This document shows positions 1-64,000 of a DNA stretch of 64,000 bases, piece by piece. The position numbers and the translations under genes were made by a program. Numbering within the stretch: position 1 is the stretch's first letter; each line of letters starts with the position of its first letter. Under the pieces are notes generated by a model. The model worked only from the letters and a program-made list of their open reading frames with translations. It had not been told where the DNA came from and did not search any database. The DNA lies in assembly GCF_001899075.1 (NCBI RefSeq), contig NZ_MKVA01000005.1:1139014-1203013 (forward strand). Direction: 5' to 3'. This stretch comes from Devosia sp. 67-54. Lineage in GTDB: Bacteria; Pseudomonadota; Alphaproteobacteria; Rhizobiales; Devosiaceae.

Positions 1-206
1 GCGACGGGCGCGACAACCGGCGCCTTCACCAATGCGTCTTCGGCCGGAGCGGCCGGCGCAAGCGCCGCAGCGAGGCGTTCGGCCGGGATCGCGGGTTGCG
101 CCGGGCGAGCGGCGAGACGGCGGGCGGCGTAGCCGAGCAGCCAGCCGATCGCATAGGCGATGCCCAGCAACGCGGCGACCTCGGCAATGTGGATCAGGGT
201 TCCCAT
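1..206 (-). CDS. N-terminal part of a membrane-anchored protein (runs off left edge)
   Basis: The reading frame opens with ATG at 206 and continues past base 1 without a stop, so only about 68 residues are visible. They begin with a hydrophobic segment of about 20 residues (AEVAALLGIAYAIGWLLGYA), followed by Arg-rich residues and then an Ala/Pro-rich stretch, which is what one expects of a single-pass inner-membrane protein with a cytoplasmic tail. The frame is too short for the ORF track. It lies downstream of and in the same direction as the OmpA-like gene and the 36-aa membrane peptide, so the three may be co-transcribed. I do not recognise the family. Confidence 0.6.
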   Translation of the reverse strand, partial: MGTLIHIAEVAALLGIAYAIGWLLGYAARRLAARPAQPAIPAERLAAALAPAAPAEDALVKAPVVAPV

Positions 207-225
207 GATGCTTGGAGGATCCGCC

Positions 226-336
226 TTAGCTCTTCGGACGGGCGTAGCTGAACCAGCCCGCGACGAGGCCGACGAGCAGTGCGCCCGCCATATAGGGCCA
301 GTAGATCGGCAGCAGATAGGTCAGGGACGCGAGCAA
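226..336 (-). CDS. 36-aa single-pass membrane peptide
   Basis: A short frame starts with TTG at 336, preceded at good distance by GAGGAA, which lies inside the last codons of the OmpA-like gene, and ends with TAA at 226. The peptide is almost wholly hydrophobic with one membrane segment (MAGALLVGLVAGWFSYA) and a basic end (ARPKS). Its start lies 5 bases after the upstream stop codon, which suggests translational coupling. It is too short for the ORF track except inside a longer shadow frame. Function unknown; it may be a partner of the large envelope protein above it. The alternative is that the frame is fortuitous, but the ribosome site and amphipathic composition argue for a real gene. Confidence 0.45.
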   Translation of the reverse strand: MLASLTYLLPIYWPYMAGALLVGLVAGWFSYARPKS

Positions 337-340
337 GGCG

Positions 341-3300
341 CTATTCCTCGGTGATCTCGAACGCGATTCTACGATTCTTCGCCTTGCCCTCGCGAGTGTC
401 GTTGGAGGCGATCGGATCGGTCTCGCCGAACCCTTCGGCATAGAGGCGCCCCTCGTCGACGCCGCGCTTGACCAGCTCGGACACCACGGCCTCGGCGCGG
501 GCCACCGACAAAGCGAGATTGCTGTCGGCGTCGCCGTCGGAATCGGTGTGGCCCTGCACGTGCACGAACGCCTTGGGACACAGCGCAAGATCGGCCGCGA
601 GCTCGTCGAGAATGGGCGTCGAGCTGTCTTCGAGCGCCGCCGTTCCCGATTTGAAGACGATGGCGTTGCGGGTGCTGAGGCCGTCGATGCGCAGGCGGCA
701 GGCGTCGATCGGCGCCAGCAGGTCGAGCCCCACCGACCAGTCCCGGCCGCCCGGCAGCGCCGCGATGGCGGCGCCGACGGAGTCGATCACCGCCTGCTGC
801 CCGACCTTGCCGCGCAGCCACCATCTGCTGCCGTCGAAGCCGACACGGCCTTCGGCAAGCTGCGCCAGCGCGCTGATGCCGGCGGTGGCGCTTTCGGCGA
901 AGCCCGCGGGCAGGTCGGCCGCCACGGTCAGCTTGTCGGTCCTGGCGCCGGCGAGCGTGCCGAGATCGTCGGCGACCTCCGCGCTCGGCACCACGCCGGT
1001 AAGCGACATCGGGCCGCCGGCGGTGCGGCTGGCCTCGAACAGCAGCGTCTCCGGCATCGGCTGCACGGCGGTGAGCGTGGTGGGCGCGATGGCGCGGGAC
1101 TCCGCCGAGGATGAACTGGCGGGTGCGGACGACGACGGCGCGACCGACGAGGCCTCGGGCGAGGACGACGCGGGCTCCGAGGACGCAGAGCTGCTGGGCT
1201 CTTCCACCGACGCGGACGCCGGTTCTGCCGACGAGGCCGGCAGCTCGCTCGCGGCAGGTTCAGGCTCCGCCGACGAGGCCGGCGGCGCAGACGAGACGGC
1301 GAGCGGCGGCTCGCTCGAGGACGAGGCCGGCGGCAGCGAGGTCACGTCGGGCATCGACGACGCGCTGGGCTCCGCCGAAGCCGCGCTCGACGGCGCCGGC
1401 GGATAGTTGGCCAGTGCCGTGGTCCACAGCGCGCCGCCCTTGCTGCCGGCCTTGAGCGCGGCCAGCGCGGCGTCGCCATCGGCGGCGGTGGCGACAGTGC
1501 CGCTGAGGCGCCAGGCGCTGCCGTCGAACGCCGCCCTGCCCTCGGTCAAATGCGACAGGGCATCGAGCCCGGCCAGCAGATCGTCGGAGAACCCGGCCGG
1601 CTCGCCCGAGGCGATCGCGGTGGCGTCGCGGCTGACGGTGCCGGCGCGCGCGGCGGCAAAGCCTTTCAGCGACTCGCTCGGCAGGTAGCCCGAGAGCTCC
1701 ACCGAACCGTCGGCGGCGCGGGTGGCGCTCCACACATAGGGCGCGGCCACCGGGGCCGAATCCCGCGCCTGGATCGCGACCTGCCAATTGGCCGGATTGA
1801 TGCGGGCCGTCAGGGCCGCCTGGATGCTGTCGCGCGCCTTGGCGTCGGCGACGGATCCGGTTAGCGTCCATTTGCTGCCCGAAAGGCTGAGCGCGCCGTC
1901 GTCCAGCGCCTGCAGCGCATCGAGGCCGGCCGCGACCCCGGTCTCGAAATCGGCTGGCGCGCCGGCACCGAGCGCGGTCGAATCGCTGACGTTGGCGGCG
2001 CGCGTCGCGAGGCTGGCTTTGACATCGTCGCTGGGCACGAAGCCCGAGATGGCGAGACTGCCGTCGGCGGCCTTCTGCGCCCGCCAGACATAGGGAGCGA
2101 TGATGGGCAGCGTGGGCTCGGGGACATGCACCGAATACGACCAGCCCGCCGTGCGCAGACCGGCCACCGAATAGGCGGCATCGGCGGCGAAGCCCTTCTT
2201 GGGGCTGTCGACGGTGCCGTCGATGGACCAGTTGGCGCCGTCGTAGGCCAGCGTGCCGGAATCGAGCAGCGCCAGGATGTCGAGGCCCTTGCCGGCCGAA
2301 AGCACGAAGTTCTGGGGGGCGCCGTCCGCCGGATCGGCCGTGTCGCCGGCGAGCTTTGCGATCTTGGCCTCGAGCGCGGCGCGAGCCGCCTCGTCGGGCA
2401 CGAAGCCGCCGAGGGTGACGGCGCCGCCATCGGCCTTGCGGGCGGAGAAGGTGAACGGCTTGGCGATCGGCGGGTGCAGGTCGGTCGCCGCGAGAGCCAC
2501 CCCCTGCGGCGCGCCCTGCGCCAAAAGGCCGGTGGCGGCCTTGAAATCGGCGATGGTGCCGGCCCGGCCGCTCACGCTCAGGCGCTCGCCGTCCACGCTG
2601 GCCTTGCCGCTGGCCAGATGGCCCAGCAGGTCGAGGCCGAAATCGACCGCGGAGGCGAAGCGCTGCGGTGCGCCGCGGGCCAGCGTCAGGCCGGCGACAT
2701 CGGCGCCCTGCAGGGCAGCAAGCCGATCCTTGGTCGCCTCATCCGGCACCACGCCGGAAAACACCAGGCCCTTGTCGGCCTTGTCGATCACGAGGGCGAA
2801 ATCGGCGACGCGCGGCGGCTCGAGGCTGGCGGTGCCGCCGAGGCCCGCCGCCGCTGCGGTCACCGCGTCGGCGATGGCGGCACTGGCCGGCGCCCCGCTG
2901 AGGGTGATCTTGCCATCATTGATCGATGCCTGGCCCTGTTCGAGCTGCAGCAGAGATTTGAGCAGCGCCAAGGTGTTGGCGGCGAAACCTGCCGGTTCAC
3001 CGGAAGCCAGCGCCAATGTCGTCGACACCGTGATGCCGGCCGGCGCCAGGGCCCGCAGCTTGTCGGCAAGATCCGGGTCCGGCGTGTTTCCCGAGATGGT
3101 GACGGCGGCGCCATCGAACGCCGCGGTCCAGACATAGGGCGAGGCCAGCGGCGGCGTCACCTTCAGAGCGGCAAGCTGCAATCCGGCTGGCGCACTGGCC
3201 TGCAGCGTCTGCAGCGAATCGAAGGCGACCGCGGATTTGGCGCGGCCTTCGACCGACAGCGTCGAATCGGCGAGCTCGACGTGCCCTTCGTCGAGATCGG

Positions 3301-3778
3301 CCAATGCCGCGAGGGCGAATTTCGCGCCGGCGCCGAAATTGTCGGGCGCGCCCGACGCGAGCTTCATCGAATCCGCCGGGGTGCCGGCGGCGCTCAGCAA
3401 CGCCGCATGCAGCGCGTCGTCGGGATATCCCCCGGAGAGCGCGACCTGCCCCGCACTCACGGAGGCGGAGAACACGAACGGACTCATCTTTTCGGCGAGC
3501 GCCACGGCGGAGGTCACGGCGCGGACGCCGCTGACCGCCGCGACCTTCGCCACTGCCTGGTCGATGGCGGCCTGAGTGGTGGCGGTTCCGCTGATGGTTG
3601 CATCACGGCCGTCGACCGACACGTGGGCCCAGGGAAACTGGCCCGGATCGAGGGCAGCGCCAGCCCGCGCGGACAGATCGTCGGAGACCATCGCTCCAGT
3701 CTGCGTCACCGCCAATGCCGTTCCGGCGATCACCGTGATCGCCCCCGGAACGAGCCACTTCCAGACCATGCCCGCCAT
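341..3778 (-). CDS. Giant BON-like repeat protein with C-terminal OmpA peptidoglycan-binding domain
   Basis: 1145-aa envelope protein. Residues about 5-30 form an uncleaved anchor or signal (WLVPGAITVIAGTALAV). A BON-like segment (HVSVDGRDATISGTA) follows, then about seven copies of a loose repeat of roughly 110-155 residues, each opening with a phrase like PYVW-A followed by v-lsG-vP (for example SISGFVP-, SLTGVVP-type). A Ser/Pro/Glu linker of about 100 residues lies before the last repeat. The final about 120 residues are an OmpA_C-like domain with the motif GHTDSDGD and an NRRI end, which in the family binds diaminopimelate in peptidoglycan. The likely role is to tether the inner membrane or periplasm to the wall, or to support envelope integrity. 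Start chosen at ATG 3778 with GGGGG upstream; a second ATG lies three codons in. Confidence 0.85.
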   Translation of the reverse strand: MAGMVWKWLVPGAITVIAGTALAVTQTGAMVSDDLSARAGAALDPGQFPWAHVSVDGRDATISGTATTQAAIDQAVAKVAAVSGVRAVTSAVALAEKMSPFVFSASVSAGQVALSGGYPDDALHAALLSAAGTPADSMKLASGAPDNFGAGAKFALAALADLDEGHVELADSTLSVEGRAKSAVAFDSLQTLQASAPAGLQLAALKVTPPLASPYVWTAAFDGAAVTISGNTPDPDLADKLRALAPAGITVSTTLALASGEPAGFAANTLALLKSLLQLEQGQASINDGKITLSGAPASAAIADAVTAAAAGLGGTASLEPPRVADFALVIDKADKGLVFSGVVPDEATKDRLAALQGADVAGLTLARGAPQRFASAVDFGLDLLGHLASGKASVDGERLSVSGRAGTIADFKAATGLLAQGAPQGVALAATDLHPPIAKPFTFSARKADGGAVTLGGFVPDEAARAALEAKIAKLAGDTADPADGAPQNFVLSAGKGLDILALLDSGTLAYDGANWSIDGTVDSPKKGFAADAAYSVAGLRTAGWSYSVHVPEPTLPIIAPYVWRAQKAADGSLAISGFVPSDDVKASLATRAANVSDSTALGAGAPADFETGVAAGLDALQALDDGALSLSGSKWTLTGSVADAKARDSIQAALTARINPANWQVAIQARDSAPVAAPYVWSATRAADGSVELSGYLPSESLKGFAAARAGTVSRDATAIASGEPAGFSDDLLAGLDALSHLTEGRAAFDGSAWRLSGTVATAADGDAALAALKAGSKGGALWTTALANYPPAPSSAASAEPSASSMPDVTSLPPASSSSEPPLAVSSAPPASSAEPEPAASELPASSAEPASASVEEPSSSASSEPASSSPEASSVAPSSSAPASSSSAESRAIAPTTLTAVQPMPETLLFEASRTAGGPMSLTGVVPSAEVADDLGTLAGARTDKLTVAADLPAGFAESATAGISALAQLAEGRVGFDGSRWWLRGKVGQQAVIDSVGAAIAALPGGRDWSVGLDLLAPIDACRLRIDGLSTRNAIVFKSGTAALEDSSTPILDELAADLALCPKAFVHVQGHTDSDGDADSNLALSVARAEAVVSELVKRGVDEGRLYAEGFGETDPIASNDTREGKAKNRRIAFEITEE

Positions 3779-3997
3779 CTTACCCCCGAAACGCCGCCGC
3801 AGCCGCTTCGCGACGCCCGCGATAGCAGACGGCGCAGCTCAAGAACATCGGTCTATCCAATTGCTTATCGGCAATTCTTTGACGCAGTGCTTGATCGCAC
3901 CGTCGAACAGCAAGCCGCATCGCACTTTTCCTGACCGCACTCCGGCGCTTCGGATATCGCGCGCAAGTTGAACGCCGCCTGAACTCCCCGAAAAGAG

Positions 3998-4022
3998 AAA
4001 GGCCCGGCTGGGCCGGGCCTTT
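3998..4022 (-). terminator. Rho-independent terminator of the porin gene
   Basis: Perfect 11-bp stem (AAAGGCCCGGC with GCCGGGCCTTT) and a 3-base loop, followed on the minus strand by a T-rich tail (TTTCTCTTTT). It lies 25 bases after the porin stop codon and so separates the porin transcript from the OmpA-like gene. Confidence 0.85.
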
Positions 4023-4046
4023 CCGAAATCCACCAGAGTGGAAATC

Positions 4047-5366
4047 TTACTTGATCGACTTGGCAGCCTTGAACACCGCCTTGTAGCCGCCCAGCGAGTT
4101 GACGGTGAGCGCGGTGCTGGAGGTGAAACCACCGCCCGGAGCCCAAGCAACACCCGCCTTGCCGTAGAAGTCGGACGACGGACCACCCAGGGTGCCCACG
4201 GCCGGCGCAGTCGTCGACTCGTAACCGGCAGCAGCGGTGAGCGTGATCGACTCAGTGACCGCGGCCGACAGACCAGCCTCGACGCGCCACAGGTCGTACG
4301 CAGCAGCGCCATCGTTGGTGCTCGCGCCCGGACCGGTATACGTCGTGTGGTGCCAGTAGTTGCCACCCAGGTTGATGGTCACGCCATCGGTCACCTTGGC
4401 GGTGGCCGAACCGCCAACGCCGTAGCCGTCAGAGGCAGTTTCGCCCGAAGCCGCGAGGGTGAACATGTCGAACGTGGCCGCCACAGAGCCGAGGGCGTTA
4501 TAGTAGCCGGTGTTGTCGGTCGCTACCGCGGCCACAACCTTGATCGGATCCCACGCGCCGGTGAAACCGGTGTGGATCTTCCAGCCGCCATTGCCGACAG
4601 CACCGCTGAAGTGCGCCGAAATGCCGTCACCGGCATAGGACATCACGCCAACCGCGGTGAGGTTGCCGAACGTACCGGCAAGACCTTCGAGGCCGCCGCC
4701 GACCGACACGCCATTGCCGAGGTTCGACACGATCTGGATCACGTCGCCACCGGTGGTCGCACCGGAGGTGTGCCAGCTCACGCCGGTGTTCACGGCGTTG
4801 GAGTTGAACAGGCCGAGGTAGTTCAACGGAGCGTCGTCACCCTTGTTGAAGATGGACGACTTGTAGCCGGCCATGATCATGGTGGTGTCGCCGATGCCGA
4901 CCCAAGCCTCGTCGATACCGACGGTCTGGTCAGCATTCGAGGGGAAGCCGTTCTTGCCCGTGTTACCAGCCTTGTCGCCGGTACCATTCTCAGAGATCAG
5001 CTTGATCACCGCCTGGGCCGGACCGAAGTCGGAATCGGCGGTGGCGACGAACTTCAGCCAGGTGTCAACGTCGCCCTGGTTGCTGTCGAGCGGCGAAGCC
5101 GGGTTCAGAACGTTGTAGTTGTTGTCGTTCGAAACGCTGGCGAAGTCGCCATAGACGCGGCCCGGGGTGTAGTCGCCCCAGTCGTATTCAAACGCGACGT
5201 TGCCGGTGATGACGAGGCAGTTGTCATCCGACGAGATCGTCAGGCCAGACAGACCGAGCTCGTCGCAGACGTCCAGCGACGTCACGACGCCCAGGTCGGC
5301 GGCGTAGCCGGCGGTCGACAGACCAGCCAGCGCGGCGGAACCGAGAAGCAGGCTCCTGATTTTCAT
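4047..5366 (-). CDS. Outer-membrane porin, alphaproteobacterial Porin_2 type
   Basis: 439-aa precursor with a clear signal peptide (MKIRSLLLGSAALAGLSTAG, cleavage near YAA). The mature N-terminus carries the Porin_2 hallmark seen in RopA/Omp2-type porins: a Cys pair with VCDELG-SGLTISSDDNC-V-ITG, then FEYDWGDYTPG. Alternating Gly/Thr/Ser-rich beta-strands follow to the end. It forms passive channels for small solutes in the outer membrane. The last residues (KAAKSIK) do not give the usual terminal aromatic residue expected for BAM recognition. GGAGG lies before ATG 5366. It is a single-gene transcript with its own terminator and a long hairpin-bearing leader. Confidence 0.85.
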   Translation of the reverse strand: MKIRSLLLGSAALAGLSTAGYAADLGVVTSLDVCDELGLSGLTISSDDNCLVITGNVAFEYDWGDYTPGRVYGDFASVSNDNNYNVLNPASPLDSNQGDVDTWLKFVATADSDFGPAQAVIKLISENGTGDKAGNTGKNGFPSNADQTVGIDEAWVGIGDTTMIMAGYKSSIFNKGDDAPLNYLGLFNSNAVNTGVSWHTSGATTGGDVIQIVSNLGNGVSVGGGLEGLAGTFGNLTAVGVMSYAGDGISAHFSGAVGNGGWKIHTGFTGAWDPIKVVAAVATDNTGYYNALGSVAATFDMFTLAASGETASDGYGVGGSATAKVTDGVTINLGGNYWHHTTYTGPGASTNDGAAAYDLWRVEAGLSAAVTESITLTAAAGYESTTAPAVGTLGGPSSDFYGKAGVAWAPGGGFTSSTALTVNSLGGYKAVFKAAKSIK

Positions 5367-5747
5367 TGTTGACCTCCAAAGTCAGTCATTCATTTTGCCG
5401 GGTTACCCCGACGGTTTGCCGAAACGCGACCACACTTGCTTGTGTGTGTTGCCGTCGCGTTTGCGACCGACAAACGATCCCATGCATGGATTCGCATTAG
5501 CCACATTACCCACGACGGGGAGGGGCGCAATCGCACAAAGGCCAAATTGTGGATGCGCCACCATGGTTGACCCGGCGATGTTGCAGATTCAGCACAGCTT
5601 TGGAAACCTCCTGTTAACGGGCCTGAATCGCGGGTTAATATTGCGCTTCATTGCGGTCCCGGACCCTGCTGGCCGCCGCCAATTGTGGCGGTGAACAGGC
5701 AGTCCCGGGGCGGCCTCCCCTCCCCTATCGACCACAGGAGCCTTGGT
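5367..5747. other. Divergent intergenic region upstream of porin and SDR
   Basis: About 380 bases without a convincing gene; the ORF-track entries here overlap each other and lack ribosome sites. On the minus strand it holds the porin promoter and leader. The composition is visibly more AT-rich than the genes. Three GANTC sites (CcrM methylation motif in alphaproteobacteria) fall at 5489, 5586 and 5625. A pair of GTTAA words flanks 5613-5638. I cannot assign -35/-10 elements with confidence. Confidence 0.5.
5422..5462 (-). promoter_or_regulatory. Long stem-loop in the predicted porin 5' leader
   Basis: Perfect 9-bp inverted repeat AAACGCGAC / GTCGCGTTT with an internal CACAC-TTGCTT-GTGTG helix, giving a two-tier hairpin 56-96 bases before the porin start codon. 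There is no T-run, so it is more likely an mRNA-stabilising or regulatory leader structure than a terminator. Function is inferred only from position and symmetry. Confidence 0.5.
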
Positions 5748-6488
5748 TTGGATACGCAGCGCAGCATCGTCGTCACCGGCGGAACGTCTGGAATCGGGCG
5801 GGCCGCGGCGCTCGGCTTCGCCGGCGCCGGCTGGCGCGTCGCCACCTGCGGCCGGCGCGCCGACAAGGTCGCGGAATTGCGGGCGGCCGGGGTGGAACTC
5901 GCCGAAACCGCCGACGTGACGCGCCCCGAAGAGGTCGAGCGGCTGTTTTCCGCCGTAACCGAACGATTCGGGCGGATCGACGTGGTTTTCAACAATGCCG
6001 GGGCGTTCGCGCCGGCCGCGGTCGTCGGCGACCTGCCGGTCGACACCTGGCGGCGGATGATCGACGTCAACCTCAACGGCGCCTTCTACGTGGCGCGCGA
6101 GGCGTTCCGGGCCATGCGGGCGCAGTCGCCGCAGGGCGGACGCATCATCAACAACGGCTCGATTTCGGCCTATGCGCCGCGGCCCGGCGCGGCGTCCTAT
6201 ACGGCCAGCAAGCACGCCATCACCGGCCTCACCAAGGCCATCTCGCTGGACGGGCGGCCGTTCAGCATCGCCTGCGGGCAGATCGACATCGGCAACACCG
6301 CGACCGACATGACTGCCGGCATGTCGGCGGGGTCGCTGCAGGCCGACGGCTCGATGCGGCCGGAGCCGACCTTCAACGTGCAGCACGTCGTGGATGCCCT
6401 GCTCTACATGGCCAATCTGCCGCTCGAGGCGAATGTGCAGTTTATGACTGTCATGGCGACGACGATGCCCTATATCGGGCGCGGCTAA
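5748..6488 (+). CDS. SDR-family oxidoreductase
   Basis: 246-aa classical short-chain dehydrogenase/reductase. The cofactor loop TGGTSGIG lies at about residues 9-16, NNAG near 82, the catalytic Ser in [11 protein letters not shown] and Tyr-x-x-x-Lys in SYTASKHA near 150. A terminal segment [16 protein letters not shown] ends the protein. I prefer TTG 5748, which has AGGAG seven bases upstream and puts the Rossmann strand at the N-terminus as in most SDRs; the ATG at 5685 in the ORF track would add 21 unlike residues. The substrate cannot be told. The sulfotransferase follows 24 bases later in the same direction, so they may share a transcript. Confidence 0.8.
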
Positions 6489-6512
6489 CCTTCCCAACGC
6501 CGGACCTTCGCC

Positions 6513-8177
6513 TTGGCCCTGCCCCTTCCGATCAAGTCAGACCTGTTGAAGCCGCTGTCGGTGCTCGGCAGCGTGCAGCAGGGCGCACGCGCCTACTACA
6601 CCGACCTGCGGCGCAGCAGCGACCCGCATCTCGTCGTCGCCGCCTGGTGCACGCTACTCGACGGCAGGCTGCTCAGCACCACCGACTGGCCGCAATTGCT
6701 GACGCAATGCGGGCATGGCGCCGTGCGCAGCCGCGCCTTCGGCTATTTCCAGGAACTCAAGGAGCACGGGCTCGCCCTGCAGGTGGCGCAAACGCCGTTG
6801 ACACAGTCGGGCGATCTGCAGCAACGCCTGATGGTGGCCGAAGCTCACGACGATGCGGCAGAGATCGCCGAGCTGCACGGGGCGCTCTATCGCGAAACCG
6901 GTGACCTCAAGCATTTGCTGTCGGCTTCCGAACAGGCCGAGCGTGCCGGCGGCTGGCGCCCGTCGCTGCACTGGGCGCTGCGCTTCCTCGCCGCCGCGCC
7001 GCTGAACCCCTCCCCCGTGCAGCGGCTGTATGTCGTGCTCGAAAATTCCGGGCAGCCGCAATTGCTGCAGGAGGTGGCGGAGATCCTGCTGGCGCGCAAC
7101 CTGCACCTGCAGATGTCGCAGGTGTTCCTGGCCAATGCAGCGCAGCTGCGCGGCGAGCCCGAGCGCTGCCTCGAGCGGCTGCGCGGGCTCAGCGATGCCA
7201 AGCTGCTCGCCGATCCGGCCCTCCACAATTACCTGGGGCCGGTGCGGGCGCTGCGCGCCGCCGCCTACGAGAAGCTCGGCCAGTACCGCGAGGCGTACGA
7301 GGCCTATCGCCTGCTGCAGGAAGGCGAGCGCGACAAGACCATCACCCCCGACGACTTCGTCCGCGGCATCCGCATCCGCGCCAAGCTCAACGTCCCCCCG
7401 CTGCCGCCCGACGATTTTCCGGTGGTGACGCAGATGCTGGGCTTTCCGCGCTCGGGCACCACGCTGCTCGAAAACGTGCTCGCCGCCCACCCCAGCATCG
7501 AAACGTTCGAGGAAATCCCTGACCTCAACGTCGCGATCGACCGCATCGAGCGCGTGCTGCTCGGCAAGGTTCCGCCCGAGCCGCCGGAGGCGACGTTCGC
7601 GGCCGCTCGTGCGCGCTATTTCGAGGAGCTGGCGTTCCATCGCCGCAAGCCCGAGGCGACGGTGCTGGTGGACAAGATGCCGATCCGTTCCGCGGATGCG
7701 GCGCTTATCTCCAGGCTGTTTCCGGAATGGCGTTACATCTTCTCCATCCGCCATCCCTACGACGTGGTGCTGAGCTGCTTCAAGCAGCGGTTTTCGCCCA
7801 ACCCGGCGATGGAGAATTTCCGTAGCATCGAGAGCTCGATCCGTCTCTACGACATCGTGATGAGCGAGTGGTTCGCGCATCACACGCTCGACGACGCCAA
7901 CGTCTGCTACGTGCGCTACGACGAGCTGGTCACCGATTTCGAGCCAGTGACGCGGCGGGTGCTGGATTTCCTCGGCGTCGAATGGAGCGAGTCGGTGCGC
8001 GATTTCTCGGCTGCCGCAAGCAACCGCGCCGCCAAGACGCCGAGTTACCAGAAGGTGCGGCAGGGGCTTTCCATCGGCGTGCAGACGCAGTGGCGCAACT
8101 ATGGATTTCTGTTCCAGTCGGACGCTGCGAAGCCGCTGCGCAAATGGGCCGACTTCTTCGGCTATCCGGTCGAGTAG
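6513..8177 (+). CDS. Sulfotransferase-family protein with TPR-like N-terminal half
   Basis: 554 aa. The first about 300 residues are all-helical with pairs resembling TPR repeats (for example AAYEKLGQYREAYEAYRLLQ). The C-terminal half has the sulfotransferase 5'-phosphosulfate loop GFPRSGTTLLENVLAAHP at about residue 310 and the 3'-phosphate motif FSIRHPYDVVLSCF near 410. The family transfers sulfate from PAPS to carbohydrate, lipid or protein acceptors, and the TPR half probably binds the acceptor. Start is TTG 6513 without a strong ribosome site; it could be coupled to the SDR upstream. Acceptor unknown. No PAPS synthesis genes are in the window. Confidence 0.8.
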   Translation: MALPLPIKSDLLKPLSVLGSVQQGARAYYTDLRRSSDPHLVVAAWCTLLDGRLLSTTDWPQLLTQCGHGAVRSRAFGYFQELKEHGLALQVAQTPLTQSGDLQQRLMVAEAHDDAAEIAELHGALYRETGDLKHLLSASEQAERAGGWRPSLHWALRFLAAAPLNPSPVQRLYVVLENSGQPQLLQEVAEILLARNLHLQMSQVFLANAAQLRGEPERCLERLRGLSDAKLLADPALHNYLGPVRALRAAAYEKLGQYREAYEAYRLLQEGERDKTITPDDFVRGIRIRAKLNVPPLPPDDFPVVTQMLGFPRSGTTLLENVLAAHPSIETFEEIPDLNVAIDRIERVLLGKVPPEPPEATFAAARARYFEELAFHRRKPEATVLVDKMPIRSADAALISRLFPEWRYIFSIRHPYDVVLSCFKQRFSPNPAMENFRSIESSIRLYDIVMSEWFAHHTLDDANVCYVRYDELVTDFEPVTRRVLDFLGVEWSESVRDFSAAASNRAAKTPSYQKVRQGLSIGVQTQWRNYGFLFQSDAAKPLRKWADFFGYPVE

Positions 8178-8198
8178 CGTTCCATTCTTGGTTTGCGG

Positions 8199-8837
8199 CT
8201 ACGCCTTCATCACCGCGATGTTGAAATCGGCGGTGCCGAGCACGCTGTAGAGCCGCACCCACAGCGGCAGGATCTGCTCGGCGGCGCGCGCGCTGGTGAT
8301 GTCGCCGAGATCGATGATGGAATGCCAGCCGAGGCTGCGCAGGAAATCCATCACCCGGCCCTTGGCGGCCTTGTCGTTGCCGGACACGAAGATGGTGTGG
8401 TTGCCCGGCACGCGCCCCGGCTGCATCATCACCTCGGCGTTGACGGTGTTGAGCGACTTGACCACGAAGGTCGCGGGCAGCGCGCGCTGGATCTGCTCGC
8501 CCAGCGAGTCGGTGTTCACCACCGACAGATGCGGCGGATAGCCGTTGGAAAAATCGAGCGGGTTGGCGACGTCGAGCAGCACCTTGCCGCTGAGCTCGTT
8601 GGCGAGCAGCGACAACAGGCCCACCGATTTGTCGCCGCGCGTGCAGTTGAGCACCATCTCGCCATGCCGCGCGGCGTCGGCGAAGGTGCCGGCCTTGCCG
8701 CCGGTGCGCCGGGCGAAGCCGACGACCTTCTCGTTGTCGGCGGCGCGGGCGCCCATCATCACGTCGTGGCCCATGGCGACGAGCCTGGTGCCGATCGTCT
8801 GGCCGGCGGCGCCGGTACCCAACACGCCGATCTTCAT
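8199..8837 (-). CDS. NAD(P)-binding oxidoreductase, F420-reductase-like
   Basis: 212 aa. It opens with a Rossmann motif (MKIGVLGTGAAGQTIGTRL) and continues with features of the NADPH-dependent F420 reductase/YrpG-like group: the MMGAR segment after the second strand, DVANPLDFSNG and FVVKSLNTVNAEVM. It is the last gene of the nagR-SIS-nagA run, 11 bases after the nagA stop, with AGGAGG before ATG 8837. In Hyphomicrobiales such proteins rarely use F420; NADPH-dependent reduction of a small metabolite is more likely. The link to amino-sugar catabolism is by operon position only. Confidence 0.75.
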   Translation of the reverse strand: MKIGVLGTGAAGQTIGTRLVAMGHDVMMGARAADNEKVVGFARRTGGKAGTFADAARHGEMVLNCTRGDKSVGLLSLLANELSGKVLLDVANPLDFSNGYPPHLSVVNTDSLGEQIQRALPATFVVKSLNTVNAEVMMQPGRVPGNHTIFVSGNDKAAKGRVMDFLRSLGWHSIIDLGDITSARAAEQILPLWVRLYSVLGTADFNIAVMKA

Positions 8838-8848
8838 GACCCGGCCTC

Positions 8849-10003
8849 CTATGCCGGCCAGGCCGTCTCGCCGCCGATGATGGTGCGGCGCATGGCAAGA
8901 TCGTCGGACAGATGCACGAGATCGGCGCGCTTGCCCGGCGCCAGCGAGCCGCGCTCGGCCTCGACGCCGATCGCCTCCGCCGGATAGCGGGACGCCATGC
9001 GCAGCGCCTCCTCGAGCGGCAGGCCGAGCGTCTTGTGCACGTAGGTCACGGCGTCGATCATGGTCAGGTCGGCGCCGGCCAGCGTGCCGTCGGCAAGCCG
9101 CAACGCGCCGTCCTTGCGATAGACGGTGCGGCCGGTGAGCTCGAAGCTGGTCGCGTCGGTGCCGGTCGGCGACATCGCGTCGGTGACGAGGAAGATGCGG
9201 CCCGGACCGCGCTTGGCGCGCAGCGCGATGCCGATCGCGGCGGCATCGACGTGGATGCCGTCGGCGATCAACCCCGCCCACAGCGCGCCCAGGTCGAGCG
9301 CCGTGCCGACGACGCCGGGGTCGCGGTTGCCGATCTGGCTCTGCGCGTTGAACAGATGCGTCACCATGCTGGCGCCGGCTCCGGCGGCGGCTCTGGCCAC
9401 CGGGTAGCTGGCGTTGGAGTGGCCGATGCTGACGGTGATGCCCGCTTCGCTGAGCCGGGTGATCTGGTTCGGCGTGACGGTTTCCGCGGCGACGGTGGAG
9501 ATCAGATTGGGCAGGCGCTTGCGCGCCTCGACCAGCGCCACGAGATCGGCCTCATCCATCGGCCGGATCAGCGCCGGATCGTGCGCGCCCTTGCGGGCGA
9601 CGCTCAGATGCGGCCCTTCGAGATGCAGGCCGAGGAAGCCGCGCAAGCCCTTGGCGGCCGCCGCCTCGCCGGCGGCGATGGCCAGTGCGGTCTTCTCGCG
9701 CGTGTCGGTGATGAAGGTCGGCAGGCAGGCCGTGGTGCCGAAGCGAGTGAACGCCGAGCAGATGGTCTCGACGGTGGCCAGGTCCGGCGTCAGGTTGAAC
9801 TGCACGCCACCGCCGCCATTGACCTGCAGGTCGATGAAGCCGGGCGCGAGGATGCCGCCATCGAGCGGCACGCGCTGTGCGTCGGTCGGCGAATCCGCGG
9901 CGATGATGCCTTCGATGCGGTCGCCATTGACGACCAGCGCCGAGCGCTTCCACCACAGCTCGCCATCGAAAATGCGGGCGCCGGTATACGCGATGCGGGT
10001 CAT
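8849..10003 (-). CDS. nagA: N-acetylglucosamine-6-phosphate deacetylase
   Basis: 384 aa, normal for the family. It removes acetate from GlcNAc-6-phosphate in the cytoplasm, giving glucosamine-6-phosphate. Family marks visible: GFIDLQVNGGGGVQFN near residue 55, the metal/substrate segment GLHLEGPHLS, IGHSNA, HLFNAQS, and the active-site Asp segment FLVTDAMSPTG. ATG 10003 overlaps the stop of the SIS gene (ATGA), so the two are translationally coupled; the ORF track fused it with an upstream shadow. It sits in the order GntR regulator, SIS deaminase, nagA, oxidoreductase. Confidence 0.92.
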   Translation of the reverse strand: MTRIAYTGARIFDGELWWKRSALVVNGDRIEGIIAADSPTDAQRVPLDGGILAPGFIDLQVNGGGGVQFNLTPDLATVETICSAFTRFGTTACLPTFITDTREKTALAIAAGEAAAAKGLRGFLGLHLEGPHLSVARKGAHDPALIRPMDEADLVALVEARKRLPNLISTVAAETVTPNQITRLSEAGITVSIGHSNASYPVARAAAGAGASMVTHLFNAQSQIGNRDPGVVGTALDLGALWAGLIADGIHVDAAAIGIALRAKRGPGRIFLVTDAMSPTGTDATSFELTGRTVYRKDGALRLADGTLAGADLTMIDAVTYVHKTLGLPLEEALRMASRYPAEAIGVEAERGSLAPGKRADLVHLSDDLAMRRTIIGGETAWPA

Positions 10004-11031
10004 ACGGTCTCCGTGACCTTCTTGAGGTGAGGCGGGTGGTCGGGATCGAGACCGCGCGCGCGCGACAGCTTTTCGACAAAGCCGTAGAACGACACGATCA
10101 GCGACAGCCCGTCGGTGATGGGGTGGCCGGTGGGGGCGAAGGGCAACTGCCTGGCGGCGGCGACGCGCGTGGTGGTGGCGAACGCGGTGGCGCCCTGCTT
10201 CGCCAGCCGGTCGGCGATCTCGGCGACCGCAGCCTCTGACGCGTCGCGCGCGGCGAGCGCCAGCACCGGGAAGCCGGCCTCGACGATGCGCGCCGGGCCG
10301 TGCAGCACCTCGGCGGCGCTGTAGGCTTCGGCGTGAATGCCGCAGGTTTCCTTGAACTTGAGCGCCGCCTCCTGGGCGATGGCGAAAGCGGGGCCACGGC
10401 CGAGCACATAAAGCGAGTCGCGCGTGCCGAGCGCGTCGAGGAACGGCGTCCAGTCGGCATCGAGCGCCTGCGTGAAGGCGTCGGGCAACTGCTTCAGCGA
10501 GCTGAGCAGCACGGCGTCGCCGGTCCAGTGGCCGAGAATGCCGAGGCCGGCGACCACCGAACTCACGAAGCTCTTGGTGGCGGCGACCGACTGCTCCTTG
10601 CCGGCGCTGAGGTCGACGGTGATGTTGGAGGCGGCAGCGAGCGGCGAATCCGCGGTGTTGGTCAGGGCAATGCCAAGGGCGCCGTTGCGCTTGGCCGACT
10701 CCGCCATGGCGACGATGTCGGGGCTCTTGCCCGATTGCGAGATGGAGATGGCGGCGCAGCCGTCGAGCTGCAGCTCGCGGCCGTAGATCGACATGATCGA
10801 GGGGCCGATCGAGGCCACCGGCACGCCGGCGACGAGCTCGATGGCATATTTGAGGTAGGCGGCAGCGTGGTCGGACGAGCCGCGGGCGATGGTCGCGACC
10901 ATCACCGGCTGCAGATGCTTGAGCGCCGCGCCGGCCTCGGCGAGGCGGGTGCCGGACTGGTCGAGAAGCCGGCGGGTGGCGTCGGGTATCTCCTCGATCT
11001 CGATGCGCATATGGGTCGCGTTGTTTGTCAT
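10000..11031 (-). CDS. SIS-domain glucosamine-6-phosphate deaminase/isomerase (NagB-II/AgaS-like)
   Basis: 343 aa with two SIS domains, resembling the isomerase half of GlmS without the glutaminase part. Visible: ARGSSDHAA near residue 50, the sugar-phosphate loop SISQSGKSPD near 97, NTADSPLAA, and the second domain with GRGPAFAIAQEAALKFKE and AEVLHGPA. The neighbouring nagA makes it likely to convert glucosamine-6-phosphate to fructose-6-phosphate plus ammonia, in place of classical NagB. The start overlaps the GntR stop (TGATG); a second ATG at 11010 (MRIEIEEIP) is possible. A galactosamine substrate (AgaS) cannot be excluded. Confidence 0.85.
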   Translation of the reverse strand: MTNNATHMRIEIEEIPDATRRLLDQSGTRLAEAGAALKHLQPVMVATIARGSSDHAAAYLKYAIELVAGVPVASIGPSIMSIYGRELQLDGCAAISISQSGKSPDIVAMAESAKRNGALGIALTNTADSPLAAASNITVDLSAGKEQSVAATKSFVSSVVAGLGILGHWTGDAVLLSSLKQLPDAFTQALDADWTPFLDALGTRDSLYVLGRGPAFAIAQEAALKFKETCGIHAEAYSAAEVLHGPARIVEAGFPVLALAARDASEAAVAEIADRLAKQGATAFATTTRVAAARQLPFAPTGHPITDGLSLIVSFYGFVEKLSRARGLDPDHPPHLKKVTETV

Positions 11032-11804
11032 CAGCGTGCTCGCGGATCGCCGAGGCGGAGCTCGGCCACAAAGTCATAGGTATCGCCACGATAAATCGAG
11101 CGGGTGAATTCGACCACACGTCCCGACGGCAGGTAGGACGTGCGTTCGATGTGCAGGCTCGCCACGCCCGGCGCGACCTCGAGCAGATCCGCATCGTCCT
11201 GGTCGAGGCGGACGGCGCGGATGCGCTGGATGGCACACACGGGCCGGTGGCCGGTGTTTTCGAGATGCGCGTAGAGCGACGTTCCGACTGCTTCGGGATC
11301 GGGCAGGATGTCGGACGACAGCGCCGCGCGCTCGATGGCGAGCGGGGTTTCGCCGGAGAGCCGCAACCGCGCCACGCGCGCCACGCGGTCGCCGGACGAG
11401 AGGCCGAGCGCCACCGTCTCCTCGGGCGACGGCGGGTAGAGGCCGCGCTCCAGCCAGATGGAGCGCACCACCATGCCGCGGCGCGCCATGTCCTCGGTGA
11501 AGGAGGTGAGCTGGCTGAGCGATTGTTCGACGCGGCTCGGCTGCGGCGCAACGTAGGTGCCGGAGCCGTGGCGCTGCACCAGCACGCCATCGCGCACAAG
11601 ATGCTGCACCGCCTTGCGCACGGTGACGCGCGACACCTCCATGCGGGCGGCCATATCGCGCTCGGAGGGCAGCGCATCGCCGCTGCGGATGCGGCCGCCG
11701 GTCACCGCCTCCTCGATCATGCGCTTGAGCTGCAGATAGAGCGGCCCGCCACCCGGAAGCCCGGACGACGTGCCGTCGAACAGCAGATATCCGGGCGAAG
11801 CCAT
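11031..11804 (-). CDS. GntR/HutC-family regulator with UTRA domain (NagR/DasR-like)
   Basis: 257 aa. An N-terminal winged helix (residues about 20-85, with MEVSRVTVRKAV and VQRHGSGTYVAP) is followed by a UTRA effector domain to the end. In nagA operons such proteins usually sense GlcN-6-P or GlcNAc-6-P and repress the operon. It is the first gene of the nag run, so autoregulation is likely. AGAGG lies only one base before ATG 11804, too close for a normal ribosome site, and the promoter geometry suggests a leaderless message (see the promoter entry). Confidence 0.88.
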   Translation of the reverse strand: MASPGYLLFDGTSSGLPGGGPLYLQLKRMIEEAVTGGRIRSGDALPSERDMAARMEVSRVTVRKAVQHLVRDGVLVQRHGSGTYVAPQPSRVEQSLSQLTSFTEDMARRGMVVRSIWLERGLYPPSPEETVALGLSSGDRVARVARLRLSGETPLAIERAALSSDILPDPEAVGTSLYAHLENTGHRPVCAIQRIRAVRLDQDDADLLEVAPGVASLHIERTSYLPSGRVVEFTRSIYRGDTYDFVAELRLGDPRAR

Positions 11805-11810
11805 ACCTCT

Positions 11811-11838
11811 ATAATACCAATATCAGACCACTTGCCAA
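11811..11838 (-). promoter_or_regulatory. Sigma-70-type promoter of the nag operon, possibly leaderless
   Basis: Minus-strand TTGGCA and TATTAT are separated by 16 bases. The -10 ends six bases before the regulator's ATG, which would put transcription initiation at or near the start codon. Between the hexamers lies TGGTCTGATATTGGTATTA, with TGGTCT/TGGTAT half-sites that could be the GntR operator overlapping the promoter. Hexamer match is by eye; no other candidate is closer to consensus. Confidence 0.55.
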
Positions 11839-11866
11839 GCCGGATTTTCGACAGGCACGGCCGGGC

Positions 11867-12652
11867 TCAGGCCTTGCCGCGCAGCACGTCATCGACGAAG
11901 CGCATGTTTCCGGCGGTCAGCCCGGCGTCGACCGGCAGCACCGCGCCGGTGATTCCGGCAGCAGCCGGCGACGCGAGGAACAGCACGGCGTTGGCGACGT
12001 CGGCGGGCGACACCAGGTGGCCCAGCGGATAATGCGGCAGCACCCGTTCGAGCAGCGCCGGATCGGCCGCCAGCCGGTGGTCCCAGGCCGGCGTGCGCAC
12101 CGAGCCGGGCGCGACGACATTGGCGCGGATGCCGTCGCGGCCCCGCTCCACCGCCAGCGCCCTGGCATAGGCGATGAGCCCGGCCTTCGCCGCCGAATAG
12201 GCCGGATTGCCGAAATGGGCGAGGCCGTTGACCGACGACACGAAGACGATGCTGCCGGCGCGGCGCGCCGCCATGGCGTCGACGATCGGCCGCAGCAGCG
12301 CGTAGGCGCCGTTGAGGTTGATGTCGACCTCCGAGCGCCAGACGCCGACATCGAGGCTCTCGAAGCTCTCGCCGCGGGTGAAGCCGGCGTTGGAGACGAC
12401 GATGTCGGGGCAGCCCGAGGCGGCAACGAAGCGCGCCGACGCCGCCTCGGTGGCCGGCAGGTCGGCGAGATCGACGGTCAACTGCCCGGCCAGCGCCAGG
12501 TGCGCCATGCCCGCCGCGTCGCGGTCGGCGCCGAACACCCGCGCGCCCGCCGCCATGAAGCGCTCGACCAGCGCCGAGCCGATGCCGCCGCCGGCGCCGG
12601 TGATCAGCACGCTCCGGCCATCGAGACGGAAGGGATCGGGCGCGGTGGCCAT
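11867..12652 (-). CDS. SDR-family oxidoreductase
   Basis: 261-aa classical SDR with TGAGGGIGSAL at about residue 18, SNAG near 92, catalytic Ser in SSVNGLAHFG and YSAAKAG near 155, and the PGSVRTP segment. ATG 12652 has GAGGAG seven bases upstream; the 473-aa entry of the ORF track is this gene plus an upstream shadow. It is divergent from the M81 gene and shares about 150 bases of intergenic DNA with it. It lies upstream of the nag operon on the same strand but is separated from it by the nag promoter. Likely a sugar or polyol dehydrogenase; substrate unknown. Confidence 0.82.
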   Translation of the reverse strand: MATAPDPFRLDGRSVLITGAGGGIGSALVERFMAAGARVFGADRDAAGMAHLALAGQLTVDLADLPATEAASARFVAASGCPDIVVSNAGFTRGESFESLDVGVWRSEVDINLNGAYALLRPIVDAMAARRAGSIVFVSSVNGLAHFGNPAYSAAKAGLIAYARALAVERGRDGIRANVVAPGSVRTPAWDHRLAADPALLERVLPHYPLGHLVSPADVANAVLFLASPAAAGITGAVLPVDAGLTAGNMRFVDDVLRGKA

Positions 12653-12799
12653 GGCGGGACTCCTCGGTTGGGTGGCGGCGATCCTAGCGGCGCGGGCCGG
12701 GCGGCGGCAGATGCAAATTCTCGCATTTGCCGCATGAATCGCCGCCTCCGCCCGTGCTAGGCAGGGCAGCAGAGTCCTCCCTGTCCACTGGGGTTTCCC

Positions 12800-14257
12800 G
12801 TGCGTATCTTCACAGCGGTGCTGGCCACCGAAACCAACACCTTCGCCCCGATCTGGATCGACCGGCGCGCCTTCGAGGCGTCGCTCTACGCCCCGCCCGG
12901 CCAGCATCCGGCGACGCCGACGCTGTGCAGCGCGCCGATCACGGTGGGGCGCGAGCTGGCGAAGAGCGAGGGGTTCGAGCTGATCGAGGGCACCGCCGCC
13001 TGGGCCGATCCGGCAGGGCCGGTCAACCGGCTGGCCTATGAGGGGCTGCGCGACGAAATCCTCGACCAGTTGCGGGCGGCGCTGCCGGTGGATGCGGTGG
13101 TGCTGGGCCTGCACGGCGCCATGGTGGCCGACGGCTATGACGATTGCGAGGGCGATTTCCTTGCCCGGGTGCGCGAGATCGTGGGGCCGGACGTGCTGGT
13201 CTGCGCCGAGCTCGATCCGCACAGCCATCTCACCGACAAACGGGTCGCGGCGGCCGATTTCTTCACTGTGTTCAAGGAGTTCCCGCATACCGACTTCGTC
13301 GACCGGGCCCGCGATCTGTGGCGGATCGCGCTAAGCACGCTGCGCGGCGAGGTGACGCCGACGATGTCGGTGTTCGATTGCCGGATGATCGACGTTTTTC
13401 CCACGTCGCGCCAGCCGATGCGGGGGTTCGTCGACCGGCTGTTCGCGCTGGAAAAGTCCGAGCCGGAGGTGCTGTCGATTTCGGTGATCCATGGATTTAT
13501 GGCAGGTGATGTCCCGCAGATGGGCACCAGGATGCTGGTCGTCACCGACAATGCGCCCGGCGCCGGCGCGGCGCTGGCCGAAAAGCTCGGGCGCGAGCTG
13601 TTCGCGCTGCGCGGCACCTTCATGGCGCCGCAGGTCGACGAGGCGGCGGCGGTCGACCAGGCGCTGGCCGCGACCGCCTGGCCGGTGGTGATCGCCGATG
13701 TGTGGGACAATCCGGGCGGCGGCACGGCGGGCGACGCGACGGTGCTGCTGGCCGAGCTGATGCGGCGCGGCGCGCGCGACGTCGCCGTCGGCACCATCTG
13801 GGATCCGATCGCGGTGCAGGTCTGCTTCGCCGCCGGCGAAGGCGCCGAGATCCAGTTGCGCTTCGGCGCCAAATCGGCGCCCGACACCGGCGCGCCGATC
13901 GACAGGCGGGTGACCATCCGAAAGCTGGTCAAGAACGCCGAGATGCGGTTCGGCGAGAGCTTCGCGCCGTTCGGCGACGCGGCGTGGATCAGCTTCGACG
14001 GCATCGACGTGATCCTCAATTCGACGCGGGCGCAGAGCTTCGATCCGAGCCTCTATTCGGTGATGGGGATCGACCCGACCTCGCGAAAGATCCTGCTGAT
14101 CAAATCGACCAACCATTTCTACGCGTCGTTCTCGAAGATCGCGGCACAGATCATCTACTGCGCCGCCGGACACCCCTACCCCAATACGCCGGCGACCACG
14201 GCGTATCGCAAGGCGCCAAAGAACATCTGGCCGCGGGTGGAGAACCCGTTCGGCTAG
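12800..14257 (+). CDS. M81-family metallopeptidase (MlrC-like)
   Basis: 485 aa, the usual length for the family named after Sphingomonas MlrC, which cleaves linearised microcystin. Visible marks are the N-terminal AVLATETNTFAP, LHGAMV, the metal-binding ELDPHSHLTD near residue 138, and VWDNPGGGTAGDAT in the C-terminal domain. In rhizobial genomes such genes usually sit with transport and catabolism genes and are unlikely to act on microcystin; a peptide or amidated small molecule is probable. Starts with GTG 12800. It is flanked by sugar-catabolism genes and transcribed alone, convergent with the hexosaminidase gene. Confidence 0.82.
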   Translation: MRIFTAVLATETNTFAPIWIDRRAFEASLYAPPGQHPATPTLCSAPITVGRELAKSEGFELIEGTAAWADPAGPVNRLAYEGLRDEILDQLRAALPVDAVVLGLHGAMVADGYDDCEGDFLARVREIVGPDVLVCAELDPHSHLTDKRVAAADFFTVFKEFPHTDFVDRARDLWRIALSTLRGEVTPTMSVFDCRMIDVFPTSRQPMRGFVDRLFALEKSEPEVLSISVIHGFMAGDVPQMGTRMLVVTDNAPGAGAALAEKLGRELFALRGTFMAPQVDEAAAVDQALAATAWPVVIADVWDNPGGGTAGDATVLLAELMRRGARDVAVGTIWDPIAVQVCFAAGEGAEIQLRFGAKSAPDTGAPIDRRVTIRKLVKNAEMRFGESFAPFGDAAWISFDGIDVILNSTRAQSFDPSLYSVMGIDPTSRKILLIKSTNHFYASFSKIAAQIIYCAAGHPYPNTPATTAYRKAPKNIWPRVENPFG

Positions 14258-14337
14258 AGCCGATTAGAATATCGCTCTGACTCGGCCAACACGCCACCCC
14301 CCACAGGTGTGGGTGGAATTGGCATCTCCCGTATCGG

Positions 14338-16353
14338 TCAGCCCTCGGCCCAATGGCCGTACATGATCGGCATCAGCCCGGCGAAGGCGCGGAAGCGGGG
14401 CCAGGATTTGTTTTCGGGAGTCGTCCAGCCGGTTTCGGCCACCGCCGACAGGCGCGGGAAGACCAGGCGGTCGAAGATGGCGCGGTCGGTCATCGATTCC
14501 GACCAGATGCAGGTCTGGACGCCGAGCAGGTGCTCGAGCTGCGCCGCGCCCATGCCCTCGCGCGGCTCGAACGCATAGGTCTCTTCTGGCCCCGACCAGC
14601 CGGCCCAGCCGGCGCCCGGCTCCGCCCACGAGGGCGAATTGGCCATGTCGAGATAATAGCGCTGGCCGGGCGAGACGACGATGTCGTAGCCGGCCGCCGC
14701 CAGCGCCGCGTTGATCTCGACATTGCGCCAGCCGACGAGGTAGCTCGACGCCTGGTCGAGCACGCCGCCATGCGCCGCCTCCTCCCAGCCGCCGGTGATG
14801 GCGCCGCGCTGCCGGATATGCGCGTGGATGCGGCGGATGAACTCGGCCTGCAGCACCGCAGTGGCCGAGCCTTCGATGGCGTCGGCGCCGTCGTGGTGGC
14901 CGATCCGGTTAAGCTGGGCGCGATGGCGGTCGGCCGGCGCCTTGCCGCCGAGCGCCTCGAGCCGGGCCAGCGCCAGCGGCGAGCCCGACCAGGCGGCGAG
15001 CGGCACTTCGTCGGCGCCGAGGTGGAAGATGCCGGCCGGGAACAGCTCCAGCATCTCGTCGATCACGGTCTCGACAAATTCGTAGGTACGCTCGATCGCG
15101 GGGTTGAGGCAGTTGTTGGGGAAGCCCTGCACCGACTGGTATTCGCCGATCTCGCCGGGGTCGCGCAGCCAGGGCAGCGATTGCAGCACGGCATAGCAAT
15201 GGCCGGGCATGTCGATCTCGGGCACGATGGCGATGCCGAGGCTGTCGCCCAGCGCCACGATGCGGCGGATGGCGGCCTTGCTGTAGTAGCCGCCGGTCGG
15301 CTGCGGACCGCTGCCGAGCAGCGGCGGCAGCGCCTTGCCGTAGCCGCGCCAGGCGCCGATTTCGGTCAGCTCCGGATAGGCGTCGATCTCGACGCGCCAG
15401 GCCTCGTCGTCGCTCAGATGCCAGTGGAAGCGGTTCATCTTGTTCCAGGCGATGAGCTTCAGCAGCCGCTCGACCTCGGCGCTCGCATAGAACTGCCGGG
15501 CCACGTCGAGATGCGTGCCGCGCCAGCGCAGGTCCGGCGCGTCCTCGATGGTGCCGCCGGCAGGAAACACCAGCCGGTCGGGAGCGTGGCGGGCGCCGCG
15601 CAGGATGTGGCCGAGCGTGATCAGGCCGTAGAGCATGCCGGCCCCGGTGCTGGCCGTCACCGTCGCGCCATCGGCGGCAAAGGCGATGACGTAGCCCTCG
15701 GGCGCCAGGCCGGGCTGCGCCGCGATGCGCACCGGCCAGCCGTTTTCAGCCGCCGGGCGCACCAGGCCCTCGACCGGGAACAGGTCCGCCGTCAGCGCCG
15801 CGAAGGCGTCGGCCGCCGCTGCGGCGTCGGCGCCGTGCGGATCGAGCGCGAGGCCGGGCGGCACCGGCACGGCGCCCGTGACCGCCACGTGCCGCGGCCA
15901 TGGAATCACCGAGATCGGCGCCGGCACGGTTGCCGGCATGGGAAAGCGCATGGCGCCCCGCAGCCGCGGCGCGTTGCTGCCGACCAGCGCCGTCGGCTCG
16001 ATGCCGACCGGCACGATGTTGCCGTCGCCGAGGACGACGTAAGCGGTGTTGGCGCCGTCGTTCCAGTGTCGCAGCGGGAACGACAGCTTGCGCACCGTCA
16101 CCTCCCAGGTGCTGCCCGGCTCGAGCACGACACCGGCGGGCGGCGCCAGCAGCGTGTGATTGGAGAGCCGTTCCAGCAGCCGGCCGCCGTCGATTTCGGC
16201 ATGCGCGTCGATGCGGCCGGGACCGTTGATGCCGAGCCGGAAATCGTGCAGCGGCGTCTCGCCGGCATTGCTGAGCGCGATGCGGTAGGTCGCCTCCCTG
16301 CCCTCGGCGGCCGGCGTCCAGGTGGTGGCGAGATGCAATCGTGGCGTGGCCAT
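14338..16353 (-). CDS. Beta-N-acetylhexosaminidase, GH20
   Basis: 671 aa. An N-terminal beta-rich domain (to about 190) and a GH20b-like segment precede the GH20 TIM barrel, which contains KMNRFHWHLSDDEAW, the catalytic Asp-Glu in FHLGADEVPLAAW near residue 443 and the WSESMTDRA Trp region. The enzyme removes terminal GlcNAc/GalNAc by substrate-assisted catalysis and would feed the nag operon. I see no signal peptide after ATG 16353, so it may act in the cytoplasm on imported oligosaccharides such as chitobiose. Start is uncertain because only a weak GGA precedes it. The next upstream gene on the same strand (Gfo/Idh) ends 32 bases before it, suggesting an operon. Confidence 0.87.
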   Translation of the reverse strand: MATPRLHLATTWTPAAEGREATYRIALSNAGETPLHDFRLGINGPGRIDAHAEIDGGRLLERLSNHTLLAPPAGVVLEPGSTWEVTVRKLSFPLRHWNDGANTAYVVLGDGNIVPVGIEPTALVGSNAPRLRGAMRFPMPATVPAPISVIPWPRHVAVTGAVPVPPGLALDPHGADAAAAADAFAALTADLFPVEGLVRPAAENGWPVRIAAQPGLAPEGYVIAFAADGATVTASTGAGMLYGLITLGHILRGARHAPDRLVFPAGGTIEDAPDLRWRGTHLDVARQFYASAEVERLLKLIAWNKMNRFHWHLSDDEAWRVEIDAYPELTEIGAWRGYGKALPPLLGSGPQPTGGYYSKAAIRRIVALGDSLGIAIVPEIDMPGHCYAVLQSLPWLRDPGEIGEYQSVQGFPNNCLNPAIERTYEFVETVIDEMLELFPAGIFHLGADEVPLAAWSGSPLALARLEALGGKAPADRHRAQLNRIGHHDGADAIEGSATAVLQAEFIRRIHAHIRQRGAITGGWEEAAHGGVLDQASSYLVGWRNVEINAALAAAGYDIVVSPGQRYYLDMANSPSWAEPGAGWAGWSGPEETYAFEPREGMGAAQLEHLLGVQTCIWSESMTDRAIFDRLVFPRLSAVAETGWTTPENKSWPRFRAFAGLMPIMYGHWAEG

Positions 16354-16385
16354 GCTCGGTCCGTGACTATGAGATGGGCGACGGC

Positions 16386-17549
16386 TCAGGCGGCGACCGT
16401 CTTGCCGGCAAGCGCGGCGTCGAACTCCTGCCAGATCGGGCGCATGTCGACGACGGAATTGCTGATCCGGGCCTCGTCCATGCTGAGCGCGAGCAGCCCC
16501 GCCTCGAGAGCGTTGACCACCGAGACGGGCAGCGGCGCGCCATCGGTCAGGTGCCTGAGGATGTCGGCGGCCATCTGCTCGTCGGCACCGTAGTGATCGG
16601 AGAGGTCGGAGAGCTGGTATCTGGTGTCGATCAGCGTCTCGGAGGTGCGCGCCGCGGTGACGGTGAAATAGTTGCGCACGAAATCGCCCTCGGCCATGCC
16701 GTCGACGCCGATCACGGCGAAGCGGCGGAAATCGTGCGGCACGTTGAGGTTGGTGTGGAAGGTCAGCGCCGCGCCGTTCTCGTATTCCACCATCGCGGTC
16801 TGGTAGTCGATGATGTCGCCGTCGCTGTCGAACACCTTGTCGCTGCCCATCCAGCCGCTCGGCTTGCGATGATACACTTCGAGGTCGTTGGCGCCGCCGG
16901 CCCGCGGCGCGTTCTCGGGAATGAAGGTGCGGCGGCCGCCGAAGCTCGACACGTAGCGCGGGCGCACGCCCATGACGCCGTTGTAGAGGTCGAGGTCGTG
17001 GCAGCACTTTTCCAGCATGAAGCCGCCGGTGTAGCGCTCGTAGCGGCGCCAGTCGCGCATGAAGAAGGCGCCGTGATAGGGCGGGATGTGCTCGGACGCC
17101 TCGATGGAGACGACGTCGCCCAGCAGCCCGTCGCGCTGCGCCTTGCGCAGGTCGACGTAGAGCGGCGCATAGCGCAGCACGAGGCCGACCATCACCCTAT
17201 CCTCGCCGTACCGCCCCAGCAGCGCCGCCAGCTCCAGCGTTTCGGCGACGCTGGTGACCACCGGCTTTTCCGAGAACACCTTCAGGCCGCGCTCGAGCCC
17301 GGTGCGGATATGGCCCAGATGCATGTGGTTGGGCGAGCCGACCATCAGCAGGTCGAGCCTGGCCTCGTCGAGCATCTGCTCGAGCGAGGCGTATTGCCGG
17401 CCGACGGACACGCCGTGCTGCTGCGTGTAGGGCAGCCCCGCCGGGGCCGGATCGACATAGCCGACGACCTCGAACTGCTCGCTCGCCAGCGAGAATACCC
17501 GCGCCAGATAGCCCAGGCGAAAACCGAGGCCGACAATTCCTACCCGCAT
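16386..17549 (-). CDS. Gfo/Idh/MocA-family oxidoreductase
   Basis: 387 aa. An N-terminal Rossmann fold (MRVGIVGLGFRLG) is followed by the family's substrate-site motif SEKPVV near residue 95, with SPNHMHLGHI before it, and a C-terminal alpha/beta domain with CCHDLDLYNG carrying the likely catalytic His/Asp. These enzymes oxidise or reduce sugars or sugar derivatives with NAD(P). I chose ATG 17549, with GGGA eight bases upstream, over the ATG three codons earlier. It lies between the SDR and the GH20 gene on the same strand, so a role on an amino-sugar or glycoside released by the hexosaminidase is plausible. Confidence 0.85.
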   Translation of the reverse strand: MRVGIVGLGFRLGYLARVFSLASEQFEVVGYVDPAPAGLPYTQQHGVSVGRQYASLEQMLDEARLDLLMVGSPNHMHLGHIRTGLERGLKVFSEKPVVTSVAETLELAALLGRYGEDRVMVGLVLRYAPLYVDLRKAQRDGLLGDVVSIEASEHIPPYHGAFFMRDWRRYERYTGGFMLEKCCHDLDLYNGVMGVRPRYVSSFGGRRTFIPENAPRAGGANDLEVYHRKPSGWMGSDKVFDSDGDIIDYQTAMVEYENGAALTFHTNLNVPHDFRRFAVIGVDGMAEGDFVRNYFTVTAARTSETLIDTRYQLSDLSDHYGADEQMAADILRHLTDGAPLPVSVVNALEAGLLALSMDEARISNSVVDMRPIWQEFDAALAGKTVAA

Positions 17550-17628
17550 TGCACACATCCCATTCGCTGCCGCCCCGTATTAGTCGCGGCGGCCCGATCT
17601 TGGAAGCGGCTTCCGGTGTTTGCCGGCG

Positions 17629-18360
17629 TCAGGCGGTCCAGCCGCCGTCGATCACATGCACCTGGCCGGTGGTGTAGGTGGCGGTCGCCAGATAGAGGGC
17701 GAGGTCGGCGACCTCCTCCGGCTTGGCGATGCGGCCGATCGGCTGGCGGGCGATGAAGGCCTTGCGCGCCGCCTCGAAATCGCCGGTGGCCGCCCAGCGC
17801 TCGTGCAGCGACGGGCTGTCGACCGTGCCGGGGGCGATGGCGTTCACGCGGATACCCCTGGTGGTGTAGTCGGCGGCCAGCGATTTGGTGAGGCCGATCA
17901 CCGCGGCCTTGCTGATCGAATAGGCGGCGCGGTTGGGCACCGCCTTCCACGACGAGGCGACCGTCGACATGTTGATGATGCAGCCGTCGGCGCGCTCCAG
18001 CATCTGCGGCAGCACCGCCCTGATGGTGCGCACCTGCGCCTTGACGTTGAGGTCGAGGGCGAAATCGAGGTCCTTGTCGGACATTTCGAGGATGGTGCCG
18101 TTGTGCACGACGCCGGCGCAGTTGAACAGGATGTCGATGCGGCCGATCGCGGCCACGGCGGCGTTCACCGCGGCGGTGTCGAGCACGTCGAGCACGCGGG
18201 TGGTGACGTTGGGCAGGGCCGCGAGGTCGGCCAGCTTTTCGGCGTTGATGTCGGTTGCGATCACCGTCGCGCCCTCGCGCGCGAACGCTTCCACCGTCGC
18301 CCGCCCGATCCCCTGCGCTGCCGCGGTGATCAGGCTGACCTTGCCATCCAGTCTACCCAT
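17629..18360 (-). CDS. SDR oxidoreductase, BDH2/DHRS6-like
   Basis: 243 aa. The translation closely parallels the BDH2/DHRS6 type of SDR: GRLDGKVSLITAAAQGIGRA at the N-terminus, VIATDIN, TRVLDV, FNCAGVVHNGT, YSISKAAVIGLTKSLAADY and the ending HVIDGGW. That group includes cytosolic 3-hydroxybutyrate dehydrogenases and, in bacteria, several sugar-acid dehydrogenases; the sugar-catabolism setting favours the latter. Of two in-frame ATGs (18366 and 18360) the second has AAGGA at the right distance. The Gfo/Idh gene follows 79 bases downstream on the same strand. Confidence 0.83.
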   Translation of the reverse strand: MGRLDGKVSLITAAAQGIGRATVEAFAREGATVIATDINAEKLADLAALPNVTTRVLDVLDTAAVNAAVAAIGRIDILFNCAGVVHNGTILEMSDKDLDFALDLNVKAQVRTIRAVLPQMLERADGCIINMSTVASSWKAVPNRAAYSISKAAVIGLTKSLAADYTTRGIRVNAIAPGTVDSPSLHERWAATGDFEAARKAFIARQPIGRIAKPEEVADLALYLATATYTTGQVHVIDGGWTA

Positions 18361-18459
18361 GAACATGTTCCTTCGCCCGTCGTCGAGTGCGTAGCTAGCG
18401 GCTCGCACCGGCGTCCGCAAGCCATCCGAACGTCCAACGGCAGGCGCGAAGCAGCGCGG

Positions 18460-20190
18460 TCAGCGGCGGGGCGACGCCATGGCGACCCGGCCGCGGCCGG
18501 CGGCCTTGGCCTCGTAGCAGGCCGCATCGGCGGCGGCGAGCGGGTCGCCGCCGGTTTCGCCGGTGATCGGCGCGATGCCGACGGAGGCGCCGATGCGATA
18601 GGCGGCGCCGTTCCAGGCGAAATCGATGCCGCCGACGGCCGCAACCAGCTTGCCGGCGACGCGCCGCGCATTGGCCAGCGTGCAATCGTCGAGCAGCAGC
18701 ACGAATTCGTCGCCGCCCAGCCGGGCGGCAAAGTCGTTGGCGCGGCAGCAGCGCCGGATCGCCTGCGCCACCTTCTGCAGCAGCGCATCGCCCGCGGCGT
18801 GGCCGGCGGTGTCGTTGACCGGCTTGAAGCGGTCGAGGTCGATGAAGCAGAGCGCGGCGGGCTGCCCGTCCGGGCCCGCCTGCCGCATGGCCTCGGCCAG
18901 CCGGCGGGCGAAGGCGGCGCGGTTGGGCAGGCCGGTGAGCGCGTCGTGGTTGGCGGAATGGGCCAGCCGCCGCTGCTGCTCCTGGGTGTCGGTGATGTCC
19001 TTGAACACCAGCACGGCGCCGACGACATGGCCGTTGCCGGTGCGCACCGGCGCCGCGGTGCCGGAGACGCCGCGGCCGGTGCCGTCGCGGGCGGCGAGGA
19101 TCACGTCGTCCTCGATCTCGCCGGCGACCCCCGAGGCGAGGCACGCCTTCACCTGGTCGATGGCCGGCTCGCCGGTGGCCTCGGATTTGGCGACGAACAC
19201 CTGCTGCAGCGGGCGGCCGAGGGCTTCGCCGGCGGTCCAGCCGGTCATCGCCTCGGCGACCGGGTTCATGAAGGTCACGCGTTCGTCGGCATCGGTGGAG
19301 ATGACGCCCTCGCCGATCGATTCGAGGGTGACGCGCAGCCGCTCCTTCTCCTCGGCCAGCTCGGTTTCGGCGGCCTTGAGGCGGGTGATGTCGGTGTCGG
19401 TGCCGATGGTGCGCAGCGCATTGCCCTCGGCGTCCCATTCCACCGGGCGGCCGCGGCTCAGGATCCACATCCAGTGGCCGTCGCGATGGCGCTCGCGGTA
19501 TTCGAGCGTGTCGTAGCCGTCCTCGCCATGGTCCTGCTTCTTGACCGTGGCGAGCACGCGCGGCACGTCGTCCGGGTGCAGGCGGGCGAGCCATTTGTCC
19601 TGCGCCGGATCGACATCTTCGTCGTCCGGGATGCCGCGCATGCGCCGCCACATGCGCGAATAGAACATGTCGTCGCGGCGCACGTCGTGGTCCCACACGC
19701 CCTGCCCGGCCGATTCCAGAGCATGGTTCCAGCGGCTTTCGCTCGCCGCCAGGGCCGCCTCGGCGCGCTTCTGCCGGTCGATGTTGATGATCTGGACGAT
19801 GACGTAAAGCGGCCGGCCGGTACTGTCGGAGCGCAGCAGCGAGGCGGTGATCAGCACCCAGAGCGGCTGGCCGTCCTTGTGGTTCATGCGGCATTCGAGC
19901 CGGAGCTCGGCGCGTTCGCCGCGCACCACCTGCTCGAAATGCAGCATCACGGTGGCGCGGTCGTCGGCGAAGATCGCTTCCTCGGACGGGCGGCCGAGCC
20001 GCTCGTCGGGCGCCAGGCCCAGCATCGTCTCGTAGGCGCGGTTGACGTAGATGGTGCGCCGGTCGATGCCGACCAGCGCCATGCCCACGGCGGCGCTCTC
20101 CATGACCTTGCGCAGCAGCGCGCCGCTCTGATCGAAGCGAAACACTTGCGCGTCGGCGTGCTCACCGGTCTTTTCCGCAGGGTCGGCCAT
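18460..20190 (-). CDS. PAS-PAS-PAS-GGDEF diguanylate cyclase
   Basis: 576 aa. Three successive PAS/PAC units (about residues 22-150, 150-275 and 280-400; the middle one ends RTIGTDTDITRLKAAE) are followed by a GGDEF domain with an intact RLGGDEFVLL motif near residue 495. RAND stands exactly five residues before GGDEF, matching the RxxD inhibitory site, so product feedback is expected. No EAL domain follows. It makes c-di-GMP from two GTP; no transmembrane segment is seen, so it probably senses a cytoplasmic cue. Start at ATG 20190 lacks a ribosome site; TTG 20211 is the alternative. Confidence 0.9.
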   Translation of the reverse strand: MADPAEKTGEHADAQVFRFDQSGALLRKVMESAAVGMALVGIDRRTIYVNRAYETMLGLAPDERLGRPSEEAIFADDRATVMLHFEQVVRGERAELRLECRMNHKDGQPLWVLITASLLRSDSTGRPLYVIVQIINIDRQKRAEAALAASESRWNHALESAGQGVWDHDVRRDDMFYSRMWRRMRGIPDDEDVDPAQDKWLARLHPDDVPRVLATVKKQDHGEDGYDTLEYRERHRDGHWMWILSRGRPVEWDAEGNALRTIGTDTDITRLKAAETELAEEKERLRVTLESIGEGVISTDADERVTFMNPVAEAMTGWTAGEALGRPLQQVFVAKSEATGEPAIDQVKACLASGVAGEIEDDVILAARDGTGRGVSGTAAPVRTGNGHVVGAVLVFKDITDTQEQQRRLAHSANHDALTGLPNRAAFARRLAEAMRQAGPDGQPAALCFIDLDRFKPVNDTAGHAAGDALLQKVAQAIRRCCRANDFAARLGGDEFVLLLDDCTLANARRVAGKLVAAVGGIDFAWNGAAYRIGASVGIAPITGETGGDPLAAADAACYEAKAAGRGRVAMASPRR

Positions 20191-20385
20191 GCCGGCGAGA
20201 CTGGCAGCCAACCCTTAAGGAGCGGCTTATTTGTCGCCGCCGGCGCCGCAACCGCTGCGGATGATGAAGATTTCACCAAGGCGGACGGCGGCATTTGCCG
20301 CATGCCGCCGGGCCGAAACAACTTCCGTCGCGCAAAACTAGATAAAATCTACGCGGTCTTTGGTCTTCATCAATATTTGCGGCGC

Positions 20386-20568
20386 ATGGTATTGGGCATG
20401 AAAGCCCCGGGGCTAGCGCTGGTCTTGCTTGGAGTGGTTGCTTTTGCACTGCCTCCCTACCGGCAGTTCCTGCCGCATATTCCCCTCAGCGACATGGAGC
20501 TGCACCTGACCGCCGCCGGGATGTTCATCGCCGGAGCCGTGATGCTGCTGCTGGTCAGGAATGCATGA
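20386..20568 (+). CDS. 60-aa two-helix membrane protein
   Basis: The frame MVLGMKAPG... encodes two hydrophobic segments (LALVLLGVVAFALPPY and LTAAGMFIAGAVMLLLV) with a short polar loop. The ORF track buried it in a 982-aa shadow. ATG 20386 or 20398 could be the start; neither has a strong ribosome site. Its stop overlaps the start of the next gene as ATGA, which supports real translation of both. An AT-rich stretch with TAGATAAAAT lies about 40 bases upstream and may be its promoter. Function unknown. Confidence 0.6.
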   Translation: MVLGMKAPGLALVLLGVVAFALPPYRQFLPHIPLSDMELHLTAAGMFIAGAVMLLLVRNA

Positions 20569-20843
20569 TGGCCCGCGAGGTCGAGCGCTTCATCCGCATC
20601 GAACGCAAACAGGGCGCGGGATGGCACACCATTCCCCTGGGCGACCGCGTCAAGGTCTGGGAAAAGGCGCAGGCGGAGGCCGATGACGGCTCGCTGCGCA
20701 TCCTGTTCCATATCGCCTTTCTCGAGGGCGTCGGCCGCGGCCAGCGCGTCACCTATCTGGGCCAGGCCTTCACGCTGCTCGAAGTCTCGGACTCCAAGCG
20801 CCTCGTCGGCCTCGAACTGCGCTGCGCCGCGATCCCCGGCTGA
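20565..20843 (+). CDS. 92-aa protein, possibly head-tail-adaptor-like fold
   Basis: Starts ATGATG, overlapping the stop of the 60-aa membrane protein by four bases, so it is translationally coupled. The sequence has an N-terminal charged part (REVERFIRIERK), then short beta-strand-like stretches (QRVTYLGQAFTLLEVSD, VGLELRCAAIPG). That pattern recalls phage head-closure/head-tail adaptor proteins, but the resemblance is weak and no other phage gene is near. It ends 33 bases from the 3' end of the tRNA-Ser gene, which is on the opposite strand. I cannot give a function. Confidence 0.55.
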   Translation: MMAREVERFIRIERKQGAGWHTIPLGDRVKVWEKAQAEADDGSLRILFHIAFLEGVGRGQRVTYLGQAFTLLEVSDSKRLVGLELRCAAIPG

Positions 20844-20876
20844 AGCGGGACCGGCAAATATCGGCCACGGGTGGGC

Positions 20877-20967
20877 TGGCGGAGAGGAAGGGATTCGAAC
20901 CCTCGAGACCCTTTAGAGGTCTGCGCCCTTAGCAGGGGCGTGCCTTCGACCACTCGGCCACCTCTCC
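20877..20967 (-). tRNA. tRNA-Ser (anticodon GCU)
   Basis: On the minus strand a complete class II tRNA is visible: acceptor stem GGAGAGG/CCTCTCC, D-arm with GCCGAGTGGTCGAAGGC, anticodon stem CGCCC/GGGCG closing the loop CTGCTAA (GCT, reading AGC/AGU), a long variable arm, and TTCGAATCC in the T-arm. The discriminator base is G and the 3' CCA is encoded in the genome. Confidence 0.95.
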
Positions 20968-21053
20968 TACCGACGCGCCTTAAATCCGGTTTGCCCGGGC
21001 AAAGCAAGGCTAGAGATTGCCCAAATCCGCAGGCGAGGCCGGCGCTAGCGCCC

Positions 21054-22118
21054 TCAGCGCCGGCGCAGATTGCCGTCCTGCGAGTAGAGCAGCGCGGTGA
21101 GGCCGGCGAGGACCGAGACGACGGCGGGGCCGGCCATGGCCCAGAGCGGCGGCAGCACGTCGGCATTGCCGGCCCGCACCGCCATCTCGTTGATGGTGAA
21201 CAGCGCAAACCCCATAACGATGCCGAGCAGCACGGTGTTGCCGTACTGCACGTTGCGCCGATAGCCCGAGGCGGTGGCGAAGCCGATCAGCACCGAGCCC
21301 ACCACCATCACCGGCAGGGTGAAGATGCGGTAGAGGCTGGTCAGCGAGATGGCCCGGAACTCGCTGACAGAGAGCGAGGTGGTGGCGGCGGCGACCAGCT
21401 CGGCCAGCGTCAGGTCGCGCACGCCGCTGGCCTGCAAATCGAGATCGCCGGGCGTCGTTTTGGTGGCAATCGCGAAATCGTCGAGGCGCTCGGGCGCCTG
21501 GTCGAAGCGGTAGCGGGTGGCGGTGGGGAAAACCCATTTTCCGGCGTGCAGATTGCCCTCCGCCGCCTCGATGCGGTCGCGGCCTTCGGTGCCGGACAGG
21601 AACACGGTGACGCCGTAGATCGCGGGCGGATTGCCGGTCAGCCGCTCGGCCCTGAGGATGTAGCGCCCGTCGGCGCCGGTCTGTTCCATCCAGGTCGGGC
21701 CGGATTGCTGGTCGACCGGCTGGCCGGGCAGCAGGCGGTTGCCGACGATCAGCACGGTGGCGCCGCCGACCGAGAGCAGCAGCGACAGCACGAACACGGC
21801 AAGGACCGGCGCGCGCAGCACGGTCCAGATCGAGCGGCCGGTCGCCTGGATGATGGTCAGCTCGCGCCGCGCCTGCAGGTCGAGCACGCCGGCGATGGTG
21901 CCGATGAGCACGGTGACCGGCAGCACGCCGATGGACGAGCGCATGGCGCTGAGCAGGATGCCGGCGATCACCAGCGGTGGCCCGCCGATGCCCGCCAGCG
22001 TGCCGATCTTGCTGGTGTTGAGCGATTCGATCAGCGCAAACAGCGCCAGGAAGACGGTCACCGTCAGCAGCACGCGCGCCAGCACGCGCCGCAGCACCAG
22101 CCGGTCGATGCTCGTCAC
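21054..22118 (-). CDS. lptG: LptF/LptG-family permease, LptG-like
   Basis: 354 aa with the LptF/G plan: three membrane helices at the N-terminus (to about residue 120), a large periplasmic domain (about 130-265) and three C-terminal helices. The cytoplasmic coupling segment VLDLQARRELTIIQATGRSIW is typical of LptG. With LptF, LptB and LptC it extracts LPS from the inner membrane. In many Hyphomicrobiales lptG directly follows lptF; here it is about 18 kb away, on the other strand and next to a glycosyltransferase gene whose stop lies 10 bases before its start. It could instead be an extra paralogue if a true lptG exists elsewhere. Confidence 0.82.
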   Translation of the reverse strand: MTSIDRLVLRRVLARVLLTVTVFLALFALIESLNTSKIGTLAGIGGPPLVIAGILLSAMRSSIGVLPVTVLIGTIAGVLDLQARRELTIIQATGRSIWTVLRAPVLAVFVLSLLLSVGGATVLIVGNRLLPGQPVDQQSGPTWMEQTGADGRYILRAERLTGNPPAIYGVTVFLSGTEGRDRIEAAEGNLHAGKWVFPTATRYRFDQAPERLDDFAIATKTTPGDLDLQASGVRDLTLAELVAAATTSLSVSEFRAISLTSLYRIFTLPVMVVGSVLIGFATASGYRRNVQYGNTVLLGIVMGFALFTINEMAVRAGNADVLPPLWAMAGPAVVSVLAGLTALLYSQDGNLRRR

Positions 22119-22128
22119 GCCTGCTTCC

Positions 22129-23592
22129 TCATGGAGCGCGATACCCCTGCCCGAGATAGATGTCGAAGCTCCACACCTGCCGGCCCGCCACCGTCACCGG
22201 CACCTCGGCGAGCTTGCTGACGGCGGCAAAGCGCGGCGCCGCCAGCGAAACCGGATTGCTCGAATCGGCGACGATGATGGCGTCCTGCCCCTGATGGGCG
22301 GCCGGCGACCACCAGAAATCGTATTGCGAGCGCAGCGGGTTGATGGCGGTGACTCCGGCGTCGTGCAGGGCAAACCCCAATTGTGCGGCGTAAGTATAGC
22401 GGGTGGCGGCCAGGAAGGCACCCGGATGGCCGGTTTCGGCCTCGCGCACCGCCGCCGCCACCCTGTCCCAGCCGAAATTGGAGGGGATCGTGGGGTCGCG
22501 GAAGCCCGGCAGGTTCAGCGGCAGGCCGGCATAGCTCGAAATGGCCATCGCCGTCACATAGAGGCCGATCAGCACCTGCGGCCAGAGCAGCCAGCGGCCG
22601 AGCAGCCAGGGGCCGGCCAGCGCCAGCGCCACATAGGCGACGATGTTCCAGTGCAGCAACACGTCGGTGTAGAGCGCCGCCAGCAGCACGACGCCCGTCG
22701 AGCCCACGAACATGGCCGCCGTCACCGGCCGCAGGCGTTGCCCCGCCGGGTCGCGCAGCCATGGATAGCGCAGCGCCGCGAGCAGCAGGACCGGGCCGCA
22801 GGCGGCGAGCGCCTGCAGCAGGAAGCCGAGGCCCTGCCCCAGAGCCGGATGGCCCCAATGGTTCGCCGGCCGCTCGACGAAATGATAGCTGAGCGTGGCA
22901 AAGCCCTCGGTCAGGTTCCACCAGACCACCGGCGCCTGCAGCGCGATGGCGAGCAGCGCCGCGAGCCAGGGGTGCGGCGTGCGCAGGGCGCTCCACAGCG
23001 GCCGGTGGGCGGCGAACAGCGCCACGCTGCCGACCCCCAGCAGTGCGCCATTGTATTTCGACAGCGTGCCGAGCCCGATGGCGAGGCCGGCGAGATAGAG
23101 CCAGCCGGCGCCGCGGCGGGCGCTCTCCCAGGCCTCGTCGAAGCGCCACAGGGCGTAGAGCGCCAGCACCGCGAAGAACACCAGCAGATGGTCGTGGAAG
23201 GCCTCGAAGGTGAACAGCGCCACCACCGGCACGGTCAGCAGGATCGCCGCCATCGGCAGGAAGGCGGCGAGCGGCCGCTCCGGCGCCAGCCGCCCGGCCC
23301 AGGCCCAGAGCACGGCGAGCGTTCCGGCGAGGCTGACCCAGGTGAGCAGCCTGAGACTTACGGTCGACCAGCCGAACAGCGCCGCCACGCCGGCCTGCAG
23401 CCAGGCATCGAGCGGCGGGTGGTCGAAATACGACCAGCCCGGCCGCTGGCCCCACATCCAGTAATAGGCCTCGTCGCCCATCGGCGGCGCGCTGACATCG
23501 TAATAGAGACGCAAGCCGGCGACGCACAGAATCACCGCCGCCAGCAGAACCGTTTCGAGCGTCCAGCGGGGCGAAGGGGCGGCGGCCGGCAT
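22129..23592 (-). CDS. Family 39-type glycosyltransferase (PMT_2/ArnT-like membrane protein)
   Basis: 487-aa polytopic membrane protein with about ten to twelve hydrophobic helices. The first periplasmic loop has the acidic motif PMGDEAYYWMW and SYFDHPPLDAWL, typical of polyprenyl-phosphate-sugar-dependent transferases such as ArnT. It would move a sugar from a lipid carrier to an acceptor on the periplasmic side. ATG 23592 is chosen for AGGA six bases upstream; the GTG at 23610 is the alternative. Its partner on the same strand is the LptG-like permease, which makes LPS or lipid A a possible acceptor, by context only. Confidence 0.82.
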   Translation of the reverse strand: MPAAAPSPRWTLETVLLAAVILCVAGLRLYYDVSAPPMGDEAYYWMWGQRPGWSYFDHPPLDAWLQAGVAALFGWSTVSLRLLTWVSLAGTLAVLWAWAGRLAPERPLAAFLPMAAILLTVPVVALFTFEAFHDHLLVFFAVLALYALWRFDEAWESARRGAGWLYLAGLAIGLGTLSKYNGALLGVGSVALFAAHRPLWSALRTPHPWLAALLAIALQAPVVWWNLTEGFATLSYHFVERPANHWGHPALGQGLGFLLQALAACGPVLLLAALRYPWLRDPAGQRLRPVTAAMFVGSTGVVLLAALYTDVLLHWNIVAYVALALAGPWLLGRWLLWPQVLIGLYVTAMAISSYAGLPLNLPGFRDPTIPSNFGWDRVAAAVREAETGHPGAFLAATRYTYAAQLGFALHDAGVTAINPLRSQYDFWWSPAAHQGQDAIIVADSSNPVSLAAPRFAAVSKLAEVPVTVAGRQVWSFDIYLGQGYRAP

Positions 23593-23741
23593 GGGAAATC
23601 CTGATTGCACGCGCCCGCTTAGCCCAGTCGCGGGCGCAAGGCCAGCGGGCGCGCCGCTCCGGCGGCCCGCCTCACTTCGTGCAAAATCGTGGCGGAAACA
23701 GCGCGCCGGGTGTGCAATACATCCGAAGCGGGGATAACGCC

Positions 23742-24419
23742 GTGAAGATTCTGGTTGCCGAAGACGATCCGCAATCGTCGGAATTCCTGCGCCGCGGGCT
23801 GGTGCAGGAAGGCCATAGCGTCGACTGCGTGGCCGACGGCCGCGACGCGCTGAGCTACTGTTTGTACAACACCTGCGACATGCTGATCCTCGATCGCATG
23901 ATGCCGGGGATGGACGGGCTGACCGTGCTCAAGACGCTGCGCGCGGCGGGGCGGAAGCTGCCGGTGCTGTTCCTCACCTCGATGGGCGACGTCGAGGACC
24001 GGGTCGAGGGCCTGCTCGCCGGCGGCGACGACTATCTGGTGAAGCCGTTCCATTTCTCCGAGCTCATCGCCCGCGTCACCTCCCTCGCCCGCCGCCCCGC
24101 CGGCAGCGAGGCCGTCACCCGACTGGTGGTGCACGACCTCGAGCTCGACCTGTTGAGCCACACCGCCAAGCGCGCCGGCACCAGCATCGACCTGCAGGCC
24201 AAGGAGTTCACGCTGCTCGAGGTGCTGATGCGCAATGCCGGCCGCATCATCACCAAGACCATGCTGCTCGAGCAGGTGTGGGACTTCAACTTCGACCCCA
24301 AGACCACCGTGGTCGAAACCCATATGAGCCGGCTGCGCGCCAAGGTTGACAAGCCGTTCGACGTGCCGCTGATCCATACGACGCGCAATTCCGGCTATTC
24401 CATCCATGCGCCGCGCTAG
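23742..24419 (+). CDS. OmpR/PhoB-family response regulator
   Basis: 225 aa. Receiver domain with acidic pocket AEDDPQ, phospho-acceptor Asp in LILDRMMPGMDG near residue 51, Thr in LFLTSMG and Lys in VKPFHF near 102. A linker leads to a winged-helix Trans_reg_C domain with DLQAKEFTLLEVLMRN and TVVETHMSRLRAKVD. GTG 23742 is preceded by GGGGA and places the receiver strand at the N-terminus; the ORF-track start would add 21 unlike residues. It overlaps the histidine kinase gene by 14 bases, so they form a two-component pair. Possible targets include the DUF1344 gene downstream. Confidence 0.9.
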   Translation: MKILVAEDDPQSSEFLRRGLVQEGHSVDCVADGRDALSYCLYNTCDMLILDRMMPGMDGLTVLKTLRAAGRKLPVLFLTSMGDVEDRVEGLLAGGDDYLVKPFHFSELIARVTSLARRPAGSEAVTRLVVHDLELDLLSHTAKRAGTSIDLQAKEFTLLEVLMRNAGRIITKTMLLEQVWDFNFDPKTTVVETHMSRLRAKVDKPFDVPLIHTTRNSGYSIHAPR

Positions 24420-25968
24420 GGCGCTGCGGCAAAAGCTGGCCGCGGCCCTCCGCTTCGGCGCCGCTGCGGAAGGTGGACCCGCGAGGCGACCCGCCCACGG
24501 CGCGGGCCGCCGCTTTCCCCGACCGGTGGACCGCGCCAGCGTCTTTTCCGGCGTCGCGTTCCGCTCGGCGCTGCTGTTCCTGCTGGTCTTTGCGGTGGTG
24601 CTGGGGATCGGCGGCTACGCCATCTTCAGGACCACGCAGGCGTCGATGACGGACCAATTGCGCTCCTCGATCACGCAGGATTTCGACCTGTTGCGCGACG
24701 CCAACGTCACCGGCGGCGAGACCGAGCTGATCAAATTCATCCGCGCCGCCGTCGCCACCCGCTCCGACAAGCAGTCGGCGTTCGGGCTGTTCAAGCTCAG
24801 CGGCCGGCGCATCGCCGGCAACATCGTGGCGGCGCCGAAATTCCACGGCTGGGGCACGCTGCCGGCGGAAGGCGCGCAGGCGGCGGTGGATGCGCCATTC
24901 CTCGGCTATGTCGAGATGCTCGACGACAACGTGGTGGTGGCGGCGCGCTCCGAGCGGTTCCTGCTCACCGAGGGCGGCGTCATCCTCAATGCGCTGATCC
25001 TGGTGGGCGTCGTCATCTGCGCCAGCGCGCTGGTGATCGGCTATGTGCTCAGCCACAGCGTTTCGGCCAAGCTCGAAGTGATCGACCGCACGCTCGACCA
25101 GGTGTCGCGCGGCAATTCCGAGATCCGCCTGCCGGTGGGGCGCAGCAACGACCAGATCGACCACGTGTCGCGGCAGATCAACGCGCATCTCGACCGGCTG
25201 AGCGAGTTCATGGCGGGCATGCGCAACACCATCGTCGCCATCGCCCACGACCTCAAATCGCCGCTCAACCGCGCCTATCTGCTGCTGCAGGAGGCGGCGA
25301 CCGAGAGCGAGCCGGCGGCGGCATCGGCCAGGCTGGAGCGGGCACAGGCCGAGATGGAGACGCTGGGCGGCGTGCTCGACACCGTGCTGCGCATCTCGCG
25401 CATCGAGACCTCCGACGACAGCTCGAGCTTCACCGAGTTTTCGGCGGCCGAGCTGGTGCGCGACCTGGCGCAGACGTTCGAGCCGGTGCTGGACGGCAAT
25501 GGCCAGACGCTGCGCTGGAACGAGGTTCCTCCGAGCGGCGCGCCGGTGTTCGGCGACCGCCGGATGGTGCAGCAGATGCTGGTCAACCTGATCGAGAATG
25601 CCGGGCGCTACGCCGGTCCCGAGGCGACGATCTCGCTTGCGGTGCGGACGGTCGACGGACAGGCGGTGATCGTGGTCGCCGACGACGGGCCGGGCATCCC
25701 GGCCGACAAGCGCGACGAGGTGTTCGAGCCCTTCCGCCGCCTCGATGCCGATCGCGGCTCGCCCGGCGCCGGCCTGGGGCTGGCGCTGGTCAAGGCGGTG
25801 GCGGCGCGCCACCACGCCACGATCGTGCTGGGCGACAACGGCCCGGGACTGATTGCCACCATCACCTTCCCGCCGAGCGCCGACTCGCCGCGGCCGGCGG
25901 AGCGTACGCTGCCGGCGCCTGTCGCGCCATCGCCACACGTCGTGCCGGCGGCAGCGCCGCAACCTTAA
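24406..25968 (+). CDS. Sensor histidine kinase, partner of the OmpR-type regulator
   Basis: 520 aa. A cytoplasmic Arg-rich N-terminus of about 45 residues precedes membrane helix 1 (ALLFLLVFAVVLGIGGYAIF), a periplasmic domain of about 110 residues, helix 2 (ALILVGVVICASALVIGYV), HAMP, and the dimerisation domain with phospho-accepting His in AIAHDLKSPLNRAY near residue 284. The ATPase domain shows LINLIENAGRYA, DDGPGIP and GAGLGLALVK. The C-terminus is a Pro/Ala-rich tail. The long N-terminus before helix 1 is unusual; an internal start nearer VDRASVFSG is possible. Signal unknown. Confidence 0.9.
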   Translation: MRRARALRQKLAAALRFGAAAEGGPARRPAHGAGRRFPRPVDRASVFSGVAFRSALLFLLVFAVVLGIGGYAIFRTTQASMTDQLRSSITQDFDLLRDANVTGGETELIKFIRAAVATRSDKQSAFGLFKLSGRRIAGNIVAAPKFHGWGTLPAEGAQAAVDAPFLGYVEMLDDNVVVAARSERFLLTEGGVILNALILVGVVICASALVIGYVLSHSVSAKLEVIDRTLDQVSRGNSEIRLPVGRSNDQIDHVSRQINAHLDRLSEFMAGMRNTIVAIAHDLKSPLNRAYLLLQEAATESEPAAASARLERAQAEMETLGGVLDTVLRISRIETSDDSSSFTEFSAAELVRDLAQTFEPVLDGNGQTLRWNEVPPSGAPVFGDRRMVQQMLVNLIENAGRYAGPEATISLAVRTVDGQAVIVVADDGPGIPADKRDEVFEPFRRLDADRGSPGAGLGLALVKAVAARHHATIVLGDNGPGLIATITFPPSADSPRPAERTLPAPVAPSPHVVPAAAPQP

Positions 25969-26095
25969 TTCGAAGTATAGTTGGCGACAGAGGGAGGCAA
26001 GGCCGCTCCCTTAGTGCTCTCCCCCGTTGATGCCGGCGCACCTGCCCGGCCCCGCGCCGATGTTTCGGCCGGACGAATCCCCAGAGGAGATTGCC

Positions 26096-26392
26096 ATGCG
26101 CAAACTTGCCCTTCCGATCCTGATCGTCGCCGCTCTCGGCGCCACTTCGGCGATGGCGGCCACCGCCACCACCACGCCGGCCAAGCCCGCCGTCGTCGCC
26201 CCGACCGTCACCAACGGCATGATCAAGGCGCTGAGCGCCAAGGCGTGCACCGTCACGCTCGACAACAAGACCACCTACTACTTCGCCGCCAAGTGCGACT
26301 TCTCCAAGCTCAAGGTGGGCGAAAAGGTGGCGATCACCTGGACCGCCAAGGGCAAGAAGGACATGGCGTCCAAGATCGAAGCGGTGTCCTGA
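26096..26392 (+). CDS. DUF1344-like small periplasmic protein
   Basis: 98-aa precursor with signal peptide MRKLALPILIVAALGATSAMA, then a Thr/Pro/Ala spacer and a single small beta-barrel-like domain (GMIKALSAKACTVTLDNKTT, FSKLKVGEKVAITW) as in DUF1344 proteins of rhizobia. AGAGGAG precedes ATG 26096; the ORF-track start adds 23 residues of leader. It has its own strong terminator. It follows the two-component genes in the same direction after about 130 bases, so it may be controlled by them. Molecular function not known. Confidence 0.75.
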   Translation: MRKLALPILIVAALGATSAMAATATTTPAKPAVVAPTVTNGMIKALSAKACTVTLDNKTTYYFAAKCDFSKLKVGEKVAITWTAKGKKDMASKIEAVS

Positions 26393-26427
26393 ACTCCCGC
26401 CTCCTCCGACTTCCCGACGGGAAACTG

Positions 26428-26457
26428 CGGGGGCCTTCGGGCCCCCGTCTTTTTTTG
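26428..26457 (+). terminator. Rho-independent terminator with UUCG loop
   Basis: Perfect 8-bp stem CGGGGGCC/GGCCCCCG closed by a TTCG tetraloop and followed by TCTTTTTTT. It ends the DUF1344 transcript. No gene is seen between it and 26673. Confidence 0.92.
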
Positions 26458-26673
26458 CGCACCTGTCTGACCGGTGCGGCGAGTGATGCAGAACTGCCGC
26501 GGGCGGCGGAGGATCGACCCGGAATGCCCGTGCCGCGATGCGATCTCTCTTGCCTTCGAGGGGAGCGCCGGCCGAACTAGTCGCGTTTCAGGTGCCACAT
26601 ATTCGCGCGAAACGGCGCGCAGCATTTGATCCGCAATTGCAGTGCGGCAGGCCAGTCGGCAAGAGGTGACGTC

Positions 26674-27234
26674 GTGACGCTTCGCGGTTCCCACATGCGG
26701 TTGGGCGGTTTGCTGCGCCCGGCGCTGGTCGTTCTCGCCGGCCTCGCGGCTCCGGCGCAGGCAGCTCCGGTGCCGCTGAGCACCCTGATCGGGCCGCCGG
26801 TGGTGGGCACCTGGCGCACGCCGAACGGCACCGAGGTCAGCGTCGCGCCGTGCGGCGACCAGCTCTGCGGCACGCTGAGCTATATCGTCATTCCGAAGAA
26901 GAACGCGGCGCAGTGCAACGCCACCGACCCGCAGACCTTCGCATCGCTGATGTTGGACTACAGCAACCCCGACAAGAGCCTGCAGACGCGGCCGCTGCTC
27001 GGCCTCACCATGCTGTCGATCAAGCCGACGGACGATCCCAACACCTACACGGGCAGCGCCTACAACCCCGAGGACGGCAGCACCAACGACGTGCAGCTGT
27101 TCGTCGTCAATGGCGGGTCGACGCTGCGGCTCGGCGGCGGCTGCTTCGCCGGCATGTGCGCGGTGACGCAGGACTGGCCGCGCGTCCCCGACCGCCCGGA
27201 CGCGCCGACCTTCACCTGCAATGGCGGGCAGTAG
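26674..27234 (+). CDS. DUF2147-family periplasmic protein
   Basis: 186-aa precursor. After a signal peptide (LLRPALVVLAGLAAPAQA) comes a domain with VVGTWRTPNGTEVSVAPCG, LCGTLSYI, YTGSAYNPEDGSTNDVQL and LRLGGGCFAGM, matching the DUF2147 pattern of a lipocalin-like barrel (W..P.g...v.i..Cg..lCG.i). Cys pairs suggest a disulfide in the periplasm. GTG 26674 has AAGAGG at good spacing; the ORF-track start (TTG 26626) has none. Function not known for the family; it stands alone and converges with the GST gene. Confidence 0.78.
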   Translation: MTLRGSHMRLGGLLRPALVVLAGLAAPAQAAPVPLSTLIGPPVVGTWRTPNGTEVSVAPCGDQLCGTLSYIVIPKKNAAQCNATDPQTFASLMLDYSNPDKSLQTRPLLGLTMLSIKPTDDPNTYTGSAYNPEDGSTNDVQLFVVNGGSTLRLGGGCFAGMCAVTQDWPRVPDRPDAPTFTCNGGQ

Positions 27235-27254
27235 CCGGCGCCGGCCGGGCCGCC

Positions 27255-27968
27255 TCAGCGCTGGCCGAACAGCACCTTCTGCGCCGCCTCGTCCTTGGCG
27301 AGATCGACCGGCGTTTCCGGCAGCGTGAAGGCGAGCGCCCTGGCGACGCCTGGCCGCGCCTTCATGCGCGCGCGCCACGCCAGCCAGTTGGGAAACTCCG
27401 CCTCGTCGATGGCGTAGGTGGCGTAGCCGTTGGACCAGTCGAGGATGGCGAAATCGGCGATCGAGACGTCGTCGCCGGCGACATAGAGACGGCCCGCCTG
27501 CGCCTGCTTGCCGAGCTGCGTGTCGAGCACGCGGTAGAGCCGGTGCGTCTCGTTGATATAGCGGTCGATGGCGTAGGGGATCTTTTCCTTGGCGTAGCGG
27601 GCGAAATGGTTGGCCTGCCCCAGCATCGGGCCGAAGCCGCCGACCTGCCAGAACAGCCACTCGTCGATCTCGACGCGCTCGCGCCAGCTCTTGCCGTAGA
27701 ATTTGCCGAACTTCTCGGCGAGGTATCTGAGGATGGCGCCCGATTCGAAGATCGAGATCGGCTGGCCGTCCGGCCCCTCGGGATCGACGATGGCCGGGAT
27801 CTTGTTGTTGGGCGAAATCGCCAGGAATTCCGGCTTGAACTGGTCGCCGCGGGAGATCGAAATCGGGTGCACGCTGTAGGGCACGCCCAGCTCTTCGAGC
27901 ATGATGGTGATCTTCCGGCCGTTGGGCGTGGCGGCGTAGTACAGGTCGATGGGCTTGGTCTGCTGCAT
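27255..27968 (-). CDS. Glutathione S-transferase, Nu-class/YfcG-like
   Basis: 237 aa. Thioredoxin-like N-terminal domain with TPNGRKITIMLEELGVPYS and the glutathione-binding NNKIPAIVDPEG and FESGAILRYLAEK; the all-helical C-terminal domain contains DWSNGYATYAIDE and ends near residue 230. The TPNGRK motif is that of YfcG/YghU-type enzymes, which reduce disulfides using glutathione. Start ATG 27968 has no good ribosome site. The gene is monocistronic and converges with the DUF2147 gene. Confidence 0.88.
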   Translation of the reverse strand: MQQTKPIDLYYAATPNGRKITIMLEELGVPYSVHPISISRGDQFKPEFLAISPNNKIPAIVDPEGPDGQPISIFESGAILRYLAEKFGKFYGKSWRERVEIDEWLFWQVGGFGPMLGQANHFARYAKEKIPYAIDRYINETHRLYRVLDTQLGKQAQAGRLYVAGDDVSIADFAILDWSNGYATYAIDEAEFPNWLAWRARMKARPGVARALAFTLPETPVDLAKDEAAQKVLFGQR

Positions 27969-28095
27969 TTGCGGGGTCTTTGCGAGAAAGACGGCGTGCC
28001 ACCTTGCGAAGTGACACGCCGTCGGAGGAGGTCGGTCGACACTCTATCGGCAACAGACGATAGAAGACAACCCGGGCCGGCCGATCACGTTTTCG

Positions 28096-28533
28096 CTATT
28101 CGCGCCGGAGCCGCATATGCGGTTCGCCGTCCGAGGTATGGGCGAGCGAGACGCCGTCGAGGCCGACGGTCGCCGTCACCCGCTGCCGCTCGATCGGCCA
28201 GGAGAATTTGCTGACGTTCACCGGCCTGTCGAACTTCACCGTCACCTCGTAGTGCTGCATGTCGGGCATGAGCTTCATGGCGATGACGAGGCCGCTGAAC
28301 GGCCGGCCGAGATAGGTGCCTTTGGCGCGCTGGCCGACCTGCACCGGAATGGCGATGCGCTCAGGCAGCGTGGCGCTGGCCGTGTTCCAGTCGCGATAGC
28401 CGTGGCGGCGGGCGATCTCCTCCAGCGCCTGGCCGTGGTTGAGCGGCGCGCCGTCGCGGGCGCGCTCCTCGCGCAGGGCCTTGGCCTCGGATTTGAGGGT
28501 CTGGATGGAGGGCGTGTCGAGGGAATAGGGCAT
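28096..28533 (-). CDS. Glyoxalase-superfamily protein with N-terminal helical motif
   Basis: 145 aa. The first half (SIQTLKSEAKALREERAR, then LNHGQALEEIARRHGYRDWNT) is the helical segment found in proteins named glyoxalase superfamily protein. The second half is beta-rich (QRAKGTYLGRPFSGLVIAM, YEVTVKFDRPVNVSKF). No metal-binding His/Glu set of a true glyoxalase is seen, so no enzymatic role is assigned. ATG 28533 follows GGATCG. Monocistronic; 184 bases of gene-free DNA separate it from the TumA-like gene. Confidence 0.65.
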   Translation of the reverse strand: MPYSLDTPSIQTLKSEAKALREERARDGAPLNHGQALEEIARRHGYRDWNTASATLPERIAIPVQVGQRAKGTYLGRPFSGLVIAMKLMPDMQHYEVTVKFDRPVNVSKFSWPIERQRVTATVGLDGVSLAHTSDGEPHMRLRRE

Positions 28534-28717
28534 CGGTCGATCCTTCGGATCGAGGCATCAACTCATGGGAGCCCGCCTTGCCACGATCGCCTCGAAGAGG
28601 ATGCAACCATGAAATCGACATCCCGCACCATGCGGGGCTGGCTTCACCATCGGGACAACCCCGGCGAGCGGCCGGCGCCAGCAGCCGCCGCGGATATGGG
28701 ATGGCGCCGGGCGTTCG

Positions 28718-29089
28718 TCAAGCCGCCTGCGGCAGCAACGCGATCTCGAACGCCACGCGGTCGAACGGCACCGTCGGCACCAGCCGCCCCTTCGCGTCCT
28801 TTGCCAGACGCACGAGGCCGTAGCGCTCCAGCGTCCTGAGCGTACGCGAGAGATTGGACTTGGCGCGGCCCGACAGCGTCTCCAACTCCGCCAGAGAGCG
28901 CGGCTTCTGCGCCGCGATCAGTTCGAGCAGCAGCTTGTTTCGGTCGGACAGCACCTTGGCGACACTGTCGAGAGAGGTGAACCACACGGTCGGATCGTCT
29001 CGGCCGGGCCGCCGGCGGCCCGCGGCGATGTCCAGCGTCCGCCGCTTCATATCCTCGTAGCTCGCAATGCCGATCCGCAGCGTCTTCAT
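28718..29089 (-). CDS. MarR-like HTH antitoxin, TumA-type
   Basis: 123 aa with a winged helix in its second half (LAELETLSGRAKSNLSRTLRTLERYGLV). Its start overlaps the stop of the TumE-like gene by four bases (ATGA). An HTH protein of this size following a DUF6516/TumE protein matches the TumE-TumA toxin-antitoxin arrangement, in which the HTH protein neutralises the toxin and represses the operon. The perfect palindrome upstream of the toxin is its probable binding site. The assignment rests on pairing and motif; the HTH alone would only say transcriptional regulator. Confidence 0.7.
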   Translation of the reverse strand: MKTLRIGIASYEDMKRRTLDIAAGRRRPGRDDPTVWFTSLDSVAKVLSDRNKLLLELIAAQKPRSLAELETLSGRAKSNLSRTLRTLERYGLVRLAKDAKGRLVPTVPFDRVAFEIALLPQAA

Positions 29090-29436
29090 TTCACACCCAT
29101 CTGCTTCATCATCATGTCGACCTCGCGCCAGAAGTCGGCCAACAGTTCAGCGGCATCGACATAGCCGTAGGGCCGGATGGTGCGAAACCGATGCCGATGG
29201 TCGCGCGCCGGCGTCTTGCCGCCCCAGGCAGCGTGAGCGTTGTCGAACCCCACGAGCCGTTCATTCCCGGGTCCGTGCAGCGTCAGCGAATAGCGTAGGC
29301 CATGCGGCCGCTCATCACTCGGCTCGACCCGCTTTACCTCGAATTTGACCCATAACCGCGCCTTGTCGTCGACAAAGAAGACCTGCCCATCGAGAGCGAG
29401 CAGGGTGTCGAGCGTGGGATCGGCGCGACGGGCCAT
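29086..29436 (-). CDS. TumE-type (DUF6516) toxin
   Basis: 116 aa. The segment FVDDKARLWVKFEVKRV, then LRYSLTLHGPGNERLVGFDNAHA, DHRHRF and PYGYVDAAELLADFWREV follows the TumE family pattern (substrate-facing YSL--g---RlvgyDN, then DHRH and a C-terminal DF--dv helix). It is the first gene of a two-gene operon with the HTH antitoxin. No Shine-Dalgarno is seen before ATG 29436; the -10 element ends six bases before it, so the message may be leaderless, which would keep toxin synthesis low. Confidence 0.72.
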   Translation of the reverse strand: MARRADPTLDTLLALDGQVFFVDDKARLWVKFEVKRVEPSDERPHGLRYSLTLHGPGNERLVGFDNAHAAWGGKTPARDHRHRFRTIRPYGYVDAAELLADFWREVDMMMKQMGVK

Positions 29437-29442
29437 CTCAGA

Positions 29443-29471
29443 ATGTTATCATGTCATGATAACGCAAGCAA
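29443..29471 (-). promoter_or_regulatory. TumE-TumA promoter with 19-bp perfect palindromic operator
   Basis: GTTATCATG-T-CATGATAAC (29445-29463) is a perfect 9+1+9 palindrome. It lies over the spacer and -10 of a minus-strand promoter (TTGCTT, 17 bases, TAACAT). Binding there would block RNA polymerase, as expected for autorepression by the HTH antitoxin. Only the symmetry is seen; the binding protein is inferred. Confidence 0.72.
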
Positions 29472-29517
29472 TCTGCGGGTGGTTGCGTCTGCCCGCGCGG
29501 CGCGCTAGCCCCGTGCG

Positions 29518-30285
29518 GTGATCGAACTCCTGCTTTTTGTCGCCGGGCTCATCGGCGGTGCGCTCAATTCGCTGGCCGGCGGCGGCAGCTTCGTGGTGTT
29601 TCCGGCGCTGCTGGCGGCGGGGGTGCCGCCGGTGATCGCCAACGCCTCCAACACCTATGCCGCCCTGCCCGGCTACGTCTCGGGAGCGCTGGGCTTCTGG
29701 TCCGACCTGGTCAAATATCGCGACCGCTTTGTGGTCTATGCGCTCATCGCCGCGATCTTCGGCTATGCCGGCGCCGAGCTGCTGCTGCACGTATCGGACG
29801 CGCAGTTCTCCTACGCCGTACCGTGGCTGATGCTGTTCGCGGTGGGGCTGTTCGCCTTCGGCGGCCGCATCAATGCGCTCGTTGCGGCGCATGCCGGCGC
29901 GGGACGCGGCGCCAGGGCGGCGGGCGCCGTGCTGCTGCTGGCGCTGCTCGCCGCCATCGCCGTCTATGGCGGGTTCTTCAACGCCGGGCTCGGCATCCTG
30001 CTGCTGGCGTTCCTGGTGCTCGCCGGCATCGACAACATCCACGCCGCCAACGGCCTCAAGCTCTTCATCTCGGTGCTGGTGGCGCTGGTGGCGGTGATCC
30101 GCTTCGCCGTCGCCGGCTCGATCGACTGGTACCATGGCAGCATCGCGCTGGTCGGCGTCACCATCGGCAGCTATGCCGCCGCCCGCCTCGCCTACCGCAT
30201 CCCCACCCGGATCATCCGCGCGCTGGTGATCGTCTACGGCGTAGGACTGACGCTCTACTTCTTCTGGACCACCTACCTGGCCTGA
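29518..30285 (+). CDS. TauE/SafE-family (DUF81) membrane transporter
   Basis: 255 aa, about eight membrane helices arranged as two related halves: GLIGGALNSLAGGGSFVVFPAL near the N-terminus and AVYGGFFNAGLGILLLAFL near residue 145, both matching the family's duplicated Gly-rich motif. Members export sulfite, sulfoacetate or related organosulfur anions. GTG 29518. It converges with and overlaps the end of the molybdopterin oxidoreductase gene by 13 bases. The ligand cannot be predicted. Confidence 0.87.
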   Translation: MIELLLFVAGLIGGALNSLAGGGSFVVFPALLAAGVPPVIANASNTYAALPGYVSGALGFWSDLVKYRDRFVVYALIAAIFGYAGAELLLHVSDAQFSYAVPWLMLFAVGLFAFGGRINALVAAHAGAGRGARAAGAVLLLALLAAIAVYGGFFNAGLGILLLAFLVLAGIDNIHAANGLKLFISVLVALVAVIRFAVAGSIDWYHGSIALVGVTIGSYAAARLAYRIPTRIIRALVIVYGVGLTLYFFWTTYLA

Positions 30286-32372
30286 AGCGGCCGGATCCAC
30301 ACCGCGGCATCGTGGAACGCGGCGCCGCCGAAGGGCGGCACCTGGTCGGAGCCGATCAGCATGTTGATCCCCTGCCCCGTGCCGTGCGCCTTGTTGGGGT
30401 GGACGCCCTCGGCCACCAACACCCCCTGCTGCATGCCATCGAAGATGCGGGCGGTGAGTTCCACCGTGCCGCGATGATTGCCGAGCGCCACCCGCGCGCC
30501 ATCGGCGATGCCGTTCGCCGCTGCGTCGTCGGCACGGATGAACACCGTCGGCTCGGGCTGCCGCCTGCGGCTGCCGGGCGTCTCCGAGAAGGTCGAATTG
30601 AGGAAGCTGCGCGACGGGCTGGTCGCCAGCCGGAACGGCATTTCGGCGCTGGTCTTTTCGTTGATGTCCCACCAGTCGACCATGCCCGGCGCCGCGGCCG
30701 GATCGATGGTCCATTGATAGCCCTTGCGGTCGGCGGCGCCCTGCCAATTGGGGCGGAAGCGGAATTTCCGGTCGGCCCAGCCGAAGCCGCTGGCGAAGCG
30801 CGCCTCGTCGTCGGGGCGCTCGCGGTCGACGAAAAAGCCGGTCCGTTCCACGTCGTCCAGGCTCGGATAGCGCGAACGGCGGAAGGTCTCGGCCACCATC
30901 TCGCGATCGGTCAGATCGAGCGAGGCGTCCTCGACGCCCAGCCGGCGCAGCAGCTCGCCGACCACCACGAAGTTGGAACGGCATTCTCCCGGCGGCTCGA
31001 CCAGCTTCGGCCCGACCAGCACGCGGGTGTGGCCGCCGCGGGTATAGTAGTCGTTGTGCTCGAGGAACATGGTCGCCGGCAGCACGATGTCGGCCATCTC
31101 GGCCGTCTCGGTCATGAACTGCTCGTGCACCACGGTGAACAGATCCTCGCGGGCGAAGCCGGCCCGCGTCAGGCCCTGTTCGGGCGACACGTTCATCGGA
31201 TTGGTGTTCTGGATGAACAGCGCCTTGACCGGCCCGCCGCCCCTGAGCGCCTTCGCCTCGCCGGTCAGCACCTTGCCGATCTCGCACATGTCGAGCGAGC
31301 GGCCGGCCGGGCCCATCGCGGTGCCGGTGATCAGCGATTTGTCGAGCTTCCAGGTGCCGGAATTGGAGTGAAAGGCGCCGCCGCCGCGATGCCGCCAGGC
31401 GCCGGTGACCGCGGGAATGCAGAGCGCGGCGTGCATGTTGGCGCTGCCGTTGCGCTGCCGGGTGAAGCCGTAGCCGAGGCGGAAATAGGTGCGCGGCGTG
31501 CGCCCGACCAGATGCGCGAAGGCCTCGATCTCGGCCACGCTCAGGCCGGTGATCGCCGCGGCCCATGCCGGCGTGCGCGTCAGCAGGTGCGCCTCGACCT
31601 CGGCGTCGAAATCGGTGAACTGCGCCAGGTATTGCCGGTCGGCGAGATCGTCGCGCAGCAGCACATGCATCACCGCGCAGGCGAAGGCGCCGTCCGAGCC
31701 GGGACGGAGCAGGATCGGCATCTCCGCCTGCTCCATGGTGGCGTTGCGGTAGATGTCGACCACCACCAGCCTGGCGCCGCGCTCCTTGCGGGCGCGGATG
31801 GCGTGCGTCATCACGTTGACCTGGGTCGAGACGGCGTTGGTGCCCCAGATCACGACGCAGTCGGCCTCCGCCATCTGCTCGGGGTTGGGGCCGCCCAGCA
31901 GGCCCGCGCCGGCGATGAAGCCGGGCCACGCGGCGCCGGTGCAGATGGTGTCGTACTGGTCGGAATAGCCGCGGGCGTGGCGCAGCCGGGCGATGCCGTC
32001 GCGCTGCACGTGGCCCATGGTGCCGGCGTAGAAATACGGCCAGATCGCCTCGGGGCCGAACTCGCGCTCGATGTCGAGCCAGCGGCTGACGATCTCGTCG
32101 AACGCTGCGTCCCAGGAGATGCGCTGCCAGCGCCCCTCGCCCTTTCGGCCGGCGCGGCGCAGCGGGTGCGTCAGACGGTCGGGGTGGTGGATGCGCTCGG
32201 CGTAGCGGGCGACCTTCTCGCAGATGACGCCGGCGGTATACGGATCGTCCCTGGCGCCGCGCACGCGGCCGATGGTGTGCGCGTCGACGATCTCGACGTC
32301 GAGCGCGCAGGCCGACGGACAATCATGCGGGCAGACGGACCGGCCGATGCGGGCGGCGACGGGCGTGTTCAT
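30273..32372 (-). CDS. Molybdopterin-dependent oxidoreductase, DMSO-reductase family
   Basis: 699 aa. The N-terminal iron-sulfur motif is CPHDCPSACALDV with the fourth Cys in GVICEKVA near residue 50, so a [4Fe-4S] cluster is expected. There follow Mo-bis-MGD domain segments (YDTICTGAAWPGFIAGAG, VIWGTNAVSTQVN, FIQNTNPMNVSPEQG) and a C-terminal dinucleotide-binding domain (FLNSTFSETPG, GVHPNKAHGTGQGINML). There is no Tat signal, so it acts in the cytoplasm, probably with a soluble electron partner. The substrate is not clear; the neighbour TauE/SafE gene converges with it and is not co-transcribed. Confidence 0.87.
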   Translation of the reverse strand: MNTPVAARIGRSVCPHDCPSACALDVEIVDAHTIGRVRGARDDPYTAGVICEKVARYAERIHHPDRLTHPLRRAGRKGEGRWQRISWDAAFDEIVSRWLDIEREFGPEAIWPYFYAGTMGHVQRDGIARLRHARGYSDQYDTICTGAAWPGFIAGAGLLGGPNPEQMAEADCVVIWGTNAVSTQVNVMTHAIRARKERGARLVVVDIYRNATMEQAEMPILLRPGSDGAFACAVMHVLLRDDLADRQYLAQFTDFDAEVEAHLLTRTPAWAAAITGLSVAEIEAFAHLVGRTPRTYFRLGYGFTRQRNGSANMHAALCIPAVTGAWRHRGGGAFHSNSGTWKLDKSLITGTAMGPAGRSLDMCEIGKVLTGEAKALRGGGPVKALFIQNTNPMNVSPEQGLTRAGFAREDLFTVVHEQFMTETAEMADIVLPATMFLEHNDYYTRGGHTRVLVGPKLVEPPGECRSNFVVVGELLRRLGVEDASLDLTDREMVAETFRRSRYPSLDDVERTGFFVDRERPDDEARFASGFGWADRKFRFRPNWQGAADRKGYQWTIDPAAAPGMVDWWDINEKTSAEMPFRLATSPSRSFLNSTFSETPGSRRRQPEPTVFIRADDAAANGIADGARVALGNHRGTVELTARIFDGMQQGVLVAEGVHPNKAHGTGQGINMLIGSDQVPPFGGAAFHDAAVWIRPLQAR

Positions 32373-32407
32373 GCGCCACGCCTAGCGCCGCAGCGGGGCG
32401 GCGGCAA

Positions 32408-32599
32408 CTAGTCTTCGGCGCGCAGCCGGGCCAGCTCGAACTGGAAGATGCGCAGCGACAAAAAAATCGCGAAGGCGAAGCAGACGATGCCGGTGACCTG
32501 GGTCAGCGGCAGATCGCCCAGCACGGGTACGTGCTTGCCGATCAGCAGCAGGACGACGAAGGCGAGGACGGAGGCGACTTCGCGGGCGCGAAAGAGCAT
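32408..32599 (-). CDS. 63-aa two-helix membrane protein
   Basis: The frame from ATG 32599 has AAGG at good distance and encodes two hydrophobic helices (VLAFVVLLLIGKHVPVL and VTGIVCFAFAIFLSLRIF), ending with a charged tail ELARLRAED. The ORF track gives a longer frame with a polar extension that lacks a ribosome site. It lies 35 bases downstream of the start region of the molybdopterin gene on the same strand but upstream in transcription. I do not recognise the family. Confidence 0.6.
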   Translation of the reverse strand: MLFRAREVASVLAFVVLLLIGKHVPVLGDLPLTQVTGIVCFAFAIFLSLRIFQFELARLRAED

Positions 32600-32788
32600 G
32601 GTTTGCCTTTTCAACAAACCGCACTGGCCGACGCGTTGCCGATGCGAGGGTTGCATGGCGAAGGCCCAACTCCTCCGCTGCTGCATAGGCTTACGCGAAA
32701 ATCGAAAAGGTTCCATGAATTTTCGTGACCGCCGCGAAAATGTCGCGGCGGCCGTGTCGCGGTCGCAACAAGCACGGGTTTCGCCCGG

Positions 32789-33103
32789 TCAGGCGAAGAG
32801 CTTCAGCCCGGCGATGCCGCAGACGATCAGGCCGATGCAGCCGATGCGGATGGCGGTGGCGGGCTCGTGGAACAGCAGCATGCCCAGGATTGCGGCGCCC
32901 ACGGTGCCGATGCCGGTCCAGACGGCATAGGCGGTGCCGACCGGCAGGGTGCGCAGCGACAGCTCCAGCAGCACGACGCTCACGATCATGCCGACGATGG
33001 CGGCGGCCGACGGCCAGAGCCGGGTGAAGCCATCGGCGTATTTGAGGGCGATGGCCCAGACGATTTCGAACAGGCCGGCGACGGCGAGATAGACCCAAGC
33101 CAT
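32789..33103 (-). CDS. gdx: SMR-family guanidinium exporter (Gdx/SugE)
   Basis: 104 aa, four membrane helices, the exact size of the small multidrug resistance family. The key Glu is in [20 protein letters not shown] near residue 13, and the signature [12 protein letters not shown] with WTGIGTVGA marks the SugE/Gdx branch rather than EmrE. Gdx is a dual-topology homodimer that exports guanidinium in exchange for protons. The guanidine-II riboswitch directly upstream fits that substrate and gives the regulation. GGAG precedes ATG 33103. Confidence 0.93.
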
Positions 33104-33110
33104 GGGATTT

Positions 33111-33168
33111 CTCCGTGTGGCGGGCCGTCCCGACCGAAATTGAGATGCAGCGCGGGGTCGTCCCCGCG
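33111..33168 (-). promoter_or_regulatory. Guanidine-II (mini-ykkC) riboswitch with ribosome site
   Basis: On the minus strand are two hairpins, each with an ACGR loop, the hallmark of mini-ykkC: CGCGGGG-ACGA-CCCCGCG (33168-33151) and CGGG-ACGG-CCCG (33132-33121), separated by about 18 bases. The Shine-Dalgarno GGAG of gdx (33114-33111) lies just after the second hairpin. In this class, two guanidinium ions bind the paired loops and free the ribosome site. The downstream gene is the matching exporter, which strongly supports the call. Confidence 0.92.
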
Positions 33169-33206
33169 CCCGTCATTTAGGGCATGTCCGCCCCGAGGTG
33201 AAGCCC

Positions 33207-33365
33207 TCAGCCGCGGCGCGACAGATGCCGGAAGCGGCCGTGCTCGATCTCGCGCTGCCGGAGCTCGAGGTCGACCCGCGAGGTCGCCTGGTTGAGATAG
33301 TCGAGCTCCACGTCTTCGCGGCTGCGCCCACGCAGGGCGGCTTTCAAATTGCCGATCAGTCCCAT
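33207..33365 (-). CDS. DUF3563-like 52-aa protein
   Basis: Missed by the ORF track because of its length. ATG 33365 has AAGGAG eight bases upstream, and TGA is at 33207. The peptide begins MGLIGNLKAALRGRSRED and has the segment VELDYLNQATSRVDLELRQR, which fits the DUF3563 pattern (a short helix pair with YL-qA-d--DLE-r-R). Soluble and charged; role unknown. It is upstream of the riboswitch-gdx unit on the same strand. Confidence 0.72.
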   Translation of the reverse strand: MGLIGNLKAALRGRSREDVELDYLNQATSRVDLELRQREIEHGRFRHLSRRG

Positions 33366-33484
33366 TTCGGTGCTCCTTTCACGCGCCGAAGATGGGCGCT
33401 TCCGGGAGCCCGGACAACCGCCGGCGGCGCATGGCAGCTTCGCGCCGGCGGCAGCCGCGACGTGATCTGCCGCAAGAGCGGGAG

Positions 33485-33673
33485 CTAGTGCGGCTTGATC
33501 CGCTGCACTTCGCGTTCCAGCGCCTCGCGGGAATTGCCGACGCGCTCGATCATGTCGCGCACCTCGTCGGGCGCAATGCCGTGGCGGCGGGCGAAGTCGC
33601 GCACCTCGTAATCCTCGCCGCCCGCAACGCGCGCGCGATCGGGGTCGCCGACCATGTCCTTGTGGTCCGTCAT
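33485..33673 (-). CDS. DUF3606-family 62-aa protein
   Basis: From ATG 33673, with CGGAGG five bases upstream. The sequence DPDRARVAGGEDYEVRDFARRHG followed by VRDMIERVGNSREALE matches DUF3606, a small soluble helical family widespread in alphaproteobacteria and of unknown role, often stress-induced. The longer ORF-track frame (143 aa) includes an antisense shadow of the tautomerase gene. It lies between the tautomerase and DUF3563 genes on the same strand. Confidence 0.82.
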   Translation of the reverse strand: MTDHKDMVGDPDRARVAGGEDYEVRDFARRHGIAPDEVRDMIERVGNSREALEREVQRIKPH

Positions 33674-33735
33674 CGGAGCCTCCGTCCTGCGATGGCCGGA
33701 GAACGGGTCAGGAGTCCGAGGGTTCCGCGCCGGGC

Positions 33736-34065
33736 TCAGCCGGCGGACGGCCCCGCCTTCTTGCCGGGCATCTTGGCCGGCGCCTTCTTTGCCGGCGCCT
33801 TCTTGGCCTCGCCCTTCATCCCCGGGACTTTCGGCGGTGCCTTCTTGGCCGGCGCCAGCCTGGCGTCGCCGGCGCTGGCGCGCAACCGGGTGATCGAGGT
33901 GCCGTGATGGCCCCAATTGTCGGTCGGCACCTCGTCGATCACCACGAAGGTCGAGGCCGGGTTCTTGCCCAGTTCCTCGACCAGCACCTGGGTGATGCGC
34001 TCGATGACCCTGAGCTTTTGCCCGGCGGTCACCCCTTCGAGGATGCGCACATTGACGTAAGGCAT
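33736..34065 (-). CDS. 4-oxalocrotonate tautomerase-family protein with Lys/Ala/Pro tail
   Basis: 109 aa. The N-terminal about 68 residues are a 4-OT domain: after Met removal the catalytic Pro-1 of MPYVNVRILEGVT is exposed, and a second conserved stretch is EELGKNPASTFVVIDEVPTDNWG. The remaining about 40 residues are a low-complexity basic tail (AKKAPAKKAPAKMPGKKAG) resembling histone-H1-like tails. ATG 34065 has GAGGGAGG upstream. The tautomerase probably forms a hexamer; the tail might bind nucleic acid or be an accretion. Confidence 0.82.
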   Translation of the reverse strand: MPYVNVRILEGVTAGQKLRVIERITQVLVEELGKNPASTFVVIDEVPTDNWGHHGTSITRLRASAGDARLAPAKKAPPKVPGMKGEAKKAPAKKAPAKMPGKKAGPSAG

Positions 34066-34079
34066 GATCCCTCCCTCAA

Positions 34080-34107
34080 ACGAAAGGGCCGGCATCGCTG
34101 CCGGCCC
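34080..34107 (-). terminator. Rho-independent terminator of ndk
   Basis: Perfect 9-bp stem GGGCCGGCA/TGCCGGCCC with a 4-base loop, followed on the minus strand by TTTCGTTTG. It lies 7 bases after the ndk stop and just before the tautomerase start, so both genes are separate transcripts. Confidence 0.8.
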
Positions 34108-34114
34108 TGAACAG

Positions 34115-34537
34115 TCAGCCGACGATTTCGACGTCGGAGAAGAAGTACTTGATCTCCTGCGCGGCCGTCTCCGGCGCGTCGGAGCCGTGCACCGAATTCT
34201 CGCCCATGTTGAGGGCGAAGTCCTTGCGGATGGTGCCGGGGGCCGCCTTCTCGGGATTGGTCGCGCCCATCACTTCGCGGTATTTGGCGATGGCGTTGTC
34301 GCCTTCCAGCACCTGCACCACCACGGGGGCGGCGCTCATCTGCTCGACCAGCTCGCCGAAGAACGGCCGCTCCTTGTGCACGGCATAGAAGCCCTCGGCC
34401 TGGGCGCGGGTCATCTTGATGCGCCTGGAGGCGACGACACGCAGCCCCGCCGCCTCGATCTTGGCGATGATCTGGCCGGTCAGATTGCGGCGCGTCGCGT
34501 CGGGTTTGATGATCGAGAAAGTGCGCTCGAGAGCCAT
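34115..34537 (-). CDS. ndk: Nucleoside diphosphate kinase
   Basis: 140 aa, the family's standard length. Visible: [15 protein letters not shown] at the N-terminus, the phosphohistidine motif [12 protein letters not shown] near residue 117, and [19 protein letters not shown]. It equilibrates NTP pools by ping-pong phosphate transfer through that His. It starts at ATG 34537, is divergent from the ABC-F gene and has its own terminator. Confidence 0.97.
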
Positions 34538-34651
34538 GAGACATCCCTGAATGTGGCTGAAAAGGTCGCGCCTTTTATCGTCGGGTGATGGCGGAGGCAA
34601 GGCCACGCGGCATTGGACTTCGCCGCTGCCCTCGCTATATGCAGCGCCACC

Positions 34652-36535
34652 ATGCTGACCATCACCGACCTTACCTACCGCATCCAGGGGCGGCCTCTGT
34701 TCGAGGGCGCCTCGCTGGTGCTGCCCGACGGGGCCAAGGCCGGGTTCGTGGGCAAGAACGGCTCGGGCAAGACCACGCTGTTCCGGCTGATCCTGGGGCA
34801 AATCAGCGTCGATGCCGGCACCATCGAGGTCAACAAGCGGGCCCGCATCGGCGCGGTGGCGCAGGAGGCGCCGGCGACCGCGCTCAGCGTGCTCGACACG
34901 GTGATGGCGGCCGACAGCGAGCGCGCGCGGCTTCTGGCCGAAGCCGAGACCGCCACCGACGCGCACCGCATCGCCGAGATCCACACCCGGCTCGCCGATA
35001 TCGACGCGCACACCGCCGAAGCGCGCGCCTCGACCATCCTCAAGGGCCTCGGCTTCGAGCAGGACCGCCAGCTGGGCCCGACCAGCGAGCTCAGCGGCGG
35101 CTGGCGCATGCGCGTGGCGCTGGCCGGCGTGCTGTTCAGCCAGCCCGACCTGCTGCTGCTCGACGAGCCGACCAACTATCTAGATCTCGAAGGCACGCTG
35201 TGGCTGGAGAAGTACCTCGCCACCTACCCCTATACCGTGTTCATGATCAGCCACGACCGCGACCTGCTCAACAAGGCGGTGAGCTCGATCGTGCATCTCG
35301 AACGCGGCAAGCTGACGCTCTACTCCGGCGGCTACGACACTTTCGAAGACACACGCCGCATGCAGATGGAGCTCAACAACAAGGCGCGCGAGAAGACGCT
35401 CGAGCAGATCGCGCACATGCAGGCCTATGTCGACCGCTTCCGCTACAAGGCGAGCAAGGCGCGGCAGGCGCAGGCGCGGCTGAAGATGATCGCGAAGCTG
35501 AAGCCGCCGGCGGCTTTGTTCGACGAATACGCCGCGCCCTTCACCTTCCAGAACCCCAAGAAGGCGCTGGCCTCGCCGATGCTGACCTTCGACGACGTGT
35601 CGGTGGGCTATGGCGAGCATGTGGTGCTGCGCCACATCACCAACCGCATCGACCCCGACGACCGCATCGCGCTGGTCGGCGTCAACGGCAACGGCAAGTC
35701 GACCTTCGCCAAGCTGCTGGCCGGCGATTTGAAGCCGATGGGCGGGCAGATGCGCAAGGGCAAGGGGCTGGAGATCGCCTATTTCGCCCAGCACCAGATG
35801 GACAAGCTGAAGCCCGAGCAGACGCCGCTCGAGCACGTCGCGAGCCTGATGCCCTATGACAGCGAAGCCAAGCGCCGCAGCCGTGTGGCGCAGATGGGCC
35901 TCACCACCTCGCGCATGGATACGCTGGTCAAGAATCTGTCCGGTGGCGAGCGGGCGCGGCTGCTGCTCGGCCTCATCACCTTCGCCGGGCCGGGCATGCT
36001 GATCCTCGACGAGCCGACCAACCATCTCGACATCGACAGCCGCGACGCGCTGGTCGAGGCGCTGAACGCATTCACCGGCGCGGTGCTGATCATCAGCCAC
36101 GACCGGCACCTGATCGAGGCCACGGTGGACAAGCTGTGGATCGCGCAGAACGGCACGATCGAGGAGTTCGACGAAGACCTCGATAGCTACCAGCGCCTTT
36201 TGACCAGCGGCAAGGACCGGCCGGTCAAGACCGCGGCGCCGCAGATGGCGGTCGCCGTCGACCGCAAGGCGGCCCGGCAGGACGCGGCGGCGCGGCGCGC
36301 CGAAGTGGCGCCGCTACGCAAATCGATCAAGGAGGCCGAGCAGAAGCTGACGCGGCTGAAGACCGAGCTCGAAAAGGTGGATGCGATCCTCGCCAATCCG
36401 CGCACCTATGACGGCGCGCCCGAGCGCATCGCGCTGCTCGGCAAGGACAAGGCGCGCTTCACTGCCGACATCGCGGCGACCGAGGAGCGCTGGCTGACGC
36501 TGAGCACCGAGCTGGAAGAGGCGGAACGCGCATGA
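34652..36535 (+). CDS. ABC-F family ATPase
   Basis: 627 aa, soluble, two ABC domains without membrane helices. Domain 1: Walker [10 protein letters not shown], signature [13 protein letters not shown], Walker [13 protein letters not shown]. Linker about residues 240-310 ([20 protein letters not shown]). Domain 2: [33 protein letters not shown]. The C-terminus is a charged coiled coil ([19 protein letters not shown]). ABC-F proteins act on ribosomes; the shape is nearest to Uup/YheS types. ATG 34652 puts the first beta-strand at the N-terminus; the ORF-track start adds 13 residues. It overlaps the cupin gene by four bases. Confidence 0.92.
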
Positions 36536-36930
36536 CGGCCAGCGAGATCATCGCCCTGCTGTATCTGGAACGGCATCCGGAAGGCGGCTGGTACCGGCAG
36601 ACCTTCCGCGACGACGTGCCCGGCGGCCGCGCCCATTCGACGCTGATCTATTACCTGCTCGAAGCCGGCGACCGCTCGGCCTGGCATCGCGTCGACAGCG
36701 CCGAGGTGTGGCACTGGTACGCTGGAGCGCCGCTCCAGCTGCGCGTGGACAAGACCACCCTCACCCTCGGCAACGACCTCGCCGCGGGCCAGCGGCCGCA
36801 GGGCGTCGTGCCGCGCGGCGCCTGGCAATCGGCGCAGTCGCTCGGCGACTGGACGCTGGTCGGCTGCACCGTGGCCCCGGGCTTCGAGTTCAAGCATTTC
36901 GAGCTCGCCCCGCCCGGCTGGGAGCCGTAG
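36532..36930 (+). CDS. DUF985-type cupin protein
   Basis: 132 aa. The sequence LERHPEGGWYRQTFRD, then STLIYYLLEAGDRSAWHRVDSAEVWHWYAG and VAPGFEFKHFELAPPGWEP is the DUF985 cupin pattern (RmlC-like jelly roll, metal-binding His pair). Family role not settled; members have been linked to sugar epimerisation. The start overlaps the ABC-F stop (ATGA), so it is expressed with it. Confidence 0.85.
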   Translation: MTASEIIALLYLERHPEGGWYRQTFRDDVPGGRAHSTLIYYLLEAGDRSAWHRVDSAEVWHWYAGAPLQLRVDKTTLTLGNDLAAGQRPQGVVPRGAWQSAQSLGDWTLVGCTVAPGFEFKHFELAPPGWEP

Positions 36931-36951
36931 CCGGGACAGCCGTCAGGACGA

Positions 36952-37104
36952 CTATTTGTCGACGTGCTTGGTGAACACGATCATGCCCATCGAGACGCGG
37001 CCTTTGCGCGTATGGTCACCGCCCTTGTCCGCCGCATCCGCATAAGCGGCGGCGGTGAAGGCGACGACAAGGGCGAGAGCGAGAGCAACGAGATGGCGGG
37101 TCAT
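36952..37104 (-). CDS. 50-aa secreted small protein
   Basis: From ATG 37104 with GGAGG upstream. A signal peptide (MTRHLVALALALVVAFTAAAYA) is followed by a mature part of only about 27 residues with His, Lys and Asp (KGGDHTRKGRVSMGMIVFTKHVDK). The ORF track joined it to an upstream extension. No similarity recognised. It is convergent with the cupin gene and 90 bases downstream of holC. Confidence 0.6.
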   Translation of the reverse strand: MTRHLVALALALVVAFTAAAYADAADKGGDHTRKGRVSMGMIVFTKHVDK

Positions 37105-37194
37105 AGTGGGGTCCTCCGATTTCCTGCCGGACACCATAGCCCGCCGACCTGAGCCGGGACGGAACGGCCCGTTCATCGGGCGGTCAGCCTCGTC

Positions 37195-37641
37195 TCACCC
37201 CTTCTTCACCCAGCGCCCGGCCTCGTCCTGCTGCCAATAGGTGAGGTCGTTGCCGTCGCGCAGGGCCTTCCAGGCGGCGCGGGCTTCGGCGACGGCGTCG
37301 GGGTCGTGGCCGGAGAACATGTAGACGATACGGATGTAGCCCTCGCCCGATTGCGGCACAGCGCGGTCGACGAAGAAGCGCACCTCGGCCGCGTTGGCAT
37401 TGCCGGCGTCGGTGGTGATCAGTACCGGCTGGTCCGGGTCGGTGGGCTCGCCGGCGACGGCGTGCGGCAGGAAGCTGTCGTCGCGCCAGGTCCACAGCAG
37501 GGCGTCGAGCGCCGCGGCGCGCTCGCGGCTCGAGGTTTCCACCACGGCGCGCCAGCCGCGCTCCAGCGAGCGCTCGAGCAGCACCGGAAGGACGCGTTCC
37601 AGCGGCTGCGTCTCGAGATGGTAGAACAGAATTTCACTCAT
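37195..37641 (-). CDS. holC: DNA polymerase III chi subunit
   Basis: 148 aa. [33 protein letters not shown] and [16 protein letters not shown] are typical of HolC, which with psi links the clamp loader to SSB. The start overlaps the pepA stop (ATGA), a conserved pepA-holC arrangement in proteobacteria. ATG 37641. The ORF track gives a longer frame reading into pepA. Confidence 0.93.
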
Positions 37642-39134
37642 TTCGGCTCGAGCACGTCCCGCACGTAGCGGTCGAGCAGCGCCACGCCGAAGCCCGGCGC
37701 CCAGGAGGCGTTGGTCTCGCTCGCCGGCGGACCCAGGCTCACTCCGGCGATGTCGAGATGCGCCCAGGGCACGTCGCCGACGAAGCGGGCGAGGAACTGC
37801 GCCGCGGTGATGGCGCCCGCTGGCCGGCCGGCCGAATTCTTGATGTCGGCGAAGCGGCTCTCGATGAGCTTGTCGTAGGCCGGCCCCAGCGGCATGCGCC
37901 ACAGCTTTTCGCCGGTCGCGAGCCCTGCCCCCACCAGTTGCGCCGCCAGCTCGTCATTGTTGGCGAACAGCCCGGCATGGTCGCTGCCCAGCGCCACGCC
38001 GATGGCGCCGGTGAGCGTTGCGAGGTCGATGACGGCGCGCGGCTTCAGCTTTTCCTGCACGTACCACAGCGCATCGGCGAGGACGAGCCGGCCCTCGGCG
38101 TCGGTGTTGACGATCTCGATGGTGGTGCCCGAGGCGGCGCGGACGATGTCGCCCGGGCGCATGGCGGTGCCGCTCGGCATGTTCTCGACCAGCCCGATGA
38201 CGCCGACGGCGTTGACCTTCGCCTTGCGCGCCGCCAGCGCCTGCAGCAGCCCGGTGACGGCGGCGGCGCCGCCCATGTCGCCCTTCATGTCCTCCATGCC
38301 GGCGGCCGGCTTGATCGAGATGCCACCCGAATCGAACACCACGCCCTTGCCGACGAACGCCACCGGCGGCGTGCCGGGCGCGCCGTTGCTCCAGCGCATC
38401 ACCACCAGGCGCGGCGGGCGGACCGAGCCCTGCGCCACCGCCAGCAGAGCATGCATGCCGAGGGCGCGCAGCTCGGGCTCGCCCAGCGTCTCGACCGCGA
38501 CGCCCAGCGCCGACAGCTCCGCCGCCCGTGCCGCGAACTCCTCCGTCCCCAGCACGTTGGCCGGCTCGTTCACCAGCTCGCGGGCGAGCAGCGTGCCGTC
38601 CACGGCGGCGAGGCGCGAGGCGATGGCCGCGTCGGCGGCCGCCGGATCGGCGACATGCAGCGTCACCGCCAGCGTCTCGGGCGTCCGGTCGCCGTTCTTG
38701 CGCGTCTTGTACTTGTCGAAGCGGTACTGCCTGAGCTTGAGGCCCGCCGCAAGCGCCGCCACCTGCTCGGGCGTGGCGCCGTCGAGCACCACCGACGCCG
38801 CCTCGGCATTGGCGGCGCCGAGCTTGGCGGCCAGCGAGCCGCCGCGATCGGTCCAGGCGGCGGGAGACGCCGGCCGCTCCGGCTCGGCCTTGCCGGCGCC
38901 CAGCACGAACAGCCGCGTGACGTCGAGGCCGGGCGGCGCGGCGATGTCGAGGAGTTGGCCCTGCTTGCCGCCGAAGCCGGCGGCGCCGGCGACGCGGGCG
39001 AAGTCGAGCCCCGTCGCGCCCCACAGCGCGGCGGCCTGCCCGGAGGGAGCGGCGCCCTCCGCGACATAGAGGACAACGATGCCGGCCGGGCTCACGGAGA
39101 GCGGCGCGGTGCGGAGGGTCAGGCTTTGGGTCAT
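37638..39134 (-). CDS. pepA: Leucyl aminopeptidase (M17)
   Basis: 498 aa, usual length. The C-terminal M17 domain shows [19 protein letters not shown] (metal and catalytic Lys), [12 protein letters not shown] and [14 protein letters not shown]; the N-terminal domain is divergent as usual. It is a two-zinc cytoplasmic exopeptidase, hexameric in the family. It is divergent from lptF, with 187 bases between the starts. Ribosome site before ATG 39134 is weak (GGTAACC). Confidence 0.95.
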
Positions 39135-39321
39135 GGTTACCGATACGGAAACGGGCCGGTCTAGGCAACAGCATCACGACGCCGCGTCAATCCCGCAACA
39201 GCCGGCGGCCGAACGTGCCGCCGGGCGCCCTGTCGCCTTGCCTTGGCCGCGGAAGGCCACCAGAGTCCCGGCATAACCACCACAGGGGCAGCGCGATTCT
39301 GGAGTTTACGGACGGCGGCAA

Positions 39322-40410
39322 GTGGCCCGCCTAAGCCGCTATCTGGCAAGGCTTTTCTGGTCCGAGGCGATGGCGCTGTTTGCCGTCGCCGCCTTTCTGC
39401 TGTTCCTGATTCAGTGCCTCAGGCTGTTCGACCTCGTCTCCGACAAGGGCCAGAACGTGCTGACGCTGGTGGGCCAGACGCTGCTGACCATGCCCGGGCT
39501 CGGCGTGGCGTTCCTGTATGTCTGCCTCGGCATCGGCCTCGGCCGGGCGCTGCGCGGGCTGCAGGCCAGCAGCGAGCTGGGCATCATCCATTCCAACGGG
39601 CTGCTGCCGGTGCTGCTGCGGGCCATCGGCCTCTACACCCTCATCGGCACGGTCGCGGTGCTGCTGCTGTCGCATGTCGCCGATCCGCTGGGCTCGCGCG
39701 CCACCAATGACTGGTCGACCAGCATCGCGGCAGACCTGGTGTCGCGCAGCATGATCCCGCACCGCTTCACCTCGCTGGGCGGCGGTGTGTCGATGGTCAT
39801 CGGCGGGCGCGATTCGCGCGGCAACATCAGCGATTTCTTCGCCGACGACCCGCGCGACCCCGATCTGCACCGCACCTATTTCGCCCGTGCCGCCATCATC
39901 ACCCATGACGAGCAGGGCTACGTGCTGCGCATGCACGACGGGGCGGTGCAATACCTCACGGCCGACGGCCGCTTCTCGCAGGTGGCGTTCAAGCAGTACG
40001 ATCTGCCGATGGACCGGCTGGCGGCCGATTCCGGGGCCGCCGACGGCCTGGCGCAGAGCCCGAGCTACGACCTGGTCGCCACGGCGCTCGAAACCGGCCA
40101 TTGGGACCCGGCGGTGGTCAAGACCCTGCTCAAGCGCAGCGGCGAAGGGCTGCGGGTGCTGGCGCTGTGCGCCCTGGTCACGGCGCTGGCGCTGTTCCCC
40201 AGCGGCCGGCGGCGCGGCGACGCGCCGGTCGAGATCGTGGTGCTGGGCGCCGCCTTCATCGAGCGCGCCCTCACCTCCTACGTCGTCGGCCCGGGCATTC
40301 TGGGGGTCGCGTCGGGATCGGTGATCATCCTCGCTGCCGCGTTGGTGCTGCTCGGCGCGCGGCTGCGGGTGTTCCGGCCGGTCCGCTGGCGGCGGAAGGC
40401 GGCGGCATGA
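39322..40410 (+). CDS. lptF: LPS export permease LptF
   Basis: 362 aa. Three N-terminal membrane helices, a periplasmic domain (about 130-275) and three C-terminal helices give the LptF/G plan; FWSEAMALFAVAAFLLFLIQCLRLFDLV is the characteristic first helix. It is one half of the LptB2FG transporter that moves LPS to LptC. GTG 39322. It starts the lptF-ORF90-lptD-surA-pdxA-rsmA run, and its stop overlaps the start of the 90-aa ORF (ATGA). The expected following lptG is missing. Confidence 0.9.
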   Translation: MARLSRYLARLFWSEAMALFAVAAFLLFLIQCLRLFDLVSDKGQNVLTLVGQTLLTMPGLGVAFLYVCLGIGLGRALRGLQASSELGIIHSNGLLPVLLRAIGLYTLIGTVAVLLLSHVADPLGSRATNDWSTSIAADLVSRSMIPHRFTSLGGGVSMVIGGRDSRGNISDFFADDPRDPDLHRTYFARAAIITHDEQGYVLRMHDGAVQYLTADGRFSQVAFKQYDLPMDRLAADSGAADGLAQSPSYDLVATALETGHWDPAVVKTLLKRSGEGLRVLALCALVTALALFPSGRRRGDAPVEIVVLGAAFIERALTSYVVGPGILGVASGSVIILAAALVLLGARLRVFRPVRWRRKAAA

Positions 40411-40679
40411 GCGTGAGGGGCGGCGCGAGGCGGAAATTAACCATCCGGCACGCTGCCGGCCGGCAATTTACGCAGGTTTATCTAACGCCAAATAACCATT
40501 GCGGCGTGGTCCTTTATGGTGTCGTCGCCGGTTTTGTGCTGTATGTAGCTTTCGAGTTGGCGGCCGGGCATCCGGCCGTCGGGGCGTGGGGACCCGCATC
40601 TGCCGCTCTGGGGCCGGCATTTGTGGGCGTTTTTGTTGGGCGCAGGGTGCTGTTCAGACAACCGGACGGGCGAGCATGA
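40407..40679 (+). CDS. 90-aa membrane protein between lptF and lptD
   Basis: Opens at ATG 40407, overlapping the lptF stop (ATGA), and ends at 40679, overlapping the lptD start (ATGA). The product has a basic N-terminus (about 30 residues) and one or two hydrophobic segments (GVVLYGVVAGFVLYVAFELA and ASAALGPAFVGVFVG). It occupies the place of lptG in related operons but is far too short to be LptG. The first about 100 bases are noticeably AT-richer than the flanks, so a shorter product from GTG 40507 or a promoter for lptD are alternatives. No family recognised. Confidence 0.55.
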   Translation: MSVRGGARRKLTIRHAAGRQFTQVYLTPNNHCGVVLYGVVAGFVLYVAFELAAGHPAVGAWGPASAALGPAFVGVFVGRRVLFRQPDGRA

Positions 40680-42982
40680 CGATCTTGCCCCGAGGCAGCA
40701 GCAACGGATCTCGGACGCGGCGGGCGATTGCGCGCGTCCTCGCCGGATTCGGCCTGGTGCTGCTCACGGCGCTGCCGGCCCACGCCACGCTGCTGCCCGA
40801 GGGCTTTTTCGACATGGTGCCGTCGCCCGGCGGCAACCCTGCGGCGGTCGAGGCCGACCAGATGTCGTACGAGGGCGGCACCGGCATGATCGCCGCCGAC
40901 GGCAAGGTGGTGATGTCCTACCAGGGCTTCACGCTGACGGCCGACCGCGTCGAATACAACATGCAAAAAGGCTCGGTCATGGCCGTGGGCCACGTGACGC
41001 TGACCAATGGCGGCACGGTGATGCACATGGACTCGATCGAGGTCACGGGCGGCCTCAAGGAGGCGTTCCTCAATTCGCTGACGATCACCACCGGCGAAGG
41101 CGCCAGGATCACCGCCGGCAGCGTGCACTTCCAGTCCGATTTCGAGACCATGCTGACCGATGCGAGCTATTCGCCGTGCGGCCTGTGCATCGACAGCAAG
41201 GGCCGCAAGATCGGCTGGAAGGTGAAGGCCGCCAAGATCCACTACAGCCGCGACCATGCCTCGGTGACGCTGGAGCAGCCCTCGCTCGAACTGCTGGGCA
41301 TTCCGGTGGCCTGGCTGCCGTGGTTCTGGGTTCCCGATCCGACGCAGCCGCGCGCCACGGGCCTGCGCATGCCCAGCGTCGACTACGACGCCAAGCGCGG
41401 CGCCGTCGCCGCAATCCCGTATTTCGTGCCGGTAGGCGAAGACATCGACCTGGTGCTCACGCCGCAATTGATGAGCCGGCAGGGCGTGCTGATGGGCGGC
41501 GCGCTCAAATGGCGCCTGCCGCCCTATGGCGAGGTGTCGATCAAGGCGTCCGGCCTCTACCAGCTCGACAAATCCGCCTTCGCCGGCACGGTCGGCGACC
41601 GGCAGTGGCGCGGCGCCATCCAGACCTCGGGCCGCTTCACCCCGGCCGACCACTGGATCGCCGGCTGGTCGTATTCGACCTTCACCGACCAGGCGTATCT
41701 GGTCGACTACAAATTCACCGACGCCGACAGCTACACCAACCGCGTCTACGGCACCTATCTCAACGAGATGACCTATTTCGATGCGCGCATCGAACGGGGC
41801 AACCTGCTCGGCAACTACGCCACCGACGATCCGGCGCAGGCGACGCTGCTGCCGCAGGTGACGTTCGAGCACGTGCAGGACCTCGCCCCCGGCTTCGGCC
41901 GCGCGCATCTGAGCGGCGAATTGCTGCGCGTCACGCGCCAGGCCGACCAGACCGCGACCTATGGCGGCATCCCCTACGTCACCGGCTACGAGGGCACCAA
42001 GCAGCACCTCGCGCTCGAAGGGGCGTGGGAAGACCAGTTCATCCTGCCCGGCGGGCTGGTGGCGACGCCCTATCTCGGCGCCCGGCTCGACGCCACCTCC
42101 TACGACCGCACGCTGGGGGCCATTCCGTCGCTTCCCGCACCGGCACTTCCCTACCCGACGCAGTTCGACAGTTCGCTGCTCAGCGTCACGCCGATCGCGG
42201 CGATGGACGTGCGCTGGCCGCTGGTGGCCAAATCCGGCTTCGACACGCACCTGGTCGAGCCGGTGGCGCAACTGGTCTATCGCGGCTCGTCGACCACCAA
42301 TGTCGGCATCACCAATGACGACGCGCAGAGCTTCGTGTTCGATACCTCGAACCTGTTCACCTACAACCATTTCTCCGGCATCGACCGGCAGGATACCGGG
42401 CTGCAGGCCAATATCGGCGCGCACTATCTCGGCAATTTCGCCGACGGGAGCTGGATCGACCTCGTCGCCGGCCAGTCCTTCCATCTCGCCGGCGTCAACG
42501 CCTTCGGCGCCAGCGACGCGGCGCAGACCGGCACCAGCACCGGGCTGGGCAGCGCCGAATCGTACCTCGTGGGCAGCGCCCGCGCCGGCTTCGCCAACGG
42601 GCTGACGCTCGCCGGCAAGCTGCAGGTCGATCAATCGACGCCGCGCATCACCCGCGCCGGCGCCGGCGCCAGCTTCACCTTCGCCAACGGCCTGTCGACC
42701 AGCGGCACCTACATCTACATCGCCAAGGACGCGGCGCTCGGCACCACCGTCGACCAGCACGAGATCCAGGGCGCGGTGGGCATTCCCGTCGCCGATTACT
42801 GGCGCCTCAACGGCGACCTGACCTGGAACCTCGCCAGCAATTCCTGGCTGCGCTCCGATGTCGGGGTCACCTATGACGACGGCTATCTGGTGCTGGGGGC
42901 CGGCGCCAATTTCACTCCGACGAGCTGGGGCACCGGCTTTACCTTCAAATTGAAGGGACCCGACGGCCAGGCCGTTTTCTGA
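40676..42982 (+). CDS. lptD: LPS assembly protein LptD
   Basis: 768 aa. Signal peptide (VLAGFGLVLLTALPAHA), then an OstA/LptA-like N-terminal domain (VEADQMSYEGGTGMIAADG, LTADRVEY) and the large LptD beta-barrel with SYSPCGLCIDSKGRKIGWKVKA near residue 163 and PWFWVPDPTQPRATG. It inserts LPS in the outer membrane with LptE. The start ATG 40676 overlaps the 90-aa ORF; the ORF-track start reads into it. The Cys pair at SPCGLC matches the alphaproteobacterial pattern. Confidence 0.93.
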   Translation: MTILPRGSSNGSRTRRAIARVLAGFGLVLLTALPAHATLLPEGFFDMVPSPGGNPAAVEADQMSYEGGTGMIAADGKVVMSYQGFTLTADRVEYNMQKGSVMAVGHVTLTNGGTVMHMDSIEVTGGLKEAFLNSLTITTGEGARITAGSVHFQSDFETMLTDASYSPCGLCIDSKGRKIGWKVKAAKIHYSRDHASVTLEQPSLELLGIPVAWLPWFWVPDPTQPRATGLRMPSVDYDAKRGAVAAIPYFVPVGEDIDLVLTPQLMSRQGVLMGGALKWRLPPYGEVSIKASGLYQLDKSAFAGTVGDRQWRGAIQTSGRFTPADHWIAGWSYSTFTDQAYLVDYKFTDADSYTNRVYGTYLNEMTYFDARIERGNLLGNYATDDPAQATLLPQVTFEHVQDLAPGFGRAHLSGELLRVTRQADQTATYGGIPYVTGYEGTKQHLALEGAWEDQFILPGGLVATPYLGARLDATSYDRTLGAIPSLPAPALPYPTQFDSSLLSVTPIAAMDVRWPLVAKSGFDTHLVEPVAQLVYRGSSTTNVGITNDDAQSFVFDTSNLFTYNHFSGIDRQDTGLQANIGAHYLGNFADGSWIDLVAGQSFHLAGVNAFGASDAAQTGTSTGLGSAESYLVGSARAGFANGLTLAGKLQVDQSTPRITRAGAGASFTFANGLSTSGTYIYIAKDAALGTTVDQHEIQGAVGIPVADYWRLNGDLTWNLASNSWLRSDVGVTYDDGYLVLGAGANFTPTSWGTGFTFKLKGPDGQAVF

Positions 42983-43046
42983 CACACCGATTTCAGCCGC
43001 ATTTTTCACCCACACACGCCGCGAGGCACTCTTCAACAGGCACGCT

Positions 43047-43940
43047 ATGAACATGCATCGTGTTATCGGCGCCGCTCTCCTCAGCCTGACGCTGCTCGTG
43101 GCAGCGCCGGCCGGAGCGGCGACGGTCAAGATCACCGTCAACGGCACCCCCATCACCGACGTGCAGATCAGCCAGCGCCTGGCGCTGATGAAGCTCGAGA
43201 ACCGCAGCGGCAGCAAAGCCGCGCAGGACGAGCTGGTCAACGAGGCGCTGGAGGTGCAGGAGGCCAAGCGCCTCGGCTTCGAGATCTCGGAAGCCGACAT
43301 CGACGCGGCGGTGCTGCAACTGGCGCGCAACATGCGCCTGTCGGACACCAACCTCAAAAAGGTGCTGACCGACCGCGGCGTGGCGATCCAGACGCTGCGC
43401 GACCGGCTCAAGGCCAACATCGCCTGGAACAAGATCACCGCCACCGCCGTCAGCTCGCGCGTCACCGTGTCGGAGGCCGAGATCGACAAGGAGGCCAAGG
43501 CCAAGCTGACTGCCGCCAACAGCTTCGACTACATCCTCAAGGAAGTGCTGTTCCTCACCGTCAAGGGCGGCCCCTCGGCGGCGGCGCGGACGGCGCAGGC
43601 CAACAAATACCGCGCCGCGTTCAAGGGCTGCGACAGCGCGGTGCAGGAATCGCTGGCCTACACCGACGCGGCGGTGCGCGACGTGGGACGGCGCCACGCG
43701 ACGCAGCTTCCCGATCCGATCGCCGCCGAGCTCAGCAAGCTCAATGTCGGCGGCATCACCAAGCCGCGGGTGGTCGAGAACGGCGTGTCGATGTTCGCCG
43801 TGTGCAGCAAGGAAACGTCGGACGACACCACCTACCTCGCCGACAGCATCCGCCAGAACCAGGGCAACGGCGCGCTGAAGACGGAAGCCGACAAATACCT
43901 CGCCGAGCTCAAGGCGAAGGCGCAGATCGTCTACAACTGA
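43047..43940 (+). CDS. SurA-like periplasmic chaperone with degenerate parvulin domain
   Basis: 297 aa. Signal peptide ([22 protein letters not shown]), then a SurA N-terminal domain ([45 protein letters not shown]) and one PpiC-like region ([13 protein letters not shown]) whose usual GGDLGW is replaced by AVRDVGRRH. Prolyl isomerase activity is therefore doubtful; chaperone function for outer-membrane proteins is likely. It follows lptD after 64 bases and is followed by pdxA after two. Confidence 0.85.
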
Positions 43941-43942
43941 TC

Positions 43943-44947
43943 ATGGCCGGGCTCGCTCCCCTCGCGGTCAGCATGGGCGAGCCCGCCGGGATCGGCCCCG
44001 ACCTCATCCTGCAGCTTTATGCGCAACGGGCGGAGTACGAGCTGCCGCCCTTCATCGTCATGGGCAGCATGGCGTTCCTGGCGGCGCGGGCCCGCCGGCT
44101 CGGCCTCAACATCAATTTCGCGCAGACCACGGCGGCCGAAGCGGCCGGGCAGTTCCCCATCGCCCTGCCCGTCAGCCATATCGACGGGCTGGTGCCCGAC
44201 AAGCCGGGCGAGACCAGCCATCTGTCGGGCAAGGTGGTGATCGAGTCGATCGCGCGCGCCGTCAGCGAGACGCTGGGCGGCGCCTGCCGCGGCGTGGTCA
44301 CCGCGCCGATCCACAAGGCGGCGCTCTACACCGCCGGCTTCCGCTATCCCGGCCACACCGAATATCTCGCGGCGCTGTGCGCCAACGGCAAGGGCACGCC
44401 GCAGCCGGTGATGATGCTGGCGCACGAGGATCTGCGCGTGGTGCCGCTCACCATCCACGTGCCGCTGCGCGACGTGGCGGGCCTCGTCACGCAGAAGCTG
44501 ATCCGCGACACGGTGCTGATCCTCGAGCACGATCTGCGCACCCGCTTCGGCATCCTCGACCCCAGGATCGCCGTCACCGGGCTCAATCCGCACGCCGGCG
44601 AGAGCGGCAGCATCGGCACCGAGGACCGCGACATCATCCTGCCGGCCATCACCGACCTGCAGCATTCCGGCTCGCGCGTCGAGGGGCCGTTCCCGGCCGA
44701 CACCATCTTCCACCTGCCCAGCTGGAAGACCTACGACGCGGTGCTGGCCATGTACCACGACCAGGCGCTGATCCCGATCAAGACGGTGGCGTTCGACCAG
44801 GGCGTCAACGTCACGCTGGGCCTGCCCATCGTGCGCACCTCGCCCGACCATGGAACGGCGTTCGCCTTGGCCGGCACCGGACAGGCGTCGGCGGCCAGCA
44901 TGCTCGCCGCCATCCGCCTCGCCGACCGCATGACGAGCGGCGCTTGA
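43943..44947 (+). CDS. pdxA: 4-hydroxythreonine-4-phosphate dehydrogenase
   Basis: 334 aa. [12 protein letters not shown] at the N-terminus, [24 protein letters not shown] with metal-binding His, [12 protein letters not shown], and [21 protein letters not shown] are the PdxA marks. It oxidises 4-phosphohydroxy-L-threonine in pyridoxal-5'-phosphate synthesis. ATG 43943 comes two bases after the surA-like stop; the stop overlaps the TTG start of rsmA. The order surA-pdxA-rsmA is conserved in proteobacteria. Confidence 0.95.
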
Positions 44948-45801
44948 GCCGGATCGACACGCTTCCGCCGCTGCGCGAGGTCATCGCGCGGCACGGCCTC
45001 AGCGCCAAAAAGCAGCTCGGGCAGAACTTCCTGCTCGACCTCAACCTCACCGCCCGCATCGCGCGCGCCGCCGGCAATCTCGCGCAGCACACCGTGATCG
45101 AGGTCGGTCCGGGCCCCGGCGGCCTCACCCGGGCGCTGTTGGCCGAGGGCGCGCGCCGCGTCATCGCCATCGAGCGCGACGAGCGGGCGATCCCGGCGCT
45201 CGAGGAGATCGCGGTGGCCTATCCGGGCCGGCTCAGCATCATTGCCGGCGACGCCATGGCCACCGACTACGCCGCGCTCGCCGACGGGCCGACGCGGATC
45301 GTCGCCAATCTGCCCTACAATATCGGCACCGAGCTGCTCATCGGCTGGCTCACCGCCGAGCCGTGGCCGCCGTTCTACGAGAGCCTGACGCTGATGTTCC
45401 AGCGCGAGGTGGCCGAGCGCATCGTGGCGCGGCCCGGCGACGACGCCTATGGGCGGCTGGCGGTGCTGGCCGGCTGGCGCAGCGAGGCGCGCATCGCCTT
45501 CAACGTGGCGCGCTCGGCCTTCACGCCGCCGCCCAACGTCACCTCGGCGGTGGTGCATCTCGTGCCCAGGCCGGTCGACCCAACGATCCCGGTGCGCAAG
45601 CTCGAAGCCGTCACCCGCGCCGCCTTCGGCCAGCGCCGCAAGATGGTGCGGCAAAGCCTCAAGGCCACCGGCGCCCCGGTCGACACCCTGCTCGCCGCGG
45701 CCGGCCTCAAGGGCGACGAACGCGCCGAAGTGCTGCCGATCGACGCCTTCCTCGCGATGGCGAAAGCTCTTGCTGCGGTGCCCGTGGCCCCAGCCGGCTA
45801 G
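44944..45801 (+). CDS. rsmA: 16S rRNA dimethyladenosine transferase (KsgA)
   Basis: 285 aa. [14 protein letters not shown], the SAM-binding [16 protein letters not shown], and the catalytic [13 protein letters not shown] are all present, with a C-terminal helical domain ending near [13 protein letters not shown]. It dimethylates A1518 and A1519 of 16S rRNA. The only start that fits is TTG 44944, which shares bases with the pdxA stop. It overlaps gmk tail to tail by four bases. Confidence 0.95.
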
Positions 45802-46439
45802 ATCGAGTCGATCTGGTCCTGCAGATCCTTGACGAAGCCCTCGAGGTCGCGCAGGCGGTCGCGCCGCAGGCGGGCAGCGGCGAGGATGGTGCGCACCTTC
45901 TGCGTCGAGGCTTCGAGGTCCTCGTTGACCAGCACGTAATCGTACTCGCGATAGTGCGCCATCTCGACCTTGGCGTTCTTCAGCCGCTTGCCGATGGTGC
46001 CGACGGAGTCCTGCGCCCGCCGCTCGAGGCGCGACTTCAGCTCCTTGATCGATGGCGGCAGGATGAACACCGTCACCATGTCGGGGCGGCACCGGTCGTA
46101 GAGCTGCAGCGTGCCCTGATAGTCGATGTCGAATAGAATGTCGTTTCCGGCAGCCAGCTGCTCTTCGACGTGGGCGCGCGGCGTGCCGTAGAAATTGTCG
46201 TGCACCTTGGCCCATTCCAACAGCTCGCCATTGGCGCGCATCTGCTCGAATTGCTGCACGGTGCGGAAGTAATAGTGCTGGCCTTCGACCTCGTCGGTGC
46301 GGCGCGCCCGGGTGGTCACCGAAACCGAGAGGGCGATATTGGGGTCCTGCGCAAACAGCGCGCGGGTGATGGACGACTTGCCGGCCCCCGACGGCGAGGC
46401 CAGAACCAACATCACGCCGCGGCGCGGGAACTCGATCAC
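45798..46439 (-). CDS. gmk: Guanylate kinase
   Basis: 213 aa. P-loop [12 protein letters not shown] near residue 13, [19 protein letters not shown] (GMP binding), [13 protein letters not shown], and [10 protein letters not shown]. It phosphorylates GMP to GDP. Its start lies three bases after the yicC stop, so they are co-transcribed. Confidence 0.96.
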
Positions 46440-46442
46440 CGC

Positions 46443-47336
46443 CTACTCCAGATTCTGCACCTGCTCGCGGAACTGGTCGATCACGGCCTTGAGGTCGAGG
46501 CCGATCGCCGTCAGCTCCACGGCGTTGGACTTGGAGCACAGCGTATTCGCTTCGCGGTTAAATTCCTGTGACAGGAAGTCGAGCTTGCGGCCGGCCGGGC
46601 CGCCCTCGCGCAGCAGCGCCCGCGCCGAGGCGACGTGCGCCGCCAGCCGGTCGAGCTCCTCGCGGATGTCGGCCTTGGTGGCGAGCAGCAACGCCTCCTG
46701 CAGCAGCCGGTCCTCGCTAAGGCCGCTGCCGGCGGCGCTGAGCTCGGCGACCTGCTCGCGGAGCCGGCCGAGGGTCGCCTCGCGGCCGCGGCCGGGATGC
46801 GTCTCGGCCAGGTCGCGCAGCCGGGCGATTTCGTCGATCTGGCGCATGAGGATGGCTTCGAGCGCCCGGCCCTCGGCCTGCCGCGCCGTCCTGAGATCGC
46901 CCAGCGCCGCATCGACCGCCTCGTAGATCGCCGCCTGCAGCCGCTCCTCGGCGTCCGCGTCGAGCGGCGCGTCGTGCTGTTCCAGCACACCCTTGAGCGC
47001 CAGGATGCCGTCGAGCGTCGGCGGCGTGGCGTCGATGCGGGAGGCCACCTCGCGCAGCGCGCCGAGCACCGCATCGAGCGCGGCGTGGTTGATCACCACG
47101 CGCCCGCCCTCGCCTTCGCGCTCGATGTTGAGGTTGACCGTCACCGAGCCGCGGCTCAGCGCCTTGCCGACGCGGCGGCGGATTTCGGGCTCCAGCGCGT
47201 CATAGCCCGGGGTCAGCCGCATGCGCATGTCGAGGCCGCGCGCATTGACCGATTTGATCTCGACCGCAAAGACGATGCCGGGCACGCCGCCCTGGGCGCG
47301 CGCATACCCGGTCATGCTGGCGAGGGGTGAGGCCAT
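46443..47336 (-). CDS. YicC-family endoribonuclease
   Basis: 297 aa. SMTGYARAQG at the N-terminus, EIKSVNARGLDMRMRL, and the C-terminal DFLSQEFNREANTLCSKSNAVELTAIGLDLKAVIDQFREQVQNLE, in which the paired Glu/Asn segments are the family's hallmark. YicC proteins are RNases that act on small RNAs in E. coli. I take ATG 47336; GTG 47351 would add five residues. It sits in the conserved mltG-yicC-gmk order. Confidence 0.92.
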   Translation of the reverse strand: MASPLASMTGYARAQGGVPGIVFAVEIKSVNARGLDMRMRLTPGYDALEPEIRRRVGKALSRGSVTVNLNIEREGEGGRVVINHAALDAVLGALREVASRIDATPPTLDGILALKGVLEQHDAPLDADAEERLQAAIYEAVDAALGDLRTARQAEGRALEAILMRQIDEIARLRDLAETHPGRGREATLGRLREQVAELSAAGSGLSEDRLLQEALLLATKADIREELDRLAAHVASARALLREGGPAGRKLDFLSQEFNREANTLCSKSNAVELTAIGLDLKAVIDQFREQVQNLE

Positions 47337-47354
47337 CTGAGCCCGATACACCGT

Positions 47355-48473
47355 TTATTGCGTGGTGTCTCCGGCGTCCTTGGCCTGTTCCTCCTCCAAT
47401 TGCTCCTTGGCCTGCTCGGCCTCGTCCGAAGCCACCGCCTGGCGGTATTTCAGCACGTTCCGGCGGTGCTCGGCATAGGTCGAGGCGAAGGTGTGCCCGT
47501 CTTTGGGGTCGGGCCCTTTGGCGACGAAATACAGGAACGACGTTTTGGACGGATGCGCCACCGCCTCGAGCGCATCGACGCCCGGATTGGCGATCGGTCC
47601 GGCCGGCAGGCCGTCGATCTGGTAGGTGTTGTAGGGCGTCTTGGAGCCGAGATCCCTGGTGGTCAGCGGCCGGTCGAGCTTCTGCTGGCCCAGCGTGATG
47701 CCGTAGATCACCGAGGGGTCGGTCTGCAGCCGCATGTGCTTGCGCAGCCGGTTGAGGAACACCGAGGCCACGTCCGGCCGCTCGCTGTCGATGCCGGTCT
47801 CCTTCTCGACCAGCGAGGCCATGGTGACGAGGTCGGCGGGCGAGCCGATGACGTCGTCGATCGCCGGGTCGCGCTTGGCCCAGATGTCGGCGACGGTGTC
47901 GGCCATCTTCTTCTGCATGCCGTCGATCACCGATTTGCGGCTGTCGCCGGGGAAGAAATCGTGCCGCACGGCGAGCAGCGAGCCTTCGGGGGGCGGCGTT
48001 ACCGGATCGCCGGTGAGGTTGAGGCCGGGATTGTTGAGCGCCTGCGCCACCTGCCAGGAGGTTTCGCCGGGCACCACGTTGACGAAGAATTCCTGCGGCT
48101 TGGTCTGGGTCACGACGCGCAGCATGTCGTCCATCGAGGCATGCGCGGGCATGATGTACTGGCCGGGCAGCAGCTTCGAACCCTTCAGGTGCAGCAATTC
48201 GATCGCGGCGCGGAACACCAGCGGCTGCAGCGCCCCGTCCTGGGTGAAGCCCTGCGCCACGAGGTCCTGCGTCACGGCGTTGAGGTTGCTGCCGCGCTCC
48301 ACCAGGAACGGCGTATCGGCATCCTTGGGGCCCGGCTCGTAGAACAGGTGCAGGCCGTAGGCCGTCACCCCGCCCAGCACCAGGATGGCGATGATCACGA
48401 GGCCGAACAGCCCGCTCAGCAACACCACCGCGCTCGAGCGCTTCCGCCGCTTCTTCCTGTCGCCCGACGCCAT
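47355..48473 (-). CDS. mltG: Endolytic murein transglycosylase MltG
   Basis: 372 aa. A basic cytoplasmic start, one membrane helix (VVLLSGLFGLVIIAILVLGGV), a LysM-like region, and the YceG domain with catalytic Glu in ASLVEKETGIDSERPDVASVFLNRL near residue 220 and YNTYQIDGLPAGPIANPG. It cleaves nascent glycan strands. The C-terminus has a charged tail. It begins the mltG-yicC-gmk set; 338 bases upstream lies fabF on the same strand. Confidence 0.95.
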   Translation of the reverse strand: MASGDRKKRRKRSSAVVLLSGLFGLVIIAILVLGGVTAYGLHLFYEPGPKDADTPFLVERGSNLNAVTQDLVAQGFTQDGALQPLVFRAAIELLHLKGSKLLPGQYIMPAHASMDDMLRVVTQTKPQEFFVNVVPGETSWQVAQALNNPGLNLTGDPVTPPPEGSLLAVRHDFFPGDSRKSVIDGMQKKMADTVADIWAKRDPAIDDVIGSPADLVTMASLVEKETGIDSERPDVASVFLNRLRKHMRLQTDPSVIYGITLGQQKLDRPLTTRDLGSKTPYNTYQIDGLPAGPIANPGVDALEAVAHPSKTSFLYFVAKGPDPKDGHTFASTYAEHRRNVLKYRQAVASDEAEQAKEQLEEEQAKDAGDTTQ

Positions 48474-48640
48474 GGCTTCCCCTCTCGACCGCCGCCCGCC
48501 CAGCCATTTGCCTCAACGAAGCGGGCAAAACAAGGACGCAAGTGCAACCGAAGCTTGGGAAAACGTGCCGGGCGGTGGGGGCTGCCTTGCGCCCCCGGCT
48601 GGCGCCCTCGCGCTTTGGCGGATGCGCATCCGGTGGTTGG

Positions 48641-48755
48641 GGCCCCCACCCTCGGTCCCTCCCCGCAAGGGGGAGGGAGGCGATAGAGCCGCCTGCCCCC
48701 GGCGCCGCAGTCAGGCTCCCCTCCCCCTTGCGGGGAGGGGATGGGGGTGGGGGCC
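48641..48755. repeat. Intergenic inverted repeat (BIME-like) between fabF and mltG
   Basis: Arm 48641-48677 (ends TCCCTCCCCGCAAGGGGGAG) and arm 48718-48755 are reverse complements over about 37 bases with a few changes. Each arm has its own short hairpin (CCTCCCC-GCAA-GGGGGAGG). They would fold to a long cruciform or RNA hairpin. The design resembles dispersed palindromic elements of alphaproteobacteria. The whole fabF-mltG gap (48474-48811) holds no gene; apart from this repeat I see nothing distinctive in it. Confidence 0.75.
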
Positions 48756-48811
48756 ACAGCCACCACAGATCAGCCGCCGCTTCAGATCCGCTGGACTGGA
48801 CATGGGCCGCC

Positions 48812-50080
<1,269 letters not shown>

Positions 50081-50106
50081 CGATGCTGCCGTTCGGCCGG
50101 CTGGGA

Positions 50107-50343
50107 TCAGCCGACCGCCTTGGTAAGATAGCCCACGGCATCGCCGAAGGTCTGGATCGACTCGGCGGCATCATCGGGGATCTCGACCGAGAATTCTTCT
50201 TCGAAGGCCATCACCAGCTCGACCTGGTCGAGGGAATCGGCGCCGAGGTCGTCGATGAAGCTGGCCTTGTCGGTCACCTTCTCGGGATCGACATTGAGGT
50301 GCTCCACAACGATCTTGCGGACGCGGTCAGCGATATCGCTCAT
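50107..50343 (-). CDS. acpP: Acyl carrier protein
   Basis: 78 aa, acidic. The phosphopantetheine Ser lies in [19 protein letters not shown] near residue 37. It carries growing acyl chains for the Fab enzymes around it. ATG 50343 follows AAGGGAAG; the ORF track extends upstream into the leader. It is separated from fabG by a 368-base stretch containing the triplicated repeat. Confidence 0.97.
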
Positions 50344-50551
50344 AGTTTTTGACTTCCCTTTCGATAGTCTTCGTTCGTTCTTGTCGCGCGAGCGCTGCAA
50401 AGACCGGCGCAACTCTAGGCGGGCTTCACGAACCCCGCAAGCCGGGGTCCTGGCCGTTCAACTCAGCGCGGGCAACTAACATACTCGCCGGGCTTTTGCC
50501 ATATTGCAGAAACGGCCGGCCCACAGGGCCATGAAGCCTGTTTTGTTTCGC

Positions 50552-50711
50552 GCTCTGGCCGATCAGTCGCGAGAGCGCCCGATCGGCCAACCGCTGAAAC
50601 TCCTTATTAGCTCTGGCCGATCAGTCGCGAGAGCGCCCGATCGGCCAACCGCTGAAACTCCTTATTAGCTCTGGCCGATCAGTCGCGAGAGCGCCCGATC
50701 GGCCAACCGCT
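50552..50711 (-). repeat. 58-bp tandem repeat, 2.8 copies, between fabG and acpP
   Basis: Two exact 58-bp copies (50552-50609, 50610-50667) and a third of 44 bases that ends exactly where the fabG stop codon begins. Each holds the inverted repeat TGGCCGATC/GATCGGCCA enclosing CGC-GAGA-GCG, a hairpin with a GNRA-type loop. Read on the minus strand each unit also carries AAGGAG, nine bases, TTG and 13 codons ending in TAA (LADRALSRLIGQS). The rest of the fabG-acpP gap (50344-50551) is gene-free and should hold the acpP promoter and leader. Confidence 0.9.
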
Positions 50712-51452
50712 CTAGATCATCAGCATTCCACCGTTCACGCTCAAGGTGTGGCCGGTGATATAGGCGGCCGCGTCCGACGCCAGGAACACGGTACAGCCGG
50801 CCACTTCCGCCGCCGTTCCGAGCCGTCCGGCCGGAACCTTCAGCAAGATCGCCTCGCGCTGCTTGTCGTTGAGCTCGTCGGTCATGGCCGAGGCGATGAA
50901 GCCGGGCGCCACGGTGTTGACGGTGATATTGCGCGAGGCAACTTCCTGGGCCAGCGATTTGCTCATGCCGATCAGCCCGGCCTTTGAGGCGGCGTAATTG
51001 CCCTGCCCCGGATTGCCGGCGACGCCCACCACCGAGGTGATCGAGATGATGCGGCCGAAGCGCTGCTTCATCATCCCGCGCAGCACCGAGCGGGTCAGAT
51101 GGAACGCCGCGGTCAGGTTCACGGCGATGACCTCGTCCCACTCCTCGTTCTTCATGCGCATGAACAGGTTGTCGCGCGTCATGCCGGCATTGTTGACCAG
51201 GATGTCGAGCCCGCCCAGCGCGGCCTCGGCGGCCGGCCCGAGCTTGTCCACCGCCTCGGCGTCGGCGAGGTTGCAGGGCAGGATCGGATGGCTGCCACCG
51301 CCCATCTGCGTGGCGGTGTCCTCGAGCGCGGCGACCCGCGTGCCCGACAGCGCCACCGTCGCCCCGGCCGCCGCCAGCGCCTTGGCGATCTCCCGCCCGA
51401 TGCCGCCCGAAGCGCCCGTCACCAGCGCGCGTTTTCCTGTGAGATCAAACAC
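50712..51452 (-). CDS. fabG: 3-oxoacyl-ACP reductase
   Basis: 246-aa SDR with TGASGGIGREIAKAL, NNAGMTRDNLFMRMKNEEWD (the FabG-specific loop), SVVGVAGNPGQGNYAASKAG and the ending YITGHTLSVNGGMLMI. It reduces 3-oxoacyl-ACP with NADPH. The start is GTG 51452 with GGAG seven bases upstream. It sits between fabD and acpP, 26 bases after the fabD stop. Confidence 0.96.
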   Translation of the reverse strand: MFDLTGKRALVTGASGGIGREIAKALAAAGATVALSGTRVAALEDTATQMGGGSHPILPCNLADAEAVDKLGPAAEAALGGLDILVNNAGMTRDNLFMRMKNEEWDEVIAVNLTAAFHLTRSVLRGMMKQRFGRIISITSVVGVAGNPGQGNYAASKAGLIGMSKSLAQEVASRNITVNTVAPGFIASAMTDELNDKQREAILLKVPAGRLGTAAEVAGCTVFLASDAAAYITGHTLSVNGGMLMI

Positions 51453-51478
51453 TTGCAGTCTCCGTGGGAGAAAATGAG

Positions 51479-52429
51479 TCAGGCGGAGAGAGCGGCAAGG
51501 GCCGCCTCGATATCCGCCGGCGTGCCCACGGCGCTGGCCGCCGCGTCCGGCGCGATGCGCTTGGCGAGGCCGGTCAGCACCTTGCCGGCGCCGAGCTCGT
51601 AGAACTCGGTCACGCCGCCTTCGCCGGCCAGCCATTGGATGCTTTCGGTCCAGCGCACCATGCCGGTCACCTGCTCGACCAGATGCGCCTTGATCGCCGC
51701 CGGGTCGCTGGTCGGACGCGCCGTGACATTGACCACCACCGGCACCGACGGCGCCTCGAACGCCACCGCCGCCAGCGCATGTTCCATGGCGTCGGCGGCC
51801 GGCCGCATCAGCGCGCAGTGGAAGGGCGCGCTCACCGGCAGCGGCAGCGCCCGCTTGGCCCCCGCCGCCTTCAGCAGCTCGATCGCCCGGGCCACCGCCC
51901 CGGCGTGGCCGGAGATCACCACCTGGCCGGGGGCGTTGTCGTTGGCGACACCGCAGATATCGCCCTGTTCGGCATCGTTGGCGGCGCGCAGCACGGTTTC
52001 GAGGTCCAGCCCGAGGATCGCCGCCATGGCGCCCTGCCCGACCGGCACCGCCTGCTGCATGGCCTCGCCGCGGATGCGCAGCAGTTTTGCCGCGTCGGCC
52101 ACCGAGATCACCCCGGCCGCGCACAGCGCCGAATATTCGCCCAGCGAGTGCCCGGCGACATAGGACGCCGCGTCGGCGATGCGGACGCCCCGGCTCTCCA
52201 GCACCCGCACCACGGCCATGCTGACGGCCATCAGCGCCGGCTGCGCGTTGGCCGTCAGCCGCAGCGTCTCGTCGGGGCCCTCGAACATCACCTGGCTGAG
52301 CTTCTGCCCCAGCGCCGCGTCGACCTCGTCGAACACCGCCTTTGCCGCGGGATAGGCCGCCGCCAGGTCCTTGCCCATGCCGACCGCCTGGCTGCCCTGC
52401 CCCGGAAAGGTGAATGCCCGCTTGGCCAT
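51479..52429 (-). CDS. fabD: Malonyl-CoA:ACP transacylase
   Basis: 316 aa. FTFPGQGSQAVGMGK near the N-terminus, the active-site Ser in VAGHSLGEYSALCAAG near residue 93, and His in VSAPFHCALM. It loads malonyl onto ACP. First gene of the fabD-fabG-acpP-fabF run. ATG 52429 with GGGGACC upstream. Divergent from vapB, with 151 bases between the starts. Confidence 0.96.
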   Translation of the reverse strand: MAKRAFTFPGQGSQAVGMGKDLAAAYPAAKAVFDEVDAALGQKLSQVMFEGPDETLRLTANAQPALMAVSMAVVRVLESRGVRIADAASYVAGHSLGEYSALCAAGVISVADAAKLLRIRGEAMQQAVPVGQGAMAAILGLDLETVLRAANDAEQGDICGVANDNAPGQVVISGHAGAVARAIELLKAAGAKRALPLPVSAPFHCALMRPAADAMEHALAAVAFEAPSVPVVVNVTARPTSDPAAIKAHLVEQVTGMVRWTESIQWLAGEGGVTEFYELGAGKVLTGLAKRIAPDAAASAVGTPADIEAALAALSA

Positions 52430-52580
52430 GGTCCCCGCCTCTTGATGTGCTGAATCAGCCTACGGGCCGCCGCGCCCGGCTTCAAGTTGGCGCGGCGTGT
52501 GCAGGAGCAGCCGGCGCGAGTCAAGGGGCACGCATTGAAATGCGCATCGTCTGATGCTACTTTTGATGCGGAGGACATCC

Positions 52581-52784
52581 ATGCGTACCACGGTCACCGT
52601 CGATGACGAATTGCTGGAAAAAGCGGAGCGCTACACCGGCGTGAAGGAGCGCTCCGCGCTTATTCGTATGGGCCTTGAATCGCTCGTACAACGCGAAGCG
52701 AGTCGTCGCCTGGCCCGTCTGGGCGGAACACAGCCGGATTTCGTTGCCCCTCCTCGCCGCAGGTTTCCCCCCGACGCGGAATGA
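52581..52784 (+). CDS. vapB: VapB-type antitoxin
   Basis: 67 aa. MRTTVTVDDELLEKAERYTGVKERSAL has the ribbon-helix-helix/VapB start, with a basic C-terminal tail ending FPPDAE that would wrap the toxin. ATG 52581 has GGAGG six bases before. The stop overlaps the vapC start (ATGA). The ORF track adds nine upstream codons. Confidence 0.9.
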   Translation: MRTTVTVDDELLEKAERYTGVKERSALIRMGLESLVQREASRRLARLGGTQPDFVAPPRRRFPPDAE

Positions 52785-53152
52785 TCCTGCTCGATACATC
52801 GGTCTGGGCAGACCATTTGCGGCGTGGCGAAGCCGAGGTCTTCAGACTTCTCGATGCGGGCCAAGTGGTCATGCATCCGTTCGTTCTGGGCGAACTGGCT
52901 CTCGGACATCTGCGACCGCGCCAGGCCATTCTCGCCGACTTGCTCGAACTGCCGTCAATCCACATCGCCGACCCCGAGGAAGTCCTGCTGTTGATCGAAC
53001 GGCAGCAGCTCATTGCGGTCGGCCTCGGCTACATCGATGTTCACCTGATCGCAGCCGCCGTGGCTTCCGACGATTGTCGGCTGTGGACGCGCGACAAGCG
53101 AATGAGCCAGGTTGCGACGCGTCTCGGCGTTTCGTTCGAGTCCATCAATTGA
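52781..53152 (+). CDS. vapC: VapC-type PIN-domain ribonuclease toxin
   Basis: 123 aa. PIN acidic residues: Asp-5 (LLDTSVWAD), Glu in LGELALG, Asp in GYIDVHLIAAA and Asp in LWTRDKRM, all intact, so the enzyme should be active. VapC toxins cut tRNA or rRNA; the target cannot be told. It sits between the fab operon and the ribosomal protein genes; 222 gene-free bases separate it from rpsF. Confidence 0.93.
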   Translation: MILLDTSVWADHLRRGEAEVFRLLDAGQVVMHPFVLGELALGHLRPRQAILADLLELPSIHIADPEEVLLLIERQQLIAVGLGYIDVHLIAAAVASDDCRLWTRDKRMSQVATRLGVSFESIN

Positions 53153-53230
53153 CGTCCGCCTTGCCATCCCGCCGCTTTTCCCCTATCTGACGCCTCGCAT
53201 TCGTTCGGCCGGGGGCTGAACGGAGGGTTT

Positions 53231-53251
53231 GGCATTGCCCTAGGCAGTGCC
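53231..53251 (+). promoter_or_regulatory. Hairpin in the rpsF leader region
   Basis: GGCATTGCC-CTA-GGCAGTGCC pairs over nine positions with one G-U. It lies about 125 bases before rpsF, in DNA expected to be the leader. S6:S18 complexes repress their own operon in other bacteria through a leader structure, so this region is a candidate, but I do not see the conserved binding motif clearly. Confidence 0.3.
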
Positions 53252-53374
53252 GGATAGGGTGAAATTCCCGGCCTCCCGTGTTCCCGCTCTTTAGAAGACT
53301 GCTTTGTCGCCTTTCCGGGCTTCAAAGGGGCTCCGCGCCGGACATGCCGTGTTGAACCAGAAGGAAGGCGCTTC

Positions 53375-53791
53375 ATGCCCCTCTACGAGCATATCTATCT
53401 GGCCCGCCAGGACGTTTCGCCCCAGCAGGTCGAGGAACTGACCAACGCCCTGACCGAAGTCCTCACCCAGGGCGGCGGCAAGGTCACCAAGAACGAGTAC
53501 TGGGGCCTCAAATCCCTCAGCTACCGCATCAAGAAGAACCGCAAGGCCCATTACAGCCTGCTCAACATCGACGCCCCGGCCCCGGCCGTGGCCGAGATGG
53601 AGCGCCAGATGCGCATCAATGAAGACATCCTGCGCTTCATGACGGTGCGCGTCGACGAGCTCGAGGAAGGCCCCTCGGCCATGCTGCAGAAGCGCGACCG
53701 CGACGACGATCGCTCCGACCGTCCGGGCGGACGCCCGGGTGGCGACCGCGGCGGTTTCGACCGCGGCCCCCGTCCTCCCCGTCGCTTCTAA
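53375..53791 (+). CDS. rpsF: 30S ribosomal protein S6
   Basis: 138 aa. [19 protein letters not shown], the [22 protein letters not shown] core and an acidic-then-Arg/Gly-rich tail ([16 protein letters not shown]). S6 binds S18 and the 16S platform. GAAGGAAGG lies before ATG 53375. First gene of rpsF-rpsR-rplI; the long tail is common in this class. Confidence 0.97.
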
Positions 53792-53809
53792 TCCAGGGAA
53801 CGCAGCCAA

Positions 53810-54064
53810 ATGGCCATCAAGGATCTCTCCACTTCGCAGTCGCGCCGTCCGTTCCAGCGCCGGCGCAAGACCTGCCCGTTCTCGGGCCCGAACGCCCCCA
53901 AGATCGACTACAAGGACGTTCGCCTGCTGCAGCGCTACGTGTCCGAGCGCGGCAAGATCGTGCCGTCCCGCATCACCGCGGTGTCGGCCAAGAAGCAGCG
54001 TGTGCTCGCCCAGGCGATCAAGCGCGCCCGCTTCATCGGGCTCATGCCCTACGCCGTCTCGTAA
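53810..54064 (+). CDS. rpsR: 30S ribosomal protein S18
   Basis: 84 aa, basic. [23 protein letters not shown] and the ending [13 protein letters not shown] are typical. It follows rpsF by 18 bases and pairs with S6 in the 30S subunit. CAGGGAACG precedes ATG 53810. Confidence 0.97.
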
Positions 54065-54185
54065 CGAACGGCTCGTGGCGGCCGGCGCCGGAGACGCGCG
54101 CCGGCTCGCTCGTACTCGCTGGGGTGGCGGAATGGTCCGCCGCTCCTAACCGGCCAGCCGGCCGGGACAGCCAAGGAACTCCCCC

Positions 54186-54761
54186 ATGAAAGTTATTCTG
54201 CTCGAGCGCGTCGGCAAGCACGGCCATATCGGCGACGAAGTCACCGTCAAGGACGGCTACGCCCGCAATTTCCTGCTGCCGCAGGGCAAGGCGCTGCGCG
54301 CCACCGAAGCCAACCGCAAGAAGTTCGAGACCGAGCGCGCCTCGATCGAAAAGCGCAACGCCGAGCGCCGCGAAGCCGCCGCCGGCATCGCCGCCGGCCT
54401 CAACGGCAAGACCGTGGTCATCATCCGCCAGGCGGGCGAGACCGGCCAGCTCTACGGCTCGGTCAGCTCGCGCGACATCGCCGAGGCGCTGAGCGCCGAC
54501 GGCTTCACCGTCGCCCGCAGCCAGGTCGACCTCGCCGACCCGATCAAGACGGTCGGCCTGCACAATGTGCCGCTGCACCTGCACGCCGAAGTCGCGGTCA
54601 GCATCAACGTCAACGTCGCCCGCTCGGACGACGAAGCCGAGCGTCAGGCCAAGGGCGAAGACCTCACCGTCGTCACCTTCGACGACGAAGTGGCGGCCGA
54701 ATTCGCCGCCGGCCAGGCCGAAGCCGGCGCCGCCGAAGCCCAGGACGGCGACTACGCCTGA
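54186..54761 (+). CDS. rplI: 50S ribosomal protein L9
   Basis: 191 aa, longer than the 149 of E. coli because of an acidic Ala-rich tail ([22 protein letters not shown]), which is common in alphaproteobacteria. The N-terminal domain [32 protein letters not shown] is intact, as is the central helix. It is followed by a strong terminator. Confidence 0.97.
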
Positions 54762-54785
54762 TCCCGCGCCGCAGCGCCAAAGGTC

Positions 54786-54817
54786 AAAGGCCGGGAGCAC
54801 TCCCGGCCTTTTTTGTT
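54786..54817 (+). terminator. Rho-independent terminator of the rpsF-rpsR-rplI operon
   Basis: Perfect 11-bp stem AAAGGCCGGGA/TCCCGGCCTTT, 4-base loop GCAC, then TTTGTTT. It is 25 bases after rplI. The right part of this sequence is repeated at 55514-55535 on the far side of hicAB. Confidence 0.92.
54792..54813 (+). repeat. 22-bp direct repeat flanking hicAB, left copy
   Basis: CGGGAGCACTCCCGGCCTTTTT here is identical to 55514-55535. The two copies bracket the hicA-hicB pair, as expected if the module entered at the rplI terminator by recombination or with a target duplication. Confidence 0.8.
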
Positions 54818-54859
54818 TCTTTGCATCCACACATTTTTGTGCGAAACTGCGCCTCAGCC

Positions 54860-55051
54860 ATGAAGCGCGAGCAACTCATCCGGCAGCTCTCCAAAGAGGC
54901 CAGAGCGGCGGGAGGCCAGCTCGGCGTCGACATGGCCCGCGGCAAGGGCGGACACTGTGTCGTGCGCCTTGGCGGCCGCTTTTCAATCATCAAATCCGGG
55001 GAGATCACTCCGCTCATGGAGAAGGTCATCCGGAAGCAACTCGGACTGTGA
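54860..55051 (+). CDS. hicA: HicA-type mRNA interferase toxin
   Basis: 63 aa. MKREQLIRQLSKEARAAGG opens the dsRBD-like fold; the active His is in GKGGHCVVRLGGR near residue 32, where GSHH is more usual. ATG 54860, just past the rplI terminator; hicB begins eight bases after its stop. HicA cuts mRNA without ribosomes and is held by HicB. Confidence 0.88.
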   Translation: MKREQLIRQLSKEARAAGGQLGVDMARGKGGHCVVRLGGRFSIIKSGEITPLMEKVIRKQLGL

Positions 55052-55058
55052 GAGGACG

Positions 55059-55493
55059 ATGGACTCCTATCTCGCGCGCTTCCAGCCGGACGGCGACGGC
55101 TACCTCGTCACCTTCCCCGACATTCCGGAAGCGATCACGGGGGGCAGAACCCTGTCGGAGGCGCTGGCCAATGCCCAGGACGGACTCGAGGTGGCCCTGC
55201 TGACCTATGCCGGAGATGGCAGGCCGCTGCCCACGCCCTCTCCCCGTCCGGCCGAGGGGGGATCGTTCCGGCGCATTTCAGTCCCGGCGGCAATCGTCGC
55301 AAAGCTCGCCTTCATCGACGCCTTCCGCGCGTCGGGCATGACCCAGGTGGCGCTCGCCGCCAAGCTCGGCAAGGGCGAAACCGAAGTGCGGCGAATGCTC
55401 GACCCGTACCACAAGACCAAATTGCCCACGATCGAGGCCGGACTGCGCGCCCTGGGCAAACGCCTCGTCGTCAGGGTCGAAGAGGCCGCTTAG
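55059..55493 (+). CDS. hicB: HicB-type antitoxin with HTH
   Basis: 144 aa. The N-terminal partial RNase-H fold has YLARFQPDGDGYLVTFPDIPEAITGG and EALANAQDGLEVAL; the C-terminal part (MTQVALAAKLGKGETEVRRML) is an HTH that should bind the hic promoter. AGAGGACG precedes ATG 55059. Six bases separate its stop from the end of the opposite-strand ATPase. Confidence 0.9.
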   Translation: MDSYLARFQPDGDGYLVTFPDIPEAITGGRTLSEALANAQDGLEVALLTYAGDGRPLPTPSPRPAEGGSFRRISVPAAIVAKLAFIDAFRASGMTQVALAAKLGKGETEVRRMLDPYHKTKLPTIEAGLRALGKRLVVRVEEAA

Positions 55494-55499
55494 AACGGA

Positions 55500-56093
55500 T
55501 CACCGATCCATGGCGGGAGCACTCCCGGCCTTTTTGTCTGCCGGCTCGCCGATGGCGGCGGACAGTTTGCGCAGGCGCGCATCGCGGCTTCCGTGCAGCT
55601 CGATAAGGCGCGGGCCATCTGCGAGCAGTCCCAGCGCGTCGTCGCGCAGGATCGATTTCAGCCGCTGGTCGACGTTCGCCCGCAGGCGCGGAAACTCGAT
55701 CGCCGTCGCGATCTCGTCCGGCTGCGACAGCGGCAGGAACACCACCAGATCGAGCGCCGCCAGCGCCCGCTCGATCCGGCCGAGCAGCTTGCCGGTGGGC
55801 GACCAGTCGATGCCCTCGCCTTCCGCCACGACTTCGAGATAGGCGATCAGGTCGAGGGGACAGCGGTCGAAGATCACCCTGGGATCGCCGGCGCGGGCGA
55901 GGATCATGCCGACGCTCGCCTCGAGCTGCTCCTCGAGGTCCGGCAGCGACACGCCGTCGGCAAACACCACGCCCTGCTGCGCCAGTGCCCAATAGGGTTC
56001 CTGCTCGCGATCGTAGTCCCGGTGCGCGTCGGCGAAATCGTCGATCAGCGTGGTCTTGCCGCTGCCATGCGTGCCGGTCACCGCAAGGCGCAT
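55500..56093 (-). CDS. AAA_28-like P-loop ATPase/kinase
   Basis: 197 aa. P-loop TGTHGSGKTTLIDDFA at the N-terminus, FDRCPLDLIAYLEVV, and VVFLPL near residue 133, in the pattern of AAA_28/nucleoside-kinase-like proteins. It follows the MarR-type gene with no gap (TAG then ATG), so they form an operon. Its last residues (KKAGSAPAMDR) are encoded by the right-hand 22-bp repeat, so the C-terminus was probably changed by the hicAB insertion. Function not known. Confidence 0.8.
   Translation of the reverse strand: MRLAVTGTHGSGKTTLIDDFADAHRDYDREQEPYWALAQQGVVFADGVSLPDLEEQLEASVGMILARAGDPRVIFDRCPLDLIAYLEVVAEGEGIDWSPTGKLLGRIERALAALDLVVFLPLSQPDEIATAIEFPRLRANVDQRLKSILRDDALGLLADGPRLIELHGSRDARLRKLSAAIGEPADKKAGSAPAMDR
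55514..55535 (+). repeat. 22-bp direct repeat flanking hicAB, right copy
   Basis: Identical to 54792-54813. It overlaps the 3' end of the ATPase gene on the other strand and, with TTTTT, may also act as a weak terminator for hicAB. Confidence 0.8.
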
Positions 56094-56534
56094 CTACTCC
56101 TCCGCCAGCGCGTCGAGCGCCGCATTGAGCGCGTCGAGGCGGTCCCTGCCGATGCGTCCGGCGTAGGCGTCCTCGATCGCGCGCTTGACCGCGTTTCCCT
56201 CCTCGATGAAGGCGATGCCGCGGGCCGTCAGCCGCACGATCCGGCCGCGCGCGTCCCTGGGATCGACGATACGCTCGACCGCCCCCTCCTCCACCAGTTC
56301 GTCGACGAATTGCTGCACCGCCTGCTTGCTGACGCCGAGCAGGCCGGCGAGCTCTGATTGCGGCCGGCCACCCGGCCGCAGATGGCCGATGACAGCCCCC
56401 CGCGCCTCGGCCACCCACGGGTAGCCGCGCCGCAGCATCTGGGCATCGAACTCTGCCTTCCACTGCCGCGCCAGGCGCCAGAGGCGCCAGCCGACATGGT
56501 CGATCAGCGTCGGAGGTTTTTCGTCAAGTCCCAT
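56094..56534 (-). CDS. MarR-family regulator
   Basis: 146 aa from ATG 56534. Winged helix at about residues 48-95 (QSELAGLLGVSKQAVQQFVDEL, then VDPRDARGRIVRLTARG, the family's wing) with flanking dimerisation helices. The start codon lies in one of two copies of a GTCAA-N6-TTGAC palindrome, so it probably represses itself and the divergent cupin gene. ATG 56570 and TTG 56576 upstream are in frame and would add residues that only translate the other operator. Confidence 0.85.
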   Translation of the reverse strand: MGLDEKPPTLIDHVGWRLWRLARQWKAEFDAQMLRRGYPWVAEARGAVIGHLRPGGRPQSELAGLLGVSKQAVQQFVDELVEEGAVERIVDPRDARGRIVRLTARGIAFIEEGNAVKRAIEDAYAGRIGRDRLDALNAALDALAEE

Positions 56535-56574
56535 TGACCAATCTCGGCAACCGATATAGTCAAGCTCCATTGAC
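56523..56574. promoter_or_regulatory. Paired palindromic operators between the MarR and cupin genes
   Basis: GTCAAGTCCCATTGAC (56523-56538) and GTCAAGCTCCATTGAC (56559-56574) are two near-identical GTCAA-N6-TTGAC palindromes 36 bases apart centre to centre. Both are in the divergent promoter region; TTGAC can serve as -35 in either direction and TATAGT (plus strand) as a -10 for the cupin gene. MarR binding is inferred. Confidence 0.7.
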
Positions 56575-56600
56575 AATATGCATTCGCAAGGAAGAACACC

Positions 56601-56975
56601 ATGCCCAAGATCGACAATTCACAGCCGGCCGGCTTCGACATTCCGGGCGTCCGGTTCACGCCCATCGCCTCGCCCAGCCGCGGGTCGAGCGAGACCGGCG
56701 TCTGGCGGGCCCGCGTCGAGCCGGGCCACGAGGGCGTGCGGCATCACATGACGCGCGAGGAGATCATCGTCGCCGTCGGCGGCGAAGGCTTCGTGCGCAC
56801 CGAGCGCGGCAGCGAAGCGCTCAAACCGGGCGACGCCTACGCCGTTCCGGCCTTCACCGAGTTCGAGCTGGTGGCGGCGCCGGACGTCGCCTTCGAGGTG
56901 ATGGTGGTGCTGCCGGTCGGCGGCCGCGCCGTGGTCGGGAGCGAGCCGCCCTTCGTTCCGCCGTGGAGCGCCTGA
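56601..56975 (+). CDS. Cupin-domain protein
   Basis: 124 aa. The cupin motif 1 region VEPGHEGVRHHMTREEIIVAVGGEGFVRT and motif 2 PGDAYAVPAFTEFEL give a single jelly roll with metal-binding His/Glu. AAGGAAG precedes ATG 56601. It is divergent from the MarR-type regulator and likely controlled by it. Substrate or ligand unknown. Confidence 0.87.
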   Translation: MPKIDNSQPAGFDIPGVRFTPIASPSRGSSETGVWRARVEPGHEGVRHHMTREEIIVAVGGEGFVRTERGSEALKPGDAYAVPAFTEFELVAAPDVAFEVMVVLPVGGRAVVGSEPPFVPPWSA

Positions 56976-56990
56976 GCCGGTGGGCGGGTC

Positions 56991-57524
56991 TCAGGCCCGC
57001 CCGACGCCCATGCGGGCCAGCAGCCGGTCCTTGCGGATCAGCTGGTGGTAGAGCGCGGCGCCGACATGCAGCACCAGCAGCAGGAGCAGCAGCTTGCTCA
57101 TGACGCCGTGCGCGAGGCGCGGCACCAGCTCGGAGAAGTCGGGCACCGGGCCGCCGGCGAGCAGCAGCGGCACCGCGCCCGACAGGATCAGCGTCACGAT
57201 GCCGCTCGTCGCCATCAGCACCAGCAGCACATAGAGGCCCAGATGCGTCGCCTGCGCCGCCAGCACCTGCCAGCCCGGCTGGCCGGCGGGGGCGCCCGGG
57301 TGGCGGTCGAGGGCCAGCCACCAGACGATGCGCAGCAGCGTCAGGGCGAAGACGATGAGCCCCAGCGTGATATGGGCGAGGAGAATCCCCGCGCCCTGCC
57401 CGGCCGGCAGCGTCTCGGCCACCACGAAGCCGGCGATCCAGGCGAGGATCACCGCCAGCGCGCTGGTCCAGTGCAGCGCGATCGCCATGCTGCCGTACTG
57501 CGTCGATGTGCTCTTGAGGCTCAT
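56991..57524 (-). CDS. Cytochrome b561
   Basis: 177 aa, four membrane helices. Heme-ligand His candidates: ALHWTSALAV, LLAHITLGLIVF, THLGLYVLL and VLHVGAALYHQLIRKD, as in bacterial CybB-type proteins that move electrons from ubiquinol, for instance in superoxide removal. AAGGAG precedes ATG 57524. It is divergent from a second MarR-type regulator. The longer ORF-track frame is a shadow. Confidence 0.88.
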   Translation of the reverse strand: MSLKSTSTQYGSMAIALHWTSALAVILAWIAGFVVAETLPAGQGAGILLAHITLGLIVFALTLLRIVWWLALDRHPGAPAGQPGWQVLAAQATHLGLYVLLVLMATSGIVTLILSGAVPLLLAGGPVPDFSELVPRLAHGVMSKLLLLLLVLHVGAALYHQLIRKDRLLARMGVGRA

Positions 57525-57563
57525 GCGGATGCTCCTTGCCCTGTCGGCCGATGCATGAGATGC

Positions 57564-57595
57564 ATAGCACACTATGGATATCGATAGCAAGCTAT
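57564..57595. promoter_or_regulatory. Tandem palindromic operators between cytochrome b561 and MarR genes
   Basis: ATAGCACACTAT (57564-57575) and ATAGCAAGCTAT (57584-57595) stand 20 bases apart, two helical turns, and each is followed by GGATAT. The second touches the MarR start codon. The layout fits cooperative MarR dimers controlling both genes; binding is inferred. Confidence 0.7.
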
Positions 57596-58025
57596 GGATA
57601 TGCGGCGCGATTCGCTTACCTCGATCGGCTACCTGACCAATCTCGCCGGACGCCTGCTGGTCCGAGCGCTGGAACGGCGGCTGGGCAGCGCGGCGGGGCC
57701 GATGCCGGTGTTCCTCGCCCTCGTCGACGGCAAGGCGCTGGCGCAGAAGGACCTGGCGCGGCTCGCCGCGGTCGAGCAGCCGACCATGGCCAACACGCTG
57801 GCGCGCATGGAGCGCGACGGCCTCGTGATCGGCGCGCCCGATCCGGCCGACCGGCGCAGCACGCTGCTGCGCCTCACGCGCATCGGCCAGCAGCGGGCCG
57901 AGAGCGCCCTCGCCGCCGCCGGTGCGGTCAACGTGCTGGCGCTGTCGGCGCTCGAGCCGGCCGAGCGCGCGACCTTCATCGACATGCTGCAACGGGTGAT
58001 TGCCAGGCTCGAGGCCGACGGCTAA
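57594..58025 (+). CDS. MarR-family regulator
   Basis: 143 aa. Dimerisation helices at both ends, wHTH at about residues 55-100 (LARLAAVEQPTMANTLARMERDGLV, then DPADRRSTLLRLTRIG). ATG 57594 or 57600; the operator overlaps both. It is divergent from cytochrome b561 and is the obvious regulator of that gene. No ribosome site is seen. Confidence 0.88.
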   Translation: MDMRRDSLTSIGYLTNLAGRLLVRALERRLGSAAGPMPVFLALVDGKALAQKDLARLAAVEQPTMANTLARMERDGLVIGAPDPADRRSTLLRLTRIGQQRAESALAAAGAVNVLALSALEPAERATFIDMLQRVIARLEADG

Positions 58026-58292
58026 TCCAGCCCGCAAGCGCGCTTCCGCTTCGGCCGCGCGACAAACAGCAGTGCATGGTGGATCGCCGGTTCCGGGAAT
58101 CGGTGAACCGCTCTAGGAGAATCGACAAGGGCCGGCGCGCCGATGGCAAGCCGCTGTCTCAGATTCCCCCAGTATCAACATTAGTCACATGAGGCCCGGG
58201 TCCGGTTGGTGCAGAGACGACGACGAGCCGCTTCCGGCGGCGGCGTTGCGTGGTTAAAGCAACCTTAACGGCTTGGGGGAGAGTCTTTCGGC

Positions 58293-59783
58293 ATGGTCGA
58301 CTCAAACGTCGCGCGCATCCGTCCTGCGGATGAAAAGAGCTTTCGTCTCGCCCCGCACAACATCGAGGCCGAGCAGGCGCTGCTGGGCGCGATCCTGGTC
58401 AACAACGAAGCCTTCTACCGCGTCTCCGACTTCCTGCTGCCCGAGCATTTCTACGAGCCGGTGCATCGCGAGATCTACGAGGTCGCCGGCAAGATCGTGC
58501 GCGCCGGCAAGGCGGCGACCCCGATCACCGTCAAGACCTACCTGCCCGACCGCCTGGTGGCCGACGTCACCATGCAGCAATATCTGAGCCGCCTCGCGGC
58601 GGAAGCCACCACCGTCATCAACGCCAACGATTACGGGCAGACGGTCTACGACCTCGCCATCCGTAGAACGCTGATCCAGATCGGCGAGGAGATGGTGTCG
58701 ACCGCCTACGACGCCGATGTCGAGATGACGGCGCCCAAGCAGATCGAGGAAGCCGAGAAGTCGCTGTTCGACCTCGCCGAGAAGGGCCGCTACGATGGCG
58801 GCTTCATGGGCTTCAACGAGGCGCTGACCGAAGCCATCAAGATGGCCGGCGAGGCCTACCAGCGCGACGGCCGCCTGTCGGGCATCGCCACCGGCCTCAT
58901 CGACATGGACCGGCAGATGGGCGGACTGCAGAAATCCGACCTCGTGATCATCGCCGGCCGGCCGGGCATGGCCAAGACCTCGCTCGCCACCACCATCGGC
59001 TTTCACGTCGCCAGCCAGTGGCAGGGCGAGATCACGCCCGACGGCCACCGCAAGACCGTGAACGGCGGCCAGGTCGGCTTCTTCTCGCTCGAAATGAGCG
59101 CCGAGCAGCTGGCGACCCGTATCCTGTCGGCGCAGGCGGAAATCTCGTCCGCCGACATCCGCCGTGGCAACATCCACGAGAGCCAGTTCAGCCGCCTCGT
59201 CGACGTCTCCAACATGCTGGCGCAGGTGCCGCTCTACATCGACGACACCGGCGGCCTGTCGGTGGCGCAGCTCGCCGCCCGCGCCCGCCGCCTGAAGCGG
59301 CAGAAGGGGCTCGACCTCATCATCATCGACTACATCCAGCTGCTCTCCGGCTCGTCCAAGCGCGCCAGCGAGAACCGGGTGCAGGAAATCACCGAGATCA
59401 CCACCACGCTCAAGGCGCTGGCCAAGGAGCTCGACGTGCCGATCATCGCGCTCAGCCAGCTCAGCCGCCAGGTCGAAAGCCGCGACGACAAGCGCCCGCA
59501 GCTCTCGGATCTGCGTGAATCGGGCTCGATCGAACAGGACGCCGACGTGGTGCTGTTCATCTATCGCGAGGAGTACTACCTCAAGAACAAGGAGCCGCGC
59601 GAAGGCACGCCGGAGCACATCACCTGGATAGGCGAGATGGAAAAGGTGCACGGCCGCGCCGAGATCATCATCGGCAAGCAGCGCCACGGCCCCACCGGCA
59701 CGGTGCAGCTCAGCTTCGAGGGCCAGTACACGCGCTTCGGCAATCTCGCGCCCGACCAGTATCTGCCGGAAAGATACGAATGA
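58293..59783 (+). CDS. dnaB: Replicative DNA helicase DnaB
   Basis: 496 aa. N-terminal domain (APHNIEAEQALLGAILV) and RecA-like C-terminal domain with Walker A region AGRPGMAKTSLATT near residue 225, Walker B LDLIIIDYIQLL and the Arg-finger region RESGSIEQDADVV. The Walker A Gly before Lys is replaced by Ala. It forms the hexamer at the fork. 267 gene-free bases precede it; GGGGGAGAG is upstream of ATG 58293. Its stop overlaps the alr start (ATGA). Confidence 0.95.
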   Translation: MVDSNVARIRPADEKSFRLAPHNIEAEQALLGAILVNNEAFYRVSDFLLPEHFYEPVHREIYEVAGKIVRAGKAATPITVKTYLPDRLVADVTMQQYLSRLAAEATTVINANDYGQTVYDLAIRRTLIQIGEEMVSTAYDADVEMTAPKQIEEAEKSLFDLAEKGRYDGGFMGFNEALTEAIKMAGEAYQRDGRLSGIATGLIDMDRQMGGLQKSDLVIIAGRPGMAKTSLATTIGFHVASQWQGEITPDGHRKTVNGGQVGFFSLEMSAEQLATRILSAQAEISSADIRRGNIHESQFSRLVDVSNMLAQVPLYIDDTGGLSVAQLAARARRLKRQKGLDLIIIDYIQLLSGSSKRASENRVQEITEITTTLKALAKELDVPIIALSQLSRQVESRDDKRPQLSDLRESGSIEQDADVVLFIYREEYYLKNKEPREGTPEHITWIGEMEKVHGRAEIIIGKQRHGPTGTVQLSFEGQYTRFGNLAPDQYLPERYE

Positions 59784-60925
59784 TGCCCGCCCCCGCCATC
59801 GTCACAGGATACGGCGCCCGGCTGACGGTCGATCTGGGGGCGCTGATCCGCAACTGGCAGGCGCTCGACAAGGTGTCGGGCGGGGCGCTCACCGGCGCCT
59901 GCGTCAAGGCCGACGGCTACGGCCTCGGCATCGTCGCCGCCAGCAAGGCGCTGTACGCCGCCGGCGCCCGCTTCTTCTTCGTCGCCACGCCCGACGAGGG
60001 CCTCGCGGTACGCGCGGCGCTGCCCGACAGCTACATCTTCGTGCTCAACGGCCTCTATCCCGGCGCCGCCCCGCTCTATGTCGGCGAGCGGCTGATGCCG
60101 GTGCTCAACTCGCTGCCGATGCTGGAGGAGTGGCTGGTCGCCTGCCTCGGCCGCAACGAGGCGCTGCCGGCGGCGCTGCATTTCGACACCGGCATGAACC
60201 GGCTCGGCTTCCGCCTCAGCGAAACCTCGGTGGTCAAGCGCATGTGCGACGAGGTCGGCTACGCCCCGCAGATGGTGATGAGCCACCTCGCCTGCGCCGA
60301 CCAGCCGCTGCACGAAAAGAACCGCACGCAGCTGGCGCTGTTCACCTCGGTGATCGCGCAATTCCCCGGCATCCCGGCCTCGCTCGCCAACTCCGCAGCG
60401 ACCATGACCAGCCGCGACATGCATTTCCAGATGGTCAGGCCCGGCATCGCGCTCTATGGCGGCCGCGCCGTCAACGGCCGGCGCAACCCGATGGTGCCGT
60501 CGGTGACGCTGGAGGCGCCGATCCTGATGATCCGCGACGGCAAGACCGGCGAATCCGTCGGCTACGGCGCCACCTACACCCTCACCCGCGACAGCCGCCT
60601 CGCCATCGTGGCGCTCGGCTATGGCGACGGGCTGCTGCGGTCGCTGAGCGCCAGCAACCAGCATGCCGGCGGCCGCGCCTTCGTGCGCGGGCACACCGTG
60701 CCGTTCATCGGCCGCGTCTCGATGGACATGTGCGCCATCGACATCACCGACCTCGGCGACGACATCCCGGTGCCCGGCGAGATGGTCGAACTCCTCGGGC
60801 CACACGTCTCGGTCGACGACCAGGCCGACCCCGCCGGCACCATCGGCTACGAGATCCTCACCGCGCTCAAGGGCCGTTATTCGCGCACCTACGTCGATTC
60901 GAGCGCGCAGCCGGCCGCGAGCTAG
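59780..60925 (+). CDS. alr: Alanine racemase
   Basis: 381 aa. PLP-binding Lys in GACVKADGYGLG near residue 43, catalytic Tyr in SVGYGATYT, and GRVSMDMCAIDIT in the C-terminal domain. It makes D-alanine for the cell wall. It follows dnaB with a four-base overlap, a conserved pair in Hyphomicrobiales. ATGATG: either may be the start. It overlaps the 2H phosphoesterase tail to tail. Confidence 0.95.
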   Translation: MMPAPAIVTGYGARLTVDLGALIRNWQALDKVSGGALTGACVKADGYGLGIVAASKALYAAGARFFFVATPDEGLAVRAALPDSYIFVLNGLYPGAAPLYVGERLMPVLNSLPMLEEWLVACLGRNEALPAALHFDTGMNRLGFRLSETSVVKRMCDEVGYAPQMVMSHLACADQPLHEKNRTQLALFTSVIAQFPGIPASLANSAATMTSRDMHFQMVRPGIALYGGRAVNGRRNPMVPSVTLEAPILMIRDGKTGESVGYGATYTLTRDSRLAIVALGYGDGLLRSLSASNQHAGGRAFVRGHTVPFIGRVSMDMCAIDITDLGDDIPVPGEMVELLGPHVSVDDQADPAGTIGYEILTALKGRYSRTYVDSSAQPAAS

Positions 60926-61494
60926 GCGGTCTCGGCCAGCAGCGTGTAGCGGCCCTGCCCGCGGTGGCTGTAAATGAGCGCCGCGCGCTCGATGCGGGTC
61001 CGGACCGGCGGCTCGAGCGCCGTCTCGGGCACCGGCGCGCGGTCGTAGAGCAGCGTCAGATGCGGCACCGCCAGCGGCCGGCCGCGCGGATCGAGGCCGC
61101 GCGCGATCATCGCCTCCGCCAGGCCGCACGACAGGGCGCAGACCGCCGCGCCGCCCTCGGTCGGCCGCAGCACCACCGCCCGCGGCCCCTGCCCGCGACC
61201 GAAGCTCACCATCTTTCCGAAGGCCAGATCGAACGGCGCCACGGCGAAATCGAGCGCCGCCGCCCGCGCCGTCTCGACCTCCTCCGGGTCGAGCGCATCG
61301 GCGAAGCCCACGCCGAGCAGCGACACATGCAGCCGCCGCGGCCCGAACACCGGCGCCCGCACCCCGAACTCGCGCCGCAGCCGCGCCGCCAGTCCCGGCA
61401 TCGCCGCCGCCAGCTGCGGCCCCAGCATCAACGCAAAAAACACCACATCCCGCTCCCGCGGCTGCGGCCGCGCGAACATCGACAACTGCGCCAT
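60922..61494 (-). CDS. 2'-5' RNA ligase-like 2H phosphoesterase
   Basis: 190 aa. Two H-x-S/T motifs (RRLHVSLLG and VPHLTLLYD) about 90 residues apart define the 2H superfamily, whose members open 2',3'-cyclic phosphates or join 2'-5' ends. ATG 61494 has GGGAGG upstream. A perfect LexA box lies about 50 bases upstream, so damage-inducible expression is possible. Confidence 0.83.
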   Translation of the reverse strand: MAQLSMFARPQPRERDVVFFALMLGPQLAAAMPGLAARLRREFGVRAPVFGPRRLHVSLLGVGFADALDPEEVETARAAALDFAVAPFDLAFGKMVSFGRGQGPRAVVLRPTEGGAAVCALSCGLAEAMIARGLDPRGRPLAVPHLTLLYDRAPVPETALEPPVRTRIERAALIYSHRGQGRYTLLAETA

Positions 61495-61542
61495 CGGGTC
61501 CTCCCGGGACAAAGGCTAGCCCGAGGCAGGGGGATCGTTCAA

Positions 61543-61557
61543 GAACAAAACATGAAC
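61543..61557 (-). promoter_or_regulatory. Alphaproteobacterial LexA (SOS) box upstream of 2H phosphoesterase
   Basis: Minus strand GTTC-ATGTTTT-GTTC exactly fits the GTTC-N7-GTTC direct-repeat box used by LexA in this class, with an AT-rich spacer. It is 49 bases before the 2H start. Confidence 0.65.
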
Positions 61558-62092
61558 TTTCTTAGGTGGAGCGCACGTGTTCCCGACACCTCTGTCCCCC
61601 ACGTCACCGCCAATTTCCCCTTCCCCCACAAGCCCCTGCAACAAATCCACCGTCCGCCAATCCACCACCCTCCAGCCCGGGTGTACTCTCCACCGCATCC
61701 CCTCGCGATTGCGAGATCATGACGAGTGATTTGCGGGGGGAGATCGGTGTGGGTGGGGTGTCGACTCCATCCGGGCCGGTTCTGCCGGGAACCATGGGTG
61801 AGCCAATCCTGCACCCAGGGTCCGGGGATTGCCCCGAGGGTGTTGCCATCCGAGGAGCTTGGAGCTGTGGGGCCAACTCGGCAAGACCCCGCATCTCGAC
61901 GCGGTCCCTGCGCGCCGCAGTCAAGAGGCTGGTCGAAGGCAGGACCTGGTCATAAACCCCGGTCGCGTGGCGAGGCTCCGGTCTCACTACACGCCGTCTA
62001 CCGGCTCCGGGAGCGGGGCCTCGCCATGCCGCATACAGCATGCGGCGCCGACTGCCGCCGCAACCGGGCCACCGGAGGCGCGCGCTCGCCTT
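61558..62092. other. Gene-free stretch between two LexA boxes
   Basis: About 535 bases with overlapping ORFs on both strands (91-164 aa) but no frame with both a ribosome site and a plausible protein. The right part has strong hairpins, such as GCCGCAT-ACAGC-ATGCGGC at about 62027-62045. It may hold a structured RNA, a decayed element or just spacer. I see no match to tmRNA, RNase P or SRP RNA. Confidence 0.4.
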
Positions 62093-62107
62093 GTTCACTT
62101 TTCGTTC
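62093..62107 (+). promoter_or_regulatory. Alphaproteobacterial LexA (SOS) box upstream of radA
   Basis: GTTC-ACTTTTC-GTTC, a perfect match to the class consensus with an AT-rich spacer, 53 bases before the radA ATG and close to likely promoter elements. Confidence 0.68.
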
Positions 62108-62160
62108 TTTACTGGCTGCTAGCCTTCCCGTACAAGAGCTGCGTCGTTTCCGGAGCCAGC

Positions 62161-63561
62161 ATGGCCAAAGCCAAGAGCGCCTATGTCTGCCAGTCCTGCG
62201 GCACCGCGCATGTGCGCTGGCAGGGCCGCTGCGAGGGCTGCGGCGAGTGGAATTCGGTGGTCGAGGAACTGGTCGATTCGGGCGTCGGCGCCGGCCCGAA
62301 GATGGCGACCGCCGGCGGCCGGCCGGTGGCGCTGGTGCCGCTCTCAGGCGAAACCGAAACCGCCGCCCGGGTCACCACCGGGCTCGGCGAGCTCGACCGG
62401 GTCACCGGCGGCGGCTTCGTCATGGGCTCGGCGGTGCTGGTGGGCGGCGATCCGGGCATCGGCAAATCGACGCTGCTGCTGCAGGCCGCGGCGGCCCTCG
62501 CCAACCAGGGCAAGCGCGTCGTCTACGTCTCGGGCGAGGAGGCGGTGGCGCAGGTGCGGCTCAGGGCGCAGCGGCTCGGCCTGGGCGAGGCCAATGTCCA
62601 GCTCGCGGCCGAAACCAATGTCGAGATCATCCTCGCCACGCTGCAGGCCGGCGCGGCGCCCGACCTTGTGATCATCGATTCCATCCAGACGCTGTGGACC
62701 GACCGGGTCGACAGCGCCCCTGGCACCGTCACCCAGGTGCGCACCTCGGCGCAGGCGCTCACCCGCTTCGCCAAGAAGTCGGGCGCGGCGATCGTGCTGG
62801 TCGGCCACGTCACCAAGGATGGCCAGATCGCCGGCCCCCGCGTGGTCGAGCACATGGTCGACGCGGTGCTGTATTTCGAGGGCGATTCCAGCCACACCTT
62901 CCGCATCCTGCGCGGCGTCAAGAATCGCTATGGCGCGACCGACGAGATCGGCGTGTTCGAGATGACGACGCTGGGCCTCAGCGAAGTCGCCAACCCCTCG
63001 GCGCTGTTCCTCGACCAGCGCGACACCGACGCGGCCGGCTCCGCCGTGTTCGCCGGCATGGAAGGCACCCGCCCGGTGCTGTGCGAGATCCAGGCGCTGG
63101 TCGCCCCCTCGCCGCTCGGCACGCCGCGCCGCGCCGTGGTCGGCTGGGATTCGTCGCGCCTCAGCATGGTGCTGGCGGTGCTCGAGACCCGTTGCGGCGT
63201 GCGCATCGGCGCCAACGACATCTACCTCAACGTCGCCGGCGGGCTGAAGGTCAACGAGCCGGCGGCCGACCTCGCGGTCGCGGCGGCGCTGATCTCCTCG
63301 CTCACCAATTCGCCGCTGCCGCCCGAGACCGTGTTCTTCGGCGAAATCTCGCTGGCCGGCGGCGTCCGCCCGGTGGTGCACGCCGCGCTGCGCCTGCGCG
63401 AGGCGCAGAAGCTCGGCTTCAAATCGGCCGTCACCGGCAAGCTCGGCGCCGGCGACGGCGGCGGCTTCCGGGTCAGCGAATATTCCGAGCTGGCGGAGCT
63501 GATCGGCAAAATCGCCGCCCGGGGCAGGCAATCGGCAACGGGCAGCGGGCAGCCGGATTAG
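62161..63561 (+). CDS. radA: DNA repair protein RadA (Sms)
   Basis: 466 aa. N-terminal zinc finger (YVCQSCGTAHVRWQGRCEGCG), RecA-like core with Walker A GGDPGIGKSTLLLQ, the RadA-specific KNRYG motif near residue 257 (often KNRFG), and a Lon-like C-terminal domain. It drives branch migration in recombination. ATG 62161; the ORF track begins in the leader. cvpA follows after 128 bases in the same direction. Confidence 0.96.
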   Translation: MAKAKSAYVCQSCGTAHVRWQGRCEGCGEWNSVVEELVDSGVGAGPKMATAGGRPVALVPLSGETETAARVTTGLGELDRVTGGGFVMGSAVLVGGDPGIGKSTLLLQAAAALANQGKRVVYVSGEEAVAQVRLRAQRLGLGEANVQLAAETNVEIILATLQAGAAPDLVIIDSIQTLWTDRVDSAPGTVTQVRTSAQALTRFAKKSGAAIVLVGHVTKDGQIAGPRVVEHMVDAVLYFEGDSSHTFRILRGVKNRYGATDEIGVFEMTTLGLSEVANPSALFLDQRDTDAAGSAVFAGMEGTRPVLCEIQALVAPSPLGTPRRAVVGWDSSRLSMVLAVLETRCGVRIGANDIYLNVAGGLKVNEPAADLAVAAALISSLTNSPLPPETVFFGEISLAGGVRPVVHAALRLREAQKLGFKSAVTGKLGAGDGGGFRVSEYSELAELIGKIAARGRQSATGSGQPD

Positions 63562-63689
63562 CCAGGATGAATCGACTGCCGTCCTTGCGGCTTTCCGTGC
63601 ACATCGGCGGCCTCCCTGCTTCGCCGCCTTGGCACAGCCCATATTAGCGGCTAAACGGGGCGCCAAAGGGCTCAAGGAACGGATCGAGC

Positions 63690-64000
63690 ATGGTTTTCAC
63701 TGGTGTCGACGTCGGCGTCGCCGTCCTCGTTCTGATTTCGGCGATCCTGGCGACAGCGCGCGGCTTTACCCGCGAAATCCTGTCGCTGGCGACTTGGGCG
63801 GGAGCTGCCGCCATCGCCGCCTACATGTATTTCTACCACAAGGACCTGGCCGAAAAGTACATCGACAACCCGCTGGTCGCGACCGGGGTCACGGTGGTCG
63901 GCACCTTCCTCGTGGCGCTGATCGTGCTCCATCTGCTCACCATGTGGATCGGCGACATGGTGGTCGACAGCCGCATCGGGCCGCTCGACCGCACCCTCGG
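63690..64000 (+). CDS. cvpA: CvpA-family membrane protein (runs off right edge)
   Basis: About 103 residues are visible from ATG 63690 to the end of the window. VDVGVAVLVLISAILATARGFTREILSLATWAGAAAIAAYMY is the CvpA start (helix, then G-xREx-xSL-xW-G), and a second helix pair follows (VTVVGTFLVALIVLHLLT). CvpA is linked to colicin V production and to bile or envelope stress. radA-cvpA is a common order in the class. The 3' part is outside the window; the ORF track gives only an antisense frame here. Confidence 0.88.
   Translation, partial: MVFTGVDVGVAVLVLISAILATARGFTREILSLATWAGAAAIAAYMYFYHKDLAEKYIDNPLVATGVTVVGTFLVALIVLHLLTMWIGDMVVDSRIGPLDRTL

Follow-up and report, generated by a model that had tools for sequence, protein, structure and literature searches.

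The 5' leader of the gdx gene of Devosia sp. 67-54 contains a Guanidine-II riboswitch that almost certainly turns on production of a guanidinium exporter as the ion accumulates in the cell. The locus was analyzed within a 64,000-nucleotide stretch of genomic DNA (hereafter, the window), in which the aptamer, the ribosome site and gdx follow one another on the minus strand. This is an ordinary new example of a riboswitch-exporter pair that is already known, and the earlier note that proposed it was correct. The exporter thereby gains a probable substrate, guanidinium, where automatic annotation would say quaternary ammonium pump. Such a substrate assignment is routine by itself; the value of the locus lies in providing an entry point to further guanidine-responsive genes in the family.

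Guanidine-II aptamer in the gdx leader

Two above-threshold matches were found in the window using Rfam 15, Guanidine-II (mini-ykkC, RF01068) and one tRNA. In cmscan, RF01068 matched positions 33169-33120 of the minus strand with 48.1 bits (curated cut-off, 32 bits) and an E-value of 1.9e-6 for the whole window scanned against all 4227 Rfam families. The alignment spans model positions 1-48 of 48, so that the covariance-model search suggested in the earlier note returned a full-length match. The tRNA gene, which has a long variable arm, is located at 20880-20967 on the minus strand.

The boundaries of both hairpins follow from the sequence, the RF01068 match and covariation. The P1 hairpin (33150..33169, minus strand), GCGCGGGG-ACGA-CCCCGCGC, has eight pairs and an ACGA tetraloop at 33161-33158. 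It is followed by a 16-nt linker containing TCTC (33134..33149, minus strand; defined by the sequence and the predicted fold) and by the P2 hairpin (33121..33132, minus strand), CGGG-ACGG-CCCG, with four pairs and an ACGG tetraloop at 33128-33125. The outermost P2 pair of the model, U33133-C33120, does not form here. P1 had been described as near-ideal for the class on the basis of its inner seven pairs, and this description holds; the proposed span, 33111-33168, covers the aptamer and the ribosome site and is short by one P1 base. Two ACGR-loop hairpins and a ribosome site adjoining the start of an SMR gene are thus all present. The linker length is inside the 7-40 nt range of the class (PMC7544219), and the downstream gene, gdx, is guanidine-related. 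The arrangement of two short ACGA/ACGG hairpins, a 16-nt linker and a downstream SMR exporter gene is the same as in Guanidine-II, with no class-defining difference.

Forty Guanidine-II copies from relatives were aligned to assess covariation. The ACG of both loops is invariant in all 40 copies, and 87.7% of pairs are standard. The covariation score is 0.469, compared with 0.150 for shuffled alignments and a maximum of 0.146 when partners are slid. Changes on both sides were seen in 10 of the 13 pairs (seven of eight in P1 and three of five in P2, where 94.5% of cells are paired), which constitutes compensatory change for RF01068. Folding energy is less informative: the fold of the GC-rich leader has only a modest stability advantage over shuffled sequence (z-score -1.56), as might be seen if two hairpins had arisen by chance and no riboswitch existed. 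Such a coincidence is extremely improbable given the E-value of the Rfam match and the equivalent placement of the switch ahead of gdx in many further genomes, and it is already contradicted by the strong covariation. We base the riboswitch call on the covariance-model score together with covariation in relatives; folding energy alone would have missed the aptamer.

Ribosome site and proposed control of its accessibility

The Shine-Dalgarno sequence GGAG (33111..33114, minus strand; assigned from the sequence and folds) starts 6 nt 3' of P2 and lies 7 nt 5' of the gdx ATG at 33103. For the class, published work shows that one guanidinium is bound per ACGR loop and that binding at the two loops promotes P1-P2 kissing and frees the Shine-Dalgarno sequence (PMC12186494; PMC7544219). 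By analogy, we infer that the copy in the window acts translationally: as guanidinium accumulates in the cell, one ion would bind each loop, the P1 and P2 loops would kiss, the ribosome site of gdx would become more accessible and gdx translation would rise. Gdx would then export guanidinium with the stoichiometry known for such transporters, one guanidinium for two protons (PMC9574504).

In the predicted folds, GGAG is mostly paired when ligand is absent, the candidate partners being the linker TCTC and the TCC(C) directly 5' of the ATG. Pairing between linker and ribosome site was considered as a general expression platform and dropped, since the 40 copies gave no signal: it is no better than with shuffled linkers (median p 0.62). 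Shuffling the linkers of gdx copies shortened their pyrimidine runs only marginally (p 0.048). The second candidate lies in the spacer AAATCCC, for which the folds allow pairing either to GGAG or to the GGGA of P2; a TCCC between ribosome site and ATG is where leaders of this genus depart from the class. It is present in each of the eight gdx leaders folded for this genus, and the stretch between GGAG and TCCC varies among them. At the end of the spacer, TCCC occurs in only two rows of a 34-row list of ORFs led by a ribosome site in the window; gdx itself is on this list, as are some duplicate and spurious ORFs. Because the eight leaders are related by descent, we regard the TCCC spacer as a lead and not a proof, and its role as a partner of the ribosome site as suggestive only. 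Folds of the same eight leaders did not separate ligand-free from ligand-bound states, because kissing loops are not modelled in thermodynamic folding.

The Gdx exporter

The gdx gene (32789..33103, minus strand) encodes a sugE-type SMR protein of 104 aa, a probable guanidinium/H+ antiporter judging from its family, structural and NCBIfam matches and its key residues. The product matches Pfam PF00893 (SMR) with 5.6e-31, and its closest solved structure is Gdx-Clo (PDB 6wk5, E 1.6e-33). Multidrug SMR proteins of the EmrE/Qac type share the PF00893 superfamily yet are much more distant (7.9e-13 for EmrE). The best NCBIfam model is SugE with 124.4 bits, and the next one scores 75.5; the 126-bit cut-off of the strict SugE equivalog NF008512 is missed by 1.6 bits, so that only the strict label is withheld. 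Residues E13, W16, S42, Y59 and W62, whose roles in the substrate site of Gdx-Clo have been described (PMC9574504), are all present, and each is shared by no fewer than 75 of 77 homologues. They include the central glutamate, the hydrogen-bond stack W16/S42/W62 and the switch tyrosine Y59 of the Gdx site. The 104-aa SMR type, these five residues and the GxG motif of TM3 are shared with Gdx-Clo and with SugE of E. coli. The earlier identification of a Gdx-type SMR is thus borne out. Besides its score just under the SugE cut-off, the protein differs from Gdx exporters in Glu47 (codon 32963-32965, minus strand), which is placed in a hydrophobic stretch at a position occupied by Gly, Ala, Ser or Thr, and never by Glu, in the 77 homologues; exporter activity is therefore not guaranteed.

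A real aptamer would also be compatible with guanidinium serving as inducer only, while the SMR protein mainly exports quaternary ammonium or hydrophobic guanidinyl compounds. The closest NCBIfam model is indeed named quaternary ammonium efflux SugE (its cut-off being just missed), Gdx also transports guanidinyl compounds with hydrophobic substituents (PMC9574504), and it has been reported to confer quaternary ammonium tolerance (PMC12186494). We nevertheless consider this very unlikely, since the protein resembles Gdx-Clo far more closely than it does EmrE or Qac, keeps every residue of the hydrogen-bond stack of the Gdx site, and is under control of a guanidine switch, which argues for guanidinium. 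Export of guanidinium remains our preferred reading. Guanidinium had previously been called a firm substrate: the switch and the subtype strongly imply it, but "firm" is somewhat strong.

Probable guanidine response in the Devosia sp. 67-54 genome

The 4.2-Mb genome has a single Guanidine-II copy, the one at gdx, and no SMR gene other than gdx exceeds the family cut-off; a second SMR-like match is partial and falls under it. The DUF1989 protein is the usual partner of guanidine degradation. No DUF1989 gene was found in this genome, and in sister genomes such a gene sits behind Guanidine-II. With one switch, one SMR gene and no DUF1989 gene, the response looks export-only, and on the simplest reading the strain relies on guanidinium export, with no breakdown by the DUF1989 route. 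A search for PACE pumps gave no match in this genome, and the control genomes likewise gave no match, so this does not establish that the genome lacks them. Next to the riboswitch-exporter pair, a 52-aa ORF (33207-33365, minus strand) stops 37 nt upstream of the riboswitch; neither this ORF nor a 102-aa ORF at 32716-32411 on the minus strand matched any Pfam or NCBIfam family.

Guanidine-II at other gdx loci and across the family

We analyzed 80 Gdx loci from named genomes. Guanidine-II is found upstream of gdx, on the same strand and approximately 17-81 nt away, at 32 of them, and Guanidine-I at one; no further Guanidine-II match was found elsewhere in these loci (~409 kb). Judging by record titles, nearly all of the 32 switch-bearing loci belong to Pseudomonadota. 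Because so many of the named loci share this placement of the switch, the association of Guanidine-II with gdx is general. Closer to the window, RF01068 is present in 14 of 19 genomes of the genus and Guanidine-II in 101 of 136 genomes of the family.

Genes located behind the switch were surveyed for 113 copies, mostly from Devosiaceae and a few from other families of the order, with some loci counted twice. The commonest class is a PACE/BTP efflux gene (38 copies), ahead of gdx (25), followed by genes for DUF1989 (16), ATP synthase subunit a (14 copies in 11 genomes), a ChaA-type antiporter (12) and an ACT-domain protein (2). Six rows were left unclassified: three precede a protein whose start resembles biotin carboxylase, two lie before the short ORF that at other loci leads to atpB, and one looks spurious. 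PACE (BTP) genes lie behind Guanidine-II at L015, L018-L021, L024-L026, L028, L117 (locus numbers are ours) and further loci, and these pumps may be exporters of guanidinium or guanidinyl compounds. At L029 and L030, from genus g6, a small ACT-domain protein (PF10000, PF13840) comes after Guanidine-II (~31 bits, just below cut-off).

ChaA-type antiporters and an additional ATP synthase subunit a in sister genomes

In 11 genomes, Guanidine-II precedes a second atpB gene (L003, L008, L016, L112, L113, L142, L148, L151, L157, L164 and L169). A search of the whole family placed close second copies of subunit a (at least 207 bits) at the switch in exactly these genomes; three further second copies scored only 137-156 bits. 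The only other genome with two high-scoring copies, G092, has them with equal scores on one contig, and its second atpB may be an assembly artefact. All switch-linked subunit-a proteins form one clade (support 100/99). They keep the arginine of the VRLF motif, which we take to be the equivalent of the essential arginine of subunit a, and in all of them the conserved asparagine four residues later is replaced by valine. Downstream of the canonical atpB copies there is an atpE-like gene; no atpE-like ORF was found after the switch-linked copies examined. An ORF of 56-59 aa between switch and atpB was read in six of the 11 genomes.

Just upstream of the switch-atpB unit, nine of the 11 genomes have a ChaA-type gene preceded by a separate switch, two of these nine cases being judged from Rfam matches and the protein start only. 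ChaA-type exchangers with their own Guanidine-II were seen at L112, L113, L120, L121, L142, L148, L151, L157, L158, L165, L169, L187, L022, L118 and L115, often directly upstream of a riboswitch-atpB unit. The association of the switch with atpB, ChaA and PACE genes is well supported. In text searches of a library of open literature, we found no paper linking guanidine riboswitches with any of these three. These associations lie outside the window and are more surprising than the window's own pair; the subunit-a case is striking.

What this association means physiologically can be suggested only tentatively. The switch in the window might represent a guanidine regulon in its minimal form, limited to export, to which sister genomes add a spare subunit a, a ChaA-type antiporter and PACE pumps. 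Guanidinium might then be harmful to cation/proton balance or to the ATP synthase membrane sector, and cells might exchange subunit a as guanidinium rises; we consider this possible but doubtful as a whole. A duplicate subunit a and an antiporter that are guanidine-responsive would bear on the reason for the toxicity of guanidinium to bacteria.

The Devosia sp. 67-54 genome has one atpB and no switch-atpB cluster. Its subunit a (L122, G000:C3:93545-94174) is strongly divergent within the genus (branch 0.66) and has SLRLWGN where the genus has SVRLFAN. The atpE-like gene behind this atpB encodes 79 aa, not 75.
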